Shown here: positions 1 to 64,000 of the stretch, one piece after another
Position numbering within the stretch: the stretch's first letter is position 1
Layout of the letters: each line of letters opens with the position of its first letter
Assembly (NCBI GenBank): GCA_002869145.1
Contig: PKTM01000011.1
Location: forward strand, 124,001-188,000
DNA length: 64,000 nt
Source of the DNA: Denitrovibrio sp.
GTDB lineage: Bacteria; Chrysiogenota; Deferribacteres; Deferribacterales; Geovibrionaceae
Direction: 5' to 3'
Position numbers and translations under genes: made by a program
The notes under the pieces: model-generated
Told to the model about the DNA's origin: nothing
The model's input: the letters and a program-made list of their open reading frames with translations, nothing else
Databases searched by the model: none

Positions 1-1085
1 ATTTCGGCAGTCTGCTCATCCATTATCCCGTTTTCAAAAAGCAGCTTTATTGCTTTCAGTGTGTTTCTGCTGACTATCTGCGGATATTTAGGATAATGCA
101 GTATCTGAAGTGTCTGCACCACAAACTCTATCTCTCTTATGCCGCCATATCCAAGCTTCACATGCTTTATAGCCTTCCCTTTTAGCTCCACACGCTTATT
201 TATCTTCTTTTTAACGTCTTTTAATTCTGTCATAAACCTGTAGTCCAGACTTCTGCGAAACACAAAAGGCTTCATCCTTTCCTGAAAAACTCTCCCCACT
301 TCACTGCACCCGGCAATGGTTCTTGCCTTCAGCAGCATCATTCTCTCCCAGCTTTGCCCATGTGACTCGTAGTAAAGCTCGTAACTATTCACAGGCAGAC
401 ATATGGCTCCTCTGTCACCATCCGGCCTGAGCCGAAGATCCACACGAAAAACGATCCCGTCTTTTGTCCTTTCCCCTATGAGGCTTGTGAGCTTTTCCGA
501 AAGTTTGCTGAAAAAAACATGATTGTCCACGGGATCATCACCGTCAGTAGTTCCATGATCATTGCCGTAAACGTACATGATGTCTATGTCAGAGCTGAAA
601 TTCAACTCCCAGCCGCCTAGTTTTCCGAGCCCTATTATACAGAAACCGACCTCAGCGCCCTCTTCATCCCTTGGGATGCCGTGTTCTTTTTGCAGCTCTG
701 ACTCACAGTAAAGATACGCGGCCTGACATGCAGCAGAAGCAAATGATGAGATATGGGCAGTTACATCCTCCACAGAGTTTTCAAATGCTATGTCAGATGC
801 AGCGATATGAACATACTCACGCATTTTCACCATGCGCAGGTAAGTCATGAACTCCTCCTCTGTCATAGAGTAGATGTCGCTTTCGAGTATATCTTTCAGG
901 ATTATGTCTTTATCTCTTTTATGGTTAAAGCGGCTGCAAATGTCGTGTAGTTTATCGGTGTTGTTCGTCAGCCACATACCTAGGAATTCTGAATGTCTTG
1001 CGATACACAGCAGAGCGTCTGAATTTATCTTTTTAATATTCTGCTCTTGCGCCGCCTTAGAAATTATCTCAAATCTGCTTATCAT
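1..1085 (-). CDS. glnE: Glutamine synthetase adenylyltransferase/deadenylase GlnE, N-terminal part (3' end outside window)
   Basis: This is the first ~361 codons of a GlnE-type bifunctional nucleotidyltransferase, which adds and removes AMP on glutamine synthetase in response to PII and glutamine. Translation of the minus strand shows the nucleotidyltransferase signature GLGKLGGWELNFSSDID near residues 152-168, then FRVDLRLRPDG (the second acidic motif) and GYGGIREIEFVVQ, all typical of the first (deadenylylase) domain. The frame is open to the window edge, so the regulatory and adenylylase halves lie outside. The ATG shares four bases (ATGA) with the stop of the upstream histidine kinase gene, which implies translational coupling. 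Family assignment is firm; bifunctionality is inferred because the C-terminal half is not visible. Confidence 0.9.
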   Translation of the reverse strand, partial: MISRFEIISKAAQEQNIKKINSDALLCIARHSEFLGMWLTNNTDKLHDICSRFNHKRDKDIILKDILESDIYSMTEEEFMTYLRMVKMREYVHIAASDIAFENSVEDVTAHISSFASAACQAAYLYCESELQKEHGIPRDEEGAEVGFCIIGLGKLGGWELNFSSDIDIMYVYGNDHGTTDGDDPVDNHVFFSKLSEKLTSLIGERTKDGIVFRVDLRLRPDGDRGAICLPVNSYELYYESHGQSWERMMLLKARTIAGCSEVGRVFQERMKPFVFRRSLDYRFMTELKDVKKKINKRVELKGKAIKHVKLGYGGIREIEFVVQTLQILHYPKYPQIVSRNTLKAIKLLFENGIMDEQTAE

Positions 1086-3046
1086 TTTGACTCAATAAAC
1101 ATTAATGTAAATTTAGTCCCCTCACCTGGAGTACTCTCAACTTCTATAAACCCACCGAGTTCCATCATGGCCTGTCTCACTGCCGCAAGACCTATACCTG
1201 TTCCTTTCGACCTTTTTGTTGTAAAAAAAGGTTTATAGATATTATCAATATCCTGAGGCTTAATACCTATTCCTGTATCTGCCACAGTTATTTTAAAAAA
1301 ATTCCCAAAGGGTTTCTCGTCCGCAAAAGCCTCTATAACAATCTCACCTTTTCCATCCATAGCATCAGCAGCATTCTGGCAAAGGTTTCTAAGCATCTGA
1401 GTTATCTTCACCTGACCGGCCTTTATCATCATGCCGCCGGATTTATCCTCAAACCGTATCTTTACTTCTGCTGGCAGCACCCTCTCCAGCATCACTATAG
1501 AATTTTTAACAAATTCACTACCGCTCTTCACATATATATCAGACTTAGTGTCCTTCGTATACCTGAGCACACCGGAAAGATAGCCGTTGGCTCCTTCTAG
1601 TATTTTCCTCATGTTTGCCATGTTTTTGTCACTGGAATCAGAGCTTGAACGTTCGAAAAGGCTGAACTGAAGTGATATATTCTGCAGAATATTGCTAAAA
1701 TCGTGCACCATTCCTGCGGCCAATGTTCCGATAACCTCTTTTTTCTGAGTCAGAAAGTAAGCTTCCTGCATGCTTTTAAACTTCGAAATGTCAGTCATAA
1801 CGGCTAAAATAGCACGTTCGCCGTCCAGCTCCACCTGACATACATTCACAGAAACTGATATGTGCTGAGTTCCCGTCTCAATTAAAAACTCGCCCATGCT
1901 TAAACTCGAATTTTCGTCTACGACATCCAGTATTTTTTTAAACCGCTCTTTCTCTCTTATCATGTCTATAAGGTTCAAATGTGAAGGTTTCTCACCATCA
2001 AACATCTCTGCAAACATACCGTTGCACTCAATAATCTCTCCTGAGTGTTTGAAAAGAACCACATGCTCAGGTATCGTCTCGAAAAGGTTCTGATATCTTT
2101 TCTGCATGTCTTCCAAGTGCCTGGTGCGGACCCGTACTTCTTTACCCAGTTTGTCATTCACAGATACAATCTCAAGTATTACCCAGAGAATAAACAGCAC
2201 TACAGGGGATATAAAGATCAAGCTTTTGTATCTTTCAAGTACAGGCAATGACGATAACCCATAGTCGAACTTTACAATATCTCTGATATATACCAGACAC
2301 ATCTTTACATCTGAAATATAGAAATAGTAAAAACCTACTATGTTTCCATTATAAGATGCCACACCATTCAGTGCAGAAGAATTCTTCAGCTCAAGAAGCT
2401 CATACTCCTCACTCCCTCTCTCGTAAAGACTAATGTCGTCTTTAAAAATTTTTGCCTGAATCAAATCAGAGAAGAAATTTGCATATTTATGATTGTTTAT
2501 ATAGTCAAGCAGGTTGGAGACCTCATAGATTACCCTTTGTTTGCCGTCAGCACCTTCGAAAGAGACAGCCAGCATCATAAGTGATTCGTCACCGCCGGCA
2601 TCTTTTATACAGTCTTTTGAAGCGGGGCCAATATATACTTTTCTGCTGTTCAAAATATCTGATATCTCTTTACTTATAATAGATTCCTGTGAACATACAT
2701 CTTCACTGGAATTAAAACTGCTCACCACTTTAAAATCACTGTCAAGCAGGCCTATTGTAAAAGATCCTTTGTGCCCATATGTGGTGGCCACATAATCGAC
2801 ATAGCTAACTAGAGACGGAAGTATTTTATGAATATCTGATATATTGGCTGCCTGATAAAGCTTATCCATCCTTTCTGTTATCAGATGTTCTACGAAGTGC
2901 CCGGTAAGGACTGTTGAAGCCTTCGTGTCCTCTATGTTTCTGTTTATCTTATTTACATTAGACTCACGGCTGACCATAAGCGCAATGACACTCCCAGCAG
3001 CAATGATAAACAATACAAGTGTTACCCTTATAAAAAATCTTAACAT
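1082..3046 (-). CDS. Membrane-bound PAS sensor histidine kinase (NtrB-like)
   Basis: A 654-residue sensor kinase. A hydrophobic segment at about residues 7-26 and another near 275-297 bracket a periplasmic sensing region of roughly 250 residues with no motif I recognise. A PAS domain follows (about 320-430, IPEHVVLFKHSGEIIECNG). The phospho-acceptor His is near 448 in AAGMVHDFSNILQN, an H-box variant seen in NtrB-type kinases. ATP-binding motifs are LCQNAADAMD (N box), DTGIGI (G1) and KGTGIGLAAV (G2). No response regulator is adjacent; the next gene is glnE, overlapping by 4 bp. A nitrogen-related role is suggested only by that neighbour. Confidence 0.9.
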   Translation of the reverse strand: MLRFFIRVTLVLFIIAAGSVIALMVSRESNVNKINRNIEDTKASTVLTGHFVEHLITERMDKLYQAANISDIHKILPSLVSYVDYVATTYGHKGSFTIGLLDSDFKVVSSFNSSEDVCSQESIISKEISDILNSRKVYIGPASKDCIKDAGGDESLMMLAVSFEGADGKQRVIYEVSNLLDYINNHKYANFFSDLIQAKIFKDDISLYERGSEEYELLELKNSSALNGVASYNGNIVGFYYFYISDVKMCLVYIRDIVKFDYGLSSLPVLERYKSLIFISPVVLFILWVILEIVSVNDKLGKEVRVRTRHLEDMQKRYQNLFETIPEHVVLFKHSGEIIECNGMFAEMFDGEKPSHLNLIDMIREKERFKKILDVVDENSSLSMGEFLIETGTQHISVSVNVCQVELDGERAILAVMTDISKFKSMQEAYFLTQKKEVIGTLAAGMVHDFSNILQNISLQFSLFERSSSDSSDKNMANMRKILEGANGYLSGVLRYTKDTKSDIYVKSGSEFVKNSIVMLERVLPAEVKIRFEDKSGGMMIKAGQVKITQMLRNLCQNAADAMDGKGEIVIEAFADEKPFGNFFKITVADTGIGIKPQDIDNIYKPFFTTKRSKGTGIGLAAVRQAMMELGGFIEVESTPGEGTKFTLMFIESK

Positions 3047-3131
3047 ATTTCCAACTTATTTATCTGCATCGGCATACTCTGCCCCATTGATGATTTTTAA
3101 TATTTATGTCAATCTACTTGACCTTAAACAT

Positions 3132-3140
3132 TGTTATGAT
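3132..3140 (+). promoter_or_regulatory. Possible extended -10 promoter for the phosphohexomutase gene
   Basis: TGTTATGAT fits the extended -10 pattern TGnTATAAT with one mismatch and lies about 42 bases before the chosen ATG at 3183. No good -35 is at the matching spacing, which is usual for extended -10 promoters. Not tested by any computation. Confidence 0.35.
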
Positions 3141-3182
3141 TTAATTTTAGAAAGCAATATTCAAAACTGCAAGGAGTATATC

Positions 3183-5018
3183 ATGTTCGATAAAATGAAG
3201 CCTCTGGATGCAACAAGCAAAACAGTCAAAAATGCAGATAAACTGCTCAAGCCCTCATCTTATGATATAAGAGCTTATGTCGGTGAACCGGGCGATTTCT
3301 TCGGAAGTGATGCAGTTTTCACACCTGAATCTGCTGAGACCATAGGGCGCATTCTAGGCTGTCAGGAATTTGTACTGCGTTCAGGTATACGTATGAGCAT
3401 GAAAATAGGGGATAAGATAGTTATAGGCTACGACAACGGCCCTACATCAGAAGCGCTGGCCGCCGCCATGGCGAAAGGACTTATCTCTCAAGGAATAATA
3501 GTATACAACATAGGCGTTTCATCTTCGGGGCAGGTTTATCAGAACCAGTACCAGCTCGGAGCTAAAGCCCACATACAGATAACACGCTCCCACGTAGAGG
3601 TAACCACTAACGGTGCAAAGTTTGGCATAGCAACACAAGGGATACACACTTATCTGCTTGAACAGATGAATAATTTCCTGAAAGAGAACTATAAAGTGCG
3701 TGATCTGCCCAAAGGCTTACACGGCGAGATTATTGATAAAACAGAAGAAGGCCGCAAAGTTTATTATGATAAAATGAAAGACATCTACGGCGAATATTTC
3801 AGCAAAAGAGACAACTCTAAAACAGCAGTAAACCTCTTCGGCGGGACAGGACTTCAGTACGAAGAGCTGTTTTACTCAATACTTGGCAACAAGTGCACAA
3901 TAATAGGTACAGATATAGATGTGAACAGCGGACAGCTTCTCGCTGACCCCACCAGAAAAGAGATGCTGGCAAAAGTTCCGGGCATGAAAGAAGCTCTTGA
4001 AAAAGGGATGAAGGTACACTCCTTTGATCTGGATGCAGATAGGGGCTCTCTCACAGAAGGTAAAGCGGCACTTGATTCTGCAGCGCCTGGGCACTACCTT
4101 GGTGACGCACTAGCATTCATCTTAGCAGACTATAAGCTAAAGGTTATGGTTCCAAAGCTTTTGGAACGTCTTAAAGCAAAAAATTTAAACGCTACAAACC
4201 TTAAAGCGATAGCGCATATTGCCAGTCAGTTTTATATAGATGCAAGATACACTGGCGCGGTGAAACAGTATGTGGAGCAGATGGGCGGGACTACGATATT
4301 CCACTCGAAAGGACACTCCCTCTGGAAAGAGACAATAACCGATAATATGAACAAAATATCCTCATTGAGCGGATATAAAAATATTGAAGCTTTAGTGACT
4401 GACACCGGCTACAGAGACCTTCAGGTTGAGGCGAGCCTACACCTCTTTTCTACAGACACCAAAGACGGTCTGCCGAGGGATGACGCTGTGGAGAACATCT
4501 TTATTCTTGAACAGGTTATGGACGAGCTAGGTATCACAAGCCTTACTAATTACTTTGAAGCTGTGCCGAAAAGATATCCAACCAAAGAGATACGCACAGT
4601 GTCTGATGACAATGAAAAGAAAGAGCTGGTCACAAATGATGCTCTTGCTGTTCTGAAACGGCTGTATGCTGACAGGAAGGGTTTTGATATTACAGAGTTT
4701 GACGGTCAAATCAGGATAGATTTCCCTGAGGGATTTATAATGTATGGGATGTCAAACACATCCCCTAAGCTGACATTTATGGCGGAAGGCAACGACCATC
4801 AAATGCGAAACAACGCTTTGGCTTTTGTTCTTGCACTTCATAATGTTCTTAAAAACAAACATGACGATAAAGCACCAATGGACACAGATGAAAATGATTT
4901 CTTTCTAACAGACAAAACTTACAGTATGAACGAGCCTGACAAAGTGGATTTTACTGATGAAAGAGCTCTGAAATTTGCAGACCACTGCGGTATTTGTCCT
5001 GCGGATTTAAACTGTTAA
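3183..5018 (+). CDS. Phosphohexomutase (phosphoglucomutase/phosphomannomutase superfamily), atypical catalytic loop
   Basis: A 611-residue alpha-D-phosphohexomutase-type enzyme expected to interconvert sugar 1- and 6-phosphates, supplying precursors for surface polysaccharide. The start at 3183 is preceded by AAGGAG at good spacing; the frame is open upstream to 2925 but that part looks non-coding. Visible motifs: the metal loop DLDADRG, a sugar-contact segment SKGHSLWKE, and a C-terminal phosphate-binding loop SNTSPKL. The usual catalytic motif TASHNP is replaced by TRSHVEVTTNG, keeping Ser-His but losing the Asn-Pro. The protein is also about 150 residues longer than the common bacterial form. 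Substrate cannot be decided between glucose, mannose or another hexose phosphate. It is convergent with lpxC. Confidence 0.85.
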   Translation: MFDKMKPLDATSKTVKNADKLLKPSSYDIRAYVGEPGDFFGSDAVFTPESAETIGRILGCQEFVLRSGIRMSMKIGDKIVIGYDNGPTSEALAAAMAKGLISQGIIVYNIGVSSSGQVYQNQYQLGAKAHIQITRSHVEVTTNGAKFGIATQGIHTYLLEQMNNFLKENYKVRDLPKGLHGEIIDKTEEGRKVYYDKMKDIYGEYFSKRDNSKTAVNLFGGTGLQYEELFYSILGNKCTIIGTDIDVNSGQLLADPTRKEMLAKVPGMKEALEKGMKVHSFDLDADRGSLTEGKAALDSAAPGHYLGDALAFILADYKLKVMVPKLLERLKAKNLNATNLKAIAHIASQFYIDARYTGAVKQYVEQMGGTTIFHSKGHSLWKETITDNMNKISSLSGYKNIEALVTDTGYRDLQVEASLHLFSTDTKDGLPRDDAVENIFILEQVMDELGITSLTNYFEAVPKRYPTKEIRTVSDDNEKKELVTNDALAVLKRLYADRKGFDITEFDGQIRIDFPEGFIMYGMSNTSPKLTFMAEGNDHQMRNNALAFVLALHNVLKNKHDDKAPMDTDENDFFLTDKTYSMNEPDKVDFTDERALKFADHCGICPADLNC

Positions 5019-5042
5019 AAGGTAGATTTAGGAGACCTGAAA

Positions 5043-5069
5043 TCGGAAGCGCTGCTTAACCGCTTCCGA
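5043..5069. terminator. Hairpin between convergent genes
   Basis: A perfect 9-bp inverted repeat (TCGGAAGCG / CGCTTCCGA) with a 9-base loop sits between the stops of the phosphohexomutase gene and lpxC. It could end transcription from both sides, but neither side has a long T tract (only TTT on the minus strand), so an efficient intrinsic terminator is not certain. Confidence 0.5.
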
Positions 5070-5070
5070 C

Positions 5071-5976
5071 TCAGGATATCCCCTGTGGTTTGAGTTCTAA
5101 ATTATGGTTTTGAACCGGAACTGTGTCCGGTAGTTCTATTATGTCGTAGTAGTTTGCTGATTCGATAAGTGTTCTGGCAAAAAGATTGTTCAGGTTGTGT
5201 CCTGATTTGTAAGCTCTGATGTGACCAAAAATAGGGAAACCCAGAAGCGATATGTCACCGACAAGGTCAAGCATTTTATGTCTGACAAACTCATCGCGAT
5301 ATCTGAGACCTTCGGGATTCAAAACATCAGTGCCGTCTATTACAACAGCAGTGTCAAGGCTGCCGCCTTTTGCAAGTCCCATCTGCCAGAGCTGCTCCAC
5401 CTCGTGCCTGAAACCGAAAGTTCTGGCTGAGGCCAGCTCTTTTGTAAAGGATTCGGGTGTAACATTTATGAATGACTTCTGCTGTCCTATTGATTCGTTC
5501 TCAAACTCTATATCAAATGTAACCTTAAAGAAACGTGAAGGGATTACTTCTATCCATTTCCCGTCCTTTTCAAGTCTGATCCGTTTTTTAAATTTAATGA
5601 ATTTTCTTGCTTTTGCCTGCTCTGTGACCCCTGCGTTATAAACGGCGTTCACAAAAGCTGTGGAAGACCCGTCGAAAACCGGAACCTCTGGACCGCACAC
5701 ATCTATTTTGGCATTATCAATGCCCAGCCCGTAAAGAGCCGCCATAAGATGTTCTATGGTGCTGATAGTGTTGTTTCCGCACTGGATGGTTGTTGCAAGC
5801 TGAGTGGAGGTGACAGTATACGGGGAGACTCTGGTGTACTCACATTCTATATCAGAACGTCTGAAACATATACCTGTATCAGGATATGCGGGAGATATTA
5901 CAAGGGACATCTTCTCGCCGGTGTGTAGTCCAATCCCTTCCATCTCTATAGTACTTTTTACGGTTCTCTGCTTCAT
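5071..5976 (-). CDS. lpxC: UDP-3-O-acyl-N-acetylglucosamine deacetylase LpxC
   Basis: LpxC is the zinc-dependent deacetylase catalysing the committed step of lipid A synthesis in the cytoplasm. The 301-residue product carries the zinc ligands in TIEHLMAALYGLG (His) and RHKMLDLVGD (His, Asp), plus the catalytic-region SGHNLNN. I start it at MKQRTVKSTIEMEG because GGAGG lies 7 bases before this ATG; an open frame extends 33 codons further up but has no Shine-Dalgarno site. Its presence shows an outer membrane with lipid A. It is monocistronic here, following a ~300-base gap after dnaB. Confidence 0.95.
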   Translation of the reverse strand: MKQRTVKSTIEMEGIGLHTGEKMSLVISPAYPDTGICFRRSDIECEYTRVSPYTVTSTQLATTIQCGNNTISTIEHLMAALYGLGIDNAKIDVCGPEVPVFDGSSTAFVNAVYNAGVTEQAKARKFIKFKKRIRLEKDGKWIEVIPSRFFKVTFDIEFENESIGQQKSFINVTPESFTKELASARTFGFRHEVEQLWQMGLAKGGSLDTAVVIDGTDVLNPEGLRYRDEFVRHKMLDLVGDISLLGFPIFGHIRAYKSGHNLNNLFARTLIESANYYDIIELPDTVPVQNHNLELKPQGIS

Positions 5977-6278
5977 TTCGCCTCCGTCAGCAGTTATATT
6001 ATAAGCAATATACATGCCAAACGCAAGAAGGTTATTAACAGGGTATATGTTATAAAGTTGTAGACAAAATGTCACAGTTTTAGTTCATTCCACTGTTGTT
6101 TTTTTCATACAGCGCACTGACATATGTTTGCTAGATAATAAGATAATGCAAAGAAATTTAATTGCTAATAAATAATATTATTCATTTTCAGGCTATTGAT
6201 TTTGTACTTTTGCAAAATATTGACAATGCTTAGTTATTATATATGCATTTGTGAATGTTAATTTTCACATCAAAGGGC
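5977..6278. other. AT-rich intergenic gap between dnaB and lpxC
   Basis: No gene is visible. The gap is very AT-rich. It must hold the lpxC promoter on the minus strand unless dnaB transcription reads through, but I find no convincing -35/-10 pair there. A TTGACA at 6220-6225 faces the plus strand, where no gene follows. A weak 6-bp inverted repeat (TGTGAA/TTCACA) lies just after the dnaB stop, without a T tract. Confidence 0.5.
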
Positions 6279-7607
6279 TCAGTAAGATCCTTTTGCGATG
6301 TCTCTGAACTGCATATACTCTTTGATAAATGCCAGATCTATGTCGTCAGTGGCGCCATGTCTGTGCTTGGCAAGGATAACCTCGGCTACTCCGGGATTAA
6401 GGCATTTATCTTTTGTGTAAACCTCGTCCCTGTATAAAAATATAATAAGGTCTGCATCCTGCTCTATGGCTCCTGATTCACGCAGGTCAGATATCATCGG
6501 ACGTTTGTCCTGTCTCTGTTCAACACCCCTGTTAAGCTGCGAAAGTGCCACAACCGGAATATCCAGCTCTTTAGCAAGAGCCTTCAAAGACCTTGAAATA
6601 TCAGATATCTGCTGTTCCCGATTGTCTCCTTTGCTAGAGCTCATAAGCTGGAGGTAATCCACAAAAACCATATCCAGACCATTTTCCCGCTTTATACGGC
6701 GGCATTTTGCCCTTAGCTCAAGAGGGTTTATGGCTGGAGTGTCATCCAGAAAGAAATTCAGACCTGAGAGCTCGCTACCCACTGATGCAAGTTTTTGCCA
6801 GTCAGCCTGAGAAAACTGTCCGCTTCTTATCTTTGCAGATTCTATCTGTGCTGTGGAAGACAGAAGCCTCTGCACAAGCTGCTGGGATGACATCTCTAAA
6901 GTAAAAAAAGCAACAGACTTCTTCTCTTCAGTATATGCCGCATTCAATGCAACATTCAGAGCAAAAGCTGTTTTACCCATACCGGGTCTTCCTGCTACGA
7001 TTATAAGGTCAGAAGGCTGAAAACCGTTTGTTATCTTATTCAAATCTTTGTAGCCGGTGGTAACGCCAGATAGGACACTTTTGTTTTTATAAAGCTTGTC
7101 CATGGCATCTATTGTGTGAGGAATAAGCGAACCGAGTGAGCGTGCGCTTGAGTTCAGCTTTTTTTCAGCCAGACTGAATATGCGCTTCTCCGCTGATTCT
7201 ACGATATCCTCCACATCGCCGTCTGTGTCAAAACAGGTCTCTGCAATCTCCGCAGACATTCCTATCAGCTGTCTGAGAACAGACCTGTCACGCACTGTCT
7301 CTGCGTAGTGGCCGACATTAGCAGATGACGGCAGAATATCCACCAGAGATGAAACATAATCCACACCGCCCGCTTTTGAGAGCTCATCGTCTGTCATAGA
7401 ACCGAGCAGAGTCACAACGTCAACAGGTTTGCCCATCTCCTGAAGTCTTACTATCCGGGAATAAAGGTATTGATGCCCCGGCATATAAAAGTCTTCAGCG
7501 GTAAGCTTGTCTATAACCTTGTCAATGGACTGTTCGTCTATGAGAATGGCCGCAAGCACTGCCTGCTCAGCCTCTTTGTTGTGCGGGGGAACCCTTTTAA
7601 TTGACAT
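6279..7607 (-). CDS. dnaB: Replicative DNA helicase DnaB
   Basis: A 442-residue hexameric helicase that unwinds DNA ahead of the replisome. The N-terminal domain (PPHNKEAEQAVLAAIL) is followed by the RecA-like motor with Walker A GRPGMGKTAFALN, Walker B VFVDYLQLM and the DnaB motifs SQLNRGVE and DLRESGAIEQDAD. Length is normal and no intein or insertion is present. AGAAGG precedes the ATG. It is 15 bases downstream of rplI, a pairing (rplI-dnaB) found in many bacteria. Confidence 0.97.
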   Translation of the reverse strand: MSIKRVPPHNKEAEQAVLAAILIDEQSIDKVIDKLTAEDFYMPGHQYLYSRIVRLQEMGKPVDVVTLLGSMTDDELSKAGGVDYVSSLVDILPSSANVGHYAETVRDRSVLRQLIGMSAEIAETCFDTDGDVEDIVESAEKRIFSLAEKKLNSSARSLGSLIPHTIDAMDKLYKNKSVLSGVTTGYKDLNKITNGFQPSDLIIVAGRPGMGKTAFALNVALNAAYTEEKKSVAFFTLEMSSQQLVQRLLSSTAQIESAKIRSGQFSQADWQKLASVGSELSGLNFFLDDTPAINPLELRAKCRRIKRENGLDMVFVDYLQLMSSSKGDNREQQISDISRSLKALAKELDIPVVALSQLNRGVEQRQDKRPMISDLRESGAIEQDADLIIFLYRDEVYTKDKCLNPGVAEVILAKHRHGATDDIDLAFIKEYMQFRDIAKGSY

Positions 7608-7622
7608 AGTACCTTCTGCCTG

Positions 7623-8066
7623 CTAATCAGCTTTAACGATCACTTTTACCTGTGCGTTTATGTTCATGAATATCTTCACTTTAACACTGAATTCACCCGG
7701 TTCTTTGATAGGGTCTTTCAGAGCGATATCCTTTTTATCAATATCCAGCCCCTCTTCTGCAAGGGCTTTTGCGATTTCTGCATTTGTAATGGCACCATAC
7801 AGCTTGCCTGTGTCGCCGCCTTTGCCATGGATAGTTACGCCTACTTTGTTCAGCTTTTCAGCCAAAGCTGTGGCATCTGCTATCTTTTTGTCTTCCCGAG
7901 CCTTATCTTTCTCTCTCTTCTCTTCCAGAGCCTGAAGGTTCGCAGGTGTTGCCTCGACAGCCAGTTTCTTTTTAAGAAGAAAATTTTTGGCATAACCATC
8001 CTTCACTTCTTTCATCTCGTCCTTTTTGGCAACCCCTTTCACGTTTGCCAGAAAAATAACTTTCAT
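7623..8066 (-). CDS. rplI: 50S ribosomal protein L9
   Basis: The 147-residue product begins with the L9 signature [17 protein letters not shown] and [12 protein letters not shown], then the charged central helix and a C-terminal domain. L9 binds 23S rRNA at the base of the L1 stalk. Unlike the common rpsF-rpsR-rplI order, here it follows recX, sharing ATGA with that gene's stop, so the small ribosomal partner genes must lie elsewhere. Confidence 0.96.
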
Positions 8067-8536
8067 CTATCAAGCTCCTCGTCAATTATTCGTTTTATAT
8101 CGTCAATTCTGTGCCCCTTGCGGTAAAAATGTGCAGTGCACTTTTGTTTCAGGGCATAATCATCGTCAGCCTTTTTAGTGTTCAAAAACCTGACCACATT
8201 CTCTTTTAAAATTTCGTGTCGGTCAATATGGCTCTTTTCGCAGATTTCGTCAAGGTCTGTAAGGTCGTCATTCAGCCCTTTTTCGTAAAGGTCTCCGCTG
8301 ATGCGGAAAGGTCCATACCCGCTGCGTACTCTGGACGCTATGTACATCTCTCTGTACCTTTCATCATCCAGATATCCGTAGCTTTTCAGTTTTGTGATGG
8401 TCTCTTCCGCTTCTTCCTCGCCGAAATGCTCAGCAACCTTCTTTTTTAACTCACGTTCGGAGTAGTCTTTTTTAGCAAGCACTCGGGAAGCATATTCCAA
8501 ACCAGTCTTACTTCGTATCTTTCGTTTATTATACAT
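8063..8536 (-). CDS. recX: RecA modulator RecX
   Basis: A 157-residue, highly charged helical protein of the RecX family, which caps RecA filaments. Typical features are ALEYA-like [17 protein letters not shown] at the start, followed by repeated three-helix units with [12 protein letters not shown]. RecX often sits right behind recA; here pilT (8556-9626) is inserted between them. The gene overlaps rplI by 4 bp and lies 19 bases after pilT, so it is probably transcribed from the recA promoter. Confidence 0.85.
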
Positions 8537-8555
8537 ACTTGAGTATTATTCATTG

Positions 8556-9626
8556 CTAGGAGAAACCCTGAAGTTTCAGCTTAAGGTCGTCTGGTTTCTT
8601 TGCCCATTTCATAGCTTCTGCCTCAGTTATCATCCCTGCTTCTATATGGTCTATAAGAGACTGGTCAAAGCTTTGGGATTTATACATCTGTCTGCCTGCC
8701 TCTATAAAGTCTGTTATCTCACCTGTGCGGTTCTTGTCAGCTATGCATTCTCTTATGGTTCCGTTGGTCACCATAATCTCCACTGCTGGGAGTCTGCCCG
8801 GCTTATCTGTTCTTGGCACTAGTCTCTGAGAGATGACTGCTTTAACAACTGAGGAAAGCTGACTTCTGATCTGATCCTGTCTGTGCGGTTCGAAAACTGA
8901 AATTATTCTGTTGATTGTTTCCGGAGCGTCCAGAGTGTGAAGTGTGGACATAACAAGGTGTCCTGTCTCAGCGGCATGGAGAGCAGTCTCTATGGTCTCC
9001 ACGTCACGCATCTCCCCCACAAGAATAAGGTCTGGGTCTTGCCTGAGAGCTCTTTTCAGAGCTTCGCCGAAAGAACCGGTATCTGCGCCTATCTCCCTTT
9101 GAGAGATGATGGACTGTTTGTCTTTGTGGAGAAACTCTATAGGGTCTTCCACTGTAACGATATTTATCTTTTTGGTGCGGTTGACATAGTCTATCATAGA
9201 GGCGAGGGTGGTTGATTTTCCGCTACCTGTTATCACAGTCACAAGAACCAGTCCTCTATGTCCGCAGGCTATCTCTTTGATAACCTCCGGTAAAAACAGG
9301 CCATCTATGTCAGGGATTGATTCGGGTATAACCCTCATGACCATCCCTATGAGACCACGCTGAATAAAGGCGTTCACCCTGAACCTTGCCAGCCCTTTTA
9401 TGCCGTATGCAAAATCAGCCTCTTTGTTTTCTTTGAACTCTGGCTTCACAGCAGCAGGCATTATTGATGCGGCCATCCGCATTCCATCCTCAGGCGTTAC
9501 AACTTCAAACCCTTCAAGGGTCTCTATGTCGCCGTTAAGGCGCACAGCAGGCTGTCGTCCTGATTTTATGTGCACATCTGAAACGCCCAGCTCCACAGCT
9601 TTTCTCAGTATGGCATCAATATCCAT
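8556..9626 (-). CDS. pilT: Type IV pilus retraction ATPase PilT, altered Walker A
   Basis: A 356-residue secretion ATPase of the PilT family, which powers pilus retraction at the inner membrane. The order of motifs is right: N-terminal ASDVHIKSGRQP-like region, Walker A, Asp box (TVEDPIEF), Walker B (DPDLILVGEMRD), His box (HLVMSTLHT), and the AIRNLIREGK-type C-terminal region. Odd: the P-loop reads VTVITGSGKSTT where PilT normally has VTGPTGSGKSTT, so the first Gly of GxxxxGK[ST] is Val. No other pilus gene is nearby. It begins 3 bases after recA, so it is co-transcribed with a DNA repair gene. Confidence 0.92.
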   Translation of the reverse strand: MDIDAILRKAVELGVSDVHIKSGRQPAVRLNGDIETLEGFEVVTPEDGMRMAASIMPAAVKPEFKENKEADFAYGIKGLARFRVNAFIQRGLIGMVMRVIPESIPDIDGLFLPEVIKEIACGHRGLVLVTVITGSGKSTTLASMIDYVNRTKKINIVTVEDPIEFLHKDKQSIISQREIGADTGSFGEALKRALRQDPDLILVGEMRDVETIETALHAAETGHLVMSTLHTLDAPETINRIISVFEPHRQDQIRSQLSSVVKAVISQRLVPRTDKPGRLPAVEIMVTNGTIRECIADKNRTGEITDFIEAGRQMYKSQSFDQSLIDHIEAGMITEAEAMKWAKKPDDLKLKLQGFS

Positions 9627-9629
9627 CTT

Positions 9630-10652
9630 TTACTCCGGGACTTCTACGTCCTCTAAAATAACTTCAAGCACACCAAGCTTTCTTTTGATCTTATCTTCTA
9701 TCTCCTGAGCTACCTCTGGGTGTTCTTTAAGATAGGTTCTTGAGTTCTCTTTACCCTGACCAAGTTTCGCATCGTTATAACTGAACCATGCTCCCGCCTT
9801 GTTCACTATTCCTGCATCTGAGCCCATGTCAAGCAGCAGCCCTTCACGGGAAGCACCAACACCATACAAAATGTCGAATTCTGCAATTTTGAAAGGGGGT
9901 GCCACTTTGTTTTTCACAACTTTCACCACCGCATGGTTACCTACTACTTCTTCCTTCTCTTTCAGAGCCTGAGATTTTCTAATCTCAAGCCTCATTGAAG
10001 CGTAAAATTTAAGGGCATTTCCACCTGTTGTAGTCTCAGGATTACCGTAAACGATACCTATCTTTGATCTGGTCTGGTTTATAAATATGAGTGTTGTTCT
10101 TGATTTATTTACAATGCTTGTGAGCTTTCTGAGAGCCTGAGACATCAGCCTCGCCTGAAGACCCATGTGTGAATCGCCCATTTCGCCTTCTATCTCTGCT
10201 CTTGGAGTAAGAGCCGCAACAGAATCCACAACGACAATATCTACAGCTCCGCTTCTGACAAGTGTTTCTGTTATCTCAAGAGCCACCTCTCCGCTGTCGG
10301 GCTGTGAAACAATCAGGTTGTCTGTGTCGACGCCGATTGCCTTGGCATAAATAGGGTCGAGAGCATGCTCCGCGTCAACAAATGCCGCCGCTCCGCCTAG
10401 CTTCTGAGCTTCCGCTATGGCGTGAAGTGCTAACGTTGTTTTACCGGAGGATTCCGCCCCGTAAACCTCTATGATTCTTCCTCTTGGGTAACCGCCTACA
10501 CCCAATGCTATATCAAGAGATAAAATGCCTGTCGGGATAACCGGAAGCTTCTCAACAGGTTTGTCGCCAAGGCGCATAACAGCACCCTTTCCAAAATCTT
10601 TCTCTATCTTACCCATAGCCATTTCTAAGGCTTTCTTTTTATCCTGATCCAT
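9630..10652 (-). CDS. recA: Recombinase RecA
   Basis: The 340-residue recombinase forms filaments on single-stranded DNA, drives strand exchange and triggers SOS. Walker A is [13 protein letters not shown], Walker [13 protein letters not shown], and the loop region [22 protein letters not shown] is intact. The start is supported by GGAGGG ten bases upstream. It heads a minus-strand string recA-pilT-recX-rplI-dnaB with gaps of 3, 19, -4 and 15 bases. I could not identify a LexA-type operator upstream. Confidence 0.98.
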
Positions 10653-10995
10653 ATTTAGTCTCCCTCCGTATATGTCATAAAATTAAATTATGTTTTTCTT
10701 ATCAAAAAGCGAAATGCACTGCCAGTAATGTTACGCTCTTGTTCAGTACTATAGATTCTACATTAAAATATTTGGTTTGAAAAGAAGACTGATGTGATTT
10801 TCTAATATTTGCAAACATATGTTTACATGAGTAACAAAAAGTTATAACCTGAGAACAACTTGTGCCAGAGCCCATTTAGGTTTGCACTTGCAGCAATGTA
10901 ATAACCTGAAAAGGCGCACTCGCTGCATAAAGCTCTGCGACTCTGCTATATTTGTACTGTACATACAACCTCATTTATATTAAAATTTTTGAAAT
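10653..10995. other. Divergent intergenic region, recA / glycosyltransferase
   Basis: No gene is visible. It contains the recA ribosome binding site and a plausible recA promoter (listed separately). On the plus strand a TTTACA/TATAAC pair around 10823-10849 has only about 15 bases between its boxes, and TATATT at 10947-10952 lacks a good -35, so the promoter of the 10996 gene is not clear. Confidence 0.5.
10755..10783 (-). promoter_or_regulatory. Candidate recA promoter
   Basis: On the minus strand TTTTCA, a 17-base spacer and TAGAAT form a sigma70-type promoter about 100 bases before the recA start. The -10 matches five of six consensus bases and the -35 four of six. Confidence 0.45.
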
Positions 10996-13900
10996 ATGGA
11001 AAATGTGCAATTATCAATTGAAGAACACCTAAAATCCTCAGAGCAAATCTTTAGTCAGCCTACGCTTTCTGTTAATGACATAAACGCTTTCATTAAAAAT
11101 GAAATGCAGCTCAAAGGCTATGAGAAACCTGAATACAAAGAAGATTACGCAAAAATATTCAGCATTATAAGAGACAAGATTATATTGCCTAATGCTGGAA
11201 AGCTTGAACTGCTGGAGCCTTTCGAAGACTTGTATCTTATTTTTAACAGGTTTGACATTACTCTGGATGAAAACCCTAGTTTTCAAGTAATTGCAAATTC
11301 TCTTACAGAAGCTCTGAGCACTAACACATATGACTGGCAGTTCAGGATAGTCAGGATGCTGCTCATTGTTCACTCTTTCAACTCAAAACCCTGGGAAACC
11401 GAATTCGCCAAACTGCTGTTTGACCTCCCATCTGCTGCCTGCTTCAGAAACATGGACGATGTAAGGCGCATTTCCAATGTAATCAGAACTGTTTTCAGGG
11501 ATTGCAAGCATCTTTTAACTGTAATGGAACAGCATACCTTCGGCCCTGATTTCTTCGATAAAGAACTTTTTATTCAGCGGTCTAATTTTATGTGGATTTT
11601 GGAAGTTATATGGAATGCTGTTTTTGCCAACAGTACAGAACATATCATCATAATACCAAAATGGTATGAGCTATTCCGTGAGGCGATCAAGAGGAACAAC
11701 AGGGAGCTTGTATTTTACATGCATACGCCTCTTAGCCATGTTTATTTAAATCTATGTGAAACACAGGAGCAGTTTAAAACTTTTAACGAAGAAGTTGAGA
11801 TGCCCCTCTCAAAATATATACAAAGTAATATGAGAAAGTGGGGTTTTAAACCTGTAAAGAAAAAGATATCTTCGGAAAAAAGGAAAAATATTGCATTTCT
11901 TTTTGATAGAATAGTAGGAAACTCGCCTACAAAACTCTTAATTTCCTGGCTAATGCAGCTAAAGGAAGAAGATAACGCAAATCTATTTGTTTACGACATG
12001 GCATATATTGAAAAAGCGGTGTCTGACCCATCTATGGTTAAAGATATCACTGATTTGGGTGTCAGCTATGTCAATCTCCAATCCCTTCTGGATGATAAAG
12101 ACCAGGGTCACCACTACTGTCATTTCAAAAAGGCTGCAAAAATGCGTGAAAAGGCAATAGAAGACGACATAGACACTTTAATTACTATTGGAAACAGAAT
12201 GCCCAGTGGTTTTATGTTTGCCACCAGAACCGCTCCAGAGCAGATATTCTGGGACCACGGCAACCATGAATATGACATAAAAAATATTGATAAACGCATA
12301 TGCCATTTTGATGACGGATATAGGAATTCTTTTACTTTTGAAAGATTTGAGCTTCGCTTGGCCGAAAGATATCTGCTGAAGGACCGAGAGGAGTCTGCCG
12401 CTAAAGCAAAGAACATCAGACAATCTTATCCTGAAAATACTATCATACTAGGCAGTATAGGCAGGCTGATGAAGCTGTCTAAAAGCTATCTTGAGTGCAT
12501 TAAACAAATTCTTGATGAGACTACGGACACAATATACTTAGCGTGTGGAACCGGAAACCGGGAAGAGCTGCGGCAAAACGCGATAGAAGTCGGCATACCT
12601 CTTGACAGGTTTATCTTAGCCGGCTGGGTAGAGCCTCATTTATACAGTCAGGTTATTGACGTCTATTTTAACACTTTCCCGCTCCCAAGCGGTGAGTCAA
12701 TTAACGAATACAGCTTTGCAAATAATGGTGCATGCACAGTATCTCTTAGCAAGCTTGACGAAAGCAGTACACTTGATACGGAAGCACTTAAGAGAAGGTA
12801 TATCCATAGGGCGATGAATAATATTGAAATTGTCAGGGCCAAAGGGCGGGATTTCACAAGAAACCTGTATGACATCAGGAAAGGGGAGGATGGCAGCAGT
12901 TATGAACCATTCATTCCTTCCGACTCAGAAGCCCTGCAGGCTGTAAGACAGGATGCAGCGGATCTTAAAAATAACACTGGATCAGAGCATGTATATATAC
13001 ATATTATGGGCGATCTTATGTATATGGAAAACGACCTGCCTAATCATATTCAGAAAATACTCCTGTCATTCAGCAGTATGCTTCATTCATCAGAACTGAT
13101 TTTTATAGTGCATGAGTCACAGCGAGAGCATTACCAAAAAGTTCTAAATTTCATGAATATCCCTTCTGAGAAATTTGTTTCTCTGGAATACTACCTTATG
13201 TCAACATATTGCGCTGATATCATAATAAACATCGATAATCTTACAACTAATATAGATTTTGAAGTATCTAAGCTGAAGTTATCTTTTGCAAAAAAATTAG
13301 TGTCTTTAGACTCACATGAAAAAGCTAATGAAATACTTGATGAGTTAAGTGAAAATATATTTATGGGCTCTAATGCAAATCTATGCACCGAGGTGCTGGG
13401 TTTTAAGATATCTTTAGCCAAACAGTTTGCTCGTTTAGGCTTGCTTGAAAAAGCTAGAGAAATACTTGATGAATTAAGCAAAAATAAACATCTGAACTCT
13501 AACCCAAATATTTATACTGAGGTTCTCGATGCTAAGATATCTTTATCAAAACGCCTTGCTCAATTAGGCTCTCATGAAAAAGCTAGAGAAATTCTGAATG
13601 AGTTTAGGCTGCAAACTCTTTTGAGTCCTGAAACTGACATTTCTGTAATAAAAGCTTTCTTTATGCTCCCATTAGAATCCATCAAGTATTTTTTCAAAAA
13701 AGAAGATGAAACAGCAAATATTATGAATGATCAGTTTGTTGAATTCTTAAACAGAGTTTTTCCTTTGGTCGTAAATCCAAAAAGAGCTTCGACTCTACTG
13801 CGATATATTTTGTTAAATGTAAAGATTCCTGAAGATAATGTCTATTTCAATGCATTAAAGCTGATTCACACTAATAGTCTTGATTTGGAGCAAATTTTAA

Positions 13901-14733
13901 ATTTAAAAAAACTGGTTTCAGCAAGTTCTGACAAACCAAAAGATACTTTTTTGGATTGTGACCTAATACTCAGCACCCCATTCAACATCACGCAGGCCTT
14001 TCTTTTAGACCAGTTTTTGTATAGCGATGCCAAATCATCTGCACTTAGTTTTTACTCAGCAATAAGCTCAAAATGCGAAACCATTGAAAATGACCTTGTC
14101 ATCAAAAGTTTACAGCCTTTAATAAATGAAATATTTCAACATAGAAAAAATGAATCTGTATCACCTTTGATATCTATAATTAATGAGATGCTGATTTCAG
14201 AATACAATGCGAATAATATCTCTAAAGACAATATGCTTACCTACCTGAGAACTATGGCTTCATTAGGCGATTATCACAATGCTTTAAACCTTCTGCAGGC
14301 AGAGATAGACAAAGGCAATATCGAAAAATATTATAAAATTGATTTTATCTTCACATGCACAACACATCCTAATAATGACTTCTTGCCTAAAGAATCAGAG
14401 ATGGTTTTTGATGATATAATAGAGTCCTGCCCGGAAGGAACACTTCTTAGACTTGCAATTATCTACCTGTTTATGAGCAAGCACTCTGAAGCTGTTAAAA
14501 CAATGAATCTTCTCCATAAAAAGAATATCAACTTTTTCACTGATAACTGGAGTTACATCTCATTTCTATCAATTGTGCATACAGGATTACAAACAGATAA
14601 ATCTGACCGCTTCTATGAGTATTCAAAGAACAATGACCCATTGTTTGAAAGAAGAAAATACATATGGGATATAATCCCAAAATCCAACGAGCAATATTCT
14701 CTGTCTGATTTTAATACAGGTCTTGATTTCTGA
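10996..14733 (+). CDS. Large GT41/SPINDLY-like glycosyltransferase with TPR-like repeats
   Basis: A 1245-residue cytoplasmic protein. About residues 290-640 resemble the catalytic half of O-GlcNAc-transferase-like (GT41) enzymes: APEQIFWDHGNHEYD, then ILGSIGRLMKLSKSYLECI, RFILAGWVEPH and VYFNTFPLPSGESINEYSF, matching the family's pattern of a donor-binding Rossmann half followed by an acidic/Gly segment. The first ~290 residues are helical without recognisable repeats. From residue 761 three 43-residue TPR-like units follow, then more helical sequence to the end. There is no signal peptide. The ATG has no clear Shine-Dalgarno site. It lies alone, divergent from recA and next to the glycosylation island; protein O-glycosylation is a reasonable inference, the substrate unknown. 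Confidence 0.7.
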   Translation: MENVQLSIEEHLKSSEQIFSQPTLSVNDINAFIKNEMQLKGYEKPEYKEDYAKIFSIIRDKIILPNAGKLELLEPFEDLYLIFNRFDITLDENPSFQVIANSLTEALSTNTYDWQFRIVRMLLIVHSFNSKPWETEFAKLLFDLPSAACFRNMDDVRRISNVIRTVFRDCKHLLTVMEQHTFGPDFFDKELFIQRSNFMWILEVIWNAVFANSTEHIIIIPKWYELFREAIKRNNRELVFYMHTPLSHVYLNLCETQEQFKTFNEEVEMPLSKYIQSNMRKWGFKPVKKKISSEKRKNIAFLFDRIVGNSPTKLLISWLMQLKEEDNANLFVYDMAYIEKAVSDPSMVKDITDLGVSYVNLQSLLDDKDQGHHYCHFKKAAKMREKAIEDDIDTLITIGNRMPSGFMFATRTAPEQIFWDHGNHEYDIKNIDKRICHFDDGYRNSFTFERFELRLAERYLLKDREESAAKAKNIRQSYPENTIILGSIGRLMKLSKSYLECIKQILDETTDTIYLACGTGNREELRQNAIEVGIPLDRFILAGWVEPHLYSQVIDVYFNTFPLPSGESINEYSFANNGACTVSLSKLDESSTLDTEALKRRYIHRAMNNIEIVRAKGRDFTRNLYDIRKGEDGSSYEPFIPSDSEALQAVRQDAADLKNNTGSEHVYIHIMGDLMYMENDLPNHIQKILLSFSSMLHSSELIFIVHESQREHYQKVLNFMNIPSEKFVSLEYYLMSTYCADIIINIDNLTTNIDFEVSKLKLSFAKKLVSLDSHEKANEILDELSENIFMGSNANLCTEVLGFKISLAKQFARLGLLEKAREILDELSKNKHLNSNPNIYTEVLDAKISLSKRLAQLGSHEKAREILNEFRLQTLLSPETDISVIKAFFMLPLESIKYFFKKEDETANIMNDQFVEFLNRVFPLVVNPKRASTLLRYILLNVKIPEDNVYFNALKLIHTNSLDLEQILNLKKLVSASSDKPKDTFLDCDLILSTPFNITQAFLLDQFLYSDAKSSALSFYSAISSKCETIENDLVIKSLQPLINEIFQHRKNESVSPLISIINEMLISEYNANNISKDNMLTYLRTMASLGDYHNALNLLQAEIDKGNIEKYYKIDFIFTCTTHPNNDFLPKESEMVFDDIIESCPEGTLLRLAIIYLFMSKHSEAVKTMNLLHKKNINFFTDNWSYISFLSIVHTGLQTDKSDRFYEYSKNNDPLFERRKYIWDIIPKSNEQYSLSDFNTGLDF
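13276..13605 (+). repeat. 129-bp tandem repeat coding for TPR-like units
   Basis: Two full copies and a shorter third start at 13276, 13405 and 13534, an exact 129-base (43-codon) period. Each begins Lys-Leu/Ile-Ser and contains HEKARE-ILDEL-like helices. The DNA copies remain visibly similar, pointing to recent duplication inside the gene. Confidence 0.8.
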
Positions 14734-14746
14734 TAAATTTGAAATG

Positions 14747-14784
14747 GGCTGGCTCTTGTCAGTCTTAAAGAAAGAGAACCAGCC
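14747..14784. terminator. Weak hairpin between convergent genes
   Basis: GGCTGG and CCAGCC, extended by CTCT/AGAG with bulged bases, can form a hairpin between the converging glycosyltransferase and protease genes. No T tract follows on either strand, so its role as a terminator is tentative. Confidence 0.35.
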
Positions 14785-14796
14785 ACAACTGATTAT

Positions 14797-15804
14797 TTAC
14801 TTATCTACAGGAGACCAACTGCTAGTCAAAGATATCACACTACCGTCATCCCTCTTTACATAGTCGTTATCCACTCGGGTAAGCCCGTCCATCATATACA
14901 TATGCACTTGTCCTGTTTCCGGGTTGCTCAGCAGAATGTCTGACTTGCCGTCCCCGTTGTAATCTGTAACATAAGAAACACGCCAAGCGCTGCCCAGAGA
15001 GATAATACTGCCGTCTGACCTTTTTACATAATCATTAGATAGCCTGGTTAGACCATCCATCATATATATATGGAGCCTTCCAAGGGTATAGTTCGCAAGC
15101 AGAATGTCAGCCTTCCCGTCTTTGTCAAAGTCTGAGACTCCTGCTATTTCCCAGCTGGAAGATAAATTAATTACGCTGCCATCAGCTCTTTTTACGTAGT
15201 CATTTGAGAGTCTGGTGAGACCGTCCATCATGTATATGTGAAGCTGCCCGGTACTGTAGTTGGCGAGCAGTATATCAGCTTTACCGTCTCCGTCTAAATC
15301 TGCTACACCAGCAACAACCCAGCCGCTAGCAAGCGATATGACTGAGCCGTCAGCTCTTTTAACATAGTCATTTGAGAGTCTGGTAAGTCCGTCCATCATG
15401 TATATATGAAGCTGTCCGGTACTGTAGTTGGCGAGCAATATATCCGCTTTGCCGTCTCCGTCCAAATCTCCGACACCGGCAACAACCCAACCGTTAGCAA
15501 GCGATATGACTGAGCCGTCAGCTCTTTTAACATAGTCGTTTGAAAGTCTGGTCAGTCCATCCATCATATATATGTGAAGCTGTCCTGTGCTGTAATTAGT
15601 TAGAAGTATATCTGATTTTTTATCATTATCAAAATCTGCCAGTCCGGATACGCCCCAGCCAGCCGCAAGATTTATAACAGAGCCGTCTGCCCTTTTTACG
15701 TAATCGTTAGACACTCTGGTCAATCCATCCATCATATATATATGAAGCTGTCCTGTCTCGGTATTATTGAGCAGTATGTCGGCTTTGCCGTCAGCGTCAA
15801 AATC
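14797..15804 (-). repeat. Six tandem 168-bp repeats in the protease gene
   Basis: Six head-to-tail units of exactly 168 bases (56 codons) run to the stop codon, which occupies the last codon of unit six. Each encodes an Asp-rich loop, then HIYMMDGLTR, NDYVKR and GSVI. Units 3 and 4 are nearly identical at DNA level, showing recent duplication or gene conversion. Copy number could vary between strains. Confidence 0.9.
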
Positions 15805-17535
15805 AGCACGGCTCCCTAGAATCTTGTCAGACTCGGTATATGTACCTGTCAGAGAGACTAGCTGACCGTTCGACGAAACCGTTGCAGTGAGGGACGATGG
15901 CGCCATCCATACTTTAGCATTATTCGAATGTGTGAGGGACTTGAAAGCAATCGAGTGGTCACCAAGGCTGAGCTCTGCTACTGTGGCAGCAGAATTCTGA
16001 TATACTCCGCCATTCACCTTCCACTGTGCACCGTCTGCTATTGCTCCCGCTGGCAATATAGTCACTTTGACTGAGCCAGTACCAAAAGTATCAATAGCTT
16101 CATCAACATTTATTCTTGGTTTCGTCACGTTGTTTTTTGTGTCGGTAACAGAAGTGCCTGTAGTTTCCAGAGCACTCTCCACCTCTGAAACAGTTGCTGT
16201 TGTGTCAGCACTCATAACCAGTGCCCAAGCCCCCGCCACGTGAGGCGTTGCCATAGATGTTCCTGCCCAAGCGCTGTATCCGCCTCCGGGCACAGATGAT
16301 GTTATGTACTGTCCGGGAGCCAGCATATCCACGAGAGATGAACTGTTGGAAAAAGAAGAGACACGGTCTGCTGTGGTTCCGTATGAACCGTCCTGAACTG
16401 AACCAACAGCTATTGCCGTTGATATACATGCCGGACCGCTTATGGAATTGGTATACCCATTGTTACCGGATGCGATAACTGTGGCTATACCTGCTGATCT
16501 AAGGTTATCTATTATTGCTTTTCTGGAGTCGTTGTCGCAGTAAGAAGAATAGCTTCCGCCTCCGAGACTCATATTCACAGATGCAATATCGTATGTGCCT
16601 CTTAAAGCATAGACCCTCTCCAGAGCTCTTGTCTGGTCAGTTGTATAAGAGAGCGCCTCTCCGCTGAAGTTTGTAAATACATTCATTGCTATTATTGTGG
16701 CATCAGGAGCAACGCCGCTTATGCCGCCTGTGCCGTTTTCGCCTGCTATTGTTCCTGCAACGTGTGTTCCGTGGTCGCATCCGTCTACTGCGGAGCTGCA
16801 GTTAACCCCTGAGCCAGATGCATATGATGTTGTGACCCCACCGGGGCAAAGACTAACACCGGAGCCAGCCCCCCCTGCATTAGAAAAGCAAGCCTCGGCC
16901 ACAACTTTACCGGAAAGAAATGCATGGGTTTTCTCCACGCCTGTGTCAAGAACTGCAACGGTCTGACCTGAACCTGTAAATCCATTTGCCCAAGCTGTAT
17001 CAGAACCAATAAGAACGTTGCTTTCTGACATTATCGGTTTTGCAAGTTCGTCCACCTGAACATTCGTAATCTCGTCTATATCAAGCAGATCCTGCATATC
17101 GTCTCTGGTCGCCTTCATAGTCAGATAAGGTACTGTATCGAATTTACCTATTTTTTTGTTTTTGTAATAGCTATGTTTGTCTTTAAGTTTTTTGTGAACT
17201 TTATCCTGCACAGCTTTTATGCGCGCCCTCTGGCTGGACTTAGCTGTGGAATCCAGGAAACCTTCAGGTATAAATTCACTATCCAGTTCTAATATGAGAA
17301 GAACTTCTTCTTTAGGGTCTTTATCTTTGAATATTTTACGAAATTTGTAGATTTTTTTTGCTTTTTTTTGCTCAGGGCTGTCCTTTTCTGGAGATTCTTT
17401 TGATTTATCAAAATAAGGCTTTGCCCACAAGGGAATATTCTGATTATCTGCTGAATTTGCAGTTACTGAAATAAATGTTACTACTATAGTTAATAAGATT
17501 ATCCGGCTCAATTTGTGTATATTCAGATGTCTCAT
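14797..17535 (-). CDS. Secreted subtilisin-like serine protease (S8) with six C-terminal FG-GAP/VCBS-like repeats
   Basis: A 912-residue exported peptidase. A signal peptide covers about residues 1-29 (RIILLTIVVTFISVTANSA). A charged pro-region of about 110 residues resembles an I9-type inhibitor. The S8 catalytic triad is visible: Asp in AVLDTGVEKTH, His in DGCDHGTHVAGT, Ser in GTSMATPHVAG. After a ~90-residue beta-rich linker come six 56-residue repeats (about residues 577-911) starting DxDxDGKADILL, which looks calcium-binding and beta-propeller-like. The start has a strong GAGGTGAT site. No autotransporter or sorting signal is visible, so the protein may be released or held by the repeats. 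Substrate unknown. Confidence 0.9.
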   Translation of the reverse strand: MRHLNIHKLSRIILLTIVVTFISVTANSADNQNIPLWAKPYFDKSKESPEKDSPEQKKAKKIYKFRKIFKDKDPKEEVLLILELDSEFIPEGFLDSTAKSSQRARIKAVQDKVHKKLKDKHSYYKNKKIGKFDTVPYLTMKATRDDMQDLLDIDEITNVQVDELAKPIMSESNVLIGSDTAWANGFTGSGQTVAVLDTGVEKTHAFLSGKVVAEACFSNAGGAGSGVSLCPGGVTTSYASGSGVNCSSAVDGCDHGTHVAGTIAGENGTGGISGVAPDATIIAMNVFTNFSGEALSYTTDQTRALERVYALRGTYDIASVNMSLGGGSYSSYCDNDSRKAIIDNLRSAGIATVIASGNNGYTNSISGPACISTAIAVGSVQDGSYGTTADRVSSFSNSSSLVDMLAPGQYITSSVPGGGYSAWAGTSMATPHVAGAWALVMSADTTATVSEVESALETTGTSVTDTKNNVTKPRINVDEAIDTFGTGSVKVTILPAGAIADGAQWKVNGGVYQNSAATVAELSLGDHSIAFKSLTHSNNAKVWMAPSSLTATVSSNGQLVSLTGTYTESDKILGSRADFDADGKADILLNNTETGQLHIYMMDGLTRVSNDYVKRADGSVINLAAGWGVSGLADFDNDKKSDILLTNYSTGQLHIYMMDGLTRLSNDYVKRADGSVISLANGWVVAGVGDLDGDGKADILLANYSTGQLHIYMMDGLTRLSNDYVKRADGSVISLASGWVVAGVADLDGDGKADILLANYSTGQLHIYMMDGLTRLSNDYVKRADGSVINLSSSWEIAGVSDFDKDGKADILLANYTLGRLHIYMMDGLTRLSNDYVKRSDGSIISLGSAWRVSYVTDYNGDGKSDILLSNPETGQVHMYMMDGLTRVDNDYVKRDDGSVISLTSSWSPVDK

Positions 17536-17871
17536 AACATCACCTCTCTATAGTAAAAAAATACCTTTTATATGCTTCGTTTCAAGTTAAAAATACCATT
17601 TCAATAGCTAAAGTAAAAGTAATCATGCATAAATAAGTAAAAGTCTGCTTTTCGTATATCGACAAATATTTTATAAACTTAAGCTATTTAAATATGTTAT
17701 TAACAAATATTTTATTGCTGGTTTTTTTTAAAAATTTGCATATACCTGAAATCCTTCCGGACTGTATGCCCTTGACTAGGTTCTTAAAAGCAAGTAGTAT
17801 AAGCAAATGTTTTAGCATAAAAGAGGTTTATTATCAGTAATATCTGTAGTTTCCAAGCCTACATTAACAGA
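17536..17871. other. AT-rich divergent intergenic region before the sugar operon
   Basis: No gene is seen. The left end carries the protease ribosome binding site; the right end has a good promoter (17772-17800) for the following operon. In the frame of the HAD gene the sequence is open back to 17821, so the coding region may begin inside this gap. Confidence 0.5.
17772..17800 (+). promoter_or_regulatory. Sigma70-type promoter of the putative sugar-acid operon
   Basis: TTGACT, a 17-base spacer and TAGTAT match the sigma70 consensus at 5/6 and 4/6 positions. Transcription would begin near 17807, just ahead of an AAAGAGG Shine-Dalgarno-like site at 17820-17826. At least the first five genes (to 21969) are tightly packed behind it, and gene spacing stays small through 25615. 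Confidence 0.6.
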
Positions 17872-18516
17872 TTGCTGGGATTTGTTCCAAAGTCTCTGGT
17901 CTTCGACTTTGACGGAACCATTACCTTTAACTCCGACTTTCTCAAAAAACAAAATATCAAAAAAGCTGCCTTAATGTCTGGAGTTGAGCAATCAGACGCA
18001 TGCCGCTTTGCAGATTTCTTCTTTCAAAACTCCGGACTGGGCAGAGAGGTGAAGATACAGTCACATTTCCCTCCGGAAAAAGCAAAAGAGATAATAACTA
18101 ATTACAACAGACTGAATAGAGATATGTGGAGAGATCTTGAGTTTGTGGATGGTTTTGCAGAGTTTGCCGAACTTATGAAAGAACTGAACGAAACAGAGCT
18201 ATACATTCTTAGCGGCGGAAAACAGAGTGAAATATGTGCATTTCTGGAGGCGCAGAAAATTTTGCCTTATTTTACCAAGATTTTTTCCGATGATATGACC
18301 AAGGCGGAACATTTTGAAAAGAACAAATTTCTTAGAGAGAACGCTCTCTTTTTCTGCGACAGCAAATACGATGTGACCACAGCGAATTTGTTTGATGTGC
18401 CCTGTATAGTTGTTTTATCTGAAGTGAGCAGAAATATAAATAAAAACGATAACTCTTGCGTTATAAAATACATAAAAGACTTCCGCCAGCTTTTAACGGA
18501 GATACACAGTGCTTAG
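17872..18516 (+). CDS. HAD-superfamily phosphatase, first gene of the putative sugar-acid operon
   Basis: A ~214-residue haloacid-dehalogenase-fold hydrolase. Motif I FDFDGTITF gives the nucleophile Asp, motif II is YILSGGKQ (Ser), a Lys lies near FEKNKF, and motif IV is FFCDSKYDV. It resembles small phosphosugar phosphatases; in this operon it could remove the phosphate from an ulosonic-acid phosphate, the KdsC-like step. The start is uncertain: TTG at 17872 has no ribosome site, while the only good site (AAAGAGG at 17820-17826) precedes an in-frame ATT at 17830, which would add 14 residues. There is no in-frame ATG or GTG. The last 8 bases overlap the next gene. Confidence 0.75.
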   Translation: MLGFVPKSLVFDFDGTITFNSDFLKKQNIKKAALMSGVEQSDACRFADFFFQNSGLGREVKIQSHFPPEKAKEIITNYNRLNRDMWRDLEFVDGFAEFAELMKELNETELYILSGGKQSEICAFLEAQKILPYFTKIFSDDMTKAEHFEKNKFLRENALFFCDSKYDVTTANLFDVPCIVVLSEVSRNINKNDNSCVIKYIKDFRQLLTEIHSA

Positions 18517-19561
18517 AATAGGTATAAACGGCTTTGGCAGAATAGGCAGAGCGATCTACAGAGTGAATCAGGACAAAAAGTATTTTGAAGTAGTTGCGAT
18601 AAATGATATCAATCCAGACATAGACAATATTGCATATACACTGAACTACGACACCCTTTACGGCAGGATAAAAGAGATTTTCAGCTCTGATAAAGCGACA
18701 AATACTATTTATAATACCCAAAACAGCATAAAGGTTTTTCACGAAAAACATGTGGACGAGGTAGACTGGAAGTCTGTCGGTGTAGATGTCGTGATAGACG
18801 CCTCCGGTGTTCTTGACAATGTAATGCGTGCCAGAAAAAACATGCAGAAAAACAATCTGAAAAAAGTTGTGATAACCCACTCACCGGAAAAAGGGATAGA
18901 CCAGCATATTGTCATGGGGGCAAATGAGGAGAGTCTTGATCTTTCTAAGCACGATATAATATCATCCAGCATATGCGATGCCGTGGCCATTGCTCCTGTT
19001 CTGAAGCATATTGACTCCTTTTTTGGGGTTGAAAACGGATATATTACAACGCTGCACCCATGGCTGAACTACCAAAATCTTATGGACGGCAGTGCAAGCT
19101 CGTGGTCTGTGCCAGGAGAAATTTTTCATCACTATGCTCTCGGCAGATCTGTTATAGGCAACATGATACCAAAGCCAACCTCTGCAATAAATGCCACCTG
19201 TAAGGTTCTAGACAATATCACTGAGGAGATGATCGGTTCTTTCTCTTACAGAACACCCACGGCTATAGTTGGCAGTGCAGATATAACACTGAACCTGAAA
19301 AGAAAAACGAATAAAGACGAAATAATAAAAATGTTAAGTGAAGTAGAAAAAAAACAGACTCTGAACATTATACATAACAACATAGAGCCCTTGGTCTCAC
19401 TGGATTTCAAAGGTTTTGACTACTCCACTGTAGTGGATCACCGCTGGACGGAAGTAGTGCAGGGTGGGGTTTTGAAACTGGTTTTATGGTATGATAACGA
19501 GTGGGGATACTCCGCTAGAGCTGTTGATCTCATAAAGCTGATAGAATCTAAAATATCCTAA
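18509..19561 (+). CDS. Divergent glyceraldehyde-3-phosphate dehydrogenase-like enzyme
   Basis: A 350-residue protein of the GAPDH fold. The NAD(P) loop is INGFGRIGRAIYR. The catalytic Cys sits in SSSICDAVAIAPV, where typical GAPDH has ASCTTN, so the following Thr-Thr-Asn is replaced by Asp-Ala-Val. The catalytic His is in TTLHPWLNYQNLMDG and the phosphate-contact Thr/Arg region in SYRTPTAIVG. WYDNEWGYSARAVDL at the end is classic. The divergent active site and location inside a sugar operon, not with pgk/tpi, suggest it oxidises another aldehyde phosphate, as erythrose-4-phosphate dehydrogenase does. It overlaps the HAD gene by 8 bp. Confidence 0.82.
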   Translation: MLRIGINGFGRIGRAIYRVNQDKKYFEVVAINDINPDIDNIAYTLNYDTLYGRIKEIFSSDKATNTIYNTQNSIKVFHEKHVDEVDWKSVGVDVVIDASGVLDNVMRARKNMQKNNLKKVVITHSPEKGIDQHIVMGANEESLDLSKHDIISSSICDAVAIAPVLKHIDSFFGVENGYITTLHPWLNYQNLMDGSASSWSVPGEIFHHYALGRSVIGNMIPKPTSAINATCKVLDNITEEMIGSFSYRTPTAIVGSADITLNLKRKTNKDEIIKMLSEVEKKQTLNIIHNNIEPLVSLDFKGFDYSTVVDHRWTEVVQGGVLKLVLWYDNEWGYSARAVDLIKLIESKIS

Positions 19562-19573
19562 AAAGAGTGCAAA

Positions 19574-20260
19574 ATGAAAAATGTAGCTGTCATCCCTGTT
19601 AAGGAATCCTCTGAAAGAGTAAAAGATAAAAATTTCAGAGAATTTACAGACGGACTTTCCATAACTGAGCTAAAGGTCAGGCAGCTTCTGGAGTCGGGAG
19701 TCTATGACGAAATATATATATCCAGCGATTCGGAAAAGGCTCGTGAGATAGCCGAAGAAAACGGCATCATCTTTATCAAACGACCAGTAGAGCTTTGCAA
19801 TAACGTAGTTAGCTTGAGTGATGTCATTTTTCATGTGGTTTCCTCGCTGCCTGTGAATGACAATACATCTGTCAGCTGGTGTCACACCACTTCTCCCATT
19901 TTTAAGAACTACAAAGATGCCGTTGAAAAGTATCACGCTCTTGACAAAAACCTTTATGATGGGCTGGTAACTGTTACTGATTTCAATGATTTTCTTTTAA
20001 ATGATAAGGGGAGACCGTATAATTATAACTGGGGCGTGTGGCACGAATATTCGCAATATCTCGACAAACTTTATATGCTGACAGGTGCGCTTTTCATAGC
20101 CGAAAAAAGTGAGATGCTTAAAAACAGGTATGTTATTTCACGCAAACCTTTTATGTTCGGAGTGTCAAAAGTGGAATCAGTAGACATAGATACTGAATTC
20201 GATTTCGAAATAGCACAGATATTTTATAACAAAGTGAGAGAAGCTAATGCTGCGGACTAA
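19574..20260 (+). CDS. Cytidylyltransferase of the CMP-sugar (NeuA/KdsB-like) family
   Basis: A 228-residue nucleotidyltransferase whose N-terminal VIPVKESSERVKDKNF corresponds to the IPARGGSKRIPxKN loop of acylneuraminate/KDO cytidylyltransferases, followed by YDEIYISSDSEKAREIAEENG. The loop is unusual (KESSERVKDKN rather than ARGGSKRIPGKN). Expected reaction: activation of a sugar acid with CTP, releasing pyrophosphate. Thirteen bases separate it from the GAPDH-like gene and its end overlaps the aldolase gene by 14 bases, so it clearly belongs to the same operon. Confidence 0.8.
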   Translation: MKNVAVIPVKESSERVKDKNFREFTDGLSITELKVRQLLESGVYDEIYISSDSEKAREIAEENGIIFIKRPVELCNNVVSLSDVIFHVVSSLPVNDNTSVSWCHTTSPIFKNYKDAVEKYHALDKNLYDGLVTVTDFNDFLLNDKGRPYNYNWGVWHEYSQYLDKLYMLTGALFIAEKSEMLKNRYVISRKPFMFGVSKVESVDIDTEFDFEIAQIFYNKVREANAAD

Positions 20261-21026
20261 TTTTTTAAAATCAAAAATAGAAAAAGGCGAAGCGGTCTTG
20301 GGCACATGGTCTGTGATCCCTTCTTCTGTCACAACAGACATAATCTCTGCTGCCGGACTGGACTTTATCATCATAGATGCTGAACACGGGCCAATATCTT
20401 TTGAGACTGCTCAGGACATGGTCATGGCTTGCGAATCACGAGGTGTTTCGCCTGTTATGCGTGTGGGCGGTATAATAGAATCTGACATCCTGAAAGCTTT
20501 GGATATTGGCGTACACTGCATTCAGATACCAAATGTGAGCTGCGCAGATGAAGTGAGAGAGATTGTTCTACTGGCAAAGTTCCCACCTGCAGGCGAGAGA
20601 GGATTTTCCCCTTTTACAAGAGCGGGCGGCTATTCTGCGGCAAATGCAAAAACACTCCCATCAGAAGCAAACAAAAATGTTCTGATCGCTGTCAATCTTG
20701 AGAGTGAAGAGGCCATTTTAGATATAGAAAGCATTTTGGAGGTTAATGAGCTGGATATAATATTCATAGGGCTTTACGACCTCTCGAAAGCTTTGGGGAT
20801 ACCCGGAGATGTTACTAACCCGAAAATAACTAAGCATCTGGAAATACTGTCAGCAAAGATAAATGACTCAGGAAAAGTTATGGGGACTATAGCCACCAGC
20901 AAAGATGCCATGAGCAAAATGATGGATATGGGACTTAGATATATAGTTTACATGGTGGACTGTGAAGTTATTCGGGCTGCTTACTCTGACATAAAGGAAG
21001 CGTTTGATGCAAAAAGAAACGGTTAA
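20247..21026 (+). CDS. HpcH/HpaI family class II aldolase
   Basis: A 259-residue metal-dependent aldolase of the family that includes 4-hydroxy-2-oxoheptanedioate aldolase, 2-keto-3-deoxy-L-rhamnonate aldolase and related pyruvate lyases. Motifs: DAEHGPISFE (catalytic His), GERGFSPFTRAGGY (pyruvate-contact Arg), the metal Glu in VNLESEEAI, and the metal Asp in FIGLYDLSKALG. Known members cleave or form 4-hydroxy-2-keto acids from pyruvate and an aldehyde. Between a cytidylyltransferase and a 2-hydroxyacid dehydrogenase it could build the carbon skeleton of a 3-deoxy-ulosonic acid. No aromatic-degradation genes are nearby to support the classical catabolic role. Confidence 0.85.
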   Translation: MLRTNFLKSKIEKGEAVLGTWSVIPSSVTTDIISAAGLDFIIIDAEHGPISFETAQDMVMACESRGVSPVMRVGGIIESDILKALDIGVHCIQIPNVSCADEVREIVLLAKFPPAGERGFSPFTRAGGYSAANAKTLPSEANKNVLIAVNLESEEAILDIESILEVNELDIIFIGLYDLSKALGIPGDVTNPKITKHLEILSAKINDSGKVMGTIATSKDAMSKMMDMGLRYIVYMVDCEVIRAAYSDIKEAFDAKRNG

Positions 21027-21969
21027 GGCGTACATTACTGATTATATTAAAAATCCTGATATAGAAAAAGATGTTCTGAGCGAATATCTTACTGACAATC
21101 TTTGTGATGATGTAGCAGTTCTTCTGGTATGGCATGAAAATATCGACAAAGCATATATGGATAAGCTGCCAAACCTGCGCGGAATCGTCAGATACGGTGT
21201 AGGGTATGACAACATAGACTTAGAATATGCGTCAAAGCGGGGCATATACGTCTGCAACACACCTGATTACGGTACAGAAGAGGTCTCAGACTCCGCAGTG
21301 GCTATGATATTAAACGCCGCAAGAGGCATCAGCAGATATGACAGTATATGCAGAGACTTCTCTGACTGTACATGGCAGGAGAACACAATAGAGCATATCC
21401 GAAGAAACTCCGATATGACTCTTGGTGTCATCTGTGCAGGCAGAATAGGCAGCGGTGTTTTACTGAGAGCTGGTGCTCTGCGGTTTCAGACTGCTTTTTT
21501 TGATCCGTACAAAGAACGTGGCCACGAAAAAGTGCTGAACGCTAAAAGATGTGAATCCCTCTCTGAGCTTTTGTCAGAATGCGATATAATATCCGTTAAC
21601 ACCCCCTTGAACAAAGAGACAAAGGGGATGATAAATAAAGAAACAATAAGCTTGATGAAGCATGGAGCCTCTTTTGTTAACACTGCCAGAGGCGGTATTG
21701 TTGATTGTCTGGACGATTTCTGCACACCTTTGAAGGACGGCAGGCTATCATCAGTTTCCCTAGATGTTTTACCGGACGAACCACCTTTAGAAACCGAGTT
21801 AATAAAAGCATGGAAAAAACGTGAAGACTGGATAGACGGCAGACTGATAATTAACCCGCACACTGCATATTATTCCAGACAGGCATACGTGGAAATGCGC
21901 AGGAAAACTGCCCAGAACGCACTGAACATAATAAACAATGTCAAACCATGGAATATAATCCCACATTAA
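21007..21969 (+). CDS. D-isomer-specific 2-hydroxyacid dehydrogenase
   Basis: A 320-residue NAD-dependent dehydrogenase of the SerA/PdxB family. Substrate-side GIVRYGVGYDNIDLEYA is followed by the nucleotide loop LGVICAGRIGSGVLLRA, the catalytic Arg in VNTARGGIVD, Glu in DVLPDEPP and His in INPHTAYYS, so all three catalytic residues are present. ATG at 21007 is chosen; the TTG just before it is less likely. The gene overlaps the aldolase gene by 20 bases. Together with the GAPDH-like enzyme it recalls the Epd/PdxB pair of pyridoxal phosphate synthesis, which makes an aldonate phosphate and then its 2-keto acid. The actual substrate is unknown. Confidence 0.85.
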   Translation: MQKETVKAYITDYIKNPDIEKDVLSEYLTDNLCDDVAVLLVWHENIDKAYMDKLPNLRGIVRYGVGYDNIDLEYASKRGIYVCNTPDYGTEEVSDSAVAMILNAARGISRYDSICRDFSDCTWQENTIEHIRRNSDMTLGVICAGRIGSGVLLRAGALRFQTAFFDPYKERGHEKVLNAKRCESLSELLSECDIISVNTPLNKETKGMINKETISLMKHGASFVNTARGGIVDCLDDFCTPLKDGRLSSVSLDVLPDEPPLETELIKAWKKREDWIDGRLIINPHTAYYSRQAYVEMRRKTAQNALNIINNVKPWNIIPH

Positions 21970-21989
21970 CAAGCGCATAGGAGTGCCAA

Positions 21990-22940
21990 ATGAATAAAGA
22001 TGATATCCTGAAAATGCTGGAAACCAGAAGCCCTGCTAACTGGTATCACAATATAGAAGTATTGCCGGGCAGCGGTATATTTACCGACCCAACAAGAACG
22101 CATGTCAACTATATGCACAAATTCAAAAAACAGGGGCTAGATGAGAACTTCTGGAAAGGCAAGAGGATACTTGATTTAGGCTCTTTTAGCGGCGCTCTTA
22201 GCTTTTTCTTTGAAGAAGCCGGCGCGGATGTTGTAGCTGTGGATGTACAGGACCCCGAAGAAAACGGTTTTCAGCTCCTTCATGATATCAGAAAGTCTAA
22301 GGTCGAATTTCGCAGAATAAGCATTTACGACCTTGACCCGGCAGATATCGGGATGTTTGATGTGGTAAATTTTATGGGACTTTTTTATCATCTTAAGCAC
22401 CCTCTTTTGGCCATGGAGCGGATAAATGCTGTATGCAAACTGGGCGGTACTCTTCTTACAGTGGGAACCACATGTGACAGATGGTTTCACAATGACGATG
22501 AATCCTGCGAAGAGGGGTTTAATCTGATGGAGATTTCCGAAGAGAGCGTTAAGGGTCTGAATGACCTTGCATGGTGCGGGTTTGCCGCAGACCATTACTA
22601 TAACGACACCTCAAATTGGTTTATACCAAATCATGAATGCCTGAAAGGCTGGCACAAAGCCTGCGGTTTTGATGTTGTATGGGACGACCGCAGAGTTATC
22701 ACAAAACAGATAGTGCAGGATGGCAACACGAAAACCCTTGCCAGATCGGTTTCTGAGATGATGTCTGTAAAAAAGGATGATTCTGTTGTTGAATATAAAG
22801 CAGGTGACTACCACCAGCACACCATGGGAAAAAATTCCATGAAAGGTTACGCCATACCTACAAGCTATGAGGTAGAAATGCTGAAAGATGAAAACAAAGC
22901 TCTGAAGAAGAAACTGAATGAGCTTGAAGGTCTTATTTAA
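21990..22940 (+). CDS. Class I SAM-dependent methyltransferase
   Basis: A 316-residue methyltransferase with motif I ILDLGSFSGALSFFFEEAG, acidic motif II VVAVDV and FDVVNFMGLFYHLKHPL, the arrangement of CmoB-like and small-molecule methyltransferases. A coiled coil (YEVEMLKDENKALKKKLNE) ends the protein. It lies 20 bases after the dehydrogenase, probably in the same operon, and could methylate the sugar product. The exact acceptor cannot be told from sequence. Confidence 0.8.
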   Translation: MNKDDILKMLETRSPANWYHNIEVLPGSGIFTDPTRTHVNYMHKFKKQGLDENFWKGKRILDLGSFSGALSFFFEEAGADVVAVDVQDPEENGFQLLHDIRKSKVEFRRISIYDLDPADIGMFDVVNFMGLFYHLKHPLLAMERINAVCKLGGTLLTVGTTCDRWFHNDDESCEEGFNLMEISEESVKGLNDLAWCGFAADHYYNDTSNWFIPNHECLKGWHKACGFDVVWDDRRVITKQIVQDGNTKTLARSVSEMMSVKKDDSVVEYKAGDYHQHTMGKNSMKGYAIPTSYEVEMLKDENKALKKKLNELEGLI

Positions 22941-22956
22941 TAAAAGAGGAAAATAC

Positions 22957-23694
22957 ATGTTTAAAAGACACAACCTGAGCTCAGTGCTTGGACACATAAA
23001 AGAGAAAGGATTCAGCCCGAAAAGTATTATAGATGTTGGCATAGCCTACGGTACGCCAGGCCTCTATGGAGTTTTTGAAAACGCACAATATCTTCTGGTG
23101 GAGCCTCTGGAGGAATATACCGACGTAATGGAGGATATCTGTTCCAAATTCAACGCAAAGTACGTAATAGCAGCAGCAGGAGCCGAGATAACAGAAACTG
23201 TTATTAACGTTCATCCCGACATGAGCGGCTCATCTATTTTGAAAGAATCAGAAGGGGAGCACATAGACGGAGAACCAAGAACTGTAAAAGTGACCACTCT
23301 TGACTTTGAGGCAAAGAAAGCGGGACTTACAGGGCCTTACCTTATAAAACTTGATGTTAAGGGTTTTGAGCTGGAGGTGCTGAAGGGAGCCTCAGAGATA
23401 ATAAAGAATACGGATGTTGTCATCATGGAAACATCACTCTTTCAGTTTTATAAAAACTCTCCAGAATTCCACGAAGTAATCGCATTTATGGCTGATATGG
23501 ATTTTTCGGTTTATGACATTTTCGGTGCTTCTTACAGACCGCTTGATGACGCACTTGGACAGGTTGATATTCTATTTGTAAGAAACGGCTGTTTTCTGCG
23601 TGGAAGCGATCATTACGCCACACCTGAACAAAGAGAGAAGATGACTCAGGAGAGAGTAAAAAATCTTAATCCGAAAAAAGGAGCCAAACTCTGA
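22957..23694 (+). CDS. FkbM-family methyltransferase
   Basis: A 245-residue SAM methyltransferase of the FkbM family, usually O-methylating glycans or polyketides. IIDVGIAYGTPGLYG is motif I, LLVEPLEEY the acidic position and LIKLDVKGFELEVLKGA the FkbM signature (usually KIDVEGFE). AGAGG precedes the ATG at 22957; the frame is open 13 codons further up, overlapping the previous gene. TGATG joins its stop to the next start. Confidence 0.85.
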   Translation: MFKRHNLSSVLGHIKEKGFSPKSIIDVGIAYGTPGLYGVFENAQYLLVEPLEEYTDVMEDICSKFNAKYVIAAAGAEITETVINVHPDMSGSSILKESEGEHIDGEPRTVKVTTLDFEAKKAGLTGPYLIKLDVKGFELEVLKGASEIIKNTDVVIMETSLFQFYKNSPEFHEVIAFMADMDFSVYDIFGASYRPLDDALGQVDILFVRNGCFLRGSDHYATPEQREKMTQERVKNLNPKKGAKL

Positions 23695-24413
23695 TGAGCC
23701 TGAAACAGTTTCATAACATCCACCATGGCAAAAGAGCGTTCATTGCAGCAACCGGCCCCAGCCTGAGAGTGGAAGACTTGGAGTTGCTGAAAGACGAAAT
23801 CACTCTTTCATGCAATAAAGTCTACCTCTCTTTCGAAAAAACTCTATGGCGTCCTGATTTCTATTCCGTCATAGACCGTTTGGTGGCTGAAGGTTCGGCA
23901 GAAAAGGTAGCCAAGGTTGATTCGGTAAAGATTTTCAGCAGTGTTATAAAGCCATATATAGCAGAAGATAACGATATCTTTTGGCTGAACGATCTCCCCT
24001 CGCCCACTGTAGACGGCAAAAGGGAGAGCAGGTTCTCATGCGATATCTCACAAGGCACATACGGCGGGCATACTGTGGTGTATACACTTATGCAGATTGC
24101 TTATTACATAGGGATAAAAGAGCTTTTTCTTATAGGACTTGATTTTAATTTTGAAAATTCAAAAGAGACCGGAGAAAAAACATCAGCAAACGAAAAGATT
24201 CTGGTACAGGACAAAGAGGTTAACCACTTTCACCCGGACTACAGAAAACCAGGGGAAAAGTGGACAGTCCCAAGACTGGATATAATGTATGATGCATTTG
24301 CCTGCGCCAGAGATGCTTTTGAAAAAGACGGAAGAAAGATTTACAACGCATCAAGATTTACTAAGCTTGATGTTTTCCCTCTGGTAAATCTTGATGATGT
24401 TCTAAAAAAATAA
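23694..24413 (+). CDS. DUF115 / MptE-like protein (motility accessory factor type)
   Basis: A 239-residue protein of the DUF115 (6-hydroxymethylpterin pyrophosphokinase MptE-like) family. RAFIAATGPSLRVEDLE is the glycine-rich motif, followed by LSCNKVYLSFEKTLWRPDF and ELFLIGLDFNFE; the C-terminal end NASRFTKLDVFPLV is shared with other members in this window. In Campylobacter, Helicobacter and Aeromonas, Maf proteins with this domain transfer nonulosonic acid to flagellin. This copy has only the core domain. Translationally coupled to the FkbM gene. Confidence 0.8.
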   Translation: MSLKQFHNIHHGKRAFIAATGPSLRVEDLELLKDEITLSCNKVYLSFEKTLWRPDFYSVIDRLVAEGSAEKVAKVDSVKIFSSVIKPYIAEDNDIFWLNDLPSPTVDGKRESRFSCDISQGTYGGHTVVYTLMQIAYYIGIKELFLIGLDFNFENSKETGEKTSANEKILVQDKEVNHFHPDYRKPGEKWTVPRLDIMYDAFACARDAFEKDGRKIYNASRFTKLDVFPLVNLDDVLKK

Positions 24414-24424
24414 AGGATTAAGTT

Positions 24425-25615
24425 ATGAAATCTAAGAAACCCTTAATTAGCGTTCTTATAAACAATTACAACTATGCAGGTTTTATAAAACAGTGCATTG
24501 ACAGCGTGCTTAATCAAACTTATCAGAATTTTGAAATAATCTTTGTGGACGACGGTTCTGCGGATAATTCCAAAGAGGTCGTAGAAACATACACCGACAA
24601 AAGGATAAAGAGCATTTTCAAGAAAAATGGCGGTCAGGCATCCGCATTTAATGTGGGCTTTGAAGCTTCCAAAGGGGAAATTATATGTTTTCTGGACAGT
24701 GACGACTGGTGGAAGGAGAACAAGCTTGAAACTCTTTTGAAATGGCACAACTTTCTGGATGGGGATTATGCCATGATTCAGCATGTGGTGGACATATGGT
24801 ATAAAGGTGAAATTTCACCTTTCCGGCCAGCACTTTACCAGGGAGACTGCTTCACACATACTATAGAAACCGGACAGCTTGGGCTTTTTGTAGGCTCCAG
24901 CGGATTGTCTTTCACCAGAGAAATGCTGGATAAGGTTATGCCTGTGCCAGAAATTCTCAGGATTAGTGCAGACGCATACCTTACCCGTACCACATTCACA
25001 TTCGGCCATGTATATTCCATACCGGACTGCCTTGGGTATTACCGGAAACATAATAATGCGGTACTCGGCAACAGCACTTACGATCACATAGACTTCACTC
25101 AGAGGCTTCTTTTTCCACTTCTTAACAGCTTTTACGAGAAGCAGGGGATTGAATACCGATTCAAAATACACAAAAAAGAAGAAGAGCCTAAACCCGAAAA
25201 CCCTTCAAAAGGGCGCTCTGCAAAAGAACAGCCTGTACCAGCACGCCCTATACACGATAAAATGCTTATGCAGTTTCTGATGAAACGCAGGCTTGACGAA
25301 ATAATATCAGAATACGGCAAAGTGGCTATATTCGGAGCCGGACTGCATACTGTGTGGATGTCTTCTTTTCTGGATAATTACAGATCAAAAGATGTTGTTG
25401 CGGTACTGGATGACAATCCCTCACAGGATGACGTCTTCTGGCAAAAACACCCGATACAGCCGCTGGAGCTTGATATAAACTCAGTGGGCGCAGTAATATT
25501 ATCGTCTGACTGTAAACAGGAGATGATGAAAAGAAGGTGCGAGGAGATATTTGGTGATAAACTCACTCTGGTAGAACTTTATGCCGGACTGCCCGAAGGG
25601 CCTTATCGTAAATAA
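24425..25615 (+). CDS. GT2 glycosyltransferase with C-terminal Rossmann-like module
   Basis: A 396-residue enzyme. Residues 1-220 form a GT-A domain (ISVLINNYNYAGFI, IIFVDDGSADNS, and the metal-binding CFLDSDDWW). A charged, proline-rich linker (EEEPKPENPSKGRSAKE) leads to a Rossmann-like module, KVAIFGAGLHTVWMSS ... VLDDNPS, from about residue 300. The same kind of module is fused to a FkbM methyltransferase, a DUF115 protein and a radical SAM protein in this window. Donor and acceptor unknown; last gene of the plus-strand string starting at 17.8 kb. Confidence 0.85.
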   Translation: MKSKKPLISVLINNYNYAGFIKQCIDSVLNQTYQNFEIIFVDDGSADNSKEVVETYTDKRIKSIFKKNGGQASAFNVGFEASKGEIICFLDSDDWWKENKLETLLKWHNFLDGDYAMIQHVVDIWYKGEISPFRPALYQGDCFTHTIETGQLGLFVGSSGLSFTREMLDKVMPVPEILRISADAYLTRTTFTFGHVYSIPDCLGYYRKHNNAVLGNSTYDHIDFTQRLLFPLLNSFYEKQGIEYRFKIHKKEEEPKPENPSKGRSAKEQPVPARPIHDKMLMQFLMKRRLDEIISEYGKVAIFGAGLHTVWMSSFLDNYRSKDVVAVLDDNPSQDDVFWQKHPIQPLELDINSVGAVILSSDCKQEMMKRRCEEIFGDKLTLVELYAGLPEGPYRK

Positions 25616-25710
25616 AACATAATACTTTGCAAGAGGATTTTTCATACGGGGGTTTGATTTACACTTCTAAAGAATATAACGAAATTAATGTCGTGTGTGT
25701 AATTCGAAAG

Positions 25711-25789
25711 GCAAATCCCCTCCGACTCCCCTTTGAAAAGGGGAGTGCATTATACCCCCTTTATTAAAGGGGGACTAAGGGGGATTTGT
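25711..25789. repeat. REP-like palindromic element, copy 1
   Basis: Two hairpins (CTCCCCTTT/AAAGGGGAG and CCCCCTTT/AAAGGGGG) are enclosed by an outer inverted repeat AAATCCCC/GGGGATTT, giving a cloverleaf-like element between convergent genes. A related copy lies at 36692-36780. Elements of this look are widespread extragenic repeats; the element may also end transcription here. Confidence 0.8.
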
Positions 25790-25815
25790 ATGCGATATTT
25801 ATTATTTGAAATGCT

Positions 25816-28095
25816 CTAAACAATGTCTTCCAGATTTACCTTTTCAAAGATATTTAGTCTGCTGCCTTTTGTAGCGTTAAATATTTTGCGGCCATCAGCC
25901 TCAAAAACTGATTTTGATATATTAAATGCTTTCTCGCACCCCTGCATATCTATCGGGAAAAATCCCTGCGGAAATTGATTACCGGAAAAATGCATTGGCT
26001 GAGATTCTGTTTCGATAATATTTTGAATACCCGCTTTATTGATGGATTCCGGTTGACCGTAGTTGTGATCCGCCCCTAGCAAATACACCTTCTTAAACCC
26101 CATATGAAAAGCAAGCTGAAGACACACAAAAAGCACTGTACCGCCCAGAGAGATCGCTTTTTCCGGATTCTTTGAAAAGAAAAATGGAGGCAGCATTTTC
26201 TGTCCGGCAATATCTTTGTATTCAGGAGGGAGTGAATTAATCCAGCTAGTAGGGACATGCGAGCTGAGTTCATTTTTGAAGCGATCTAAGATAAACCTCC
26301 GTTCACATTTTACATTTTTTATCTGCTCAGTGTGATGGTGCCAGAAAAAGTTTGATATGGTAGTGTAATAGGTGATGTTTAACCCTTCTTTATAAAAAAC
26401 ACCGTTAACGCCAAAAACAGGGCATTTTTTGAGCATTGAGGTGTCGACATCTTTCAGACTTGGCCCAGTCCCCACCACAAAACACGATTCGCCCTTATGC
26501 ATGTCTTTGCTGTTCTGGAGCCAGCGGTCTTTTTTGCCGCCTGATGACAGTATGCTGAAACCGTATTTCTTCGGCTTTTCACTATCTATTATTTCTGAGT
26601 ACTGAAAATATGAGTAATACTCCATCCTCTTCTTTTTGTAATCAAGCTCAAAATATTTTTTTGCTTTCTCAATATTTCCATCTTCAAGAGCTGCTCTTGC
26701 ACAGGATGAAAAAACATCTTTAAAACGTTCTGCTGCTTCGTAGAGTTGGTTTACTTTTTCAGAGATAATGTTCGAATCAACAAATCTGCTTGCAGAGGCA
26801 TAATATAGCGCAAGATTATGGATGCTTTCATCTTCAGCACTTAGCTGCTTTATTTCAGGCGGTTCTATGTTTTTTATATCAGGATGCGGCAAAAGCTCAC
26901 TGTAAGCAGGCGGATAAAATATCGAATCTTTGTCCATACAGTCTTTTAGCAGTTCAAATGCTTTGTTAATTCTGCCGAACTTAGCAAGCGATCTTATATA
27001 TGCAGACATATGCTCCGCAGATATTTTATCAAGGCTGAAATCCATTTCATAAAGCCTGAAAGCTTCTTCTATATTCATCTTTTCAAACTGGACAGATGCT
27101 GCTGAGCTGTAAAAATCGGAGATATCAGGAAAAGCGGAATAAAGCAACTCCCCTATTTCTGTAAGGCTGTCTGCTCTGTCGCTTTCAACCAGAAATGACG
27201 CAAGTTGGGATGCGCCGTAAGATGTCATCCTGCCAAGTTCAATGTCACGTTTATAAAGGCTGAAAATATCTTCAGATGGTGTTGTAATAGAAAGATTGGC
27301 CGCTATCAGCGAAAAACCATCTTTGGTTTCTGGGCATATGGAGTAGGTATATTCAACCATTTTTACTGAATTTTCAGCATCGTTGAGCATTGCATATGCT
27401 TTTGCCAGCAACATGCTGGACGTAGGCGAGATTCTTCCATCAGGCAAATCTTTTGATGACAATTCTATGAAAGACCTGAAATCTTTCTTTTTTAAGTATA
27501 GAATGTTAGCGATTCTGGAGTAGACGTCTTTAGTTTGATTACATATCGAGCAAGTATAATCCGCCATTTTTACTGAATTTTCCGCATCATCGAGCAATGC
27601 ATATGCTTTTGCCAGCATCATGCTATAAGTAGGTGAGATCCTTCCACTAGGAAGATCTTTTGATGACATCTCTATGAAAGACCTGAAATCTTTCTTTTCG
27701 AAATATAGAATGCTTGCGATGCTGGAGTAGATGTCTTTAGTTTGATTACATATCGAGCAAGTATAATCCGCCATTTTTACTGCATTTTCCGCATCATCGA
27801 GCAATGCATATGCTTTTGCCAGCATCATACTGAACTTAGGGGAGATATCGCCATGCAACAAATCTTTTGATGACATATCTATGAAAGATCTGTGGTTCTT
27901 GTTTTCTGAGTATAGAATGCTCGCGATTCTGGAGTAGGCGTCTTTGATTACAAACCCTGAAGCATCGCAATGTGCAATCAGTGCCAAAGCTTTGTCTGTA
28001 TCAGAAAGCTCCAGTGCCAGGTTAAAGTATGATTGGACAGCTCTGTCTTGAATAACACCACGGCTTAAATCAATATCATAAAGTGATGCCGCCAT
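25816..28095 (-). CDS. DUF115 / MAF-like protein with N-terminal tandem repeats (3' part of an interrupted gene)
   Basis: A 759-residue product. The N-terminal 450 residues are TPR-like helical repeats, including three almost identical 69-residue units. The C-terminal third is a DUF115 domain: CFVVGTGPSLKDVDTSM, TISNFFWHHHTEQI, KKVYLLGADHNYG, and the shared ending FNATKGSRLNIFEKVNL. Likely a flagellin or surface-protein glycosyltransferase, by analogy with Maf proteins. The ATG at 28095 has no ribosome site. The frame is open for 18 codons further up to the TAA that ends the 28150-28722 gene, and those codons (TADIFREENELEM) continue the repeat pattern. So this and the next gene were probably one. 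Confidence 0.75.
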   Translation of the reverse strand: MAASLYDIDLSRGVIQDRAVQSYFNLALELSDTDKALALIAHCDASGFVIKDAYSRIASILYSENKNHRSFIDMSSKDLLHGDISPKFSMMLAKAYALLDDAENAVKMADYTCSICNQTKDIYSSIASILYFEKKDFRSFIEMSSKDLPSGRISPTYSMMLAKAYALLDDAENSVKMADYTCSICNQTKDVYSRIANILYLKKKDFRSFIELSSKDLPDGRISPTSSMLLAKAYAMLNDAENSVKMVEYTYSICPETKDGFSLIAANLSITTPSEDIFSLYKRDIELGRMTSYGASQLASFLVESDRADSLTEIGELLYSAFPDISDFYSSAASVQFEKMNIEEAFRLYEMDFSLDKISAEHMSAYIRSLAKFGRINKAFELLKDCMDKDSIFYPPAYSELLPHPDIKNIEPPEIKQLSAEDESIHNLALYYASASRFVDSNIISEKVNQLYEAAERFKDVFSSCARAALEDGNIEKAKKYFELDYKKKRMEYYSYFQYSEIIDSEKPKKYGFSILSSGGKKDRWLQNSKDMHKGESCFVVGTGPSLKDVDTSMLKKCPVFGVNGVFYKEGLNITYYTTISNFFWHHHTEQIKNVKCERRFILDRFKNELSSHVPTSWINSLPPEYKDIAGQKMLPPFFFSKNPEKAISLGGTVLFVCLQLAFHMGFKKVYLLGADHNYGQPESINKAGIQNIIETESQPMHFSGNQFPQGFFPIDMQGCEKAFNISKSVFEADGRKIFNATKGSRLNIFEKVNLEDIV
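27319..27939 (-). repeat. Three tandem 207-bp coding repeats
   Basis: Three units of exactly 207 bases (69 codons), 27939-27733, 27732-27526 and 27525-27319, each containing RIASILY-, RSFI-MSSKDL, SMMLAKAYALL and SICNQTKD-like segments. Units one and two are the most similar. Such near-identity suggests recent duplication and possible length variation. Confidence 0.85.
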
Positions 28096-28149
28096 TTCAA
28101 GTTCATTCTCTTCACGAAAAATGTCAGCAGTGCCGGAAAATTCTAAATT

Positions 28150-28722
28150 TTATTTTTCTGATACGATTTTGTTTATTTCGTCTATTGCCGTCTGCCTTTC
28201 GCCTGTGCTCAGCAGAATCTTTACTATATGTTTGAGATAAAAAGAAGTGAAACGTCTCTGAAAAAGATCTTTCAGTGCGAACCTGCTCGCAGTTTCCGGA
28301 TAGCCTCTGGAAAACAGAACCATAGCAGATGCCGTATAACCGTTAACGGCACCTGGATGTCTGCCGTATACTTTTTGAATAAGCTCTTCTGCCTGATTGT
28401 GTTTGTTGTTTATTGTGAGGCATTCGGCGTATTTCATGCTGTGAGACCATGCCTGATTATAATATGAGTAATCCTTCTGGAAAGCCTGCTCTGCCATGTC
28501 TGTAAATCCATGCTTCATCAAAAGCAGGGCATAACGGGAATATATAAATTTTGCATCTGGGTTGTTTGCAAAGACATCGTCTATTATGTCTGCAATACAG
28601 TCCGCAGATATACTGTGTTTGTCCAATATATCCTGAAGATTGTCAATCCAGTTACCGCCCTTACCGCTTTTATCCAGCAGCACAACCTCAAACTTTTTAT
28701 ATAGTGCCGATTGTTGAGTCAA
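28150..28722 (-). CDS. TPR-like protein, probably the 5' part of the following DUF115 gene
   Basis: A 190-residue helical, TPR-like protein (YAECLTINNKHNQAEELI, KILLSTGERQTAIDEINKI) with no catalytic motif. It ends at a TAA (28150-28152) that is in frame with the downstream DUF115 coding region, 18 codons before that gene's first ATG. If the stop were a sense codon, one continuous repeat protein of about 968 residues would result. It may be an independent helper protein, a truncation product or the front half of a pseudogene. Confidence 0.6.
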   Translation of the reverse strand: MTQQSALYKKFEVVLLDKSGKGGNWIDNLQDILDKHSISADCIADIIDDVFANNPDAKFIYSRYALLLMKHGFTDMAEQAFQKDYSYYNQAWSHSMKYAECLTINNKHNQAEELIQKVYGRHPGAVNGYTASAMVLFSRGYPETASRFALKDLFQRRFTSFYLKHIVKILLSTGERQTAIDEINKIVSEK

Positions 28723-28810
28723 TATAATTTCCCTCAGTGTTTGCTAATGTTGTCTTCTTCCTGATCGGTTTTTGTGATTATTTCACTAATATATCTAAAA
28801 TTACACTTTT

Positions 28811-29530
28811 CTAAAGAGGCATTCCCGGTGACCAGTATTCCGGTTTACTTGTCTGCTGCGCGGAAGCTAATATGAGCTTTTCAGCCAGAATAAAGTCACT
28901 CTCGACGCTTATTTTTACAGATCTCCACACTTCCATAGGCCAGAAAAGACGTTTTGTACCAAAGTATCCGCCTTTAAACTTGTTATAGTTTTCTATAAAC
29001 ACATCACAGTTCCATATACCAATAGCCCAGCTGCACACCTTAATTACAGGATTATCCTGAGATGGCGCAAGCGGACCTTCCGGCACAATGTTAACTGGTT
29101 CGTTTTCGCAAAATGTCTGCATCTTTGTTTCGGTGCAGGATATAAGAGTATCACAGTCTGAATTTTCATAAGCCTTTATTGCTTCTGAAATATCCTCTGA
29201 TTTTACCAATGGGCAAACAGGATTTATCAATACAAGTGTATCCGGTTTTTTCTTCATTATAAAATCATAGGTAAAATCATCGCCTGAAGCTGAATCAGTC
29301 CCTAGCTCTTGCGGCCTTCTATATACTGGACATTTCATCTTTTCTGCTAAGCCGGATAATATATCTGAATCTGTGTTGACATACACCTCATCAAGTTCAG
29401 GGCAGTTCAGTCCGGCACTGATAGCATAGGATATCATTGGCCGACCGGCTAGAAGCCGAAGGTTTTTAGCAGGAACCCTTTTACTCCCGCCCCTTGCAGG
29501 GATATGCGCAATAATGTTGCCTGTCTGCAT
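28811..29530 (-). CDS. Acylneuraminate/pseudaminate-type cytidylyltransferase
   Basis: A 239-residue CMP-sugar synthetase with the classic loop AHIPARGGSKRVPAKNLR, then ISYAISAGLNCPELDEVYV and LVLINPVCPLVKSEDI. Members activate sialic, pseudaminic or legionaminic acid with CTP before transfer by Maf-type enzymes. The start has AAGGAG seven bases upstream. No other pseudaminic or legionaminic acid genes (PseB/PseI type) are in the window, so the exact acid is open. It is far closer to canonical NeuA/PseF than the paralogue at 19574. Confidence 0.88.
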   Translation of the reverse strand: MQTGNIIAHIPARGGSKRVPAKNLRLLAGRPMISYAISAGLNCPELDEVYVNTDSDILSGLAEKMKCPVYRRPQELGTDSASGDDFTYDFIMKKKPDTLVLINPVCPLVKSEDISEAIKAYENSDCDTLISCTETKMQTFCENEPVNIVPEGPLAPSQDNPVIKVCSWAIGIWNCDVFIENYNKFKGGYFGTKRLFWPMEVWRSVKISVESDFILAEKLILASAQQTSKPEYWSPGMPL

Positions 29531-29824
29531 TTTTCTGCTCCTTTTTTGTATTTCTTAAAACGTTCACTAAGAACTTAAGCTAACAGTTCTCTTTCTCTTT
29601 ATTGGTGGATAAACATATCGCCAAATTTTCTGTTTTTTATGAAATGTGCTGGGTGTGAGTCTATCTCTATAGGGGTTTCACAAAGATGCGTGTGCAGCAG
29701 AAAAAGGTGTCTCTTTTCATTAGCTTTACTAGTCATACTTTTAGCGGCTCCTGATTTTTTACTGAAAAGACTCTATATACATATCGTCAGGAAACACGCC
29801 TCTCTTAAGCATAATACTTTATTG
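29531..29824. other. Intergenic gap between two minus-strand island genes
   Basis: Nothing convincing is found. A 45-codon minus-strand frame at 29599-29736 has CAGGAG about ten bases before its ATG, but its product (ending FGDMFIHQ) matches nothing I know. It could be a remnant or chance. No clear terminator or promoter is seen. Confidence 0.35.
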
Positions 29825-31261
29825 CTAAAAATAACCAAATTTTTCTAATTCAATACCAAGAGCTTGGCTGAGCTGTTTGTTTGAATCTTCGAACAGTTTC
29901 TGTTTTTCAGAAAGATATTCTGTCAAATCTGGGCTCAGCTCGCTGGCCTTACTCTCTGCTTCTTTGGATGATCTGTTTATAGCAGGAATTTTTACAGCAG
30001 CTTCAGCATACACTTCCGCCTCAGCTATCCCATAAAAAGCCGCTGCCACCGTTAAACATCCGACATTATCGGTTAATAGTTTTTCATAAGGCAGAATCAG
30101 CAAAGCGCCTTTTTCGTCAAAAGGTTTTAAACTGTTATATGTGTTTAAAAAATCATATTTTTCAATATGTTCGTGACCTTTCTCAAAAATCTCAGAGATT
30201 GGCAGTTCAGGCCACAAGCCGGCTTTTACATTTTTCTGATATGTCGATTTAATAAGATCTCTCTGGTTTCTTATCATGATAAAAACCTTAACATCAACAC
30301 CCATCTCCTCTTCTATTTTTAAAAGGTTTTGGGCTAAAACATCTACAGAAAAAGCTAGGCTCCCATCCGAAATGCTGATTGTGTCGTGCTTTGAAAATGA
30401 TGCATCTATAATCTTTCCAAACTGCTCAACTTCAAAATCCTCTTTGCTCAGACTTTGTGTCATGTCTGTTGAATAAGTAGGTGGAAATTTATAAGAAGCA
30501 GCCGTTTCTGAATTTGGTTCGTAAAAAGTAAAAAAAGTCTCACCTATGTGTGACGTGTCTGGCATGTAAGGAAAGAAGGCACTCTGAAGCCAGGTTACGG
30601 CAGTTCCCGGAAAACCGGCATGTATTATTAATGTCTTCTTCGAAGAACCTTTATGAGTGCAGCCTTTCATTTTTAATATATTTTCAGCATAAGTTTTAAA
30701 GGGTTCAATACTTTTGCATTTCTGCAAAAATTCTATACCACGTTCGTGCTCCATCATGTCGAAAAGCACACCTGCATGATATGCACCTATTTCTGACACT
30801 TCAGGGGAAGGGTGCTGGCTCATCACTTCGTATGCTTTGCCTGCTGCGGCCATATCTTCTCTTGCTTTGTTTACGTCGTCTTCGCTTAAGGCTACTGAAC
30901 GCCGCAGAGCCTGCTGTGCTGTGGTTCCCAGCCATTTATAAAAGTGTGATATAAGCGTATTGTCAATGTTTATGGCTGCAACATAACGCTGTATAGCCTG
31001 CAAGGGCTGCCCGCATGTATTTGCAATATTCCCAATACTCACATGTGCGAGTGCGGTGTTAGGGCTTAGCTGTAAAACTTTCAGGAAATAATTAATAGCT
31101 TCCTGATATTTTTTCACAGCAGCCAGCGCCATCCCTTTGTTGTAAAGAGCGTCTATATTGTGTGGAGTATCAGCAAGTACATCGTCCAAAAGGTTTATAG
31201 ACTGGTTTGGGTTTGTTTTGAGCAGTTCTATAGCCTGCTTGATTTTTTCTTCTGTTGACAT
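29825..31261 (-). CDS. TPR protein with sulfotransferase-like domain
   Basis: About 478 residues. The first ~130 are TPR units (ALYNKGMALAAVKKYQEAI, ALAHVSIGNIANTCGQPLQ). From about residue 205 a sulfotransferase-like domain starts: LIIHAGFPGTAVTWLQSAFF aligns with the PAPS-binding HxGxxKTGTTxLQ loop but lacks its Lys, and KVFIMIRNQRDLIKSTY corresponds to the 3'-phosphate site (RNPxDxxxS). It could sulfate a glycan or protein, though loss of the Lys may mean altered activity. I prefer the start MSTEEKIKQ at 31261; an ATG at 31291 is also open, and neither has a strong ribosome site. Confidence 0.65.
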   Translation of the reverse strand: MSTEEKIKQAIELLKTNPNQSINLLDDVLADTPHNIDALYNKGMALAAVKKYQEAINYFLKVLQLSPNTALAHVSIGNIANTCGQPLQAIQRYVAAINIDNTLISHFYKWLGTTAQQALRRSVALSEDDVNKAREDMAAAGKAYEVMSQHPSPEVSEIGAYHAGVLFDMMEHERGIEFLQKCKSIEPFKTYAENILKMKGCTHKGSSKKTLIIHAGFPGTAVTWLQSAFFPYMPDTSHIGETFFTFYEPNSETAASYKFPPTYSTDMTQSLSKEDFEVEQFGKIIDASFSKHDTISISDGSLAFSVDVLAQNLLKIEEEMGVDVKVFIMIRNQRDLIKSTYQKNVKAGLWPELPISEIFEKGHEHIEKYDFLNTYNSLKPFDEKGALLILPYEKLLTDNVGCLTVAAAFYGIAEAEVYAEAAVKIPAINRSSKEAESKASELSPDLTEYLSEKQKLFEDSNKQLSQALGIELEKFGYF

Positions 31262-31386
31262 ACGCGAGTATACAATACAGCTCCAAAGCATTCAATAGTA
31301 AGTCATATATACATTTATTCAAAAATTACCTATACAAAATTGTCTAAAATGTTTAATTATTAAGAAATGCCGTTTTGGAGATATTT

Positions 31387-32403
31387 ATGATTTTAAAATC
31401 AGCTGAAGATGTGCTCGAGTTTGTGGCGGACTGTAAGGTTGCAATATATGGAACTGGCCGTGTAGGGAAAACTCTGGGCGAATTCCTTTCATATTCTGAT
31501 ATGAAATTCTGCTACATAGATGACTTTGAAAAAGGTGATAACATCTTCATGCCCAACGAAATAAAAGGGGATGTCGACAGGATTATTATCGCTACAGGCG
31601 ATAAGAGCAACAGGGAAAGAATGCTTGAAACAGTTCAAAACTTTGCTCAGTGCGCTCTTCTCAGCATGGATATTATTGATGTGCTCGACAGAACAGCCTA
31701 TTACGAATATTTCAGAGATAATTTCGACTCATCCCTCTTTGAGCCTAATGAGTTTTTGACTGCTCTGCAAAATGGATACTTAAAAGGCGAAACAGAATAT
31801 GTGAATAGAGTTGGCCTTATGAACTGCTATTATTATGAAAACATAAGGGTCACTGGCAATGATGTCGTTGTAGATGCCGGAGCCAGCTGCTCGAAGCTGA
31901 AAGACAACACTACTTTGAAATTTGCTGAAGACACCACTGGAATGGTTCATGCCTTTGAACCAGCACCTGGGATATATGAAAACCTGCTTGAAGATGTTAA
32001 AGACATTGCGAATGTTACAGCCTATGATCTGGCTCTTTCAGACTCCACTGGCGACAGCTTTTTTATAGAATCTTCCGGCAGCAGCAGGCTTATGGATTAT
32101 GGACACAGCAAATGCACAAAGGTTGACATGGTGAAGCTGGACGACACGGTATCAGGAAAGGTCGACTTTATAAAAATGGATATAGAGGGGGCAGAGCTCT
32201 CGGCGTTAAAAGGCTCAGAAAAAATACTGAAGACCTACAAACCGAAGCTTGCCATATGCATATATCATAAACCGGAAGATATGATGACCATCCCTAGGTA
32301 TTTACATTCTCTGGGAGTTGGCTATCGTATTTGGATAGAAAATAACGAGGGGCATTTCTGGATGGGTGCAAAAATTTTTGCTGCCTGCGATAACAGAAAC
32401 TAG
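31387..32403 (+). CDS. FkbM methyltransferase with N-terminal Rossmann-like module
   Basis: A 338-residue protein. Residues 1-90 are a Rossmann-like module (KVAIYGTGRVGKTLGEFL ... CYIDDFEKG) like those fused to other enzymes here. Then comes an FkbM methyltransferase domain: VVVDAGASCSKLKDN, MVHAFEPAPGIYENL, DFIKMDIEGAELSALKG. TTGGAG lies about seven bases before ATG 31387. Stand-alone, convergent with secA. It may methylate a surface glycan; the module could bind a nucleotide or sugar nucleotide. Confidence 0.82.
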   Translation: MILKSAEDVLEFVADCKVAIYGTGRVGKTLGEFLSYSDMKFCYIDDFEKGDNIFMPNEIKGDVDRIIIATGDKSNRERMLETVQNFAQCALLSMDIIDVLDRTAYYEYFRDNFDSSLFEPNEFLTALQNGYLKGETEYVNRVGLMNCYYYENIRVTGNDVVVDAGASCSKLKDNTTLKFAEDTTGMVHAFEPAPGIYENLLEDVKDIANVTAYDLALSDSTGDSFFIESSGSSRLMDYGHSKCTKVDMVKLDDTVSGKVDFIKMDIEGAELSALKGSEKILKTYKPKLAICIYHKPEDMMTIPRYLHSLGVGYRIWIENNEGHFWMGAKIFAACDNRN

Positions 32404-32422
32404 CCTCTATTAACCATCATAC

Positions 32423-35029
32423 CTATACATTAACATCTTCTTCTGCATCAGCGCCTTCAGCCTGTCTGCCGTGGCACTTTTTAAATTTCAGCCCGCTGCC
32501 GCAAGGGCAGGGGTCGTTTCGCCCGACTTTAGGCATATCTCTGGTAACAGGTTTTTTCTTGTCCTGCTTTTTATCCTCGCCAAATATATCCTTATGTTCC
32601 TCAGTTGTTTGCACCTTCTCTCTTTTGGATGCTTCCTGCACATCTGATTCAGCCTGTACCTGCACATGAAAGAGAAATTTAGTAACATCAGCATTGATGT
32701 TGTTCATCATCTCCACAAAGAGGTTAAAAGCCTCACGCTTGTATTCGTTCAAAGGGTCTTTCTGACCGTAGCCTCTGAGTCCTACTGAATCACGAAGGTA
32801 GTCCATCTGGAGCAGATTTTCCTTCCACTTTGTATCAAGTATATTTATAAACAGGAATTTCACTACATCTGCAAAGTATCCGCCGAACTGATCACGCTTT
32901 TCCTGAAGTTTTTCACTGATTTTTCCACGAAGTTTTTCCAGATCATTTTGCATCTCTTTCCTGTCTTCGCTGAATTTGAACTCTACGTCAAAAGTATCAA
33001 AAATATCTTTTTCCAAAGCTTCAATGTCAGGCTTATCAGTAGCGTTCACATAAACCTCGACCATTGTGTCAATAACGTTATCTATGGTCTCGGTGAGTAT
33101 CAGGTCTGTGTTCTCGCCGGAGATAACATCTTTTCTGAGTGTGTATACAACATTTCTCTGCTGATTCATAATATTGTCGTAATCAAGCAGGTGTTTTCTT
33201 ATTTCAAAATGAAATCCCTCAACCTTCTTCTGTGCGCCTTCTATGGATTTCGATATCATATTGTGCTGGATAGATTCACCCTCTTTCATGCCGAGTCTTT
33301 CCATAATTTTTGATATCTTCTCTGAACCGAAAATACGCATAAGATCATCTTCGAGAGACACATAAAACCTTGATGAACCGGGGTCACCCTGACGTCCTGC
33401 ACGGCCTCGTAGCTGATTGTCTATACGCCTTGATTCGTGCCTGTCAGTACCAAGTATATGCAGACCGCCTATTTCAGCAATGCCTTCGCCAAGCTTAATA
33501 TCTGTTCCACGTCCCGCCATGTTTGTGGCGATTGTCACAGCGCCTTTTTTACCTGCATCTTTGATGATCTCCGCTTCACGCTCGTGGTTTTTAGCGTTTA
33601 GCACCTCGTGCTTTATCTTCATCTTTGTAAGCATCTGGCTTATTACTTCTGTTTTTTCGATAGAACTGGTACCCACCAAGACAGGTCTCCCCTCTTTGTT
33701 CATATCGGCTATCTCGTCTATGATAGCGCTGAACTTCTCTTTCACAGTGCGGAAGATAACATCCGGATGGTCTGTTCTTATCATATTCATATGTGTAGGG
33801 ATAACAGCAACCTCTAGCCCGTAAATGGATAGGAATTCCTGCGCCTCTGTCATGGCAGTACCTGTCATACCCGCAAGTTTTTCATACATACGGAAAAAAT
33901 TCTGAAACGTAATAGAGGCAAGAGTCTGGTTTTCACTCTCTATTTTGACGTTCTCTTTAGCTTCCAGCGCCTGATGCATACCGTCAGCGTATCTTCTGCC
34001 CGGCTGGAGCCTTCCGGTAAACTCGTCAACAATAATAACTTCTCCGTCTTTCACCACATAATCCACGTCTTTTTTGTAAAGAGCGTGGGCCTTTATGGAG
34101 TTATTGAAGTGGTGGAGCTTATCCACATATTTGATATCGAAAAGGTTATCTATTCCCATAGCCTCTTCAATAGCGTTTATACCGTCATCGTTAAGCTGGG
34201 CTGTCTTGTTTTTTTCATCCAGTTTATAGTGGGTGTGCGGTGTAAGTTGTTTAACGATATTGTTCACTTCATAGTAGTGGTCCACCCCTTTTTCTGTGGG
34301 GCCGGAGATAATGAGCGGTGTTCTTGCTTCGTCTATCAAAATGGAGTCAACCTCATCCACTATGGCAAAATGCTGCCTGCCCTGAGCCAGAGGTTCCTGC
34401 GGCGACTTCATGTTGTCTCTAAGGTAGTCAAAACCGAATTCGTTGTTTGTTCCATATGTCACAGAAGCGGCGTATGCCTCATGTCTTTCGCATTCTACAA
34501 GCTTTGTGGTGAGCTCAGCCTCATTATCCCACTCAACCAGATAGGATTTCATATGCTGGATGATACCAACAGAAAGACCAAGAAAAAGATAAAGCGGTGA
34601 CATCCACTGAGCATCACGCTTTGCCAGATAGTCGTTCACTGTTACCAGGTGTCCGCCTTTACCGCCTATACCGTTCAGATACAGCGCCAGAGTTGCCACA
34701 AGTGTTTTACCTTCACCTGTTTTCATCTCTGCTATCTTACCTTTGTGCAGAGCATACCCACCCATGAGCTGAACATCAAAATGCCTCATTTCAAGGGTTC
34801 TGATACTGGCTTCCCTCACAACAGCAAAAGCTTCGTTCAGAATATCATCTTCGGTTTTACCCGACTCAAGCAGTGCCCGAAATTCGTCAGTCTTTGCCTT
34901 CAGCTCAACGTCAGACAAAGCTTTTATCTTCGGCTCGAAAGCATTTATAGCATCAACCATAGGCTGAAGTTTTTTGGTATATCTGTCGGCATATGAGCCG
35001 AAAATCTTTTTTGCGACACTTTTTAACAT
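32423..35029 (-). CDS. secA: Preprotein translocase ATPase SecA
   Basis: The 868-residue motor of Sec-dependent export. Walker A MKTGEGKTLVATL, DEVDSILIDEARTPLIISG, the preprotein cross-linking region, second nucleotide-binding fold (TNMAGRGTDIKLG, QLRGRAGRQGDPG) and helical scaffold are all present. It ends with the zinc-binding SecB-interaction tail NDPCPCGSGLKFKKCHG. Length is normal for the family. A TGGAG site precedes the ATG. Confidence 0.98.
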   Translation of the reverse strand: MLKSVAKKIFGSYADRYTKKLQPMVDAINAFEPKIKALSDVELKAKTDEFRALLESGKTEDDILNEAFAVVREASIRTLEMRHFDVQLMGGYALHKGKIAEMKTGEGKTLVATLALYLNGIGGKGGHLVTVNDYLAKRDAQWMSPLYLFLGLSVGIIQHMKSYLVEWDNEAELTTKLVECERHEAYAASVTYGTNNEFGFDYLRDNMKSPQEPLAQGRQHFAIVDEVDSILIDEARTPLIISGPTEKGVDHYYEVNNIVKQLTPHTHYKLDEKNKTAQLNDDGINAIEEAMGIDNLFDIKYVDKLHHFNNSIKAHALYKKDVDYVVKDGEVIIVDEFTGRLQPGRRYADGMHQALEAKENVKIESENQTLASITFQNFFRMYEKLAGMTGTAMTEAQEFLSIYGLEVAVIPTHMNMIRTDHPDVIFRTVKEKFSAIIDEIADMNKEGRPVLVGTSSIEKTEVISQMLTKMKIKHEVLNAKNHEREAEIIKDAGKKGAVTIATNMAGRGTDIKLGEGIAEIGGLHILGTDRHESRRIDNQLRGRAGRQGDPGSSRFYVSLEDDLMRIFGSEKISKIMERLGMKEGESIQHNMISKSIEGAQKKVEGFHFEIRKHLLDYDNIMNQQRNVVYTLRKDVISGENTDLILTETIDNVIDTMVEVYVNATDKPDIEALEKDIFDTFDVEFKFSEDRKEMQNDLEKLRGKISEKLQEKRDQFGGYFADVVKFLFINILDTKWKENLLQMDYLRDSVGLRGYGQKDPLNEYKREAFNLFVEMMNNINADVTKFLFHVQVQAESDVQEASKREKVQTTEEHKDIFGEDKKQDKKKPVTRDMPKVGRNDPCPCGSGLKFKKCHGRQAEGADAEEDVNV

Positions 35030-35086
35030 TTATATCTCCATAAACTTATAATCGTATACTTAATGACATTTAAATGGACGGATGAT

Positions 35087-35980
35087 TCAGTCCTTCGTTT
35101 CAGTTTTGACAGTCAGCCAGAATATCAGACCTAGTATAAGAATGGAACTGAGAATAAAACCATACTGGGTAATATTTCCTTTCTCATGTTTAAGGGTTAT
35201 TATGAGCAGGTCTCTTATAAAGGCTATCAAGGCAACACTTATGAATACAGAGGTTTTGAACTTTCCGCCTTTTATTATCTGAATCTCGGTGTGCAGAAGC
35301 TCAACCAGAACCCAGATGATAAGCAGCGAGCCCAGAGCCGTTATAAGCATTGTCTCCGCATGACCTTTGATAAGAAGCAGTATGTCCTGAGCAAAAATCA
35401 CTACCGACATAACAGTAAGCCCGATAAGAACCGCCACAAGTATTATGTGCATCAAAAGAGAAAACCTCTCTGCAATGTCCACAACAGCCTTTCTCAGACT
35501 AAAAACAGATGAGTATTTGCTCACTATTTTGTCATAAAAGGCTCCCATCATCACTTCGTTATTGATATCAAGAACCTTATGAAGACTTATCAGAACGGAT
35601 TTTCGTTTAACCTGATCATCGACATTCTGGAACACACGCTCATGAAGCCACAGTCTTGTGAAGCTTATCATCGCAGTCAGGTAGTCAGGTTCAAAGTTAT
35701 ATTTCTGAACATCAGCACCCTCTTTATAAAGAAAGCTGTAATAAGCATTATTCATTTTGCCTTCAAAAAGCCTGTCAAACCATTCGCCAAGTTTATCTTT
35801 GTTTGTGATGAGGATATCGTGCTGTTTCTCAGTCAAACTGAACTTATTAACTAAGGCGTCATAGTACTCATTTATAAAATTATCCCGATAATTTTCCATA
35901 ATAGGCTGTAGGTAAAGCATGTTTTCCATGTCTTTCTCAGACAGGTCATAATGCTTCTGCAGACTGTTCTGATATCTCAA
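35087..35980 (-). CDS. Protoglobin-like heme sensor fused to a PsiE-type membrane domain
   Basis: A 297-residue protein in two parts. Residues 1-160 match globin-coupled-sensor/protoglobin folds (MENMLYLQPIMENYRDNFIN, FEPDYLTAMISFTRLWLHERV); the His in LWLHERV fits the proximal heme ligand. Residues 170-297 have four hydrophobic segments with ILLLIKGHAETMLITALG, LVELLHTEIQIIKGG and SVALIAFIRDLLI, matching the PsiE family. The arrangement suggests a membrane protein that senses O2, NO or redox through heme, but no output enzyme domain is attached. Divergent from hisB. Confidence 0.78.
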   Translation of the reverse strand: MRYQNSLQKHYDLSEKDMENMLYLQPIMENYRDNFINEYYDALVNKFSLTEKQHDILITNKDKLGEWFDRLFEGKMNNAYYSFLYKEGADVQKYNFEPDYLTAMISFTRLWLHERVFQNVDDQVKRKSVLISLHKVLDINNEVMMGAFYDKIVSKYSSVFSLRKAVVDIAERFSLLMHIILVAVLIGLTVMSVVIFAQDILLLIKGHAETMLITALGSLLIIWVLVELLHTEIQIIKGGKFKTSVFISVALIAFIRDLLIITLKHEKGNITQYGFILSSILILGLIFWLTVKTETKD

Positions 35981-36094
35981 TTTGCTCTCCGTTTTTATTT
36001 AAGCCATTATAGGGAAATAGATATTTATTTTTATACTATGTTAAGATAATATAGCCTGAAAATAAAGTAAAATATATGTTCAGCGGGGTGCGAA

Positions 36095-36679
36095 GTGTCA
36101 GTACGAGCGGCAGATATTAAAAGAAAAACCACAGAGACAGATATAAATGTCAGTCTGAATGTGGACGGAAGCGGAAAGTATGAAATAGACACAGGTGTGG
36201 GTTTTTTAAACCATATGCTTGAGCTTTTCGCACGTCACGGTTCATTTGACCTTACAGTTAAGTGCGACGGTGACACTCACATAGACGCCCACCACACAGC
36301 GGAAGATATCGCCATTGTCATAGGAGACGCTTTCTGTAAGGCTCTGGGCGACAAACGCGGCATACGCAGATATGGATTCTTTCTGCTCCCTATGGATGAG
36401 ACACTCATAGAGTGTGCGGTGGATTTCTCCGGCAGAACTTTTTTAAACTTTGATGCGGCGATACCATCTTATAAGGTAGGAGAGTTTGATACTGAACTAG
36501 TTGAAGAGTTTTTCAAAGCATTCGCAGACAGAGCGGCAATAAATCTGCACATAGTCAAACGGTATGGGCGCAACACCCACCACATAATAGAGGGTATTTT
36601 TAAGTGCGTAGCCCGTTCAATAAAAGATGCGGTAAAGATAGAATCTGACCAGATACCTTCAACCAAAGGGTCACTTTAA
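36095..36679 (+). CDS. hisB: Imidazoleglycerol-phosphate dehydratase HisB
   Basis: The 194-residue monofunctional dehydratase of histidine synthesis. Metal-binding motifs DAHHTAEDIAIVIG and NTHHIIEGIFK are intact, and the N-terminal TTETDINVSLNVDG and GVGFLNHMLELFARHG are typical. The start codon is GTG at 36095, after a GGGGTG site. It starts the hisB-hisH-hisA run, which is split by a REP-like element and other non-coding DNA. Confidence 0.96.
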   Translation: MSVRAADIKRKTTETDINVSLNVDGSGKYEIDTGVGFLNHMLELFARHGSFDLTVKCDGDTHIDAHHTAEDIAIVIGDAFCKALGDKRGIRRYGFFLLPMDETLIECAVDFSGRTFLNFDAAIPSYKVGEFDTELVEEFFKAFADRAAINLHIVKRYGRNTHHIIEGIFKCVARSIKDAVKIESDQIPSTKGSL

Positions 36680-36691
36680 AATATAATTGCT

Positions 36692-36780
36692 GACCTCCCC
36701 CTTCATTAAAGGGGGAATAAGGGGGATTTCTTTCCTAATCATAAAAAATCCTCCCCGCCCCTCCTTTGGCAAAGGAGGGA
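36692..36780. repeat. REP-like palindromic element, copy 2
   Basis: CCCCCTT/AAAGGGGG and CTCCTTT/AAAGGAG hairpins flank a central GGGGATTT ... AAATCCTCCCC inverted repeat, the same parts as the 25711 element in rearranged order. It lies inside the his operon between hisB and hisH, where it could lower downstream expression or stabilise upstream mRNA. Confidence 0.75.
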
Positions 36781-36806
36781 GTTAACAGCACTAAGGAAAT
36801 AAATGC

Positions 36807-37427
36807 ATGATTGCGATACTAGATTATGAAGTAGGAAACCTGAGAAGTGTTGAAAAAGCTGTGCAGTCACTTGGACACAGTGCAAAGGTAACACCTGACC
36901 CTTCAGAGGTTTTAAAAGCTGATAAAATTATTCTGCCCGGAGTGGGGGCTTTTGCCGATTGCAGAAGAGGCTTGAAACAAAGCGGTCTGGAAGAGGCTGT
37001 TTTAGAGTTTATGGATTCGGGCAAGCCTATGCTCGGCATATGTGTCGGCATGCAGATGCTCTTTGAAAAGGACTACGAATTCGGCGAACACGACGGCTTC
37101 GGCTATTTCAAAGGGAGTGTAAGTAAATTCCCAGATGAGTTAGTAAAAGATGGATTAAAAATACCCCAGATGGGGTGGAATCAGGTTATCAAAAAGTTCG
37201 ATCACCCGCTTCTGGAAGGTGTAAAAACAGGAGACTATTTCTATTTTGTACACTCATACAGGGCTCTTTCGGAAAACCCGAATGCGGAAGCACTCACATG
37301 CGATTACGGCGGAGAATTTACCGCAATGGTCATCAGGGACAACGTGGCAGCAACACAGTTTCACCCCGAAAAGAGCCAGAAACTAGGTCTGCACCTGCTC
37401 AACAACTTCTGTACGTGGAAAATATAG
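36807..37427 (+). CDS. hisH: Imidazole glycerol phosphate synthase glutaminase subunit HisH
   Basis: A 206-residue class I glutamine amidotransferase that delivers ammonia to HisF. The catalytic Cys is in LGICVGMQMLFE, and the His/Glu pair in TQFHPEKSQ. GVGAFADC and GWNQV are family-typical. HisF itself is not in the window. Confidence 0.96.
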   Translation: MIAILDYEVGNLRSVEKAVQSLGHSAKVTPDPSEVLKADKIILPGVGAFADCRRGLKQSGLEEAVLEFMDSGKPMLGICVGMQMLFEKDYEFGEHDGFGYFKGSVSKFPDELVKDGLKIPQMGWNQVIKKFDHPLLEGVKTGDYFYFVHSYRALSENPNAEALTCDYGGEFTAMVIRDNVAATQFHPEKSQKLGLHLLNNFCTWKI

Positions 37428-37588
37428 TCACATTAAGGAAGCAGGATGTTCCTCACTGAGTGAGCCGGAGCTACTTTGTTGTGAAGGCTTGAGCGAAGTG
37501 GAAGCGAAGCCTCTGCTTGTTGAGGCGTACCGTAACAGAAAAAGTCAAAGACGGACCTTTTTCTTAAAAATCAACTGGAGATGATAAA
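37428..37588. other. Structured non-coding stretch between hisH and hisA
   Basis: The 161-base gap holds inverted repeats: AGGCTT/AAGCCT with a 16-base loop and, overlapping it, GCCTC/GAGGC. The second half of the latter would compete with the former, as in alternative hairpins. GAGCGAAGTGGAAGCGAAG resembles fragments of common extragenic repeats; a similar GCGAACGAAGTGAA lies at about 38313 after hisA. A good ribosome site (CTGGAG) precedes hisA. Confidence 0.4.
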
Positions 37589-38305
37589 ATGTTAATAATA
37601 CCAGCTATAGATTTACTGAACGGAAAGGCTGTACGTCTGAAACAAGGCGATATGGATGATTTTACTGTTTACTACGATAACCCTCTGGATGCTGCAAAGA
37701 TGTTTGCGGACATGGGTGTCAAAAGGCTTCATATAGTTGACCTTGACGGTGCAAAAAGCGGCGAGACCACAAATTTTGACCTTATCGAGAGCATCGTGTC
37801 TAAAGTTGATATGGATATTGAGGTAGGCGGCGGAATAAGAAACATGGAACGTCTGGATGCTTATTTCAATATAGGTGTAAAATACGGCATTCTCGGAACA
37901 GTTGTGGTGAAAGACCCTAAGTTTGTAATAGAAGCCATGAAAAAATACCCGTGCAGAATTATTCTCGGTGTTGATTCCAAAGACGGATGTGTGGCCACAG
38001 AAGGATGGTATGAGGCCAGCACTCTCACAGCTGTAGAACTCATCAACAGCTATAAAGGCTATGTTGCAGAATCCGTCATATACACTGATATTATGCGTGA
38101 CGGCATGCTCTCGGGGATAAACATTGAAGCAACACTTAATCTGGCTGAAAATATCGACTATCCGGTCATAGCTTCCGGCGGTCTTAAAGACGTATCAGAC
38201 ATAAAAGCTCTGCAAGGTAAAAAAGGCATACTCGGTGCAATAACAGGCAAAGCCTTTTACGAAGGCAAAATAGACCTGAAAGAAGCACTGAAACTGCAAA
38301 AATAA
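37589..38305 (+). CDS. hisA: Phosphoribosylformimino-5-aminoimidazole carboxamide ribotide isomerase HisA
   Basis: A 238-residue (beta/alpha)8 isomerase of histidine synthesis. Duplicated half-barrel phosphate sites are visible (VDLDGAKSGE, VGGGIRNMERLD; VIYTDIMRDGML, VIASGGLKDVSD), with the catalytic Asp residues near 8 and about 169 (YTDI). PAIDLLNGKAVRLKQGD is the usual start. Confidence 0.96.
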   Translation: MLIIPAIDLLNGKAVRLKQGDMDDFTVYYDNPLDAAKMFADMGVKRLHIVDLDGAKSGETTNFDLIESIVSKVDMDIEVGGGIRNMERLDAYFNIGVKYGILGTVVVKDPKFVIEAMKKYPCRIILGVDSKDGCVATEGWYEASTLTAVELINSYKGYVAESVIYTDIMRDGMLSGINIEATLNLAENIDYPVIASGGLKDVSDIKALQGKKGILGAITGKAFYEGKIDLKEALKLQK

Positions 38306-38339
38306 AAGTTATTGCGAACGAAGTGAATATGGAAGGTAA

Positions 38340-38813
38340 ATGATGCTACACAAACTATACATGCTGACAGCACTCGGATTCGGCTCCGGCAAAATACCAA
38401 AAGCCCCGGGAACATTCGGAACACTGGCCGCAGTTATTCCGGTAATCTTGACCTCCGCTTCCCCCTACTGGGTAAAAGCAATTGTGTTTTTCATAATGCT
38501 GGTTCTTGGAACTGCTGCATCTCAGTACCACGGCACATACACTGGGTTAAAAGACGCCTCTGAAGTGGTGATAGACGAGATAGCTGCCTACTATATGATA
38601 TTCTTGTTTTTTCCGGTAAATACCTTCACATTAGTTATGGGTTTTATACTGTTTCGCATATTTGACATATTAAAGCCTTATCCTATCAAAAATTTTGAGA
38701 AACTGGATGGCGGTGTTGGTGTTATGATGGACGACATCATTGCCGGGTTTTATACTATAATATGTCTGGCAATTGTGTACTTCGCATACATAATGTTTTT
38801 TGCACATAAATAA
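38340..38813 (+). CDS. pgpA: Phosphatidylglycerophosphatase A PgpA
   Basis: A 157-residue membrane phosphatase producing phosphatidylglycerol. The signature GSGKIPKAPGTFGTLAAV near the N terminus, EVVIDEIAAYY and RIFDILKPYPI are all present, with four hydrophobic segments. Two ATGs stand in tandem (38340 and 38343). Pairing with cinA, which follows 10 bases later, is common in bacteria. Confidence 0.93.
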   Translation: MMLHKLYMLTALGFGSGKIPKAPGTFGTLAAVIPVILTSASPYWVKAIVFFIMLVLGTAASQYHGTYTGLKDASEVVIDEIAAYYMIFLFFPVNTFTLVMGFILFRIFDILKPYPIKNFEKLDGGVGVMMDDIIAGFYTIICLAIVYFAYIMFFAHK

Positions 38814-38823
38814 GGTGGATATC

Positions 38824-40044
38824 ATGGTTAAAGTTGCAATTTTTGCGATAGGAAGCGAGCTGCTTGAAGGCAGCATAGTTGACACAAACTCTTCATGGCT
38901 TGGAGCAAGACTAACTAAAGCAGGTTTTAACGTAGATGATGTCAGGCTAATACCTGATAATAAAGAAAGAATCGTAAATATTTTGAAAAAATCTCTGAAA
39001 GAGTATGACGTTATCCTAACCACAGGCGGCATCGGCCCTACTTTTGACGATTTAACAGCTGAGACTGTGGCAGAGGCGGCAGGGAAAGTCACCGTGATGA
39101 ATCCTGAAGCCAGAGACCATATGATAAAATGGCTGAACAAACGCGGGGTAACCATAAAAGAGAGCCATGAACGTCAGGCGCTGCTCCCTGCTGACTGCAT
39201 ATTGTTTAAAAATGGCTCAGGGACAGCATTCGGCTTTGGAGTAGAAGCTGAAAACTGCATAATAATAAGCATGCCCGGTGTGCCTTATGAAATGCATAAA
39301 ATGTTTGACGGATACGTAAAACCATACTTGCTTGAAAGATTTGAGCTGACAGAAAGGTTCAGCAAAGATGTACGGATAGCAGGGCTTCCTGAAAGCGACA
39401 TTGACGATGTTGTTCGTGAACTTAATATTCCTAACGGGCTTGAGTGCATCATAAATGTATCCAAAGGCGAATGCCTTGTAAAATTCAGAGGATTCATCCA
39501 GTCGATAGTGGAAGAATACGCTGATAAGCTGGCAAAAAGCTTTCCTGATAATTTTGTTGGATTCGGAAATGACGGGCTCGCATATGTTTTACTCCGCCTT
39601 CTTAGAGAGAAGAAGATGACCCTCGCAGTAGCAGAGAGCTGTACTGGCGGGATGCTAGGCAAAGAGCTCACAGAAGTCTCCGGCTCCAGTGACGTTTTTA
39701 TGGGCGGTATAATATCATACAGCAACGATGTAAAAGAACGTCTGCTGAGAGTGCCTAAAAACATAATGGTGAAACACGGAGCTGTGAGTGAAGAGACAGC
39801 AAAGGCTATGGCTATAGGCGCTGCAAACCAGATTCGCACCAGCTGCGCAATATCCATAACAGGTGTTGCGGGTCCAGATGGCGGCACAGAAGAGAAACCA
39901 GTTGGAACAGTGTGCATAGGCTATTGTGTTAATGGTGAAGTGACCACAAAGAGCTTTCAGTTTCCTGGCTACAGAGATGCTGTACGCACCAGAGCCTTAA
40001 AAACTGCTCTTCGTGAGATGATAGAGCTTATTAAAAATAAATGA
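38824..40044 (+). CDS. cinA: CinA-like protein (nicotinamide-nucleotide amidase)
   Basis: A 406-residue two-domain protein. The N-terminal MoCF-like part has AIFAIGSELLEG and LTTGGIGPTFDDLTAE; the C-terminal amidase has VAESCTGGMLGKELTEV and SITGVAGPDGG. Family members deamidate NMN and hydrolyse ADP-ribose in pyridine nucleotide salvage. The start at 38824 has GGTGG upstream; an open frame from 38800 overlaps pgpA and is less likely. In many bacteria cinA lies next to recA; here recA is far away. Confidence 0.95.
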   Translation: MVKVAIFAIGSELLEGSIVDTNSSWLGARLTKAGFNVDDVRLIPDNKERIVNILKKSLKEYDVILTTGGIGPTFDDLTAETVAEAAGKVTVMNPEARDHMIKWLNKRGVTIKESHERQALLPADCILFKNGSGTAFGFGVEAENCIIISMPGVPYEMHKMFDGYVKPYLLERFELTERFSKDVRIAGLPESDIDDVVRELNIPNGLECIINVSKGECLVKFRGFIQSIVEEYADKLAKSFPDNFVGFGNDGLAYVLLRLLREKKMTLAVAESCTGGMLGKELTEVSGSSDVFMGGIISYSNDVKERLLRVPKNIMVKHGAVSEETAKAMAIGAANQIRTSCAISITGVAGPDGGTEEKPVGTVCIGYCVNGEVTTKSFQFPGYRDAVRTRALKTALREMIELIKNK

Positions 40045-40047
40045 TTA

Positions 40048-41118
40048 CTACTTTTTGTTAGTCTTGATTATTTCATCGACAATCTTATCAATATCGAAAT
40101 GCATAGTGTCGAAGAGCTCTTTCGGATCATTCCTCTTACCCATGATCTTCTCTGTTTTTTCAATGAGTTCATCAACGGTATCAGTTTTTTCCATAAGATT
40201 TGCATCGATAAGCAGCTTATCATAGTGGGAAACAAATGATCTGGTGGATATAGCCGGTGTACCAAAGAAACACGCCTCGGAGTTCAGCGTTCCACCGCCG
40301 CCAATGAAAAGATCAGCAAATGCCAGCAGGTGCTGAATGATCATCTTCTCCTCAAGCACAGTAGCATAAGGGAACATAGCCTTCAGTGGTTCATGTTCGT
40401 ATCTGGGTATTATGATAATATTCGGATCAAATTTATTTTTAATCAGCTTTAGACCGTCATATAGCATTGTGTACTTTTTATGAACGTAAGAGGCTTTGAA
40501 TTCTTCTTCCCTTACAACTATCGTTTTCTTTTTCGGATCAAGATCGTTAGATTTTAAGAAATCATCAAAAAACTTTCTATCCGGCTCAAAATCATGCAGC
40601 CACGCCACAACATCTAGAAACTGATAGCTGTATATCTGATCAGGTTCCATAGAAAACCTTTCGAAAATAGTCTGCGGAACCATATATGGTCTGAACGCTT
40701 TTGTAGAAAGAGGCAGGGTCAGCCTAGCCTGCGGGAGTGCTTTTTTAAAGTTTGCGGTATGGTCAGAAAGAGGTATGTCGTAAAAATTTATAATATGTAT
40801 ACCCAGCCCAAAGGCTACTCTGTTTGCATCTACACTGCAAAGGCAGACCAGTTTTGTAATGTTATGTTTTTCAATATATTCCATCAGAGCGAGCTGTCTG
40901 TGTATAGAAGCTTTCAGTTTATCGCCAAGGTTTGCACCGCCAAAAAAACCACGGTTCACAAACTCTATCTTATAAAGATTCAGCAGATCCACAACTTCCC
41001 GATAGCCGTCACCTTCACGGGCAGTCACAAGAACGTCATTACCGCGAGCCTTTATATTCATTATAAAAGGGCGGAAAAACATAACAGATTTTGGTGTTAC
41101 CAAATCAAACCAGATCAA
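40048..41118 (-). CDS. DUF354 family GT-B-like protein
   Basis: A 356-residue protein of the DUF354 family, which resembles GT-B glycosyltransferases. MIWFDLVTPKSVMFFRPFI is the family start, and the C-terminal half has DLFIGGGGTLNSEACFFGTP, like the donor-binding site of GT-B enzymes. The family's reaction is not established to my knowledge. It overlaps the upstream radical SAM gene by 4 bp (ATGA), so the two are translated together. Confidence 0.75.
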   Translation of the reverse strand: MIWFDLVTPKSVMFFRPFIMNIKARGNDVLVTAREGDGYREVVDLLNLYKIEFVNRGFFGGANLGDKLKASIHRQLALMEYIEKHNITKLVCLCSVDANRVAFGLGIHIINFYDIPLSDHTANFKKALPQARLTLPLSTKAFRPYMVPQTIFERFSMEPDQIYSYQFLDVVAWLHDFEPDRKFFDDFLKSNDLDPKKKTIVVREEEFKASYVHKKYTMLYDGLKLIKNKFDPNIIIIPRYEHEPLKAMFPYATVLEEKMIIQHLLAFADLFIGGGGTLNSEACFFGTPAISTRSFVSHYDKLLIDANLMEKTDTVDELIEKTEKIMGKRNDPKELFDTMHFDIDKIVDEIIKTNKK

Positions 41119-42221
41119 ATTATTCCCTTCTCTTTATATTCGTTATACCACCAGGGGCGTATTGGTATAACATCAATATCACTAAATATATAACCATACT
41201 TACCCTGATATTGTATCATACCCACCGCAGGAATGTGCGGGTTAATAAGATTCATCTTATTCGCACATGTGTAGAGGCATTCTGGGTGGCACACTTTATT
41301 TTCTATCATATCAAGCACATTCAGTGCCTTTTTACTCTCCAGTGCATTGTCAAAACTGCCTGATTCACGGATATTGCCCATATGAAGACTGTCCAGCCAG
41401 AGCAGGCATGGATAAAGATTTCCGTAAGGGTCTATGTCTATGTTTCTCCTTCCCATAAAACAGTCGAAGTCTATCTTTTCTCCATCATAAACAGCCTTTT
41501 GCAGCAGATATTTACTGCGGTAACGACCTTTGTCATAGCCGATTGCCACAAGCTGTTCGTCTATCCGTTTCAGCTCTTCATCAGTCCATATAAAGCTCTC
41601 ACGGCTCAGTTCTTTATTTTCCAGATTTTCTTTTGCGTTTCTGTATCTCTGCGGATTATACCTTCCATAGCCGAGATATAGCCCTACCCCAAGCTTTTTA
41701 GCAAAATTGTAAACCCACTCAATAAGATGATGGTTCTCTTTGTAAATAGTAAACTGCAGTCTGAGAACAACACCTTTGAGCTTCTGAAGCTCCTCTATGG
41801 TCTTCATGGAAAGCTTGAAACCGTCCTTGCGGAGGCGTATCTTTCCATTGGTTTCCTCGTCGCCGTCCAGAGATATATCCACACGATAGATAGGGCACTT
41901 TTCAAGTACATATTTGGCAACTTCTATGTGCCGTTCGGGAAACCAGCCTGTAACAGGGGAATCGATCACCACCCCCTCGTGGTACTTGTAGAGAGAATCC
42001 ACAACGTCAAAGTATGTGTCGCTCATATGAGGCTCGCCGCCAGTGAGGTGCACCTTCTTTAGATCGAGATGTTTTGACGAGAAAACAGAATCAAGCTCTG
42101 CTGGCGTAAGCTCTTCTGGTCTCCTGTCCGGAAGCTTCCATATGCTGCAGTAGCGGCATGGCCCCGGGCAGTACTCTGTAATAGTGTATGAAATATCTTC
42201 TAACTGATAAGGTAACTGCAT
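41115..42221 (-). CDS. Radical SAM protein with SPASM-like C-terminus
   Basis: A 368-residue radical SAM enzyme. The cluster motif is EYCPGPCRYCSIW (CxxxCxxC), followed by the Gly-Glu motif HLTGGEPHM. The C-terminal region CFMGRRNIDIDPYGNLYPC and CHPECLYTC has the Cys spacing of an auxiliary-cluster (SPASM or twitch) domain, as in enzymes that modify peptides or sugars. It is coupled to the DUF354 gene. Substrate unknown; a sugar or surface-protein modification is inferred from location. Confidence 0.82.
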   Translation of the reverse strand: MQLPYQLEDISYTITEYCPGPCRYCSIWKLPDRRPEELTPAELDSVFSSKHLDLKKVHLTGGEPHMSDTYFDVVDSLYKYHEGVVIDSPVTGWFPERHIEVAKYVLEKCPIYRVDISLDGDEETNGKIRLRKDGFKLSMKTIEELQKLKGVVLRLQFTIYKENHHLIEWVYNFAKKLGVGLYLGYGRYNPQRYRNAKENLENKELSRESFIWTDEELKRIDEQLVAIGYDKGRYRSKYLLQKAVYDGEKIDFDCFMGRRNIDIDPYGNLYPCLLWLDSLHMGNIRESGSFDNALESKKALNVLDMIENKVCHPECLYTCANKMNLINPHIPAVGMIQYQGKYGYIFSDIDVIPIRPWWYNEYKEKGII

Positions 42222-42315
42222 AATTCCACCAATTTGTTAATCGTTATTATTATTTATTCGTTGATACTCTTAAATATTATCATAGCAGTGTATTCTAAAT
42301 CTTTACCGCTTGCTA

Positions 42316-43305
42316 CTATTTTTGCTCCAGATAGTTTTCAAGGAATGTCCCTACGATAAAGTTTGCACCCTTTTCGCTGACATGCCGCAGGTCGTTCTCC
42401 CATATAAGCTCACGAGAAGACATCGTAGCAAGCTCATAGCTTGGAAAATAGCTTACGTTATCGTATTTTTCCACAAATGTGTGAGCCGCAGTCAAAAGGA
42501 CTGATTTTGAGAGAAGGTTTGCAGTTATTATGTCGTTATTTGTAAATGTCCTGAGCAGAGGCACCGGCGAAACTGTTACCAGCATGTTGAAATCTTTTTT
42601 GCCGTGAGTGCATAATATCTGATATATCTCCTCCAGATTTTGAAGGTTTTCGTTGTAGTCTATCAGCCTCAGGCAAAACCGGTCTTTGTTTTTCATTATC
42701 ATTTTAACAGGAGGCATAGAGTTCAGATAAATCCCTAGTTCTTTGTCGTACCATGCTTCTATCAGCCCCAGTGTTACCGTCACTACATCTGAATCTATTA
42801 TATACCTAGTAAGCCGGAGTAGCTCTTTTCTCCGGTTAAGAACCTCTTCAAAACTAGTAATCTTCACAGCAACCGACTGCGGGTCAAACCAGCTATCTTC
42901 CGTCTCACGATAGAGATGCTTTTCAGGAATCATCTCCTCAAGCCCCAGCGCCCATTTTATTTCATACAGCATGCTGTAGGAATTGTATTTGTTCAGATAT
43001 CTGAAAGTGTCAAATATTTCCTTGTTTTCCTTTGCACTTTTAAAAGCTGGAACATTCATCCCTTGTCTGAACATTGCCAGTTCTATCCGTCTGGCAAAAC
43101 ATGAGCCTATGGTAAATATTGTGTTCTGTTTGCTTATTTTAAAAGCAGGACTTATGTGCAGCGACAGTTCTTCTTTTCTCAGCCTGTTGCTTGCAAGGTT
43201 TTCTACGGAGCTTATTTTTTCAGGTTCGCCTTTATGAAAATTACAATTGGGGTTTGTCTTTGATGTCCCCATAGCTTCTGTAAAACTTATTTCCTTGATC
43301 GACAT
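42316..43305 (-). CDS. GSCFA domain protein
   Basis: A 329-residue protein with TIFTIGSCFARRIELAM, the GSCFA signature, and a C-terminal segment NDLRHVSEKGANFIVGTF that looks like the Asp-x-x-His end of SGNH-type hydrolases. The family is often found in polysaccharide clusters and may act as an acyl esterase or transferase, but the reaction is unproven. It is 94 bases upstream of the radical SAM gene on the same strand. Confidence 0.82.
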   Translation of the reverse strand: MSIKEISFTEAMGTSKTNPNCNFHKGEPEKISSVENLASNRLRKEELSLHISPAFKISKQNTIFTIGSCFARRIELAMFRQGMNVPAFKSAKENKEIFDTFRYLNKYNSYSMLYEIKWALGLEEMIPEKHLYRETEDSWFDPQSVAVKITSFEEVLNRRKELLRLTRYIIDSDVVTVTLGLIEAWYDKELGIYLNSMPPVKMIMKNKDRFCLRLIDYNENLQNLEEIYQILCTHGKKDFNMLVTVSPVPLLRTFTNNDIITANLLSKSVLLTAAHTFVEKYDNVSYFPSYELATMSSRELIWENDLRHVSEKGANFIVGTFLENYLEQK

Positions 43306-43460
43306 ATCCCACCCTTGAGTTATATTTTATTTAGTACATATCGTCTGGTTTATCTCTTTATTAAGTCATAAACCGTCATATAGTAAGTTCATAAACATTC
43401 AGCTTCTCCAGCAAGACGGTTTGAAAAAGACAGGTAGACCCTAGTGAATCAATAATGAAG

Positions 43461-44465
43461 TTAATGCAGGATGTCAAAGTCTACTAGCGGGAATACATCC
43501 AGTTTTGTTTTTCTGCTGGCGTTATAAATTTTGAAAGAGTCTGAAACCACATTATTCTGAACATAATCGTAAAATTCATACTGAGCATCAAGGTTTGGAT
43601 GTGTCCATATTTCACCTTTCTCTCTGTAGTTCTCGGAAAAGTGATTGTTGTTATTGTCGTGTTCATAATATTTAATGTTGTTGAATATGGTTCCTTTCTC
43701 ATCCGGACTGAAAGTGAAGCTGAAATCCACACCCAAAAGATATATTTCGCTGAAGCCCATATAGTAAGCCATCTGTATCTGTGAACAGACTATGGAATAA
43801 CCGAGCACCATTCCGTGAGTAATATCTCTGCTGAAATTCTTATTGTCACTGTCGTGTTTAAACTCGTATATGGAAGCCTCTGAGCCGTCAAGATATTTAA
43901 GAGTCTCTTTCTCCAGAAATTTCGGTATAGAAATTTCGTTCAGTATATCGCTATTCTGCTTTGACACTAAAAGGTCCTCAACACAAAGGTAGGTAGGTCT
44001 CCATATTGTGCTTTCGAATGCCAGATAAATTTTATTTGAAGCAAAACAGAGCTCACCTGCTATCTTGTCCAGATCATCCATTTGAAGGCTGGGTCCGTTT
44101 CCTATTATGAAACAGCGCTCGCCCTTATGTTTGTTCTTATAAGAAACAAGTCTCTGCATATTCTTTTTCTGGTCGTAGGCAAACCAGTAATCTTTCAAAG
44201 ATTTTTCATCTATGATTATTGCAGGTATTGATATGCCTGCTCTTTTTTCTATGTTGCCTTTCTGCCATTTGCCAAGCATCAGAGCATCCAGTCCAAACTG
44301 ATATTCGAGAAATTTCTCCCAGCTGACAATGTCTATATCACAAAACGAACCTTCTCTTTGATCATCCACAAAGCAGACTACTTCAACATCATTTGCCCTG
44401 CAGAAGCTCATGGCAAACTCTGCTGATTTACCAGTTCCGAAAATTGCTGCTTTGCTTATTTTCAT
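43461..44465 (-). CDS. DUF115 / MptE-like protein with N-terminal Rossmann-like module
   Basis: A 334-residue protein. Residues 1-60 form a small Rossmann-like module (KAAIFGTGKSAEFAMSF ... CFVDDQREG). The DUF115 core begins near 115 with RCFIIGNGPSLQMDDLD and continues LCFASNKIYLAFESTIWRP and IYLLGVDFSFTF, ending NASRKTKLDVFPLV as in the 23694 paralogue. The close similarity of the two cores suggests duplication. A Maf-like glycan-transfer role is inferred. Ten bases separate it from the upstream radical SAM gene. Confidence 0.8.
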   Translation of the reverse strand: MKISKAAIFGTGKSAEFAMSFCRANDVEVVCFVDDQREGSFCDIDIVSWEKFLEYQFGLDALMLGKWQKGNIEKRAGISIPAIIIDEKSLKDYWFAYDQKKNMQRLVSYKNKHKGERCFIIGNGPSLQMDDLDKIAGELCFASNKIYLAFESTIWRPTYLCVEDLLVSKQNSDILNEISIPKFLEKETLKYLDGSEASIYEFKHDSDNKNFSRDITHGMVLGYSIVCSQIQMAYYMGFSEIYLLGVDFSFTFSPDEKGTIFNNIKYYEHDNNNNHFSENYREKGEIWTHPNLDAQYEFYDYVQNNVVSDSFKIYNASRKTKLDVFPLVDFDILH

Positions 44466-44475
44466 TTATAACCTT

Positions 44476-45774
44476 TCAGTCTTTAATAACTATTTTTTTC
44501 TGTTTTGATATGTAGTGTTTTGGGTCATCCACTGGTTTGGCAAATTTTATAGGCTTCGCCTCTTCTGTTCCGAATGTCTGTGCATAGTCGCTGTGGAAAC
44601 CATCGCATATGCTTTTAACGCTGCACTCAGCACACTGCTCTCCGTAAACATAGCCGCAGTGTTTTTCGGCCCGAAGCCTAGCGTTCTGGCGATAGATTAC
44701 CTCTTTAGGAAGTCCGGAGCTGAAAAGCCTGATTAGGTGCTCTTTGATATCAATCTCTCTCATATAATGTTCTTTGGTTCCATGTTCGGAGGCTTTACCG
44801 AAATCTACACCATTATAGCTTGGCACATCGTAAAGCAGTATGGGAATTGTTTCGTCAATTTCGTCACTGCTGGAGCGCTGATTAAACCTTGTAGTCCATG
44901 TCCATGAGTTATAGTCCCACTCGTGCTGATCGTAGGGGAGCTGCTGAAAATCGTATATGTTTTTTCTGTGCTTAGAAGCCAGCATACAAAGAGGAAGATA
45001 TCTTACATTCACCTCTATCCCCGCAGTTTCCAGTAAGTCGATATATTTTGATAAAGCACTTTTGATAGTGGCATACCTTGGGACATTCTCCCGGCTTACC
45101 CCTTGCTGGTCTGCGAAAGGGTTAAATGAGATAAAATTAACAACTCTGGCTCCTGTTTCGATGGCCATCTGTGAAAGCTCCGGTATCTGTGCCAAAGCCT
45201 GCTCTGTCAAAGTACAGTTCAAGCGGAACGGGATTCCCAGTTTCTGTATGTTATAGAGTCCTTTCAGCTGTAGCTCACTGCCGCCTTTTAGTCCGACTAT
45301 GTTGTCAAACACTTCGCCCAAAGCGTGTGTACTGACCAGAAAGTCAGAAATCCCCGCTTCTTTATATCTGCGGCACTTTTTTTCATCTGACAGAACTATT
45401 GCATTTGTTATAAGAGTTGGTCGAAGACCTATTGAGTTGCAGTATTAGATCAGCTCATATATTGGAGGATATATAGTTGGCTCGCCCCCCTGAATGTCTA
45501 CATATTCGTTACCGTAGACAGTTTTTAGTTTGAAACAGATCTCCTTTGCCTTATCCAGTGACATGAATTTATGCTCAGGGTGGTCTTTATCATTGATTTT
45601 GTTTGTAAAATAACAGAAGAAACAGCGGAGGTTGCACGTCTGCCCCAGCCAAAGAACACCTCGTTTGTTAAGCGTGCGTTCCTTTGTGAACTCTCTTTCT
45701 GTATCCTGCTTTTGCTTACAAGTGTAAAAATTTCTAGCCCAGTCCAGTATTTCAGATTTTATATTTGTTTTCAT
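44476..45774 (-). pseudogene. Radical SAM/SPASM-like gene interrupted by one in-frame TAA
   Basis: The 5' part (45774-45448) encodes QTCNLRCFFCYF (CxxxCxxC) and DIQGGEPTIYPPIYELI, then TAA at 45445-45447. The same frame continues without shift as YCNSIGLRPTLITNA and DFLVSTHALGEVFDN, the usual next strands of a radical SAM barrel, to a Cys-rich C terminus (CGYVYGEQCAECSVKSIC). Without the stop the protein would be 431 residues plus one. The 3' part may be annotated as starting at TTG 45321. Either a real nonsense mutation, a sequencing error or a read-through site. The fragment without the 3' half cannot form the full barrel. Confidence 0.8.
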
Positions 45775-45983
45775 AACCTTACCAATATTTTATAATATGT
45801 CTGACATAACAGCATCATTTTATGTGTGAGCCATAAGATATCATTACATATATACTAAATTCGACATTATTATGTTATTATTTAATAAATAATAACTCTA
45901 TAAGCAATGTTTGTCATTCAGCTATGCTTCATTTATCCGATTATTTCAGACATAGTATCATATACGGAGACTAAGGGTAAGAT

Positions 45984-46910
45984 ATGAACAAAAACGAGAT
46001 CCTAATTTCTGTAATTCTTAATAATTATAACTACTCCAGATATATAGCTGAGGCGATAACCTCTGTGCTTGAGCAGAGTTATGCTAATTTTGAGCTGATT
46101 ATTGTTGATGACGGCTCTACTGATAACTCAAAGGAAATTATAGAGCAATTTGCCAAAAAAGATTCTCGGATAAAACTCTGCTTTAAAGAAAATGGCGGGC
46201 AGGCAAGCGCCTTTAATGCCGGATATGAAGCCGCAAAAGGCGATATTATATGCTTTCTGGACAGTGATGACTATTTTGCACCAGAGAAGCTCGCAGAAAT
46301 AAAAAAAATGCACACATAAGGCTACCACTACATCTATTCCGATCATCAGGGCGTAAATTCTGACAACATGAAAATATCTGATCCTTTAAAACGATACAAA
46401 TATAACGGGTTCAATACTTTTCTGGTTTATTACCTGTCTAAGTATCCGGGGGATGTCACTTCATCTCTTTCAATAACAAAAGAGCTGGCAGAAAAAATAT
46501 TCCCCTTACAAAACACTGAGAACTGGCGCATTCAGGCGGATGACTGCATTGTCTTTCAGGCTGGCATGCTGACACGCGCTTTTTTTCTAGACAAGAAGCT
46601 TATCTTTTACCGTATACATGAAAACAACGGTTACTACGGCAAAAAATTAAGCTCTGATTATGTCTATGACCTGCTTATAAAAAGAAATGCACTCAAAAAA
46701 CTGGCTCTGGGAAAAATGGAAATTTCGGATGCCTTCTTTAACAACACATACAACCTAATAGCAGAGTTTAAAACACATAAGCAAGTTGACACAAACCTTT
46801 TTAAGCTATACATGCATGTCTTGTGGATTGAGATGAACACAGGTCTGCTGAACAAGCTGAAAACTTCATATAAAGTTTATAAACTGTTTCAGAAAAGGAG
46901 AGCCCGGTGA
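45984..46910 (+). pseudogene. GT2 glycosyltransferase gene interrupted by one in-frame TAA
   Basis: The first 111 codons encode a GT-A start (ISVILNNYNYSRYI, LIIVDDGSTDNS, CFLDSDDYF) very like the GT2 protein at 24425. TAA at 46317-46319 follows KKMHT, then the frame goes straight on with GYHYIYSDHQGVNSDNM and a further 180 codons ending KLFQKRRAR. There is no frameshift. The C-terminal part contains ADDCIVFQAG, where GT2 enzymes carry the catalytic Asp, so truncation should kill activity. Its stop overlaps the next start (GTGA), showing the gene was once a coupled unit. Confidence 0.8.
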
Positions 46911-48004
46911 GAGAGAAAGCTTTAAATTCCATACAGAATCACACTCAGGAGAAACTGAGCATAGGAAATGCAAAACTGCCTCTGGTTTCTATAATCATCA
47001 CTAGCTACAACTACGAAAACTATATAAAAGAGTGCATAGAATCCTGCCTCAGCCAAAACTACCCTTTGTGCGAAGTTATTGTTGCAGATGATTGTTCCAC
47101 CGATGACACTTCGTCCGTTCTGGAGCATTTTGGTGACAAGATAAAGGTTGTCCGTAATAAAAAGAATATGGGGCAGCTGGCAACATTTTTTACCGGTCTG
47201 AATAATGCATCAGGAGACTTTACAGTTTTTGTAGACGCTGACGATTTTCTTGACAATGATGCCATCTCCGCTCACCTGTATCTGCATCTTTTTCAGAAAC
47301 CTCCGGTAGCTTTCACCTGCCTTAGAAACAGACAGGTATCTGCAAGTTCTGCACTTTTGAACAACTTTCATATGGATCTGCTTACTAATACTAAAAAGAT
47401 AGCTTATGTCCCTCCACGTGTCATACACACCCCTACATGGAGTTGGAGCACCACCAGTGCAATGATGTTTCGTACGGATCTTTTAAGACTTATAGAGACA
47501 GAAAAGACCGAAGATTTCAGAATATGCGCTGATTATTATGTAGTACATTTTGCAAACCTGCTCGGCGGAAGCCTTCTTTACGACGAGGCAAAGGTGAACT
47601 ACAGGCGTCACGGAAAGAACTCTTTTTCAAAAAACTTCATCATCGGCGGGCACAGACCAACAGGGAGCTCCTCACATCATGCACATCCGCCACATGACAT
47701 GCTGCAAAAAGAGATAATAAGTCAGCTTCTCTCCAGAAGGTGCGAATTTGAGCCTTATTTCCCAACAATTGCCAGATTTATCGAAACTGTGCTTTATGTA
47801 GCGGATAAAGATTTTATAACCAACCACTTTTCATTAAACGAAAAAGATATAACAATGCTATCAGAGGCAGAATCTGCTGTGGCAAAGCTTAAAAAAGAGC
47901 AAATAGAATCAAAGAAGAAAGCGCTGGAATTTTTTGAAGATGAAAGACTCAATGATAATGTCAGAAGCATCATAGAAAACCTTAAGCAGCTGTATATAAA
48001 ATAA
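46907..48004 (+). CDS. GT2 glycosyltransferase
   Basis: A 365-residue family 2 glycosyltransferase: VSIIITSYNYENYIKE, EVIVADDCSTDDTSS, and VFVDADDFLD (metal-binding DxD-like). A His-rich segment GSSSHHAHPPHD lies around residues 258-269. It starts with GTG, preceded by AAGGAG, sharing GTGA with the interrupted GT2 gene before it. Likely extends a surface glycan; donor unknown. Confidence 0.86.
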   Translation: MREKALNSIQNHTQEKLSIGNAKLPLVSIIITSYNYENYIKECIESCLSQNYPLCEVIVADDCSTDDTSSVLEHFGDKIKVVRNKKNMGQLATFFTGLNNASGDFTVFVDADDFLDNDAISAHLYLHLFQKPPVAFTCLRNRQVSASSALLNNFHMDLLTNTKKIAYVPPRVIHTPTWSWSTTSAMMFRTDLLRLIETEKTEDFRICADYYVVHFANLLGGSLLYDEAKVNYRRHGKNSFSKNFIIGGHRPTGSSSHHAHPPHDMLQKEIISQLLSRRCEFEPYFPTIARFIETVLYVADKDFITNHFSLNEKDITMLSEAESAVAKLKKEQIESKKKALEFFEDERLNDNVRSIIENLKQLYIK

Positions 48005-48048
48005 AAGTTACTATGATTTTAAATAATCTTGTAAACAATAAATCTGCA

Positions 48049-48086
48049 TAAAAAAAGACCGGCAGAGCATACGCTTTACCGGTCTT
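48049..48086 (-). terminator. Intrinsic terminator after rpsU
   Basis: On the minus strand AAGACCGG and CCGGTCTT form an 8-bp stem with a 16-base loop, followed by a run of T (48049-48054). It lies about 85 bases past the rpsU stop and would also serve the plus-strand GT2 gene ending at 48004 as a hairpin, though without a T tract in that direction. Confidence 0.8.
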
Positions 48087-48169
48087 GCTATAAAGACAGC
48101 CGTTTCTACAAACGACCATTCATTTACATTTTACGCACTTAGGCGTTTGCACAACCCCCAGGGTAGACC

Positions 48170-48388
48170 CTAGTAGTATTTGTACTTTTCAGCGATCTTA
48201 CGCTGGAGTTTCTGCTGTTTTCTGCGAGCTTTTAAAAGTTTCTTACGACGAACCTCAGTTGGCTTCTCGTAGTAAGTATACTTTTTAATCTCACGAATAA
48301 GACCTTCGCGTTCGATCTTTTTCTTCAGAAGTTTGAGAGCGTAGTCGACGTTTTCTCCGTCAACACGAACTACTGCGTTTACTGCCAC
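48170..48388 (-). CDS. rpsU: 30S ribosomal protein S21
   Basis: A 72-residue basic protein, AVNAVVRVDGENVDYALKLL followed by EKPTEVRRKKLLKARRKQQK, matching bS21. I choose GTG at 48388: AAAGGA lies at normal distance from it, whereas for the GTG at 48397 the site would be only one base away. It follows lon by 24 bases on the same strand and has its own terminator downstream. Confidence 0.93.
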   Translation of the reverse strand: MAVNAVVRVDGENVDYALKLLKKKIEREGLIREIKKYTYYEKPTEVRRKKLLKARRKQQKLQRKIAEKYKYY

Positions 48389-48412
48389 AGTAATCACATC
48401 CTTTCTTGTTAT

Positions 48413-50725
48413 TTAAATTATTACCAGTTCAAGCACCTCGTCAATAGTATCAACCAGATGGAACCGGAGAACTGTTTTAACATCAGCGGGGATGTCTGTC
48501 AAGTCCTTATCATTAGCCTTTGGAAGGATTATCTCTTTCACACCAGCTCTGTGAGCCGCCAGCACCTTTTCTTTCAGGCCGCCGATGGCAAGAACACGCC
48601 CTCTCAGGGTGATCTCTCCGGTCATAGCTATGTCGCATTTCACCTGTCTGCCAGACAGTGCCGACATGATAGCTGTGGCCATTGTTATACCCGCCGAAGG
48701 CCCGTCCTTCGGTACAGCGCCTTCTGGTATATGAACATGAATATCTTTTTCTGTGAACCTGTTAGCAGGCACTTGATACTTAGAAGCATGACTTTTCACA
48801 ACTGTAAAAGCGGTCTTGGCAGATTCCTGCATCACGTCACCAAGCTTTCCTGTCACCTGCATTTTGCCGTTCCCTTTATACATTGCCACCTCTATCTGGA
48901 GTATGTCTCCGCCATAAGGTGTCCATGCCAGACCGGTAGCAACTCCTACTTCCCTGGAGTTTGGAATATCTTCCATTCGGAATCTTGGTATGCCTAGAAA
49001 TTTCTCTATGGTCGGTTTATTCACTTTCACAGATTTAATATCGGGTTTCTGTACGATCTTTTTTACGCATTTGCGTATAACGGATGCTATCTCACGCTCA
49101 AGATTTCTGACACCCGCCTCTTTTGTATAGCCTCTTATAATTTCAAGTACAGCAGTATCTGCAATGTTAGTTCTGCCGTCTTCATCAAGCTTGTGCTCCT
49201 TCATCAGTTTAGGAATGAGGAACATCTTCGCTATCTCCAGCTTCTCTCTCTCTGTATATCCGCTTACGTTTATGACCTCCATACGGTCAAGCAGCGGTCT
49301 AGGGATGTTGTGCGCATTGTTTGCAGTGGTTATGAAAAAAACTTTTGAAAGGTCAAATTCCAGCTCAAGGTAGTGATCCATAAATGTGTTGTTCTGCTCA
49401 GGGTCAAGCACCTCAAGCAGAGCCGAAGAGGGGTCACCTCTGAAATCAGAACCTAGCTTATCTATCTCGTCCAGAAGAAACACAGGGTTGGAGCTGCCGG
49501 CTTTTTTCAGAGACTGGAGTATCTTGCCCGGCATGGAGCCGATATATGTTTTTCGGTGACCTCTTATCTCTGCCTCATCACGCATACCGCCCAGAGACAT
49601 ACGGACAAATTTCCTCCCCATAGCTTCTGATATGGATTTTGCCAATGAAGTTTTACCAACGCCTGGAGGCCCAGTGAAACATATGATGGGGCTTTTTATG
49701 TCACCTGCCAGCTTTTTTACCGCCAGAAATTCCAGAATCCGCTCTTTTGGCTTTTCCAAACCATAATGGTCACGGTTAAGTATTTCTTCCGCTTTATCTA
49801 TCTTTAAGTCATCCTCAGTAAATATATTCCAAGGCATACTGAGCAGCCAGTCCAGATAGTTCCTGACAACCGTCGCTTCTGAGGACATCGGCGACATCAT
49901 TTTAAGCTTTTTAAACTCACGCTTTGCTCGCTCAAGGACGGTTTCTGAAAGATCAGCATTATCAATCTTCTCTGCCATCTCTTCCATATCAGCTTTAAAA
50001 TCGTCGTCCTTGCCAAGCTCTTCGTTAATGGCCTTCACCTGTTCGCCCAGATAGTATTCTTTCTGGGCTTTGGACATCTGGCTTTTCACCTTCTGTCTTA
50101 TACGGGAGTCCATCTTTGTAAGCTCTATGTATGTCTGCACCAGTTCGATGACCTTCTCCACACGCTGGGTGGAATCATCCATCTCAAGCACAGCCTGATG
50201 CTCTACATTTTTAAGCGGCATATTGGCTGCAACGGAATAAGCGAGCCTCTCCGCTTCGTCTATCTCTTTTATAGTATCGAGTATGTTATCGCTTATCTTT
50301 TTCGAAATCTCCGCATAAGTGTTGAAAGAATCCACCAGCATTTTGAAAAGCGCTGGCTCTTCTGCCGGATTCACTCCGCTTTCATCCAAAATGCTCACAT
50401 TGGCAAAAAGACAGTCGCCTTCTTCTGCAACTGAGAGCATGCGGGCTCGGTAAACACCCTCTACCAGAAGCTTAACAGTACCATCAGGGAGTTTCAGCAC
50501 CTGAAGAAGTTTTGCCACAACACCTGTTGCGTGCATTTCATCCATGTCCGGTTCATCTGTTTCGTCATCTTTCTGGAGTGAGAAAAAAATATGTTTTGTA
50601 GTGTTTTGCGCAATTTCAACAGCATTAACTGACTTGCTGCGCCCTACAAAAACCGGGGAAATCATATAAGGGAAAATAACCATATCCCTCAGTGGTATTA
50701 ATGTATATTGTTCAATTCTTTCCAT
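48413..50725 (-). CDS. lon: ATP-dependent protease Lon
   Basis: A 770-residue LonA-type protease that degrades misfolded and regulatory proteins. N-terminal substrate domain (LIPLRDMVIFPYMISPVFVG), AAA+ module with Walker A FTGPPGVGKTSLAKS and Walker B VFLLDEIDKL, then the peptidase domain with the catalytic Ser in PKDGPSAGIT and Lys in GGLKEKVLAAHRAG. Length is normal. It is the only long gene upstream of rpsU and likely shares its transcript. Confidence 0.98.
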   Translation of the reverse strand: MERIEQYTLIPLRDMVIFPYMISPVFVGRSKSVNAVEIAQNTTKHIFFSLQKDDETDEPDMDEMHATGVVAKLLQVLKLPDGTVKLLVEGVYRARMLSVAEEGDCLFANVSILDESGVNPAEEPALFKMLVDSFNTYAEISKKISDNILDTIKEIDEAERLAYSVAANMPLKNVEHQAVLEMDDSTQRVEKVIELVQTYIELTKMDSRIRQKVKSQMSKAQKEYYLGEQVKAINEELGKDDDFKADMEEMAEKIDNADLSETVLERAKREFKKLKMMSPMSSEATVVRNYLDWLLSMPWNIFTEDDLKIDKAEEILNRDHYGLEKPKERILEFLAVKKLAGDIKSPIICFTGPPGVGKTSLAKSISEAMGRKFVRMSLGGMRDEAEIRGHRKTYIGSMPGKILQSLKKAGSSNPVFLLDEIDKLGSDFRGDPSSALLEVLDPEQNNTFMDHYLELEFDLSKVFFITTANNAHNIPRPLLDRMEVINVSGYTEREKLEIAKMFLIPKLMKEHKLDEDGRTNIADTAVLEIIRGYTKEAGVRNLEREIASVIRKCVKKIVQKPDIKSVKVNKPTIEKFLGIPRFRMEDIPNSREVGVATGLAWTPYGGDILQIEVAMYKGNGKMQVTGKLGDVMQESAKTAFTVVKSHASKYQVPANRFTEKDIHVHIPEGAVPKDGPSAGITMATAIMSALSGRQVKCDIAMTGEITLRGRVLAIGGLKEKVLAAHRAGVKEIILPKANDKDLTDIPADVKTVLRFHLVDTIDEVLELVII

Positions 50726-50812
50726 AATTCACCTGTTTGCATAATATATCCTCTATTACTCAAAATACAAATATTTCTTTGCAAATTAATTATATTTATA
50801 ATTTGGACTGAC

Positions 50813-50821
50813 ATTATATCA
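50813..50821 (-). promoter_or_regulatory. Extended -10 promoter of lon
   Basis: On the minus strand TGATATAAT is a perfect extended -10 (TGnTATAAT) about 90 bases ahead of the lon start. A TTGCTA lies 20 bases upstream, too far for an ideal -35. No heat-shock operator (CIRCE) is visible. Confidence 0.5.
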
Positions 50822-50988
50822 TATCAGCCGCTGAGCTGTAGCAAGTAAAAGCTAACTAATAGACATCCATATCTGATATACCATAAATAACCCGGAGCTT
50901 TTTATCATTAACATTTTACATTTTGTATTAATGGACGATCTTATATATATTGTTTTACCCTATTTTTTAAATACAAAAAGGATGAAAA

Positions 50989-52758
50989 ATGAATAAAGAC
51001 AGAATACTTTTTGTGATTCTTCCTCAAAGCCTTATGCTGCCAACACTTGGGCCTGCATATCTAATTTCCTATCTCAGGCAGTACCATATAGCCGCAGACG
51101 TATTTGACTGCAACCTTTATAAAGAAAACTTTATCTCAGAACTAAAAAAAGTTGTCGATACCGGGTACAGGCTCATCAGCATGGGCTTTGCTATGGATCA
51201 GCTTTTTGATGCCGTCAGCCTGACAGCACTTATAAAAAATCAGTCTCCTCAGTGCACGGTCATTATAGGCGGTGCCGGACCCTCCAGCGCTCCTGAATAC
51301 TGTCTGAAAAAAACAGGGGCAGACGTATTGTTCTCCGGTGAGGCTGAGTTGGCTTTAACCAAATATGCTCAGGGATTTTTACACGGACCACATAATCCTG
51401 AAAGCATTCCGGGCATATATATAAGACAGGGTGAAGATATTATATTCACTGGCAGAGAGGAGATTATTCATGACCTTGATACAATTCCTTTCCCGGATCT
51501 TGATAGTTATATTAACGACTATGTCAAACTTGAGCATCAAAGATTCAGCTATCCAGCCGGAACTCAATGGGCTCCAATCCTGACATCAAGAGGCTGCACC
51601 CATAAGTGTAACTTCTGCTTCCACACAGGCAAATTCAGGATGCGAAGCATCACTAATGTTATAGAAGAGCTGCTGTTGCTGAATGATATAAAAGAAATCG
51701 GATACGTGCAGTTTTATGATGATCTTTTCACACATTCTAAAGAGAGAGTACTTGAGTTCTGTGAAGCATATCATAAAAACAATTTCACCTTCAGACACTA
51801 CGTGAAAGGACGTGCGGAGATTTTTGACAAAGAGATAGTAGATGCTTTACGTGATTCGGGATGTGATGCAATAGCTATAGGTGTCGAATCATATAATGAG
51901 AAAACTCTTGATTTCATAGGTAAAAAGGTCACCAAAGAACAGCTTAAAAACGCTTGTGACGTTGTCAAAGACGGCGGCGTAAACCTTACCCTCACTTATA
52001 TTTTCGGCGAGCCGACAGACACAAAAGAGTCTCTGGATCAAACTGTTGATTTTGTAAAAGACTATATAGACGGGTATGAAAATATCCCGCGCACTCCATT
52101 TGACCTAATCCCTTACCCCGGTACTCCAATATACAGATGGGGTGTAAAAAACGGATTTATCAGAGACGAAGACGACTTTATGGAGAAGCTCAGGCTTGCC
52201 AGTAAAACGTATAAGCCGGTATTCAACTTCACAGATATTCCACAAAGCGAATTCGAAGCTCTTTTTGCAAGTACTAAAATTAAAATAATGAAATACTGGA
52301 TACCAAAGCGTCTTCAGTATCTTAATAAACTGGAAAAAGCAAATACAGCATCCCACGAAAGACTTTCTGAGTGGCGAAAATCACTGAATAACTATCTTAG
52401 TCAATACAATAAGTCAAGAACAGTTTGTTTTGATTCCAGCTCTGGAGAAAGTCTCATAGACAGTCTTTTCAGCAAATTCAGTACTTTTATTAAAGACGAA
52501 CATATTGAGAAACTGTCAATATTTGGTTTAGGTCCAGTCGGCTCTGTGGTGCTGGGCTTAGCCTCTGCAGCGGGCATAAAGATAACGAGACTTTATGACA
52601 GTAAAGCTAAAACAGTTCTTGATTGCAAAAGCCAAAAGTTTACACCAGACAACCATGACGGAACTCCTGTGATGATTTGTGCAGACGATCATGACGCAGC
52701 AAGCACTATCTCAATGCAGATGCTCGAGAATGAAATAGATTATTACATTGTAAAATAA
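50989..52758 (+). CDS. B12-binding-type radical SAM protein with C-terminal Rossmann-like module
   Basis: A 589-residue protein. Residues 1-150 resemble a cobalamin-binding domain (LPTLGPAYLISYLRQY, VIIGGAGPSSAPEYCL), though the DxHxxG ligand motif is not evident. The radical SAM motif is SRGCTHKCNFCFHTG near residues 203-217. C-terminal to the barrel, from about 500, comes LSIFGLGPVGSVVLGLA ... RLYDSKAK, a Rossmann-like module of the kind fused to other island proteins. Such enzymes methylate or rearrange unactivated carbons. AAAAGGATG precedes the start. It is followed by a methyltransferase gene. Confidence 0.8.
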   Translation: MNKDRILFVILPQSLMLPTLGPAYLISYLRQYHIAADVFDCNLYKENFISELKKVVDTGYRLISMGFAMDQLFDAVSLTALIKNQSPQCTVIIGGAGPSSAPEYCLKKTGADVLFSGEAELALTKYAQGFLHGPHNPESIPGIYIRQGEDIIFTGREEIIHDLDTIPFPDLDSYINDYVKLEHQRFSYPAGTQWAPILTSRGCTHKCNFCFHTGKFRMRSITNVIEELLLLNDIKEIGYVQFYDDLFTHSKERVLEFCEAYHKNNFTFRHYVKGRAEIFDKEIVDALRDSGCDAIAIGVESYNEKTLDFIGKKVTKEQLKNACDVVKDGGVNLTLTYIFGEPTDTKESLDQTVDFVKDYIDGYENIPRTPFDLIPYPGTPIYRWGVKNGFIRDEDDFMEKLRLASKTYKPVFNFTDIPQSEFEALFASTKIKIMKYWIPKRLQYLNKLEKANTASHERLSEWRKSLNNYLSQYNKSRTVCFDSSSGESLIDSLFSKFSTFIKDEHIEKLSIFGLGPVGSVVLGLASAAGIKITRLYDSKAKTVLDCKSQKFTPDNHDGTPVMICADDHDAASTISMQMLENEIDYYIVK

Positions 52759-52767
52759 GGGTGAAAA

Positions 52768-53355
52768 ATGAATGTATTAGATATTGACCGAAGTGAAATA
52801 CCTCTGCTGATAAATAACATGAAACTAAACACTGGAGTTGAGCTGGGAGTAGGCTGGGGCAGATACTCTTCTGTTCTGCTTGAAAAAAGCAGGCTGTCAC
52901 TTCTTTACTCCATAGACGCGTGGCATGAGTTTCCAGTGGACGTATGGAAGCTTTCCGCACTGTATCCACAGCCAAAGCTGAATGAAATGTATAAACATTC
53001 TCTTGAAGCTCTGAACGTTTTCGGAGAACGCAGCATTGTTATGAAAATGACTTCAGATGAAGCCTCAGTTCTCTTCGAAGATGAAAGTCTGGACTTTATA
53101 TACATAGATGCAAACCATGCATACGAGCATATTAAACATGACATAAATATCTGGTATCCGAAAATTCGTAAAAATGGGCTCTTCTGCGGTCATGATTTTA
53201 TGAACGGGGAATATAACGGCAATAATTATATGGTAAAAAAAGCTGTTATGGAGTTCACCGAGATGAAAGAACTTGATATTTATGCCACCAATGAAGAAAA
53301 TCTCCCATCATGGATGGTAACCAAAGAAAATATCGCCCTTTCGAAATATCTATAA
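52768..53355 (+). CDS. Class I methyltransferase (Methyltransf_24 type)
   Basis: A 195-residue SAM-dependent methyltransferase: NTGVELGVGWGRYSSVLL (motif I), LLYSIDAWHEFP, and DFIYIDANHAYEHIKHDI with GLFCGHDFM, matching the Methyltransf_24 group. It begins 9 bases after the radical SAM gene, so the two form an operon ending at a strong terminator. Possible glycan or small-molecule O-methylation. Confidence 0.8.
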   Translation: MNVLDIDRSEIPLLINNMKLNTGVELGVGWGRYSSVLLEKSRLSLLYSIDAWHEFPVDVWKLSALYPQPKLNEMYKHSLEALNVFGERSIVMKMTSDEASVLFEDESLDFIYIDANHAYEHIKHDINIWYPKIRKNGLFCGHDFMNGEYNGNNYMVKKAVMEFTEMKELDIYATNEENLPSWMVTKENIALSKYL

Positions 53356-53356
53356 A

Positions 53357-53385
53357 AAAAAGGAGATGCAAAGCATCTCCTTTTT
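53357..53385. terminator. Bidirectional intrinsic terminator
   Basis: An 8-bp GC-containing stem (GGAGATGC/GCATCTCC) with an AAA loop is flanked by A5 on the left and T5 on the right, so it works in both directions: for the methyltransferase (plus) and clpX (minus). Confidence 0.92.
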
Positions 53386-53410
53386 ATCTTTATTTGTAAG
53401 AAACGAACCT

Positions 53411-54655
53411 CTAAGCTGTTTCTTTCTTGTTCTCGTACATGAGGATCGGCTTTCCGCCTTCGTTTATAACGTCCTCGTTTATAATGCACTCTTTAATACC
53501 TTCTTCTGAAGGGATAGTGTACATAACTTCAATCATGGATTCTTCAAGGATGGAACGGAGACCTCTTGCGCCGGTTTTACGGTTTAGAGCCTTTTTTGCA
53601 ATAGCTTTAAGAGCGGAATTTGTAAAAGTAAGCTTAACTTCGTCAAACTTGAACATCTGCTCGTACTGCTTTATAAGGCTGTTTTTCGGCTCTGAAAGGA
53701 TGCGGACAAGTGACTCTTCGTCAAGATCCTCAAGGGCTGCAGCCATAGGAAGCCTGCCGACAAACTCTGGAATAAGTCCGTATTTTACAAGATCACCGGG
53801 CTGAAGCTCACAAAGAAGTTCAAATCTTGAAAGCTCGCCTTTTGTGGCTGTCTCTTTATTGGAAAATCCGAGAGTCTTCTTACCAACTCTCTTTTTGATA
53901 ACTTCGTCCAGATAGTCAAAGGCTCCGCCAACTATAAAGAGGATGTTTGATGTATCCACCTGAATATAGTCCTGCTGAGGGTGCTTACGTCCGCCTTGTG
54001 GTGGAACGTTTGCAACCGTACCTTCGATAATTTTCAGCAGAGCCTGCTGAACACCTTCACCGGAAACATCTCTGGTTATTGAAGGTGAGTCGCCTCTTTT
54101 GGATATTTTATCTATTTCATCTATAAATATTATACCTTTCTGAGTGCGTTCAACATCGTAGTCCGCATTCTGAAGAAGCTTTAACACTACGTTCTCAACA
54201 TCTTCGCCTACATAGCCGGCCTCTGTAAGGGTCGTAGCGTCTGCGATTGCGAAAGGCACGTTAAGAATTCTGGCCAATGTTCTAGCGAGAAGTGTTTTTC
54301 CTGTTCCTGTGGGTCCCAGAAGAAGGATGTTACTCTTTTCCAGTTCCACTTCTGATTTTTTGCCATGAAGAACTCTTTTGTAGTGGTTATGCACCGCAAC
54401 GGAGAGTATCTTTTTGGCTTCCTGCTGACCGATGACATATTCATCGAGTTTAGCTTTTATCTCTGAAGGTGAAAGCAGGTTAAATACTTGCTCTTCACCG
54501 CCCAACTCATCAAGGTCTTCCTTTAGAATCTCATTGCAAAGTTCGATGCATTCATTACATATGAACACGTTTGGACCTGCAATAAGCTTTTTAACCTCGT
54601 CCTGGCTCTTTCCGCAGAATGAACAGGAGAGGGATTCTTTTTTCTGTTTTGCCAT
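53411..54655 (-). CDS. clpX: ClpX ATPase subunit of ClpXP
   Basis: The 414-residue unfoldase. The N-terminal zinc-binding domain has [11 protein letters not shown] and ICNECIELC; the AAA+ module has Walker [18 protein letters not shown], Walker [13 protein letters not shown] and the sensor-2 Arg in [12 protein letters not shown]. The pore loop [10 protein letters not shown] and the ClpP-docking region ([12 protein letters not shown]) are normal. It is 52 bases after clpP in the tig-clpP-clpX cluster. Confidence 0.98.
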
Positions 54656-54707
54656 AAATCATCACCTCTGATATGCACAATAGGCATTATCTTACAATAA
54701 GCTTCAT

Positions 54708-55304
54708 TTACTTTTTATCAAGCTTATTGGTGATTACATCGTCTATAATGCCGTACTCTTTAGCGTCTAATGCAGACATAAAGTAATCTCTGTCGGAATC
54801 CTTCTCTATTTTATCAAAGGTTTTCCCTGTGGCATCAGTAAGGATGTCGTTAAGTATTTTTTTAATGCGAAGAATTTCTTTCGCCTGAATCTCAATATCA
54901 GTTGCCTGACCCTGAGCACCGCCCATAACCTGATGGATCATAATACGGGCATTTGGAACAGAATATCTTTTACCTTTTGCCCCTGCCGCCAGAAGCACTG
55001 CGCCCATACTTGCTGCCTGACCTATGCATATAGTAGATACATCAGACTTTATGTAGTTCATAGTATCATATATAGCCAGCCCATCTGTAACAGAACCGCC
55101 GGGACTGTTTATGTATAGGTATATATCTTTGTCAGGATCGTCCGCTTCCAGAAAGAGCATCTGCGCCACTATAGAGTTTGCAACACCGCTGTTCACCTGA
55201 GAGCCTAAGAATATTATCCTGTCTTTCAGAAGGCGGGAATATATATCGTAAGATCTTTCCCCTCTGCCTGTCTGCTCAATAACGTATGGGACGTAATAGC
55301 TCAT
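54708..55304 (-). CDS. clpP: ClpP protease subunit
   Basis: The 198-residue serine peptidase forming the barrel of ClpXP. The catalytic Ser is in [15 protein letters not shown], His in [10 protein letters not shown] and Asp in [18 protein letters not shown]. The ATG immediately follows the tig stop codon (TAG ATG), so translation is probably coupled. Confidence 0.98.
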
Positions 55305-56660
55305 CTACGCTTCCTTGCCGGCCTCTTTTGCAGCTTCTGCTGCTTTTTTATCACGCTCGGCTTTAGTTACAATTTTTTCTTCAACTTTGTTTTCAGCCAT
55401 CAGCATGTCATATACAAGATTAGTAAAGACAGTATTCTGAAATGACTGCATACCACCGTGCTGCTCAAGCTCTTTTTTAAGCTCATCTTTAGTTTTGTCA
55501 TATCTTTCAGCAAACTCGCCCAGAGCCTTATCGAAGTCTTCGTCGGTAGTATCTATGTTTTCAAGATCGGCTATTTTATTTATAACAAGAGCGCTTTTTA
55601 CCTGCTTTTCAGCTGTAGGGTAATTCTGCTCTGCAAGCACTTTTTTGTCTATGCCAAGCTGAGCTGGATCCATGCCATACATAGCATACTGACGAAGCTG
55701 CTGCTCAACAAGCCTTTCAGCCTGCTCTTTAACCATTACCATCGGTATTTCAAATGGGTTCTCTTCAATAATTTTATCGAGCATCTGGTTGTAGATGCCG
55801 TCTTTTGCAAGCTCTGCTGCTTCAAGCTCAAGGTCTTTCTTTATCTCTTCTTTGAGCTCAGCCATTGTTTCATATTTCTCATTCACACCTTTTGCGAACT
55901 CATCGTCCATCTCAGGAAGTGATTTTCTCTTTATATCTTTTATAGTAACAGCGAAAGTGACTGGCTGACCGGCCATTGAAGGTTCCTGATATTCCTCAGG
56001 AAATGTAACAACAATGTCTTTTTTCTCGCCTTTCTTTATACCTACACACTGCTCTTCGAATCCTGGAACGAACTGGCCTGAGCCTATCTCCAGCGAGAAA
56101 TCATTAGCACATGCGTTCGGGATGATTTCGCCGTTCATGCTCCCTTCGAAATCCATAACAGCAGTGTCGCCTTCTGCTACAGTTGCGTCACCTTCAACAG
56201 GCTCAAGCACTGCCTGACGGTCACGGAGATTATTCAGAACAGCCTCAAGGTCCTCATCAGCAACTTCGTTCACCTCTTTGGTAAACTCGAAGCCTTTATA
56301 GTTTGCGACTTCATAAACAGGAAAAATGTCCACAAGAACATCAAATGTGATTGGCTTTTCATCATCTTCGAAGCTTACATCTTTAACTTCGGGCTGCCCC
56401 ATTGCTCTGATATCGTTCTCTTCGATAGCTTTTTGTACAGATTCGTTAATCACAAGCTCCAGAGCCTGAACACGGACAGCGTGGCCTTTCTCTTTAAGAA
56501 CTATGTCTTTAGGGGCTTTCCCTTCTCTGAATCCCTGAACCTTTATATTTTTGGAAACTTTTTCAAGCTCCTTGTCAAATACACTTTTAAATGTTTCAGC
56601 CGGAATTTCAATGCTAAGTATTTTCTGGGATTTCTCCCCATCTTTTACGGTAACTTTCAT
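55305..56660 (-). CDS. tig: Trigger factor (ribosome-associated chaperone)
   Basis: A 451-residue chaperone. The N-terminal ribosome-binding domain has VQGFREGKAPKD, near the GFRxGK signature. The FKBP-type prolyl isomerase middle domain contains GDTAVMDFEGSMNG and SGQFVPGFEEQCVG; a helical C-terminal domain follows. AAGGAG lies before ATG 56660; the open frame beyond this runs through the tRNA genes and is not coding. Order tRNA-Gly, tig, clpP, clpX on the minus strand. Confidence 0.97.
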   Translation of the reverse strand: MKVTVKDGEKSQKILSIEIPAETFKSVFDKELEKVSKNIKVQGFREGKAPKDIVLKEKGHAVRVQALELVINESVQKAIEENDIRAMGQPEVKDVSFEDDEKPITFDVLVDIFPVYEVANYKGFEFTKEVNEVADEDLEAVLNNLRDRQAVLEPVEGDATVAEGDTAVMDFEGSMNGEIIPNACANDFSLEIGSGQFVPGFEEQCVGIKKGEKKDIVVTFPEEYQEPSMAGQPVTFAVTIKDIKRKSLPEMDDEFAKGVNEKYETMAELKEEIKKDLELEAAELAKDGIYNQMLDKIIEENPFEIPMVMVKEQAERLVEQQLRQYAMYGMDPAQLGIDKKVLAEQNYPTAEKQVKSALVINKIADLENIDTTDEDFDKALGEFAERYDKTKDELKKELEQHGGMQSFQNTVFTNLVYDMLMAENKVEEKIVTKAERDKKAAEAAKEAGKEA

Positions 56661-56686
56661 AATTAATCTCCTTAGGTATATAGAAA

Positions 56687-56759
56687 AGCGGGTGACCGGA
56701 CTCGAACCGGCGACCTCAACCTTGGCAAGGTCGCGCTCTACCAGCTGAGCTACACCCGC
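56687..56759 (-). tRNA. tRNA-Gly (anticodon GCC)
   Basis: Minus strand gives a full cloverleaf: acceptor GCGGGTG/CACCCGC, D-arm GTAGCTCAGCTGGTAGAGC, anticodon loop CTTGCCAAG with GCC, T-loop GGTTCGAGTCC. The 3' CCA is not encoded. It lies 26 bases before the tig start and is last in a four-tRNA array. Confidence 0.97.
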
Positions 56760-56784
56760 TTGACAAACTTTTGAAAGGGCTAGA

Positions 56785-56866
56785 TGCGAGTGAAGGGACT
56801 CGAACCCCCACGTCGTAAGACACTGGATCCTAAGTCCAGCGCGTCTACCAATTCCGCCACACTCGC
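56785..56866 (-). tRNA. tRNA-Leu (anticodon TAG)
   Basis: An 82-nt class II tRNA with acceptor GCGAGTG/CACTCGC, the Leu-typical GGCGGAATTGGTAGACGC D-arm, anticodon loop ACTTAGGAT (TAG) and a long variable arm (TGTCTTACGACGT). CCA is not encoded. Reads CUA and related Leu codons. Confidence 0.96.
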
Positions 56867-56880
56867 AAAGCAAAAAAAAA

Positions 56881-56954
56881 GGTGAATGACGGGGATTGAA
56901 CCCGCGACCACTGGAACCACAATCCAGAGCTCTACCAACTGAGCTACATCCACC
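56881..56954 (-). tRNA. tRNA-His (anticodon GTG)
   Basis: The gene includes the extra 5' G(-1) opposite a discriminator C, the His identity element. The anticodon loop ATTGTGGTT carries GTG. The acceptor GTGGATG/CATTCAC has one G-T wobble. CCA is not encoded. Confidence 0.95.
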
Positions 56955-56970
56955 ACAAACTTATTCGAAA

Positions 56971-57044
<74 letters not shown>

Positions 57045-57073
57045 ATTATATTGTATTGCTTCACGAAACACGA

Positions 57074-57102
57074 AATCTATCAAAAGACTCATAACAAGTC
57101 AA
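57074..57102 (-). promoter_or_regulatory. Sigma70-type promoter of the tRNA array (and possibly tig-clpP-clpX)
   Basis: On the minus strand TTGACT, a 17-base spacer and TAGATT place a start site near 57067, about 23 bases before tRNA-Arg. Spacing is ideal and both boxes are good. Transcripts could run through all four tRNAs into tig because no terminator is seen between them. Confidence 0.65.
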
Positions 57103-57196
57103 TAGCATTTTTATATTTATTTTGCAAGTTACTGCTTGCGTTGAGAGTGAAAACAGCATATTTATTTTAACAACTGTTATAATAAAGGAAATAATA

Positions 57197-57988
57197 ATGA
57201 TTTTATATGAGGACACACCTTTTCACATAGGCACTGCCGGCTACAAATTTGACGACTGGACAGGCAACTTTTATCCACGTGGAACCCAGAACGAAAATAT
57301 GCTTGGATACTACAGCAAAGACAAAGGTATCAAATTTTTAGAACTCACATTTACATTCTACACTGATCCCACAGAGGAGATAACTAAAAATATAGCTGAA
57401 AACTCAGCCGAAGATCTGGAATTCTCAGTTAGACTCCCCAAAAGGTTTCTAAAGAACCCTTCATCTTTTTTTGATGCCAGCAGATTCAAGAATGGTCTGG
57501 ACCCTATTTACCCCAGAGTTAAAGCCTATTTTGCAGATTTCTTCTACGCATTTGCACCGTCCAGAGCAAACCTTGACCACATTGCAGCACTTAGAGACAG
57601 GTTTTCAGACAAGCCCTTCTTTGTTGAGCTAGCAAACAGACGCTGGTACAAAGAAAAGTATATTCAGGAGATAAAGAACCTGGGTGTGGGGATGGTTGTG
57701 TGTGATTACCCTTCATCCAGCGGACTTGCACCCTATATGGTTAATTCTTTCGAAAGAAATGCTTACTTCAGACTTTACGGCAACTCGCCTAAGTGGATAT
57801 CTCACGATACACGTGACTTGGAATACAACTATAAAAAAGACGAACTGGAGAAGATAATAAAAGATGCCAGTGCACTCAGTGCGATATCAGACAATGTTTT
57901 TATATCGTTCTGCAACTCTTCTAAAGGGTGTGCGCCTAAAAACGCTATCGATCTTCGCAAAATGTTGGAAAGCAAGAAACATGGATGA
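57197..57988 (+). CDS. DUF72 (YecE-like) family protein
   Basis: A 263-residue TIM-barrel-like protein of the DUF72 family: FHIGTAGYKFDDWTGNFYP at the N terminus, LEFSVRLPKRFLKNP and FFVELANRRWYKE, and YFRLYGNSPKW. Function is not established. The start at 57197 has AAAGGA upstream; an open frame extends 25 codons further without support. The end overlaps the next gene by 8 bp. Confidence 0.85.
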   Translation: MILYEDTPFHIGTAGYKFDDWTGNFYPRGTQNENMLGYYSKDKGIKFLELTFTFYTDPTEEITKNIAENSAEDLEFSVRLPKRFLKNPSSFFDASRFKNGLDPIYPRVKAYFADFFYAFAPSRANLDHIAALRDRFSDKPFFVELANRRWYKEKYIQEIKNLGVGMVVCDYPSSSGLAPYMVNSFERNAYFRLYGNSPKWISHDTRDLEYNYKKDELEKIIKDASALSAISDNVFISFCNSSKGCAPKNAIDLRKMLESKKHG

Positions 57989-59267
57989 TATTTATAAACT
58001 TTACGAACAGAAATTCAGCAAATCAAAAGCCTTGTACGAAAAGGCGAAAAGTCTTTTTCCAAACGGTATCTGCCACGACATAAGATCCTACCCCCCTTTT
58101 CCAGTTGTAACCGACAGGTGTGAAGACATCTATATGTACGACACAAACGGCAACAGGCTTCTGGATTTGTGGATGGGACATTTCGCCTTACTGCTTGGAC
58201 ATGGCAGCATCACCCAGAACGCCGGAGCTGAAAGAGGGCTGGAAGCAGGCATACATCACGGGACACTGAACACAATGCAGATTGAGTTTGCAGAAACTTT
58301 AAAGAGTGCTGTCCCCGAACTGGAGCTTATGCGTTTATGTACCTCCGGCACAGAAGCCACAATGTATGTCACGCGTGTTGCAAGAGCTTTCACTCGACGG
58401 GATGTTATAGTAAAAGTTGAAGGCGGATGGCACGGAGGAAACTCTGTTCTTTCCAACGGCGTTGTCCCTCCATTTGTAAAACGTGAAAATGCTCCCGAAG
58501 GACTTAAAACTGTCTCTGTACCTTATAATAATACCGAACGCACTCTGGATATCCTAAACGAATATAAAGATGACACAGCAGCCATAATACTTGAACCTAT
58601 GCTCGGTGCTGGTGGCGGGATACTGGCTGACGAAGAATATTTGAAAGCTATAAGACAGTTCTGCGATGAAACAGGCACTCTGCTCATTTTTGACGAGGTT
58701 GTCACAGGGTTCCGTTTCCGTTACGGCTCCATATGGCCCCTGCTTGGTGTTCAGCCTGATCTTTTCACCTTCGGCAAGGCAACAGCTGGCGGGATGCATG
58801 TAGGCATTTACGGGGGACGCAGAGACGTTATGGAGACTATCTCCAAACAGAAGCTTTTTGCCGGCGGCGGAACATATTCCGGCAACCCGCTTTCAATGGC
58901 AGTGGGCATCCAGACCCTTAATAAACTCAAAACAATGGACTACAACAGTCTGAACATTGCAGGTGACGGCATCCGCCAGTTCCTTGAATCAAAAGTGCAG
59001 AACCTTAAAGTTCCCGCGGCTGCAACAGGGTATGGCTCTTATTTTTGCCTGCACTTTCTCACAGACAGACCAGAGACAGTAACTCCTGCTATCCTCATGA
59101 GCTCTTCAGACAAAGATATGGAAAACCTTTTTAAAGCAGCCATGCTGGTGAACAATGTCTTCACTGTTCACTCAGGAGGTGCATTGTCGTTTATGCACAT
59201 GAAATCTTCGACGATAGATACTATTAAACAGGCATACATTAAAACATTTGAAATGCTTGAGATTTAA
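57981..59267 (+). CDS. Class III aminotransferase, glutamate-1-semialdehyde aminomutase-like
   Basis: A 428-residue PLP enzyme. The PLP Lys lies in DLFTFGKATAGG, the Asp binding the pyridine N in LIFDEVVTGFRFRYG, and FAGGGTYSGNPLSMAVG matches the GSAM C-terminal loop. It lacks the SPVRAF element near the start that true HemL proteins carry (here CHDIRSYPPFP), so it may act on another amino-aldehyde or sugar rather than in heme synthesis. It overlaps the DUF72 gene and is followed after 14 bases by the FlhB-like gene. Confidence 0.8.
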   Translation: MDDIYKLYEQKFSKSKALYEKAKSLFPNGICHDIRSYPPFPVVTDRCEDIYMYDTNGNRLLDLWMGHFALLLGHGSITQNAGAERGLEAGIHHGTLNTMQIEFAETLKSAVPELELMRLCTSGTEATMYVTRVARAFTRRDVIVKVEGGWHGGNSVLSNGVVPPFVKRENAPEGLKTVSVPYNNTERTLDILNEYKDDTAAIILEPMLGAGGGILADEEYLKAIRQFCDETGTLLIFDEVVTGFRFRYGSIWPLLGVQPDLFTFGKATAGGMHVGIYGGRRDVMETISKQKLFAGGGTYSGNPLSMAVGIQTLNKLKTMDYNSLNIAGDGIRQFLESKVQNLKVPAAATGYGSYFCLHFLTDRPETVTPAILMSSSDKDMENLFKAAMLVNNVFTVHSGGALSFMHMKSSTIDTIKQAYIKTFEMLEI

Positions 59268-59281
59268 TCGGAGGACAGCTC

Positions 59282-59557
59282 TTGAAGTATGATCGCAAAA
59301 AAGCCGCCGCCATACGTTATGACGATAAACAGGACAAGGTACCAAAACTTGTTGCTAAGGGGCAGGGGATTATTGCGGACAAAATCATCGAAGCCGCCAA
59401 AGAACATAAAGTACATATTAAAGAGGACAAAGACCTTGTTGAGGCGCTGTCTACGCTGGATCTTTTCGACGAAATACCTGAAAATCTCTATAGGGTTGTA
59501 GCACTGCTTCTTGCTGAGCTGTACAGCATTAACGGAAAACTAAAAAACAGCCGCTGA
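59282..59557 (+). CDS. Stand-alone FlhB C-terminal-like protein
   Basis: A 91-residue protein matching only the cytoplasmic domain of flagellar export-gate protein FlhB/YscU: KVPKLVAKGQGIIADKIIEA, then VHIKEDKDLVEALSTLD and IPENLYRVVALLLAELY. It lacks the membrane part and the autocleavage site NPTH. Such stand-alone proteins (FhlB-like) are known beside flagellar genes and may modulate export. The start is TTG at 59282, well supported by GGAGG seven bases upstream. No other flagellar gene is in the window. Confidence 0.85.
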   Translation: MKYDRKKAAAIRYDDKQDKVPKLVAKGQGIIADKIIEAAKEHKVHIKEDKDLVEALSTLDLFDEIPENLYRVVALLLAELYSINGKLKNSR

Positions 59558-59621
59558 TTAAAAATAACTAATAATAAAAGCTCTGAAGCCTTAAGGTGCA
59601 AAGCACTCTCACATTTTTTAT

Positions 59622-59981
59622 CTAGTCTTCTAAATGCTCAGCGATACGTCTCAAAAGGATATCGACCTTCTTGTCTTTGGTGAAATATTCATCTGCGTAT
59701 AGTGACGCAAAATTACGCTTATACTCATCGAAAGCTGTAAGCAGAAAAACCACCTGCGCATCTTTAATCCCTTTTATCTCTTTCAGAACCTCAAGTCCTG
59801 ATTTATCCGGCATGTTCACATCAAGAAGCACCAGATCAAACTCCTCATCTCTAAAAGCAGCAAGTCCGGAGGTTCCGTCCTCAGCTGATTTGACATCAAA
59901 ACCCTGATCGCTTAAAAGAGCTGTATAATGAGCCCTGATATGCTCTTCATCGTCTATGATGAGTATTTTCTTTTTAGACAT
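59622..59981 (-). CDS. Single-domain response regulator (CheY-like)
   Basis: A 119-residue receiver domain: acidic pocket IIDDEEH, phosphorylated Asp54 in LVLLDVNMPDKSG, Thr in FLLTAFDEYK and Lys in EYFTKDKK. No output domain, so it probably acts by protein contact or phosphorelay. It starts 3 bases after the histidine kinase gene, its likely partner. Confidence 0.92.
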   Translation of the reverse strand: MSKKKILIIDDEEHIRAHYTALLSDQGFDVKSAEDGTSGLAAFRDEEFDLVLLDVNMPDKSGLEVLKEIKGIKDAQVVFLLTAFDEYKRNFASLYADEYFTKDKKVDILLRRIAEHLED

Positions 59982-59984
59982 TTT

Positions 59985-61421
59985 CTATCCTCGCTTAGGC
60001 AAAATAAGTGAAAAAACTGCGCCTCTATCTGCTTCGCCCACTACAATATCCCCACCGTGGGCTGTCATTATCTTTTTACATAAAGGAAGCCCCAGACCTG
60101 TTCCGGTCTTTTTAAGAGTATAAAACGGTTCGAAGATTTTTTCACGCTTATCTGAAGGAATTCCACCTCCGGTATCTGAAACAGATATAGTAACGTGACG
60201 GTCACCCTGTGAGGCATCTATTTTCATGTCGCCCCCTTCTGTCATCTCCTGAATACTGTTAGACACCAGATTTATGATGACCTGTTTCAGCTTATCCCTG
60301 TCCGCATGAACTGTGAGCTGTTCGTCTATGTCAAGCTGCAGTTTGACCATGCCGAAGCTGAGGCACCCCGCACTCATCTCCATGATCTCCTCTACTAGCT
60401 TTCTTAGTTTAAAATCTTTAAGATCAATTTCTATCTTTCTGGAATAGATAAGAATATCACCGACAATCCTCTCCAGCCTGTGCACTTCGGATTGAACTAT
60501 CTTTATATAGTTTTTTGTCTGAGGATTTACAGCGGTCTGTTCCATCCGTTTGGCAAAGCCTCCTATGGCCACCAGCGGATTTTTGAGCTCGTGAGCAACA
60601 GTGGCTGAAAGTCTGCCCATTCTAACCAGATTTTCTGAGTTCATTGCGGTCTTCCTCAGACTTGCAAGGTCTGCCGTTGTCAGCTCAAGCTGCTTGACGG
60701 TTCTGGAAAACTCTATGGAGAGTGAGCAGATATTTCCGTATAGAAGAAGAGCTTCGCTGTCGGATTTGGTATAGTTATCCTTGCATGCCATCAAAATCCC
60801 AATTGGTCTATCTCCAACCCCAAGTCCCGTGACCAGAATATCATCACAGAAATAGTCCGCCATCTTTTTCAGCCCTTCGATGCTCCCTTTTTTCACTATA
60901 TCTGTTCTGTCATAGAACATAATATCCGAAAGCTGGTTTTTTGTTTCAAATGTCAGCTTTGTCTTCTTGAAAGCACCTGCATCAACCCTGCCTGTACTGT
61001 CAGCAAATATAACACCCCGTAGCTCAAGAAGAGCCTCGTTCAGAAACATTACCCCTGCACAGTAGAAACCGCCACGCCCCACAAGCATACCCATAAGCTG
61101 GTGAAGAACCTAGTCTATGGTGCTCCTGTTCGTAATGGTATCCAGTATCTCTGCACCGCAGAATATTCTGCTGGAGCTGCCTAGGTAAAGGTTGAATATC
61201 TTCTTTAGGTGCTCAATATCTTTTTTCTCAGGGGTGAGTTTTTTGTCCAGAAAAAGCTGTGCTCTGAAATCTTCTCCCAGTATTTCTAATGATTCAACGC
61301 TACTGTCCTGTCTTCCCATCTCAGACACAACCTTATCCTCATGCAAAAAGCGCATGCCGACAAGCTCACAACCGAGAGTCTCCTCTATCAGCTGATAAAG
61401 GTCTTGGGAAACAGAACTCAT
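59985..61421 (-). pseudogene. GAF-type sensor histidine kinase gene interrupted by one in-frame TAG
   Basis: The 5' part (61421-61113, 103 codons, start supported by GGAG) ends at TAG 61110-61112 after TNRSTID. The same frame goes on as VLHQLMGMLVGRGG, a GAF-like segment, a HisKA H-box SATVAHELKNPLVAIGG, N box INLVSNSIQEM, G1 DTGGGIPSD and G2 GTGLGLPL. The full-length product would be 478 residues and cytoplasmic. The 3' part alone (ATG 61094, 369 residues) keeps the kinase core and might work by itself, but has no ribosome site at its ATG. It is paired with the receiver gene. Confidence 0.75.
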
Positions 61422-61444
61422 TTATTACTCCACAAAACATTAAA

Positions 61445-61466
61445 GGGCACAGTTAAAACTGTGCCC
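61445..61466 (-). terminator. Intrinsic terminator after ppdK
   Basis: GGGCACAGTT and AACTGTGCCC form a 10-bp stem with a 2-base loop; the minus-strand side ends with TTTAAT and the plus-strand side with CTTTT. It ends the ppdK transcript and separates it from the kinase gene downstream. Confidence 0.75.
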
Positions 61467-61481
61467 CTTTTAAGTTATTTT

Positions 61482-64000
61482 TTAGCCTTTAAGCACGGCA
61501 TTGGCAGCAGCAAGTCTCGCAACAGGCACTCTGAAAGGTGAACAGCTGACATAGTCCAGCCCTACCTTTTGGCAGAAATCTATGGAGGCATGGTCACCGC
61601 CATGCTCACCGCATATTCCTGTTTTCAGACCCGGATGCGCTTTGCGTCCTTTTTGAACACCCATTTCAACAAGCTGACCGACACCTGATGTATCTATTGA
61701 AACAAAAGGGTCTTCTTTGTATATCCCTTTCTCCACGTAAATAGGGAGAAATCTGCTGGAATCGTCACGGCTGAGCCCAAGAGTTGTCTGAGTGAGGTCG
61801 TTAGTGCCAAATGAGAAAAAGTCAGCATATTCAGCAACTTCATCAGCAGTAAGAGCAGCTCTGGGAAGCTCGATCATGGTTCCAACAAGGTAGTCCACCT
61901 GAACACCAAGTTCATCCATAACCTCCGCCGCAACCTCTCTTGTCATCTCCTCAAGCTCTTTAAGCTCTTTGGCATGTCCAACCAGAGGTATCATTATCTC
62001 AGGCTTAACATTCTTGCCGGCTTTCTTCAGCTCACAAGCAGCCTCCATAATGGCGTAAACCTGCATCTCGTAAACTTCCGGATATGTAAGTCCCAGACGA
62101 CAGCCCCTATGTCCAAGCATAGGGTTGAACTCGTGCAGTTCAAGTGCTTTCGCCTTAAGCTGGTCAAAAGGCAGGCCTGATGAATCGGCAACTTTCTGCA
62201 AATCCTCGTCAGTATGAGGTATAAATTCATGCAGAGGCGGGTCAAGCAGTCTGATAGTTACAGGCAGCCCTTCCATAGCTTCGAAAATACTAAGAAAATC
62301 TTCTTTCTGATAAGGTTTTACTTTTTTCAGTGCGCGTCTTCTGCCGTCTTCGTTTGCAGCCAAAATCATTTCGCGTACAGCATCTATCCTTTCGCCTTCG
62401 AAAAACATATGCTCTGTACGGCAAAGTCCAATCCCTTCGGCACCGAAATCTCTTGCAATTTTGGCATCAGCAGGAGTCTCTGCATTGGTACGAACGCCCA
62501 GCGTTCTGAACTCGTCTGCCCAGTTAAGTATCTCAGCGAACTCACCGGAAAGCTCCGGTTCGATAAGCTTCGCCGCACCTAGTATAACTTCTCCGGAAGT
62601 GCCGTTAATAGTGAGCATGTCACCCTCATTAACAGTTATTTCCCCGGCTGTAAATTTTTTGGCTTTTTCATCAATTTTTATAGAACCGCATCCTGCAACA
62701 CAACATTTACCCATACCGCGGGCAACAACAGCAGCGTGGCTTGTCATCCCACCGGTGGCAGTAAGGATACCCTGCGCAGCGTGCATGCCGCCTATGTCTT
62801 CGGGAGATGTCTCTGCTCTCACAAGGATAACTTTCTGGCCAGCTTCAGCAGCGGCCTCTGCGGCTTCTGCGTTAAAAACCGCAGTACCAACAGCGGCTCC
62901 CGGCGATGCGGGCAAACCTTTGGCAATCACATCATATTTTACTGAAAGATCAATCATAGGGTGCAGAAGCTGGTCTATCTGATTCGGCTCAACACGAAGA
63001 ACTGCAGTCTTCTTGTCTATAAGTCCTTCTGCAAACATGTCGTAGGCAATCTTTACAGCAGCACAAGCGGTACGCTTGCCTGTTCTGGTCTGAAGCATGT
63101 AAAGAACGCCTCTCTCTATGGTAAATTCTATATCCTGAATGTCCTTATAATGCTTTTCGAGCTTCTGATAAACCTCTACAAGCTGTTCGTAAACTTCAGG
63201 CATTTCGCTTTTAAGCTTCGCTATAGGCTCCGGTGTTCTGATACCAGCCACAACATCTTCACCCTGTGCGTTTACAAGGTATTCTCCGAAAAATATCTTT
63301 TCGCCTGTGGAAGGATCTCTGGTAAATGCAACGCCTGTTCCGCAGTCATCGCCCATGTTTCCGAAAACCATAGACTGAATGTTTACAGCGGTGCCCCACT
63401 CATCAGACATCTTGTTTATCTTACGGTAGGTTTTAGCTCTCTGATTGTTCCATGAATCAAACACAGCATTAACAGCGTATTCCAGCTGTGTCATAGGGTC
63501 CTGCGGGAAATCTGTTCCGAGTTCTTTGGACACAAGTGCTTTGAAAGATTCCACTACCTTTTTCATGTCATCCGCTGAAAGCTCTATGTCTTCCTTCACC
63601 CCTCTGGCATCTTTCATATCAGAAAGGATGTGTTCAAATTTGTGATGAGGAATCCCCATAACCACATCAGAAAACATCTGGATAAATCTTCTGTAACTGT
63701 CATAGGCAAATCTGTCATTCCCTGATGATTTTGCCAGACCTATCACTGTCTGGTCAGTAAGACCGAGATTCAGGACTGTGTCCATCATACCCGGCATGGA
63801 TACCCTTGCGCCGGAACGCACGGAAACCAGAAGAGGGTTCTCAATGTCGCCGAATTTCTTTGACATGGCTTGCTCAAGAGTGGCAAGAGCGGCTTTCGCC
63901 TGATCCCAAAGGTTATCAGGATACTTTTTACCGTTGTTATAATATTGTACACAAGCCTCAGCCGTGATGGTGAAGCCCGGCGGCACAGGTATTCCGATGC
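61482..64000 (-). CDS. ppdK: Pyruvate, phosphate dikinase (5' end outside window)
   Basis: The enzyme interconverts pyruvate, ATP and phosphate with PEP, AMP and PPi, serving gluconeogenesis or PPi-linked glycolysis. About 839 codons are visible, from IGIPVPPGF in the ATP-grasp domain, through the swivelling phospho-His in GGMTSHAAVVARGMG, to the PEP-binding barrel ending CGEHGGDHASIDFC and YVSCSPFRVPVARLAAA. The frame stays open to the window edge; the start lies outside, since Met 63986 is within a conserved motif. PPDK suggests an anaerobic central metabolism. Confidence 0.97.
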   Translation of the reverse strand, partial: IGIPVPPGFTITAEACVQYYNNGKKYPDNLWDQAKAALATLEQAMSKKFGDIENPLLVSVRSGARVSMPGMMDTVLNLGLTDQTVIGLAKSSGNDRFAYDSYRRFIQMFSDVVMGIPHHKFEHILSDMKDARGVKEDIELSADDMKKVVESFKALVSKELGTDFPQDPMTQLEYAVNAVFDSWNNQRAKTYRKINKMSDEWGTAVNIQSMVFGNMGDDCGTGVAFTRDPSTGEKIFFGEYLVNAQGEDVVAGIRTPEPIAKLKSEMPEVYEQLVEVYQKLEKHYKDIQDIEFTIERGVLYMLQTRTGKRTACAAVKIAYDMFAEGLIDKKTAVLRVEPNQIDQLLHPMIDLSVKYDVIAKGLPASPGAAVGTAVFNAEAAEAAAEAGQKVILVRAETSPEDIGGMHAAQGILTATGGMTSHAAVVARGMGKCCVAGCGSIKIDEKAKKFTAGEITVNEGDMLTINGTSGEVILGAAKLIEPELSGEFAEILNWADEFRTLGVRTNAETPADAKIARDFGAEGIGLCRTEHMFFEGERIDAVREMILAANEDGRRRALKKVKPYQKEDFLSIFEAMEGLPVTIRLLDPPLHEFIPHTDEDLQKVADSSGLPFDQLKAKALELHEFNPMLGHRGCRLGLTYPEVYEMQVYAIMEAACELKKAGKNVKPEIMIPLVGHAKELKELEEMTREVAAEVMDELGVQVDYLVGTMIELPRAALTADEVAEYADFFSFGTNDLTQTTLGLSRDDSSRFLPIYVEKGIYKEDPFVSIDTSGVGQLVEMGVQKGRKAHPGLKTGICGEHGGDHASIDFCQKVGLDYVSCSPFRVPVARLAAANAVLKG

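Follow-up and report, generated by a model that had tools for sequence, protein, structure and literature searches.

An in-frame stop codon in a Denitrovibrio glycosyltransferase gene probably reflects sequence error or DNA damage in a draft genome

The in-frame TAA at positions 46317–46319 (+ strand) of a GT2 glycosyltransferase gene is very probably one of many base changes, predominantly G:C to T:A and never exposed to selection, that error or damage introduced throughout this Denitrovibrio draft genome, and the living population most likely has a sense codon here. The gene lies in the 64,000-nucleotide stretch analyzed here (the window), part of a 464-kb contig. The sequence comparisons show the stop itself, the intact relatives of the gene, the excess of stops along the contig, the G:C-to-T:A class of the changes, and the interruption of groEL and gyrB. 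The living organism would most likely make an intact GT2 protein, the codon at 46317–46319 probably encoding Glu, and the change would have arisen by sequencing or assembly error, or by oxidative (8-oxoguanine-like) damage in the DNA that was sequenced. We infer that the reads or the source DNA, rather than the living lineage, hold the change; an oxidative origin is a guess based on the substitution class.

The interrupted GT2 gene and its neighborhood

The gene (45984..46910, + strand) reads from an ATG at 45984 to a TGA at 46908–46910 with the TAA in frame, and encodes 308 residues when read through. Its match to PF00535 (E 6.6e-35; 120.9 bits against a curated cut-off of 23.3) spans residues 9–136, with the stop at residue 112 inside, making it the only one of nine GT2 domain matches in the genome to have a stop within the match. 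Among 20 relatives searched, the downstream half of the gene has matches in three genomes, all from the same family and with the frame unbroken. The proteins of these three relatives (55, 55, and 48% identical to the window protein) align collinearly through the stop with no nearby indel. None has the stop, the corresponding codon being GAA in two and AGC in the third.

The sequence-only reading of this DNA had described a TAA within an otherwise intact gene, and the collinear relatives confirm this as a single nonsense substitution. The possibility that homologues naturally end here, which would have spoken against that description, was checked, and the homologues found run past the stop position. 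It was also correct that the gene is coupled to the next GT2 gene (46907..48004, + strand), an uninterrupted ORF whose GTG start at 46907 shares a GTGA motif with the TGA of the interrupted gene. A run of eight A residues lies just upstream of the TAA; frameshifting or slippage at this run was ruled out as the origin of the stop because the alignment is collinear. A scan of genome contigs with the GT2 alignment returned 56 loci, of which one (L007) is labeled Deferribacterales and none is labeled as this genus, although records of the window itself or of very close sequences may have been omitted.

Three further genes in the window are interrupted. The divergent radical SAM neighbor (45774..44476, − strand) bears the same kind of lesion, as the sequence-only reading had noted, namely a TAA at 45445–45447 (− strand) with the domain match extending across it and AAA in its one close relative; the two stops are 870 bp apart rather than the 0.5 kb given earlier. 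The third case is a TPR-like gene (25816..28722, − strand) with a TAA at 28150–28152 (− strand), in which, judged by eye, read-through keeps the repeat pattern and the 3′ end resembles MptE-like sequences. The fourth is a histidine kinase gene (59985..61421, − strand) with HisKA and HATPase_c matches and a TAG at 61110–61112 (− strand), where both same-genus genomes compared below have Glu.

The two GT2 genes belong to a cluster at 40048–48004 that also contains DUF354, radical SAM/SPASM, GSCFA, MptE-like, and radical SAM genes. By eye, GT2 relatives at two other loci (L004 and L005) are flanked upstream by an MptE-like gene and downstream by either a radical SAM gene or a second GT2 gene.

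In-frame stops along the contig

Curation by eye left 26 in-frame stops on the 464-kb contig (C10), 24 with homology support and two (35866 and 152150) with reading continuity as their only support. They were gathered from a coding-potential scan (39 candidates), alignments to two same-genus genomes (25 and 26 stops), and profile matches across stops. Candidates judged by eye to be gene boundaries (a start codon following closely), ORFs in an antisense frame, or extended N termini were dropped, and 99920 (+) and other weak candidates were excluded. All three codons are represented (12 TAA, 6 TAG, and 8 TGA). The coding-potential scan of another contig (C26, 193 kb) yielded eight uncurated candidates, some of them intragenic by eye, for example in a Lon-like sequence.

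A stop in one intact gene alone exceeds chance. The pair of adjacent nonsense codons, which had been presented as special, is nevertheless ordinary at the contig rate: the window holds four stops against 3.6 expected per 64 kb under a uniform spread (P for at least four, 0.49), and with 26 stops in 464 kb the probability that some pair falls within 872 bp by chance is 0.71.

Among the interrupted genes are groEL and gyrB, both of which cells need. The single groEL match in this genome carries a TAA and is intact in all 20 relatives searched, and the single gyrB match (named by NCBIfam) carries a TAG and is intact in 11 of 11. Also interrupted are dnaJ, mutS, uvrA, nuoC, a Fur-family gene, glnE, thiD, fliM, and rdgB; the stops in cheA and glnE align with Val/Ile and Leu, respectively.

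Six ordered genome pairs gave one to three frameshift candidates each, and no excess of indels or frameshifts, such as long-read errors would give, was found among them. Substitution errors without an indel excess are unusual in a 464-kb contig, which counts against an error. At 336371–338913 of the same contig, an 848-aa ORF of the finished genome of the genus aligns to both other members with an identical 2-nt frame step at residue 283; this ORF may be a pair of overlapping genes, or the finished genome may contain a frameshift there.

Stops and missense changes by substitution class

We compared this genome (G000) with two others of the genus, G001 and G002, over 141 genes and 43,264 columns with conserved surroundings, writing C>A for G:C to T:A. 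G001 is the finished genome of the genus and is taken as the type strain of D. acetiphilus, for which the portion of the genome report drawn on here gives 3,222,077 bases and a stated error below 1 in 100,000 (PMC3035293). Its zero stops in this comparison arise by construction because G001 supplied the ORFs.

The private stops that can be polarized number nine in G000 (8.5 C>A) and eight in G002 (7 C>A). The synonymous spectrum of G001 gives P 0.005 for at least eight C>A stops out of nine. The GT2 stop fits this class, with GAA in two relatives, and the radical SAM stop, set against AAA in its one relative, falls outside it. Radical C>A missense changes amount to 44 in G000, 14 in G001, and 32 in G002, a threefold rise in G000 (Fisher p 0.0002 against G001).

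Without selection, C>A changes are expected to divide into stop, radical, mild, and synonymous changes in proportions of 0.091, 0.271, 0.476, and 0.162. The 8.5 stops thus predict ~25 radical C>A changes, and the observed excess over G001 is ~30; therefore nonsense changes are not depleted. The ratio of stops to radical changes in this class matches the absence of selection, and the stops lack the depletion that living cells would show. From these values we infer a load of ~1.9 changes per thousand G:C pairs, or some 2,300 in the genome. Mild C>A missense shows a larger excess (377.5 versus 258.8, or ~119) than the ~44 that the error model predicts, and G000 also has more radical C>T changes (22.5) than G001 (11.5) or G002 (9), so that part of the bias points to a real tendency of the lineage. 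The lineage thus probably has a real bias as well. Within the invariant columns of GroEL, private missense changes number zero in G000 and one each in G001 and G002, which is neutral for the question.

Control genomes

Queries taken from ORFs outside the genus favor none of its members. Those from G006 recovered six stops in 57 genes of G000, none in 48 genes of G001, and two in 47 genes of G002. Queries from G008 and G004 gave the identical six stops in G000, none in G001 (46 and 43 genes), and three and two in G002. The zero for G001 in this outside-query test involved no judgement by eye; by the other procedures G001 gave 15 candidates in 400 kb and eight and five alignment stops, all judged by eye to be boundaries or spurious ORFs.

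G002 shows the C>A load too (G002:C11, L186–L201), with stops in dnaE, dnaK, and mutS (two) and three in a gene that we take to be ppk, although its stop list (20 and 30) is less curated than that of G000. That G002 shares the load counts against error unless G000 and G002 share a protocol, and the error reading holds best if they do.

In another genus, neither G004 nor G008 has a C>A stop in 112 genes, G006 having supplied the ORFs and so having a zero of its own by construction. Radical C>A changes number 28 in G004 against 9 and 10 in the other two; because G004 shows this without any C>A stop, an excess of radical changes is not specific by itself. G004 does have two stops, neither of them C>A, spaced four codons from each other close to the start of a single gene. 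Mutual comparisons of G004, G006, and G008 gave 2 to 11 uncurated stops each, and do not serve as a clean control because apparently spurious ORFs contribute to them, by eye ORFs in antisense frames and upstream extensions that close relatives have in common.

Alternative explanations

The sequence-only reading tied the stop to a surface glycan being switched on and off through a nonsense codon that can revert. In its favor, phase variation frequently targets glycosyltransferase genes, and the A8 run sits just upstream of the TAA. The collinear alignment, however, makes the lesion a substitution and excludes slippage, and frame toggling at a repeat tract was not found at the stop in the alignment with the three relatives. 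To our knowledge no mechanism toggles a point nonsense codon. The proposed tie is not supported by the contig-wide view, in which stops of all three codons occur in non-surface genes such as groEL, gyrB, mutS, uvrA, dnaJ, nuoC, and the Fur-family gene, accompanied by missense changes of the same class. Because the scattered changes also strike genes that cells need, a genetic switch has virtually no chance of being correct. It is exceedingly unlikely, too, that a suppressor tRNA or an altered genetic code allows readthrough of the stops. In favor of this, the downstream halves are collinear and conserved, and the parts considered here of a study on bacterial in-frame stops propose readthrough for them (PMC7918605). 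Against it, all three stop codons are involved with no single one consistently used, none of the 38 tRNA matches in the genome has a UUA, CUA, or UCA anticodon, and recoding does not predict the excess of same-class missense changes. Among the tRNA genes, L141 (G000:C16:71392-71477) is a tRNA-Leu with anticodon AAG, which is unusual in bacteria. Real decay restricted to the glycan cluster, or a null allele there, with the pathway lost and neighbors decaying jointly, would account for two adjacent interrupted genes and is very unlikely: the window rate equals the contig rate, stops were found at an equal rate in unrelated housekeeping genes, and the cluster's other genes (the second GT2, MptE-like, GSCFA, DUF354, and further radical SAM genes) have unbroken ORFs.

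Real recent mutations, nonsense and missense, are unlikely to explain the stop; they would have accumulated faster than selection removed them in a lineage with a G:C-to-T:A bias that is a mutator or under oxidative stress. In their favor, the same class of change occurs in two species of the genus, the mild C>A excess goes beyond the error model, and both loaded genomes (G000 and G002) have interrupted mutS and uvrA genes. Models for MutY and for Fpg/MutM find no match over the curated cut-off in any of 12 genomes from the family and order, the controls being over the cut-off in 7 and 8 of 14 genomes; the MutY model has weaker, sub-cut-off matches in all 12. A loss of MutY/MutM restricted to the loaded genomes was not found among these 12, and the absence of these proteins was rejected as the specific cause of the load, G001 being equally without a match over the cut-off and yet free of stops. 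Real mutation is further opposed by the interruption of the single-match genes groEL and gyrB, by the stops in dnaE and dnaK of G002, and by the lack of depletion of nonsense relative to radical missense. There is a slim chance that two Denitrovibrio species without a MutY/MutM match over cut-off truly carry an unpurged G:C-to-T:A load, nonsense alleles of groEL and gyrB included, and tolerate it by way of multiple chromosome copies, a mixture of alleles, or readthrough.

Error or damage in the draft better fits what was found: interruptions in the single-match groEL and gyrB genes, an unselected ratio of stops to radical changes, and absence of the load from the finished G001. In-frame interruptions in a deposited genome recall those of Mycobacterium smegmatis, where, in the sections of the report used here, 28 of 73 interrupted coding sequences were shown by resequencing to be errors (PMC1852416). 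No miscalls were observed among those 28, because of the program used, whereas the changes here are base substitutions, mostly of one class and without an indel excess. The G:C-to-T:A class resembles the G>T artefacts that oxidative damage (8-oxoguanine) produces in sequencing libraries, although the excerpted account concerns mismatches and variant calls in human exomes (PMC12390751) and the present changes sit in an assembled consensus. The proposed readthrough cases likewise involve single in-frame stops in genes otherwise conserved, but that set, as described in the same portion of the study, was limited to stops retained in orthologues of at least two species as a guard against artefacts (PMC7918605), and the GT2 stop is present in none of its three relatives.

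Implications

Comparing stops with radical missense changes by substitution class offers a simple test of load when reads are absent. Apparent pseudogenes and radical substitutions in G000 and G002 should not be taken as biology before the reads are checked. For the organism itself, the account of a glycan switch operated by a stop codon is removed.
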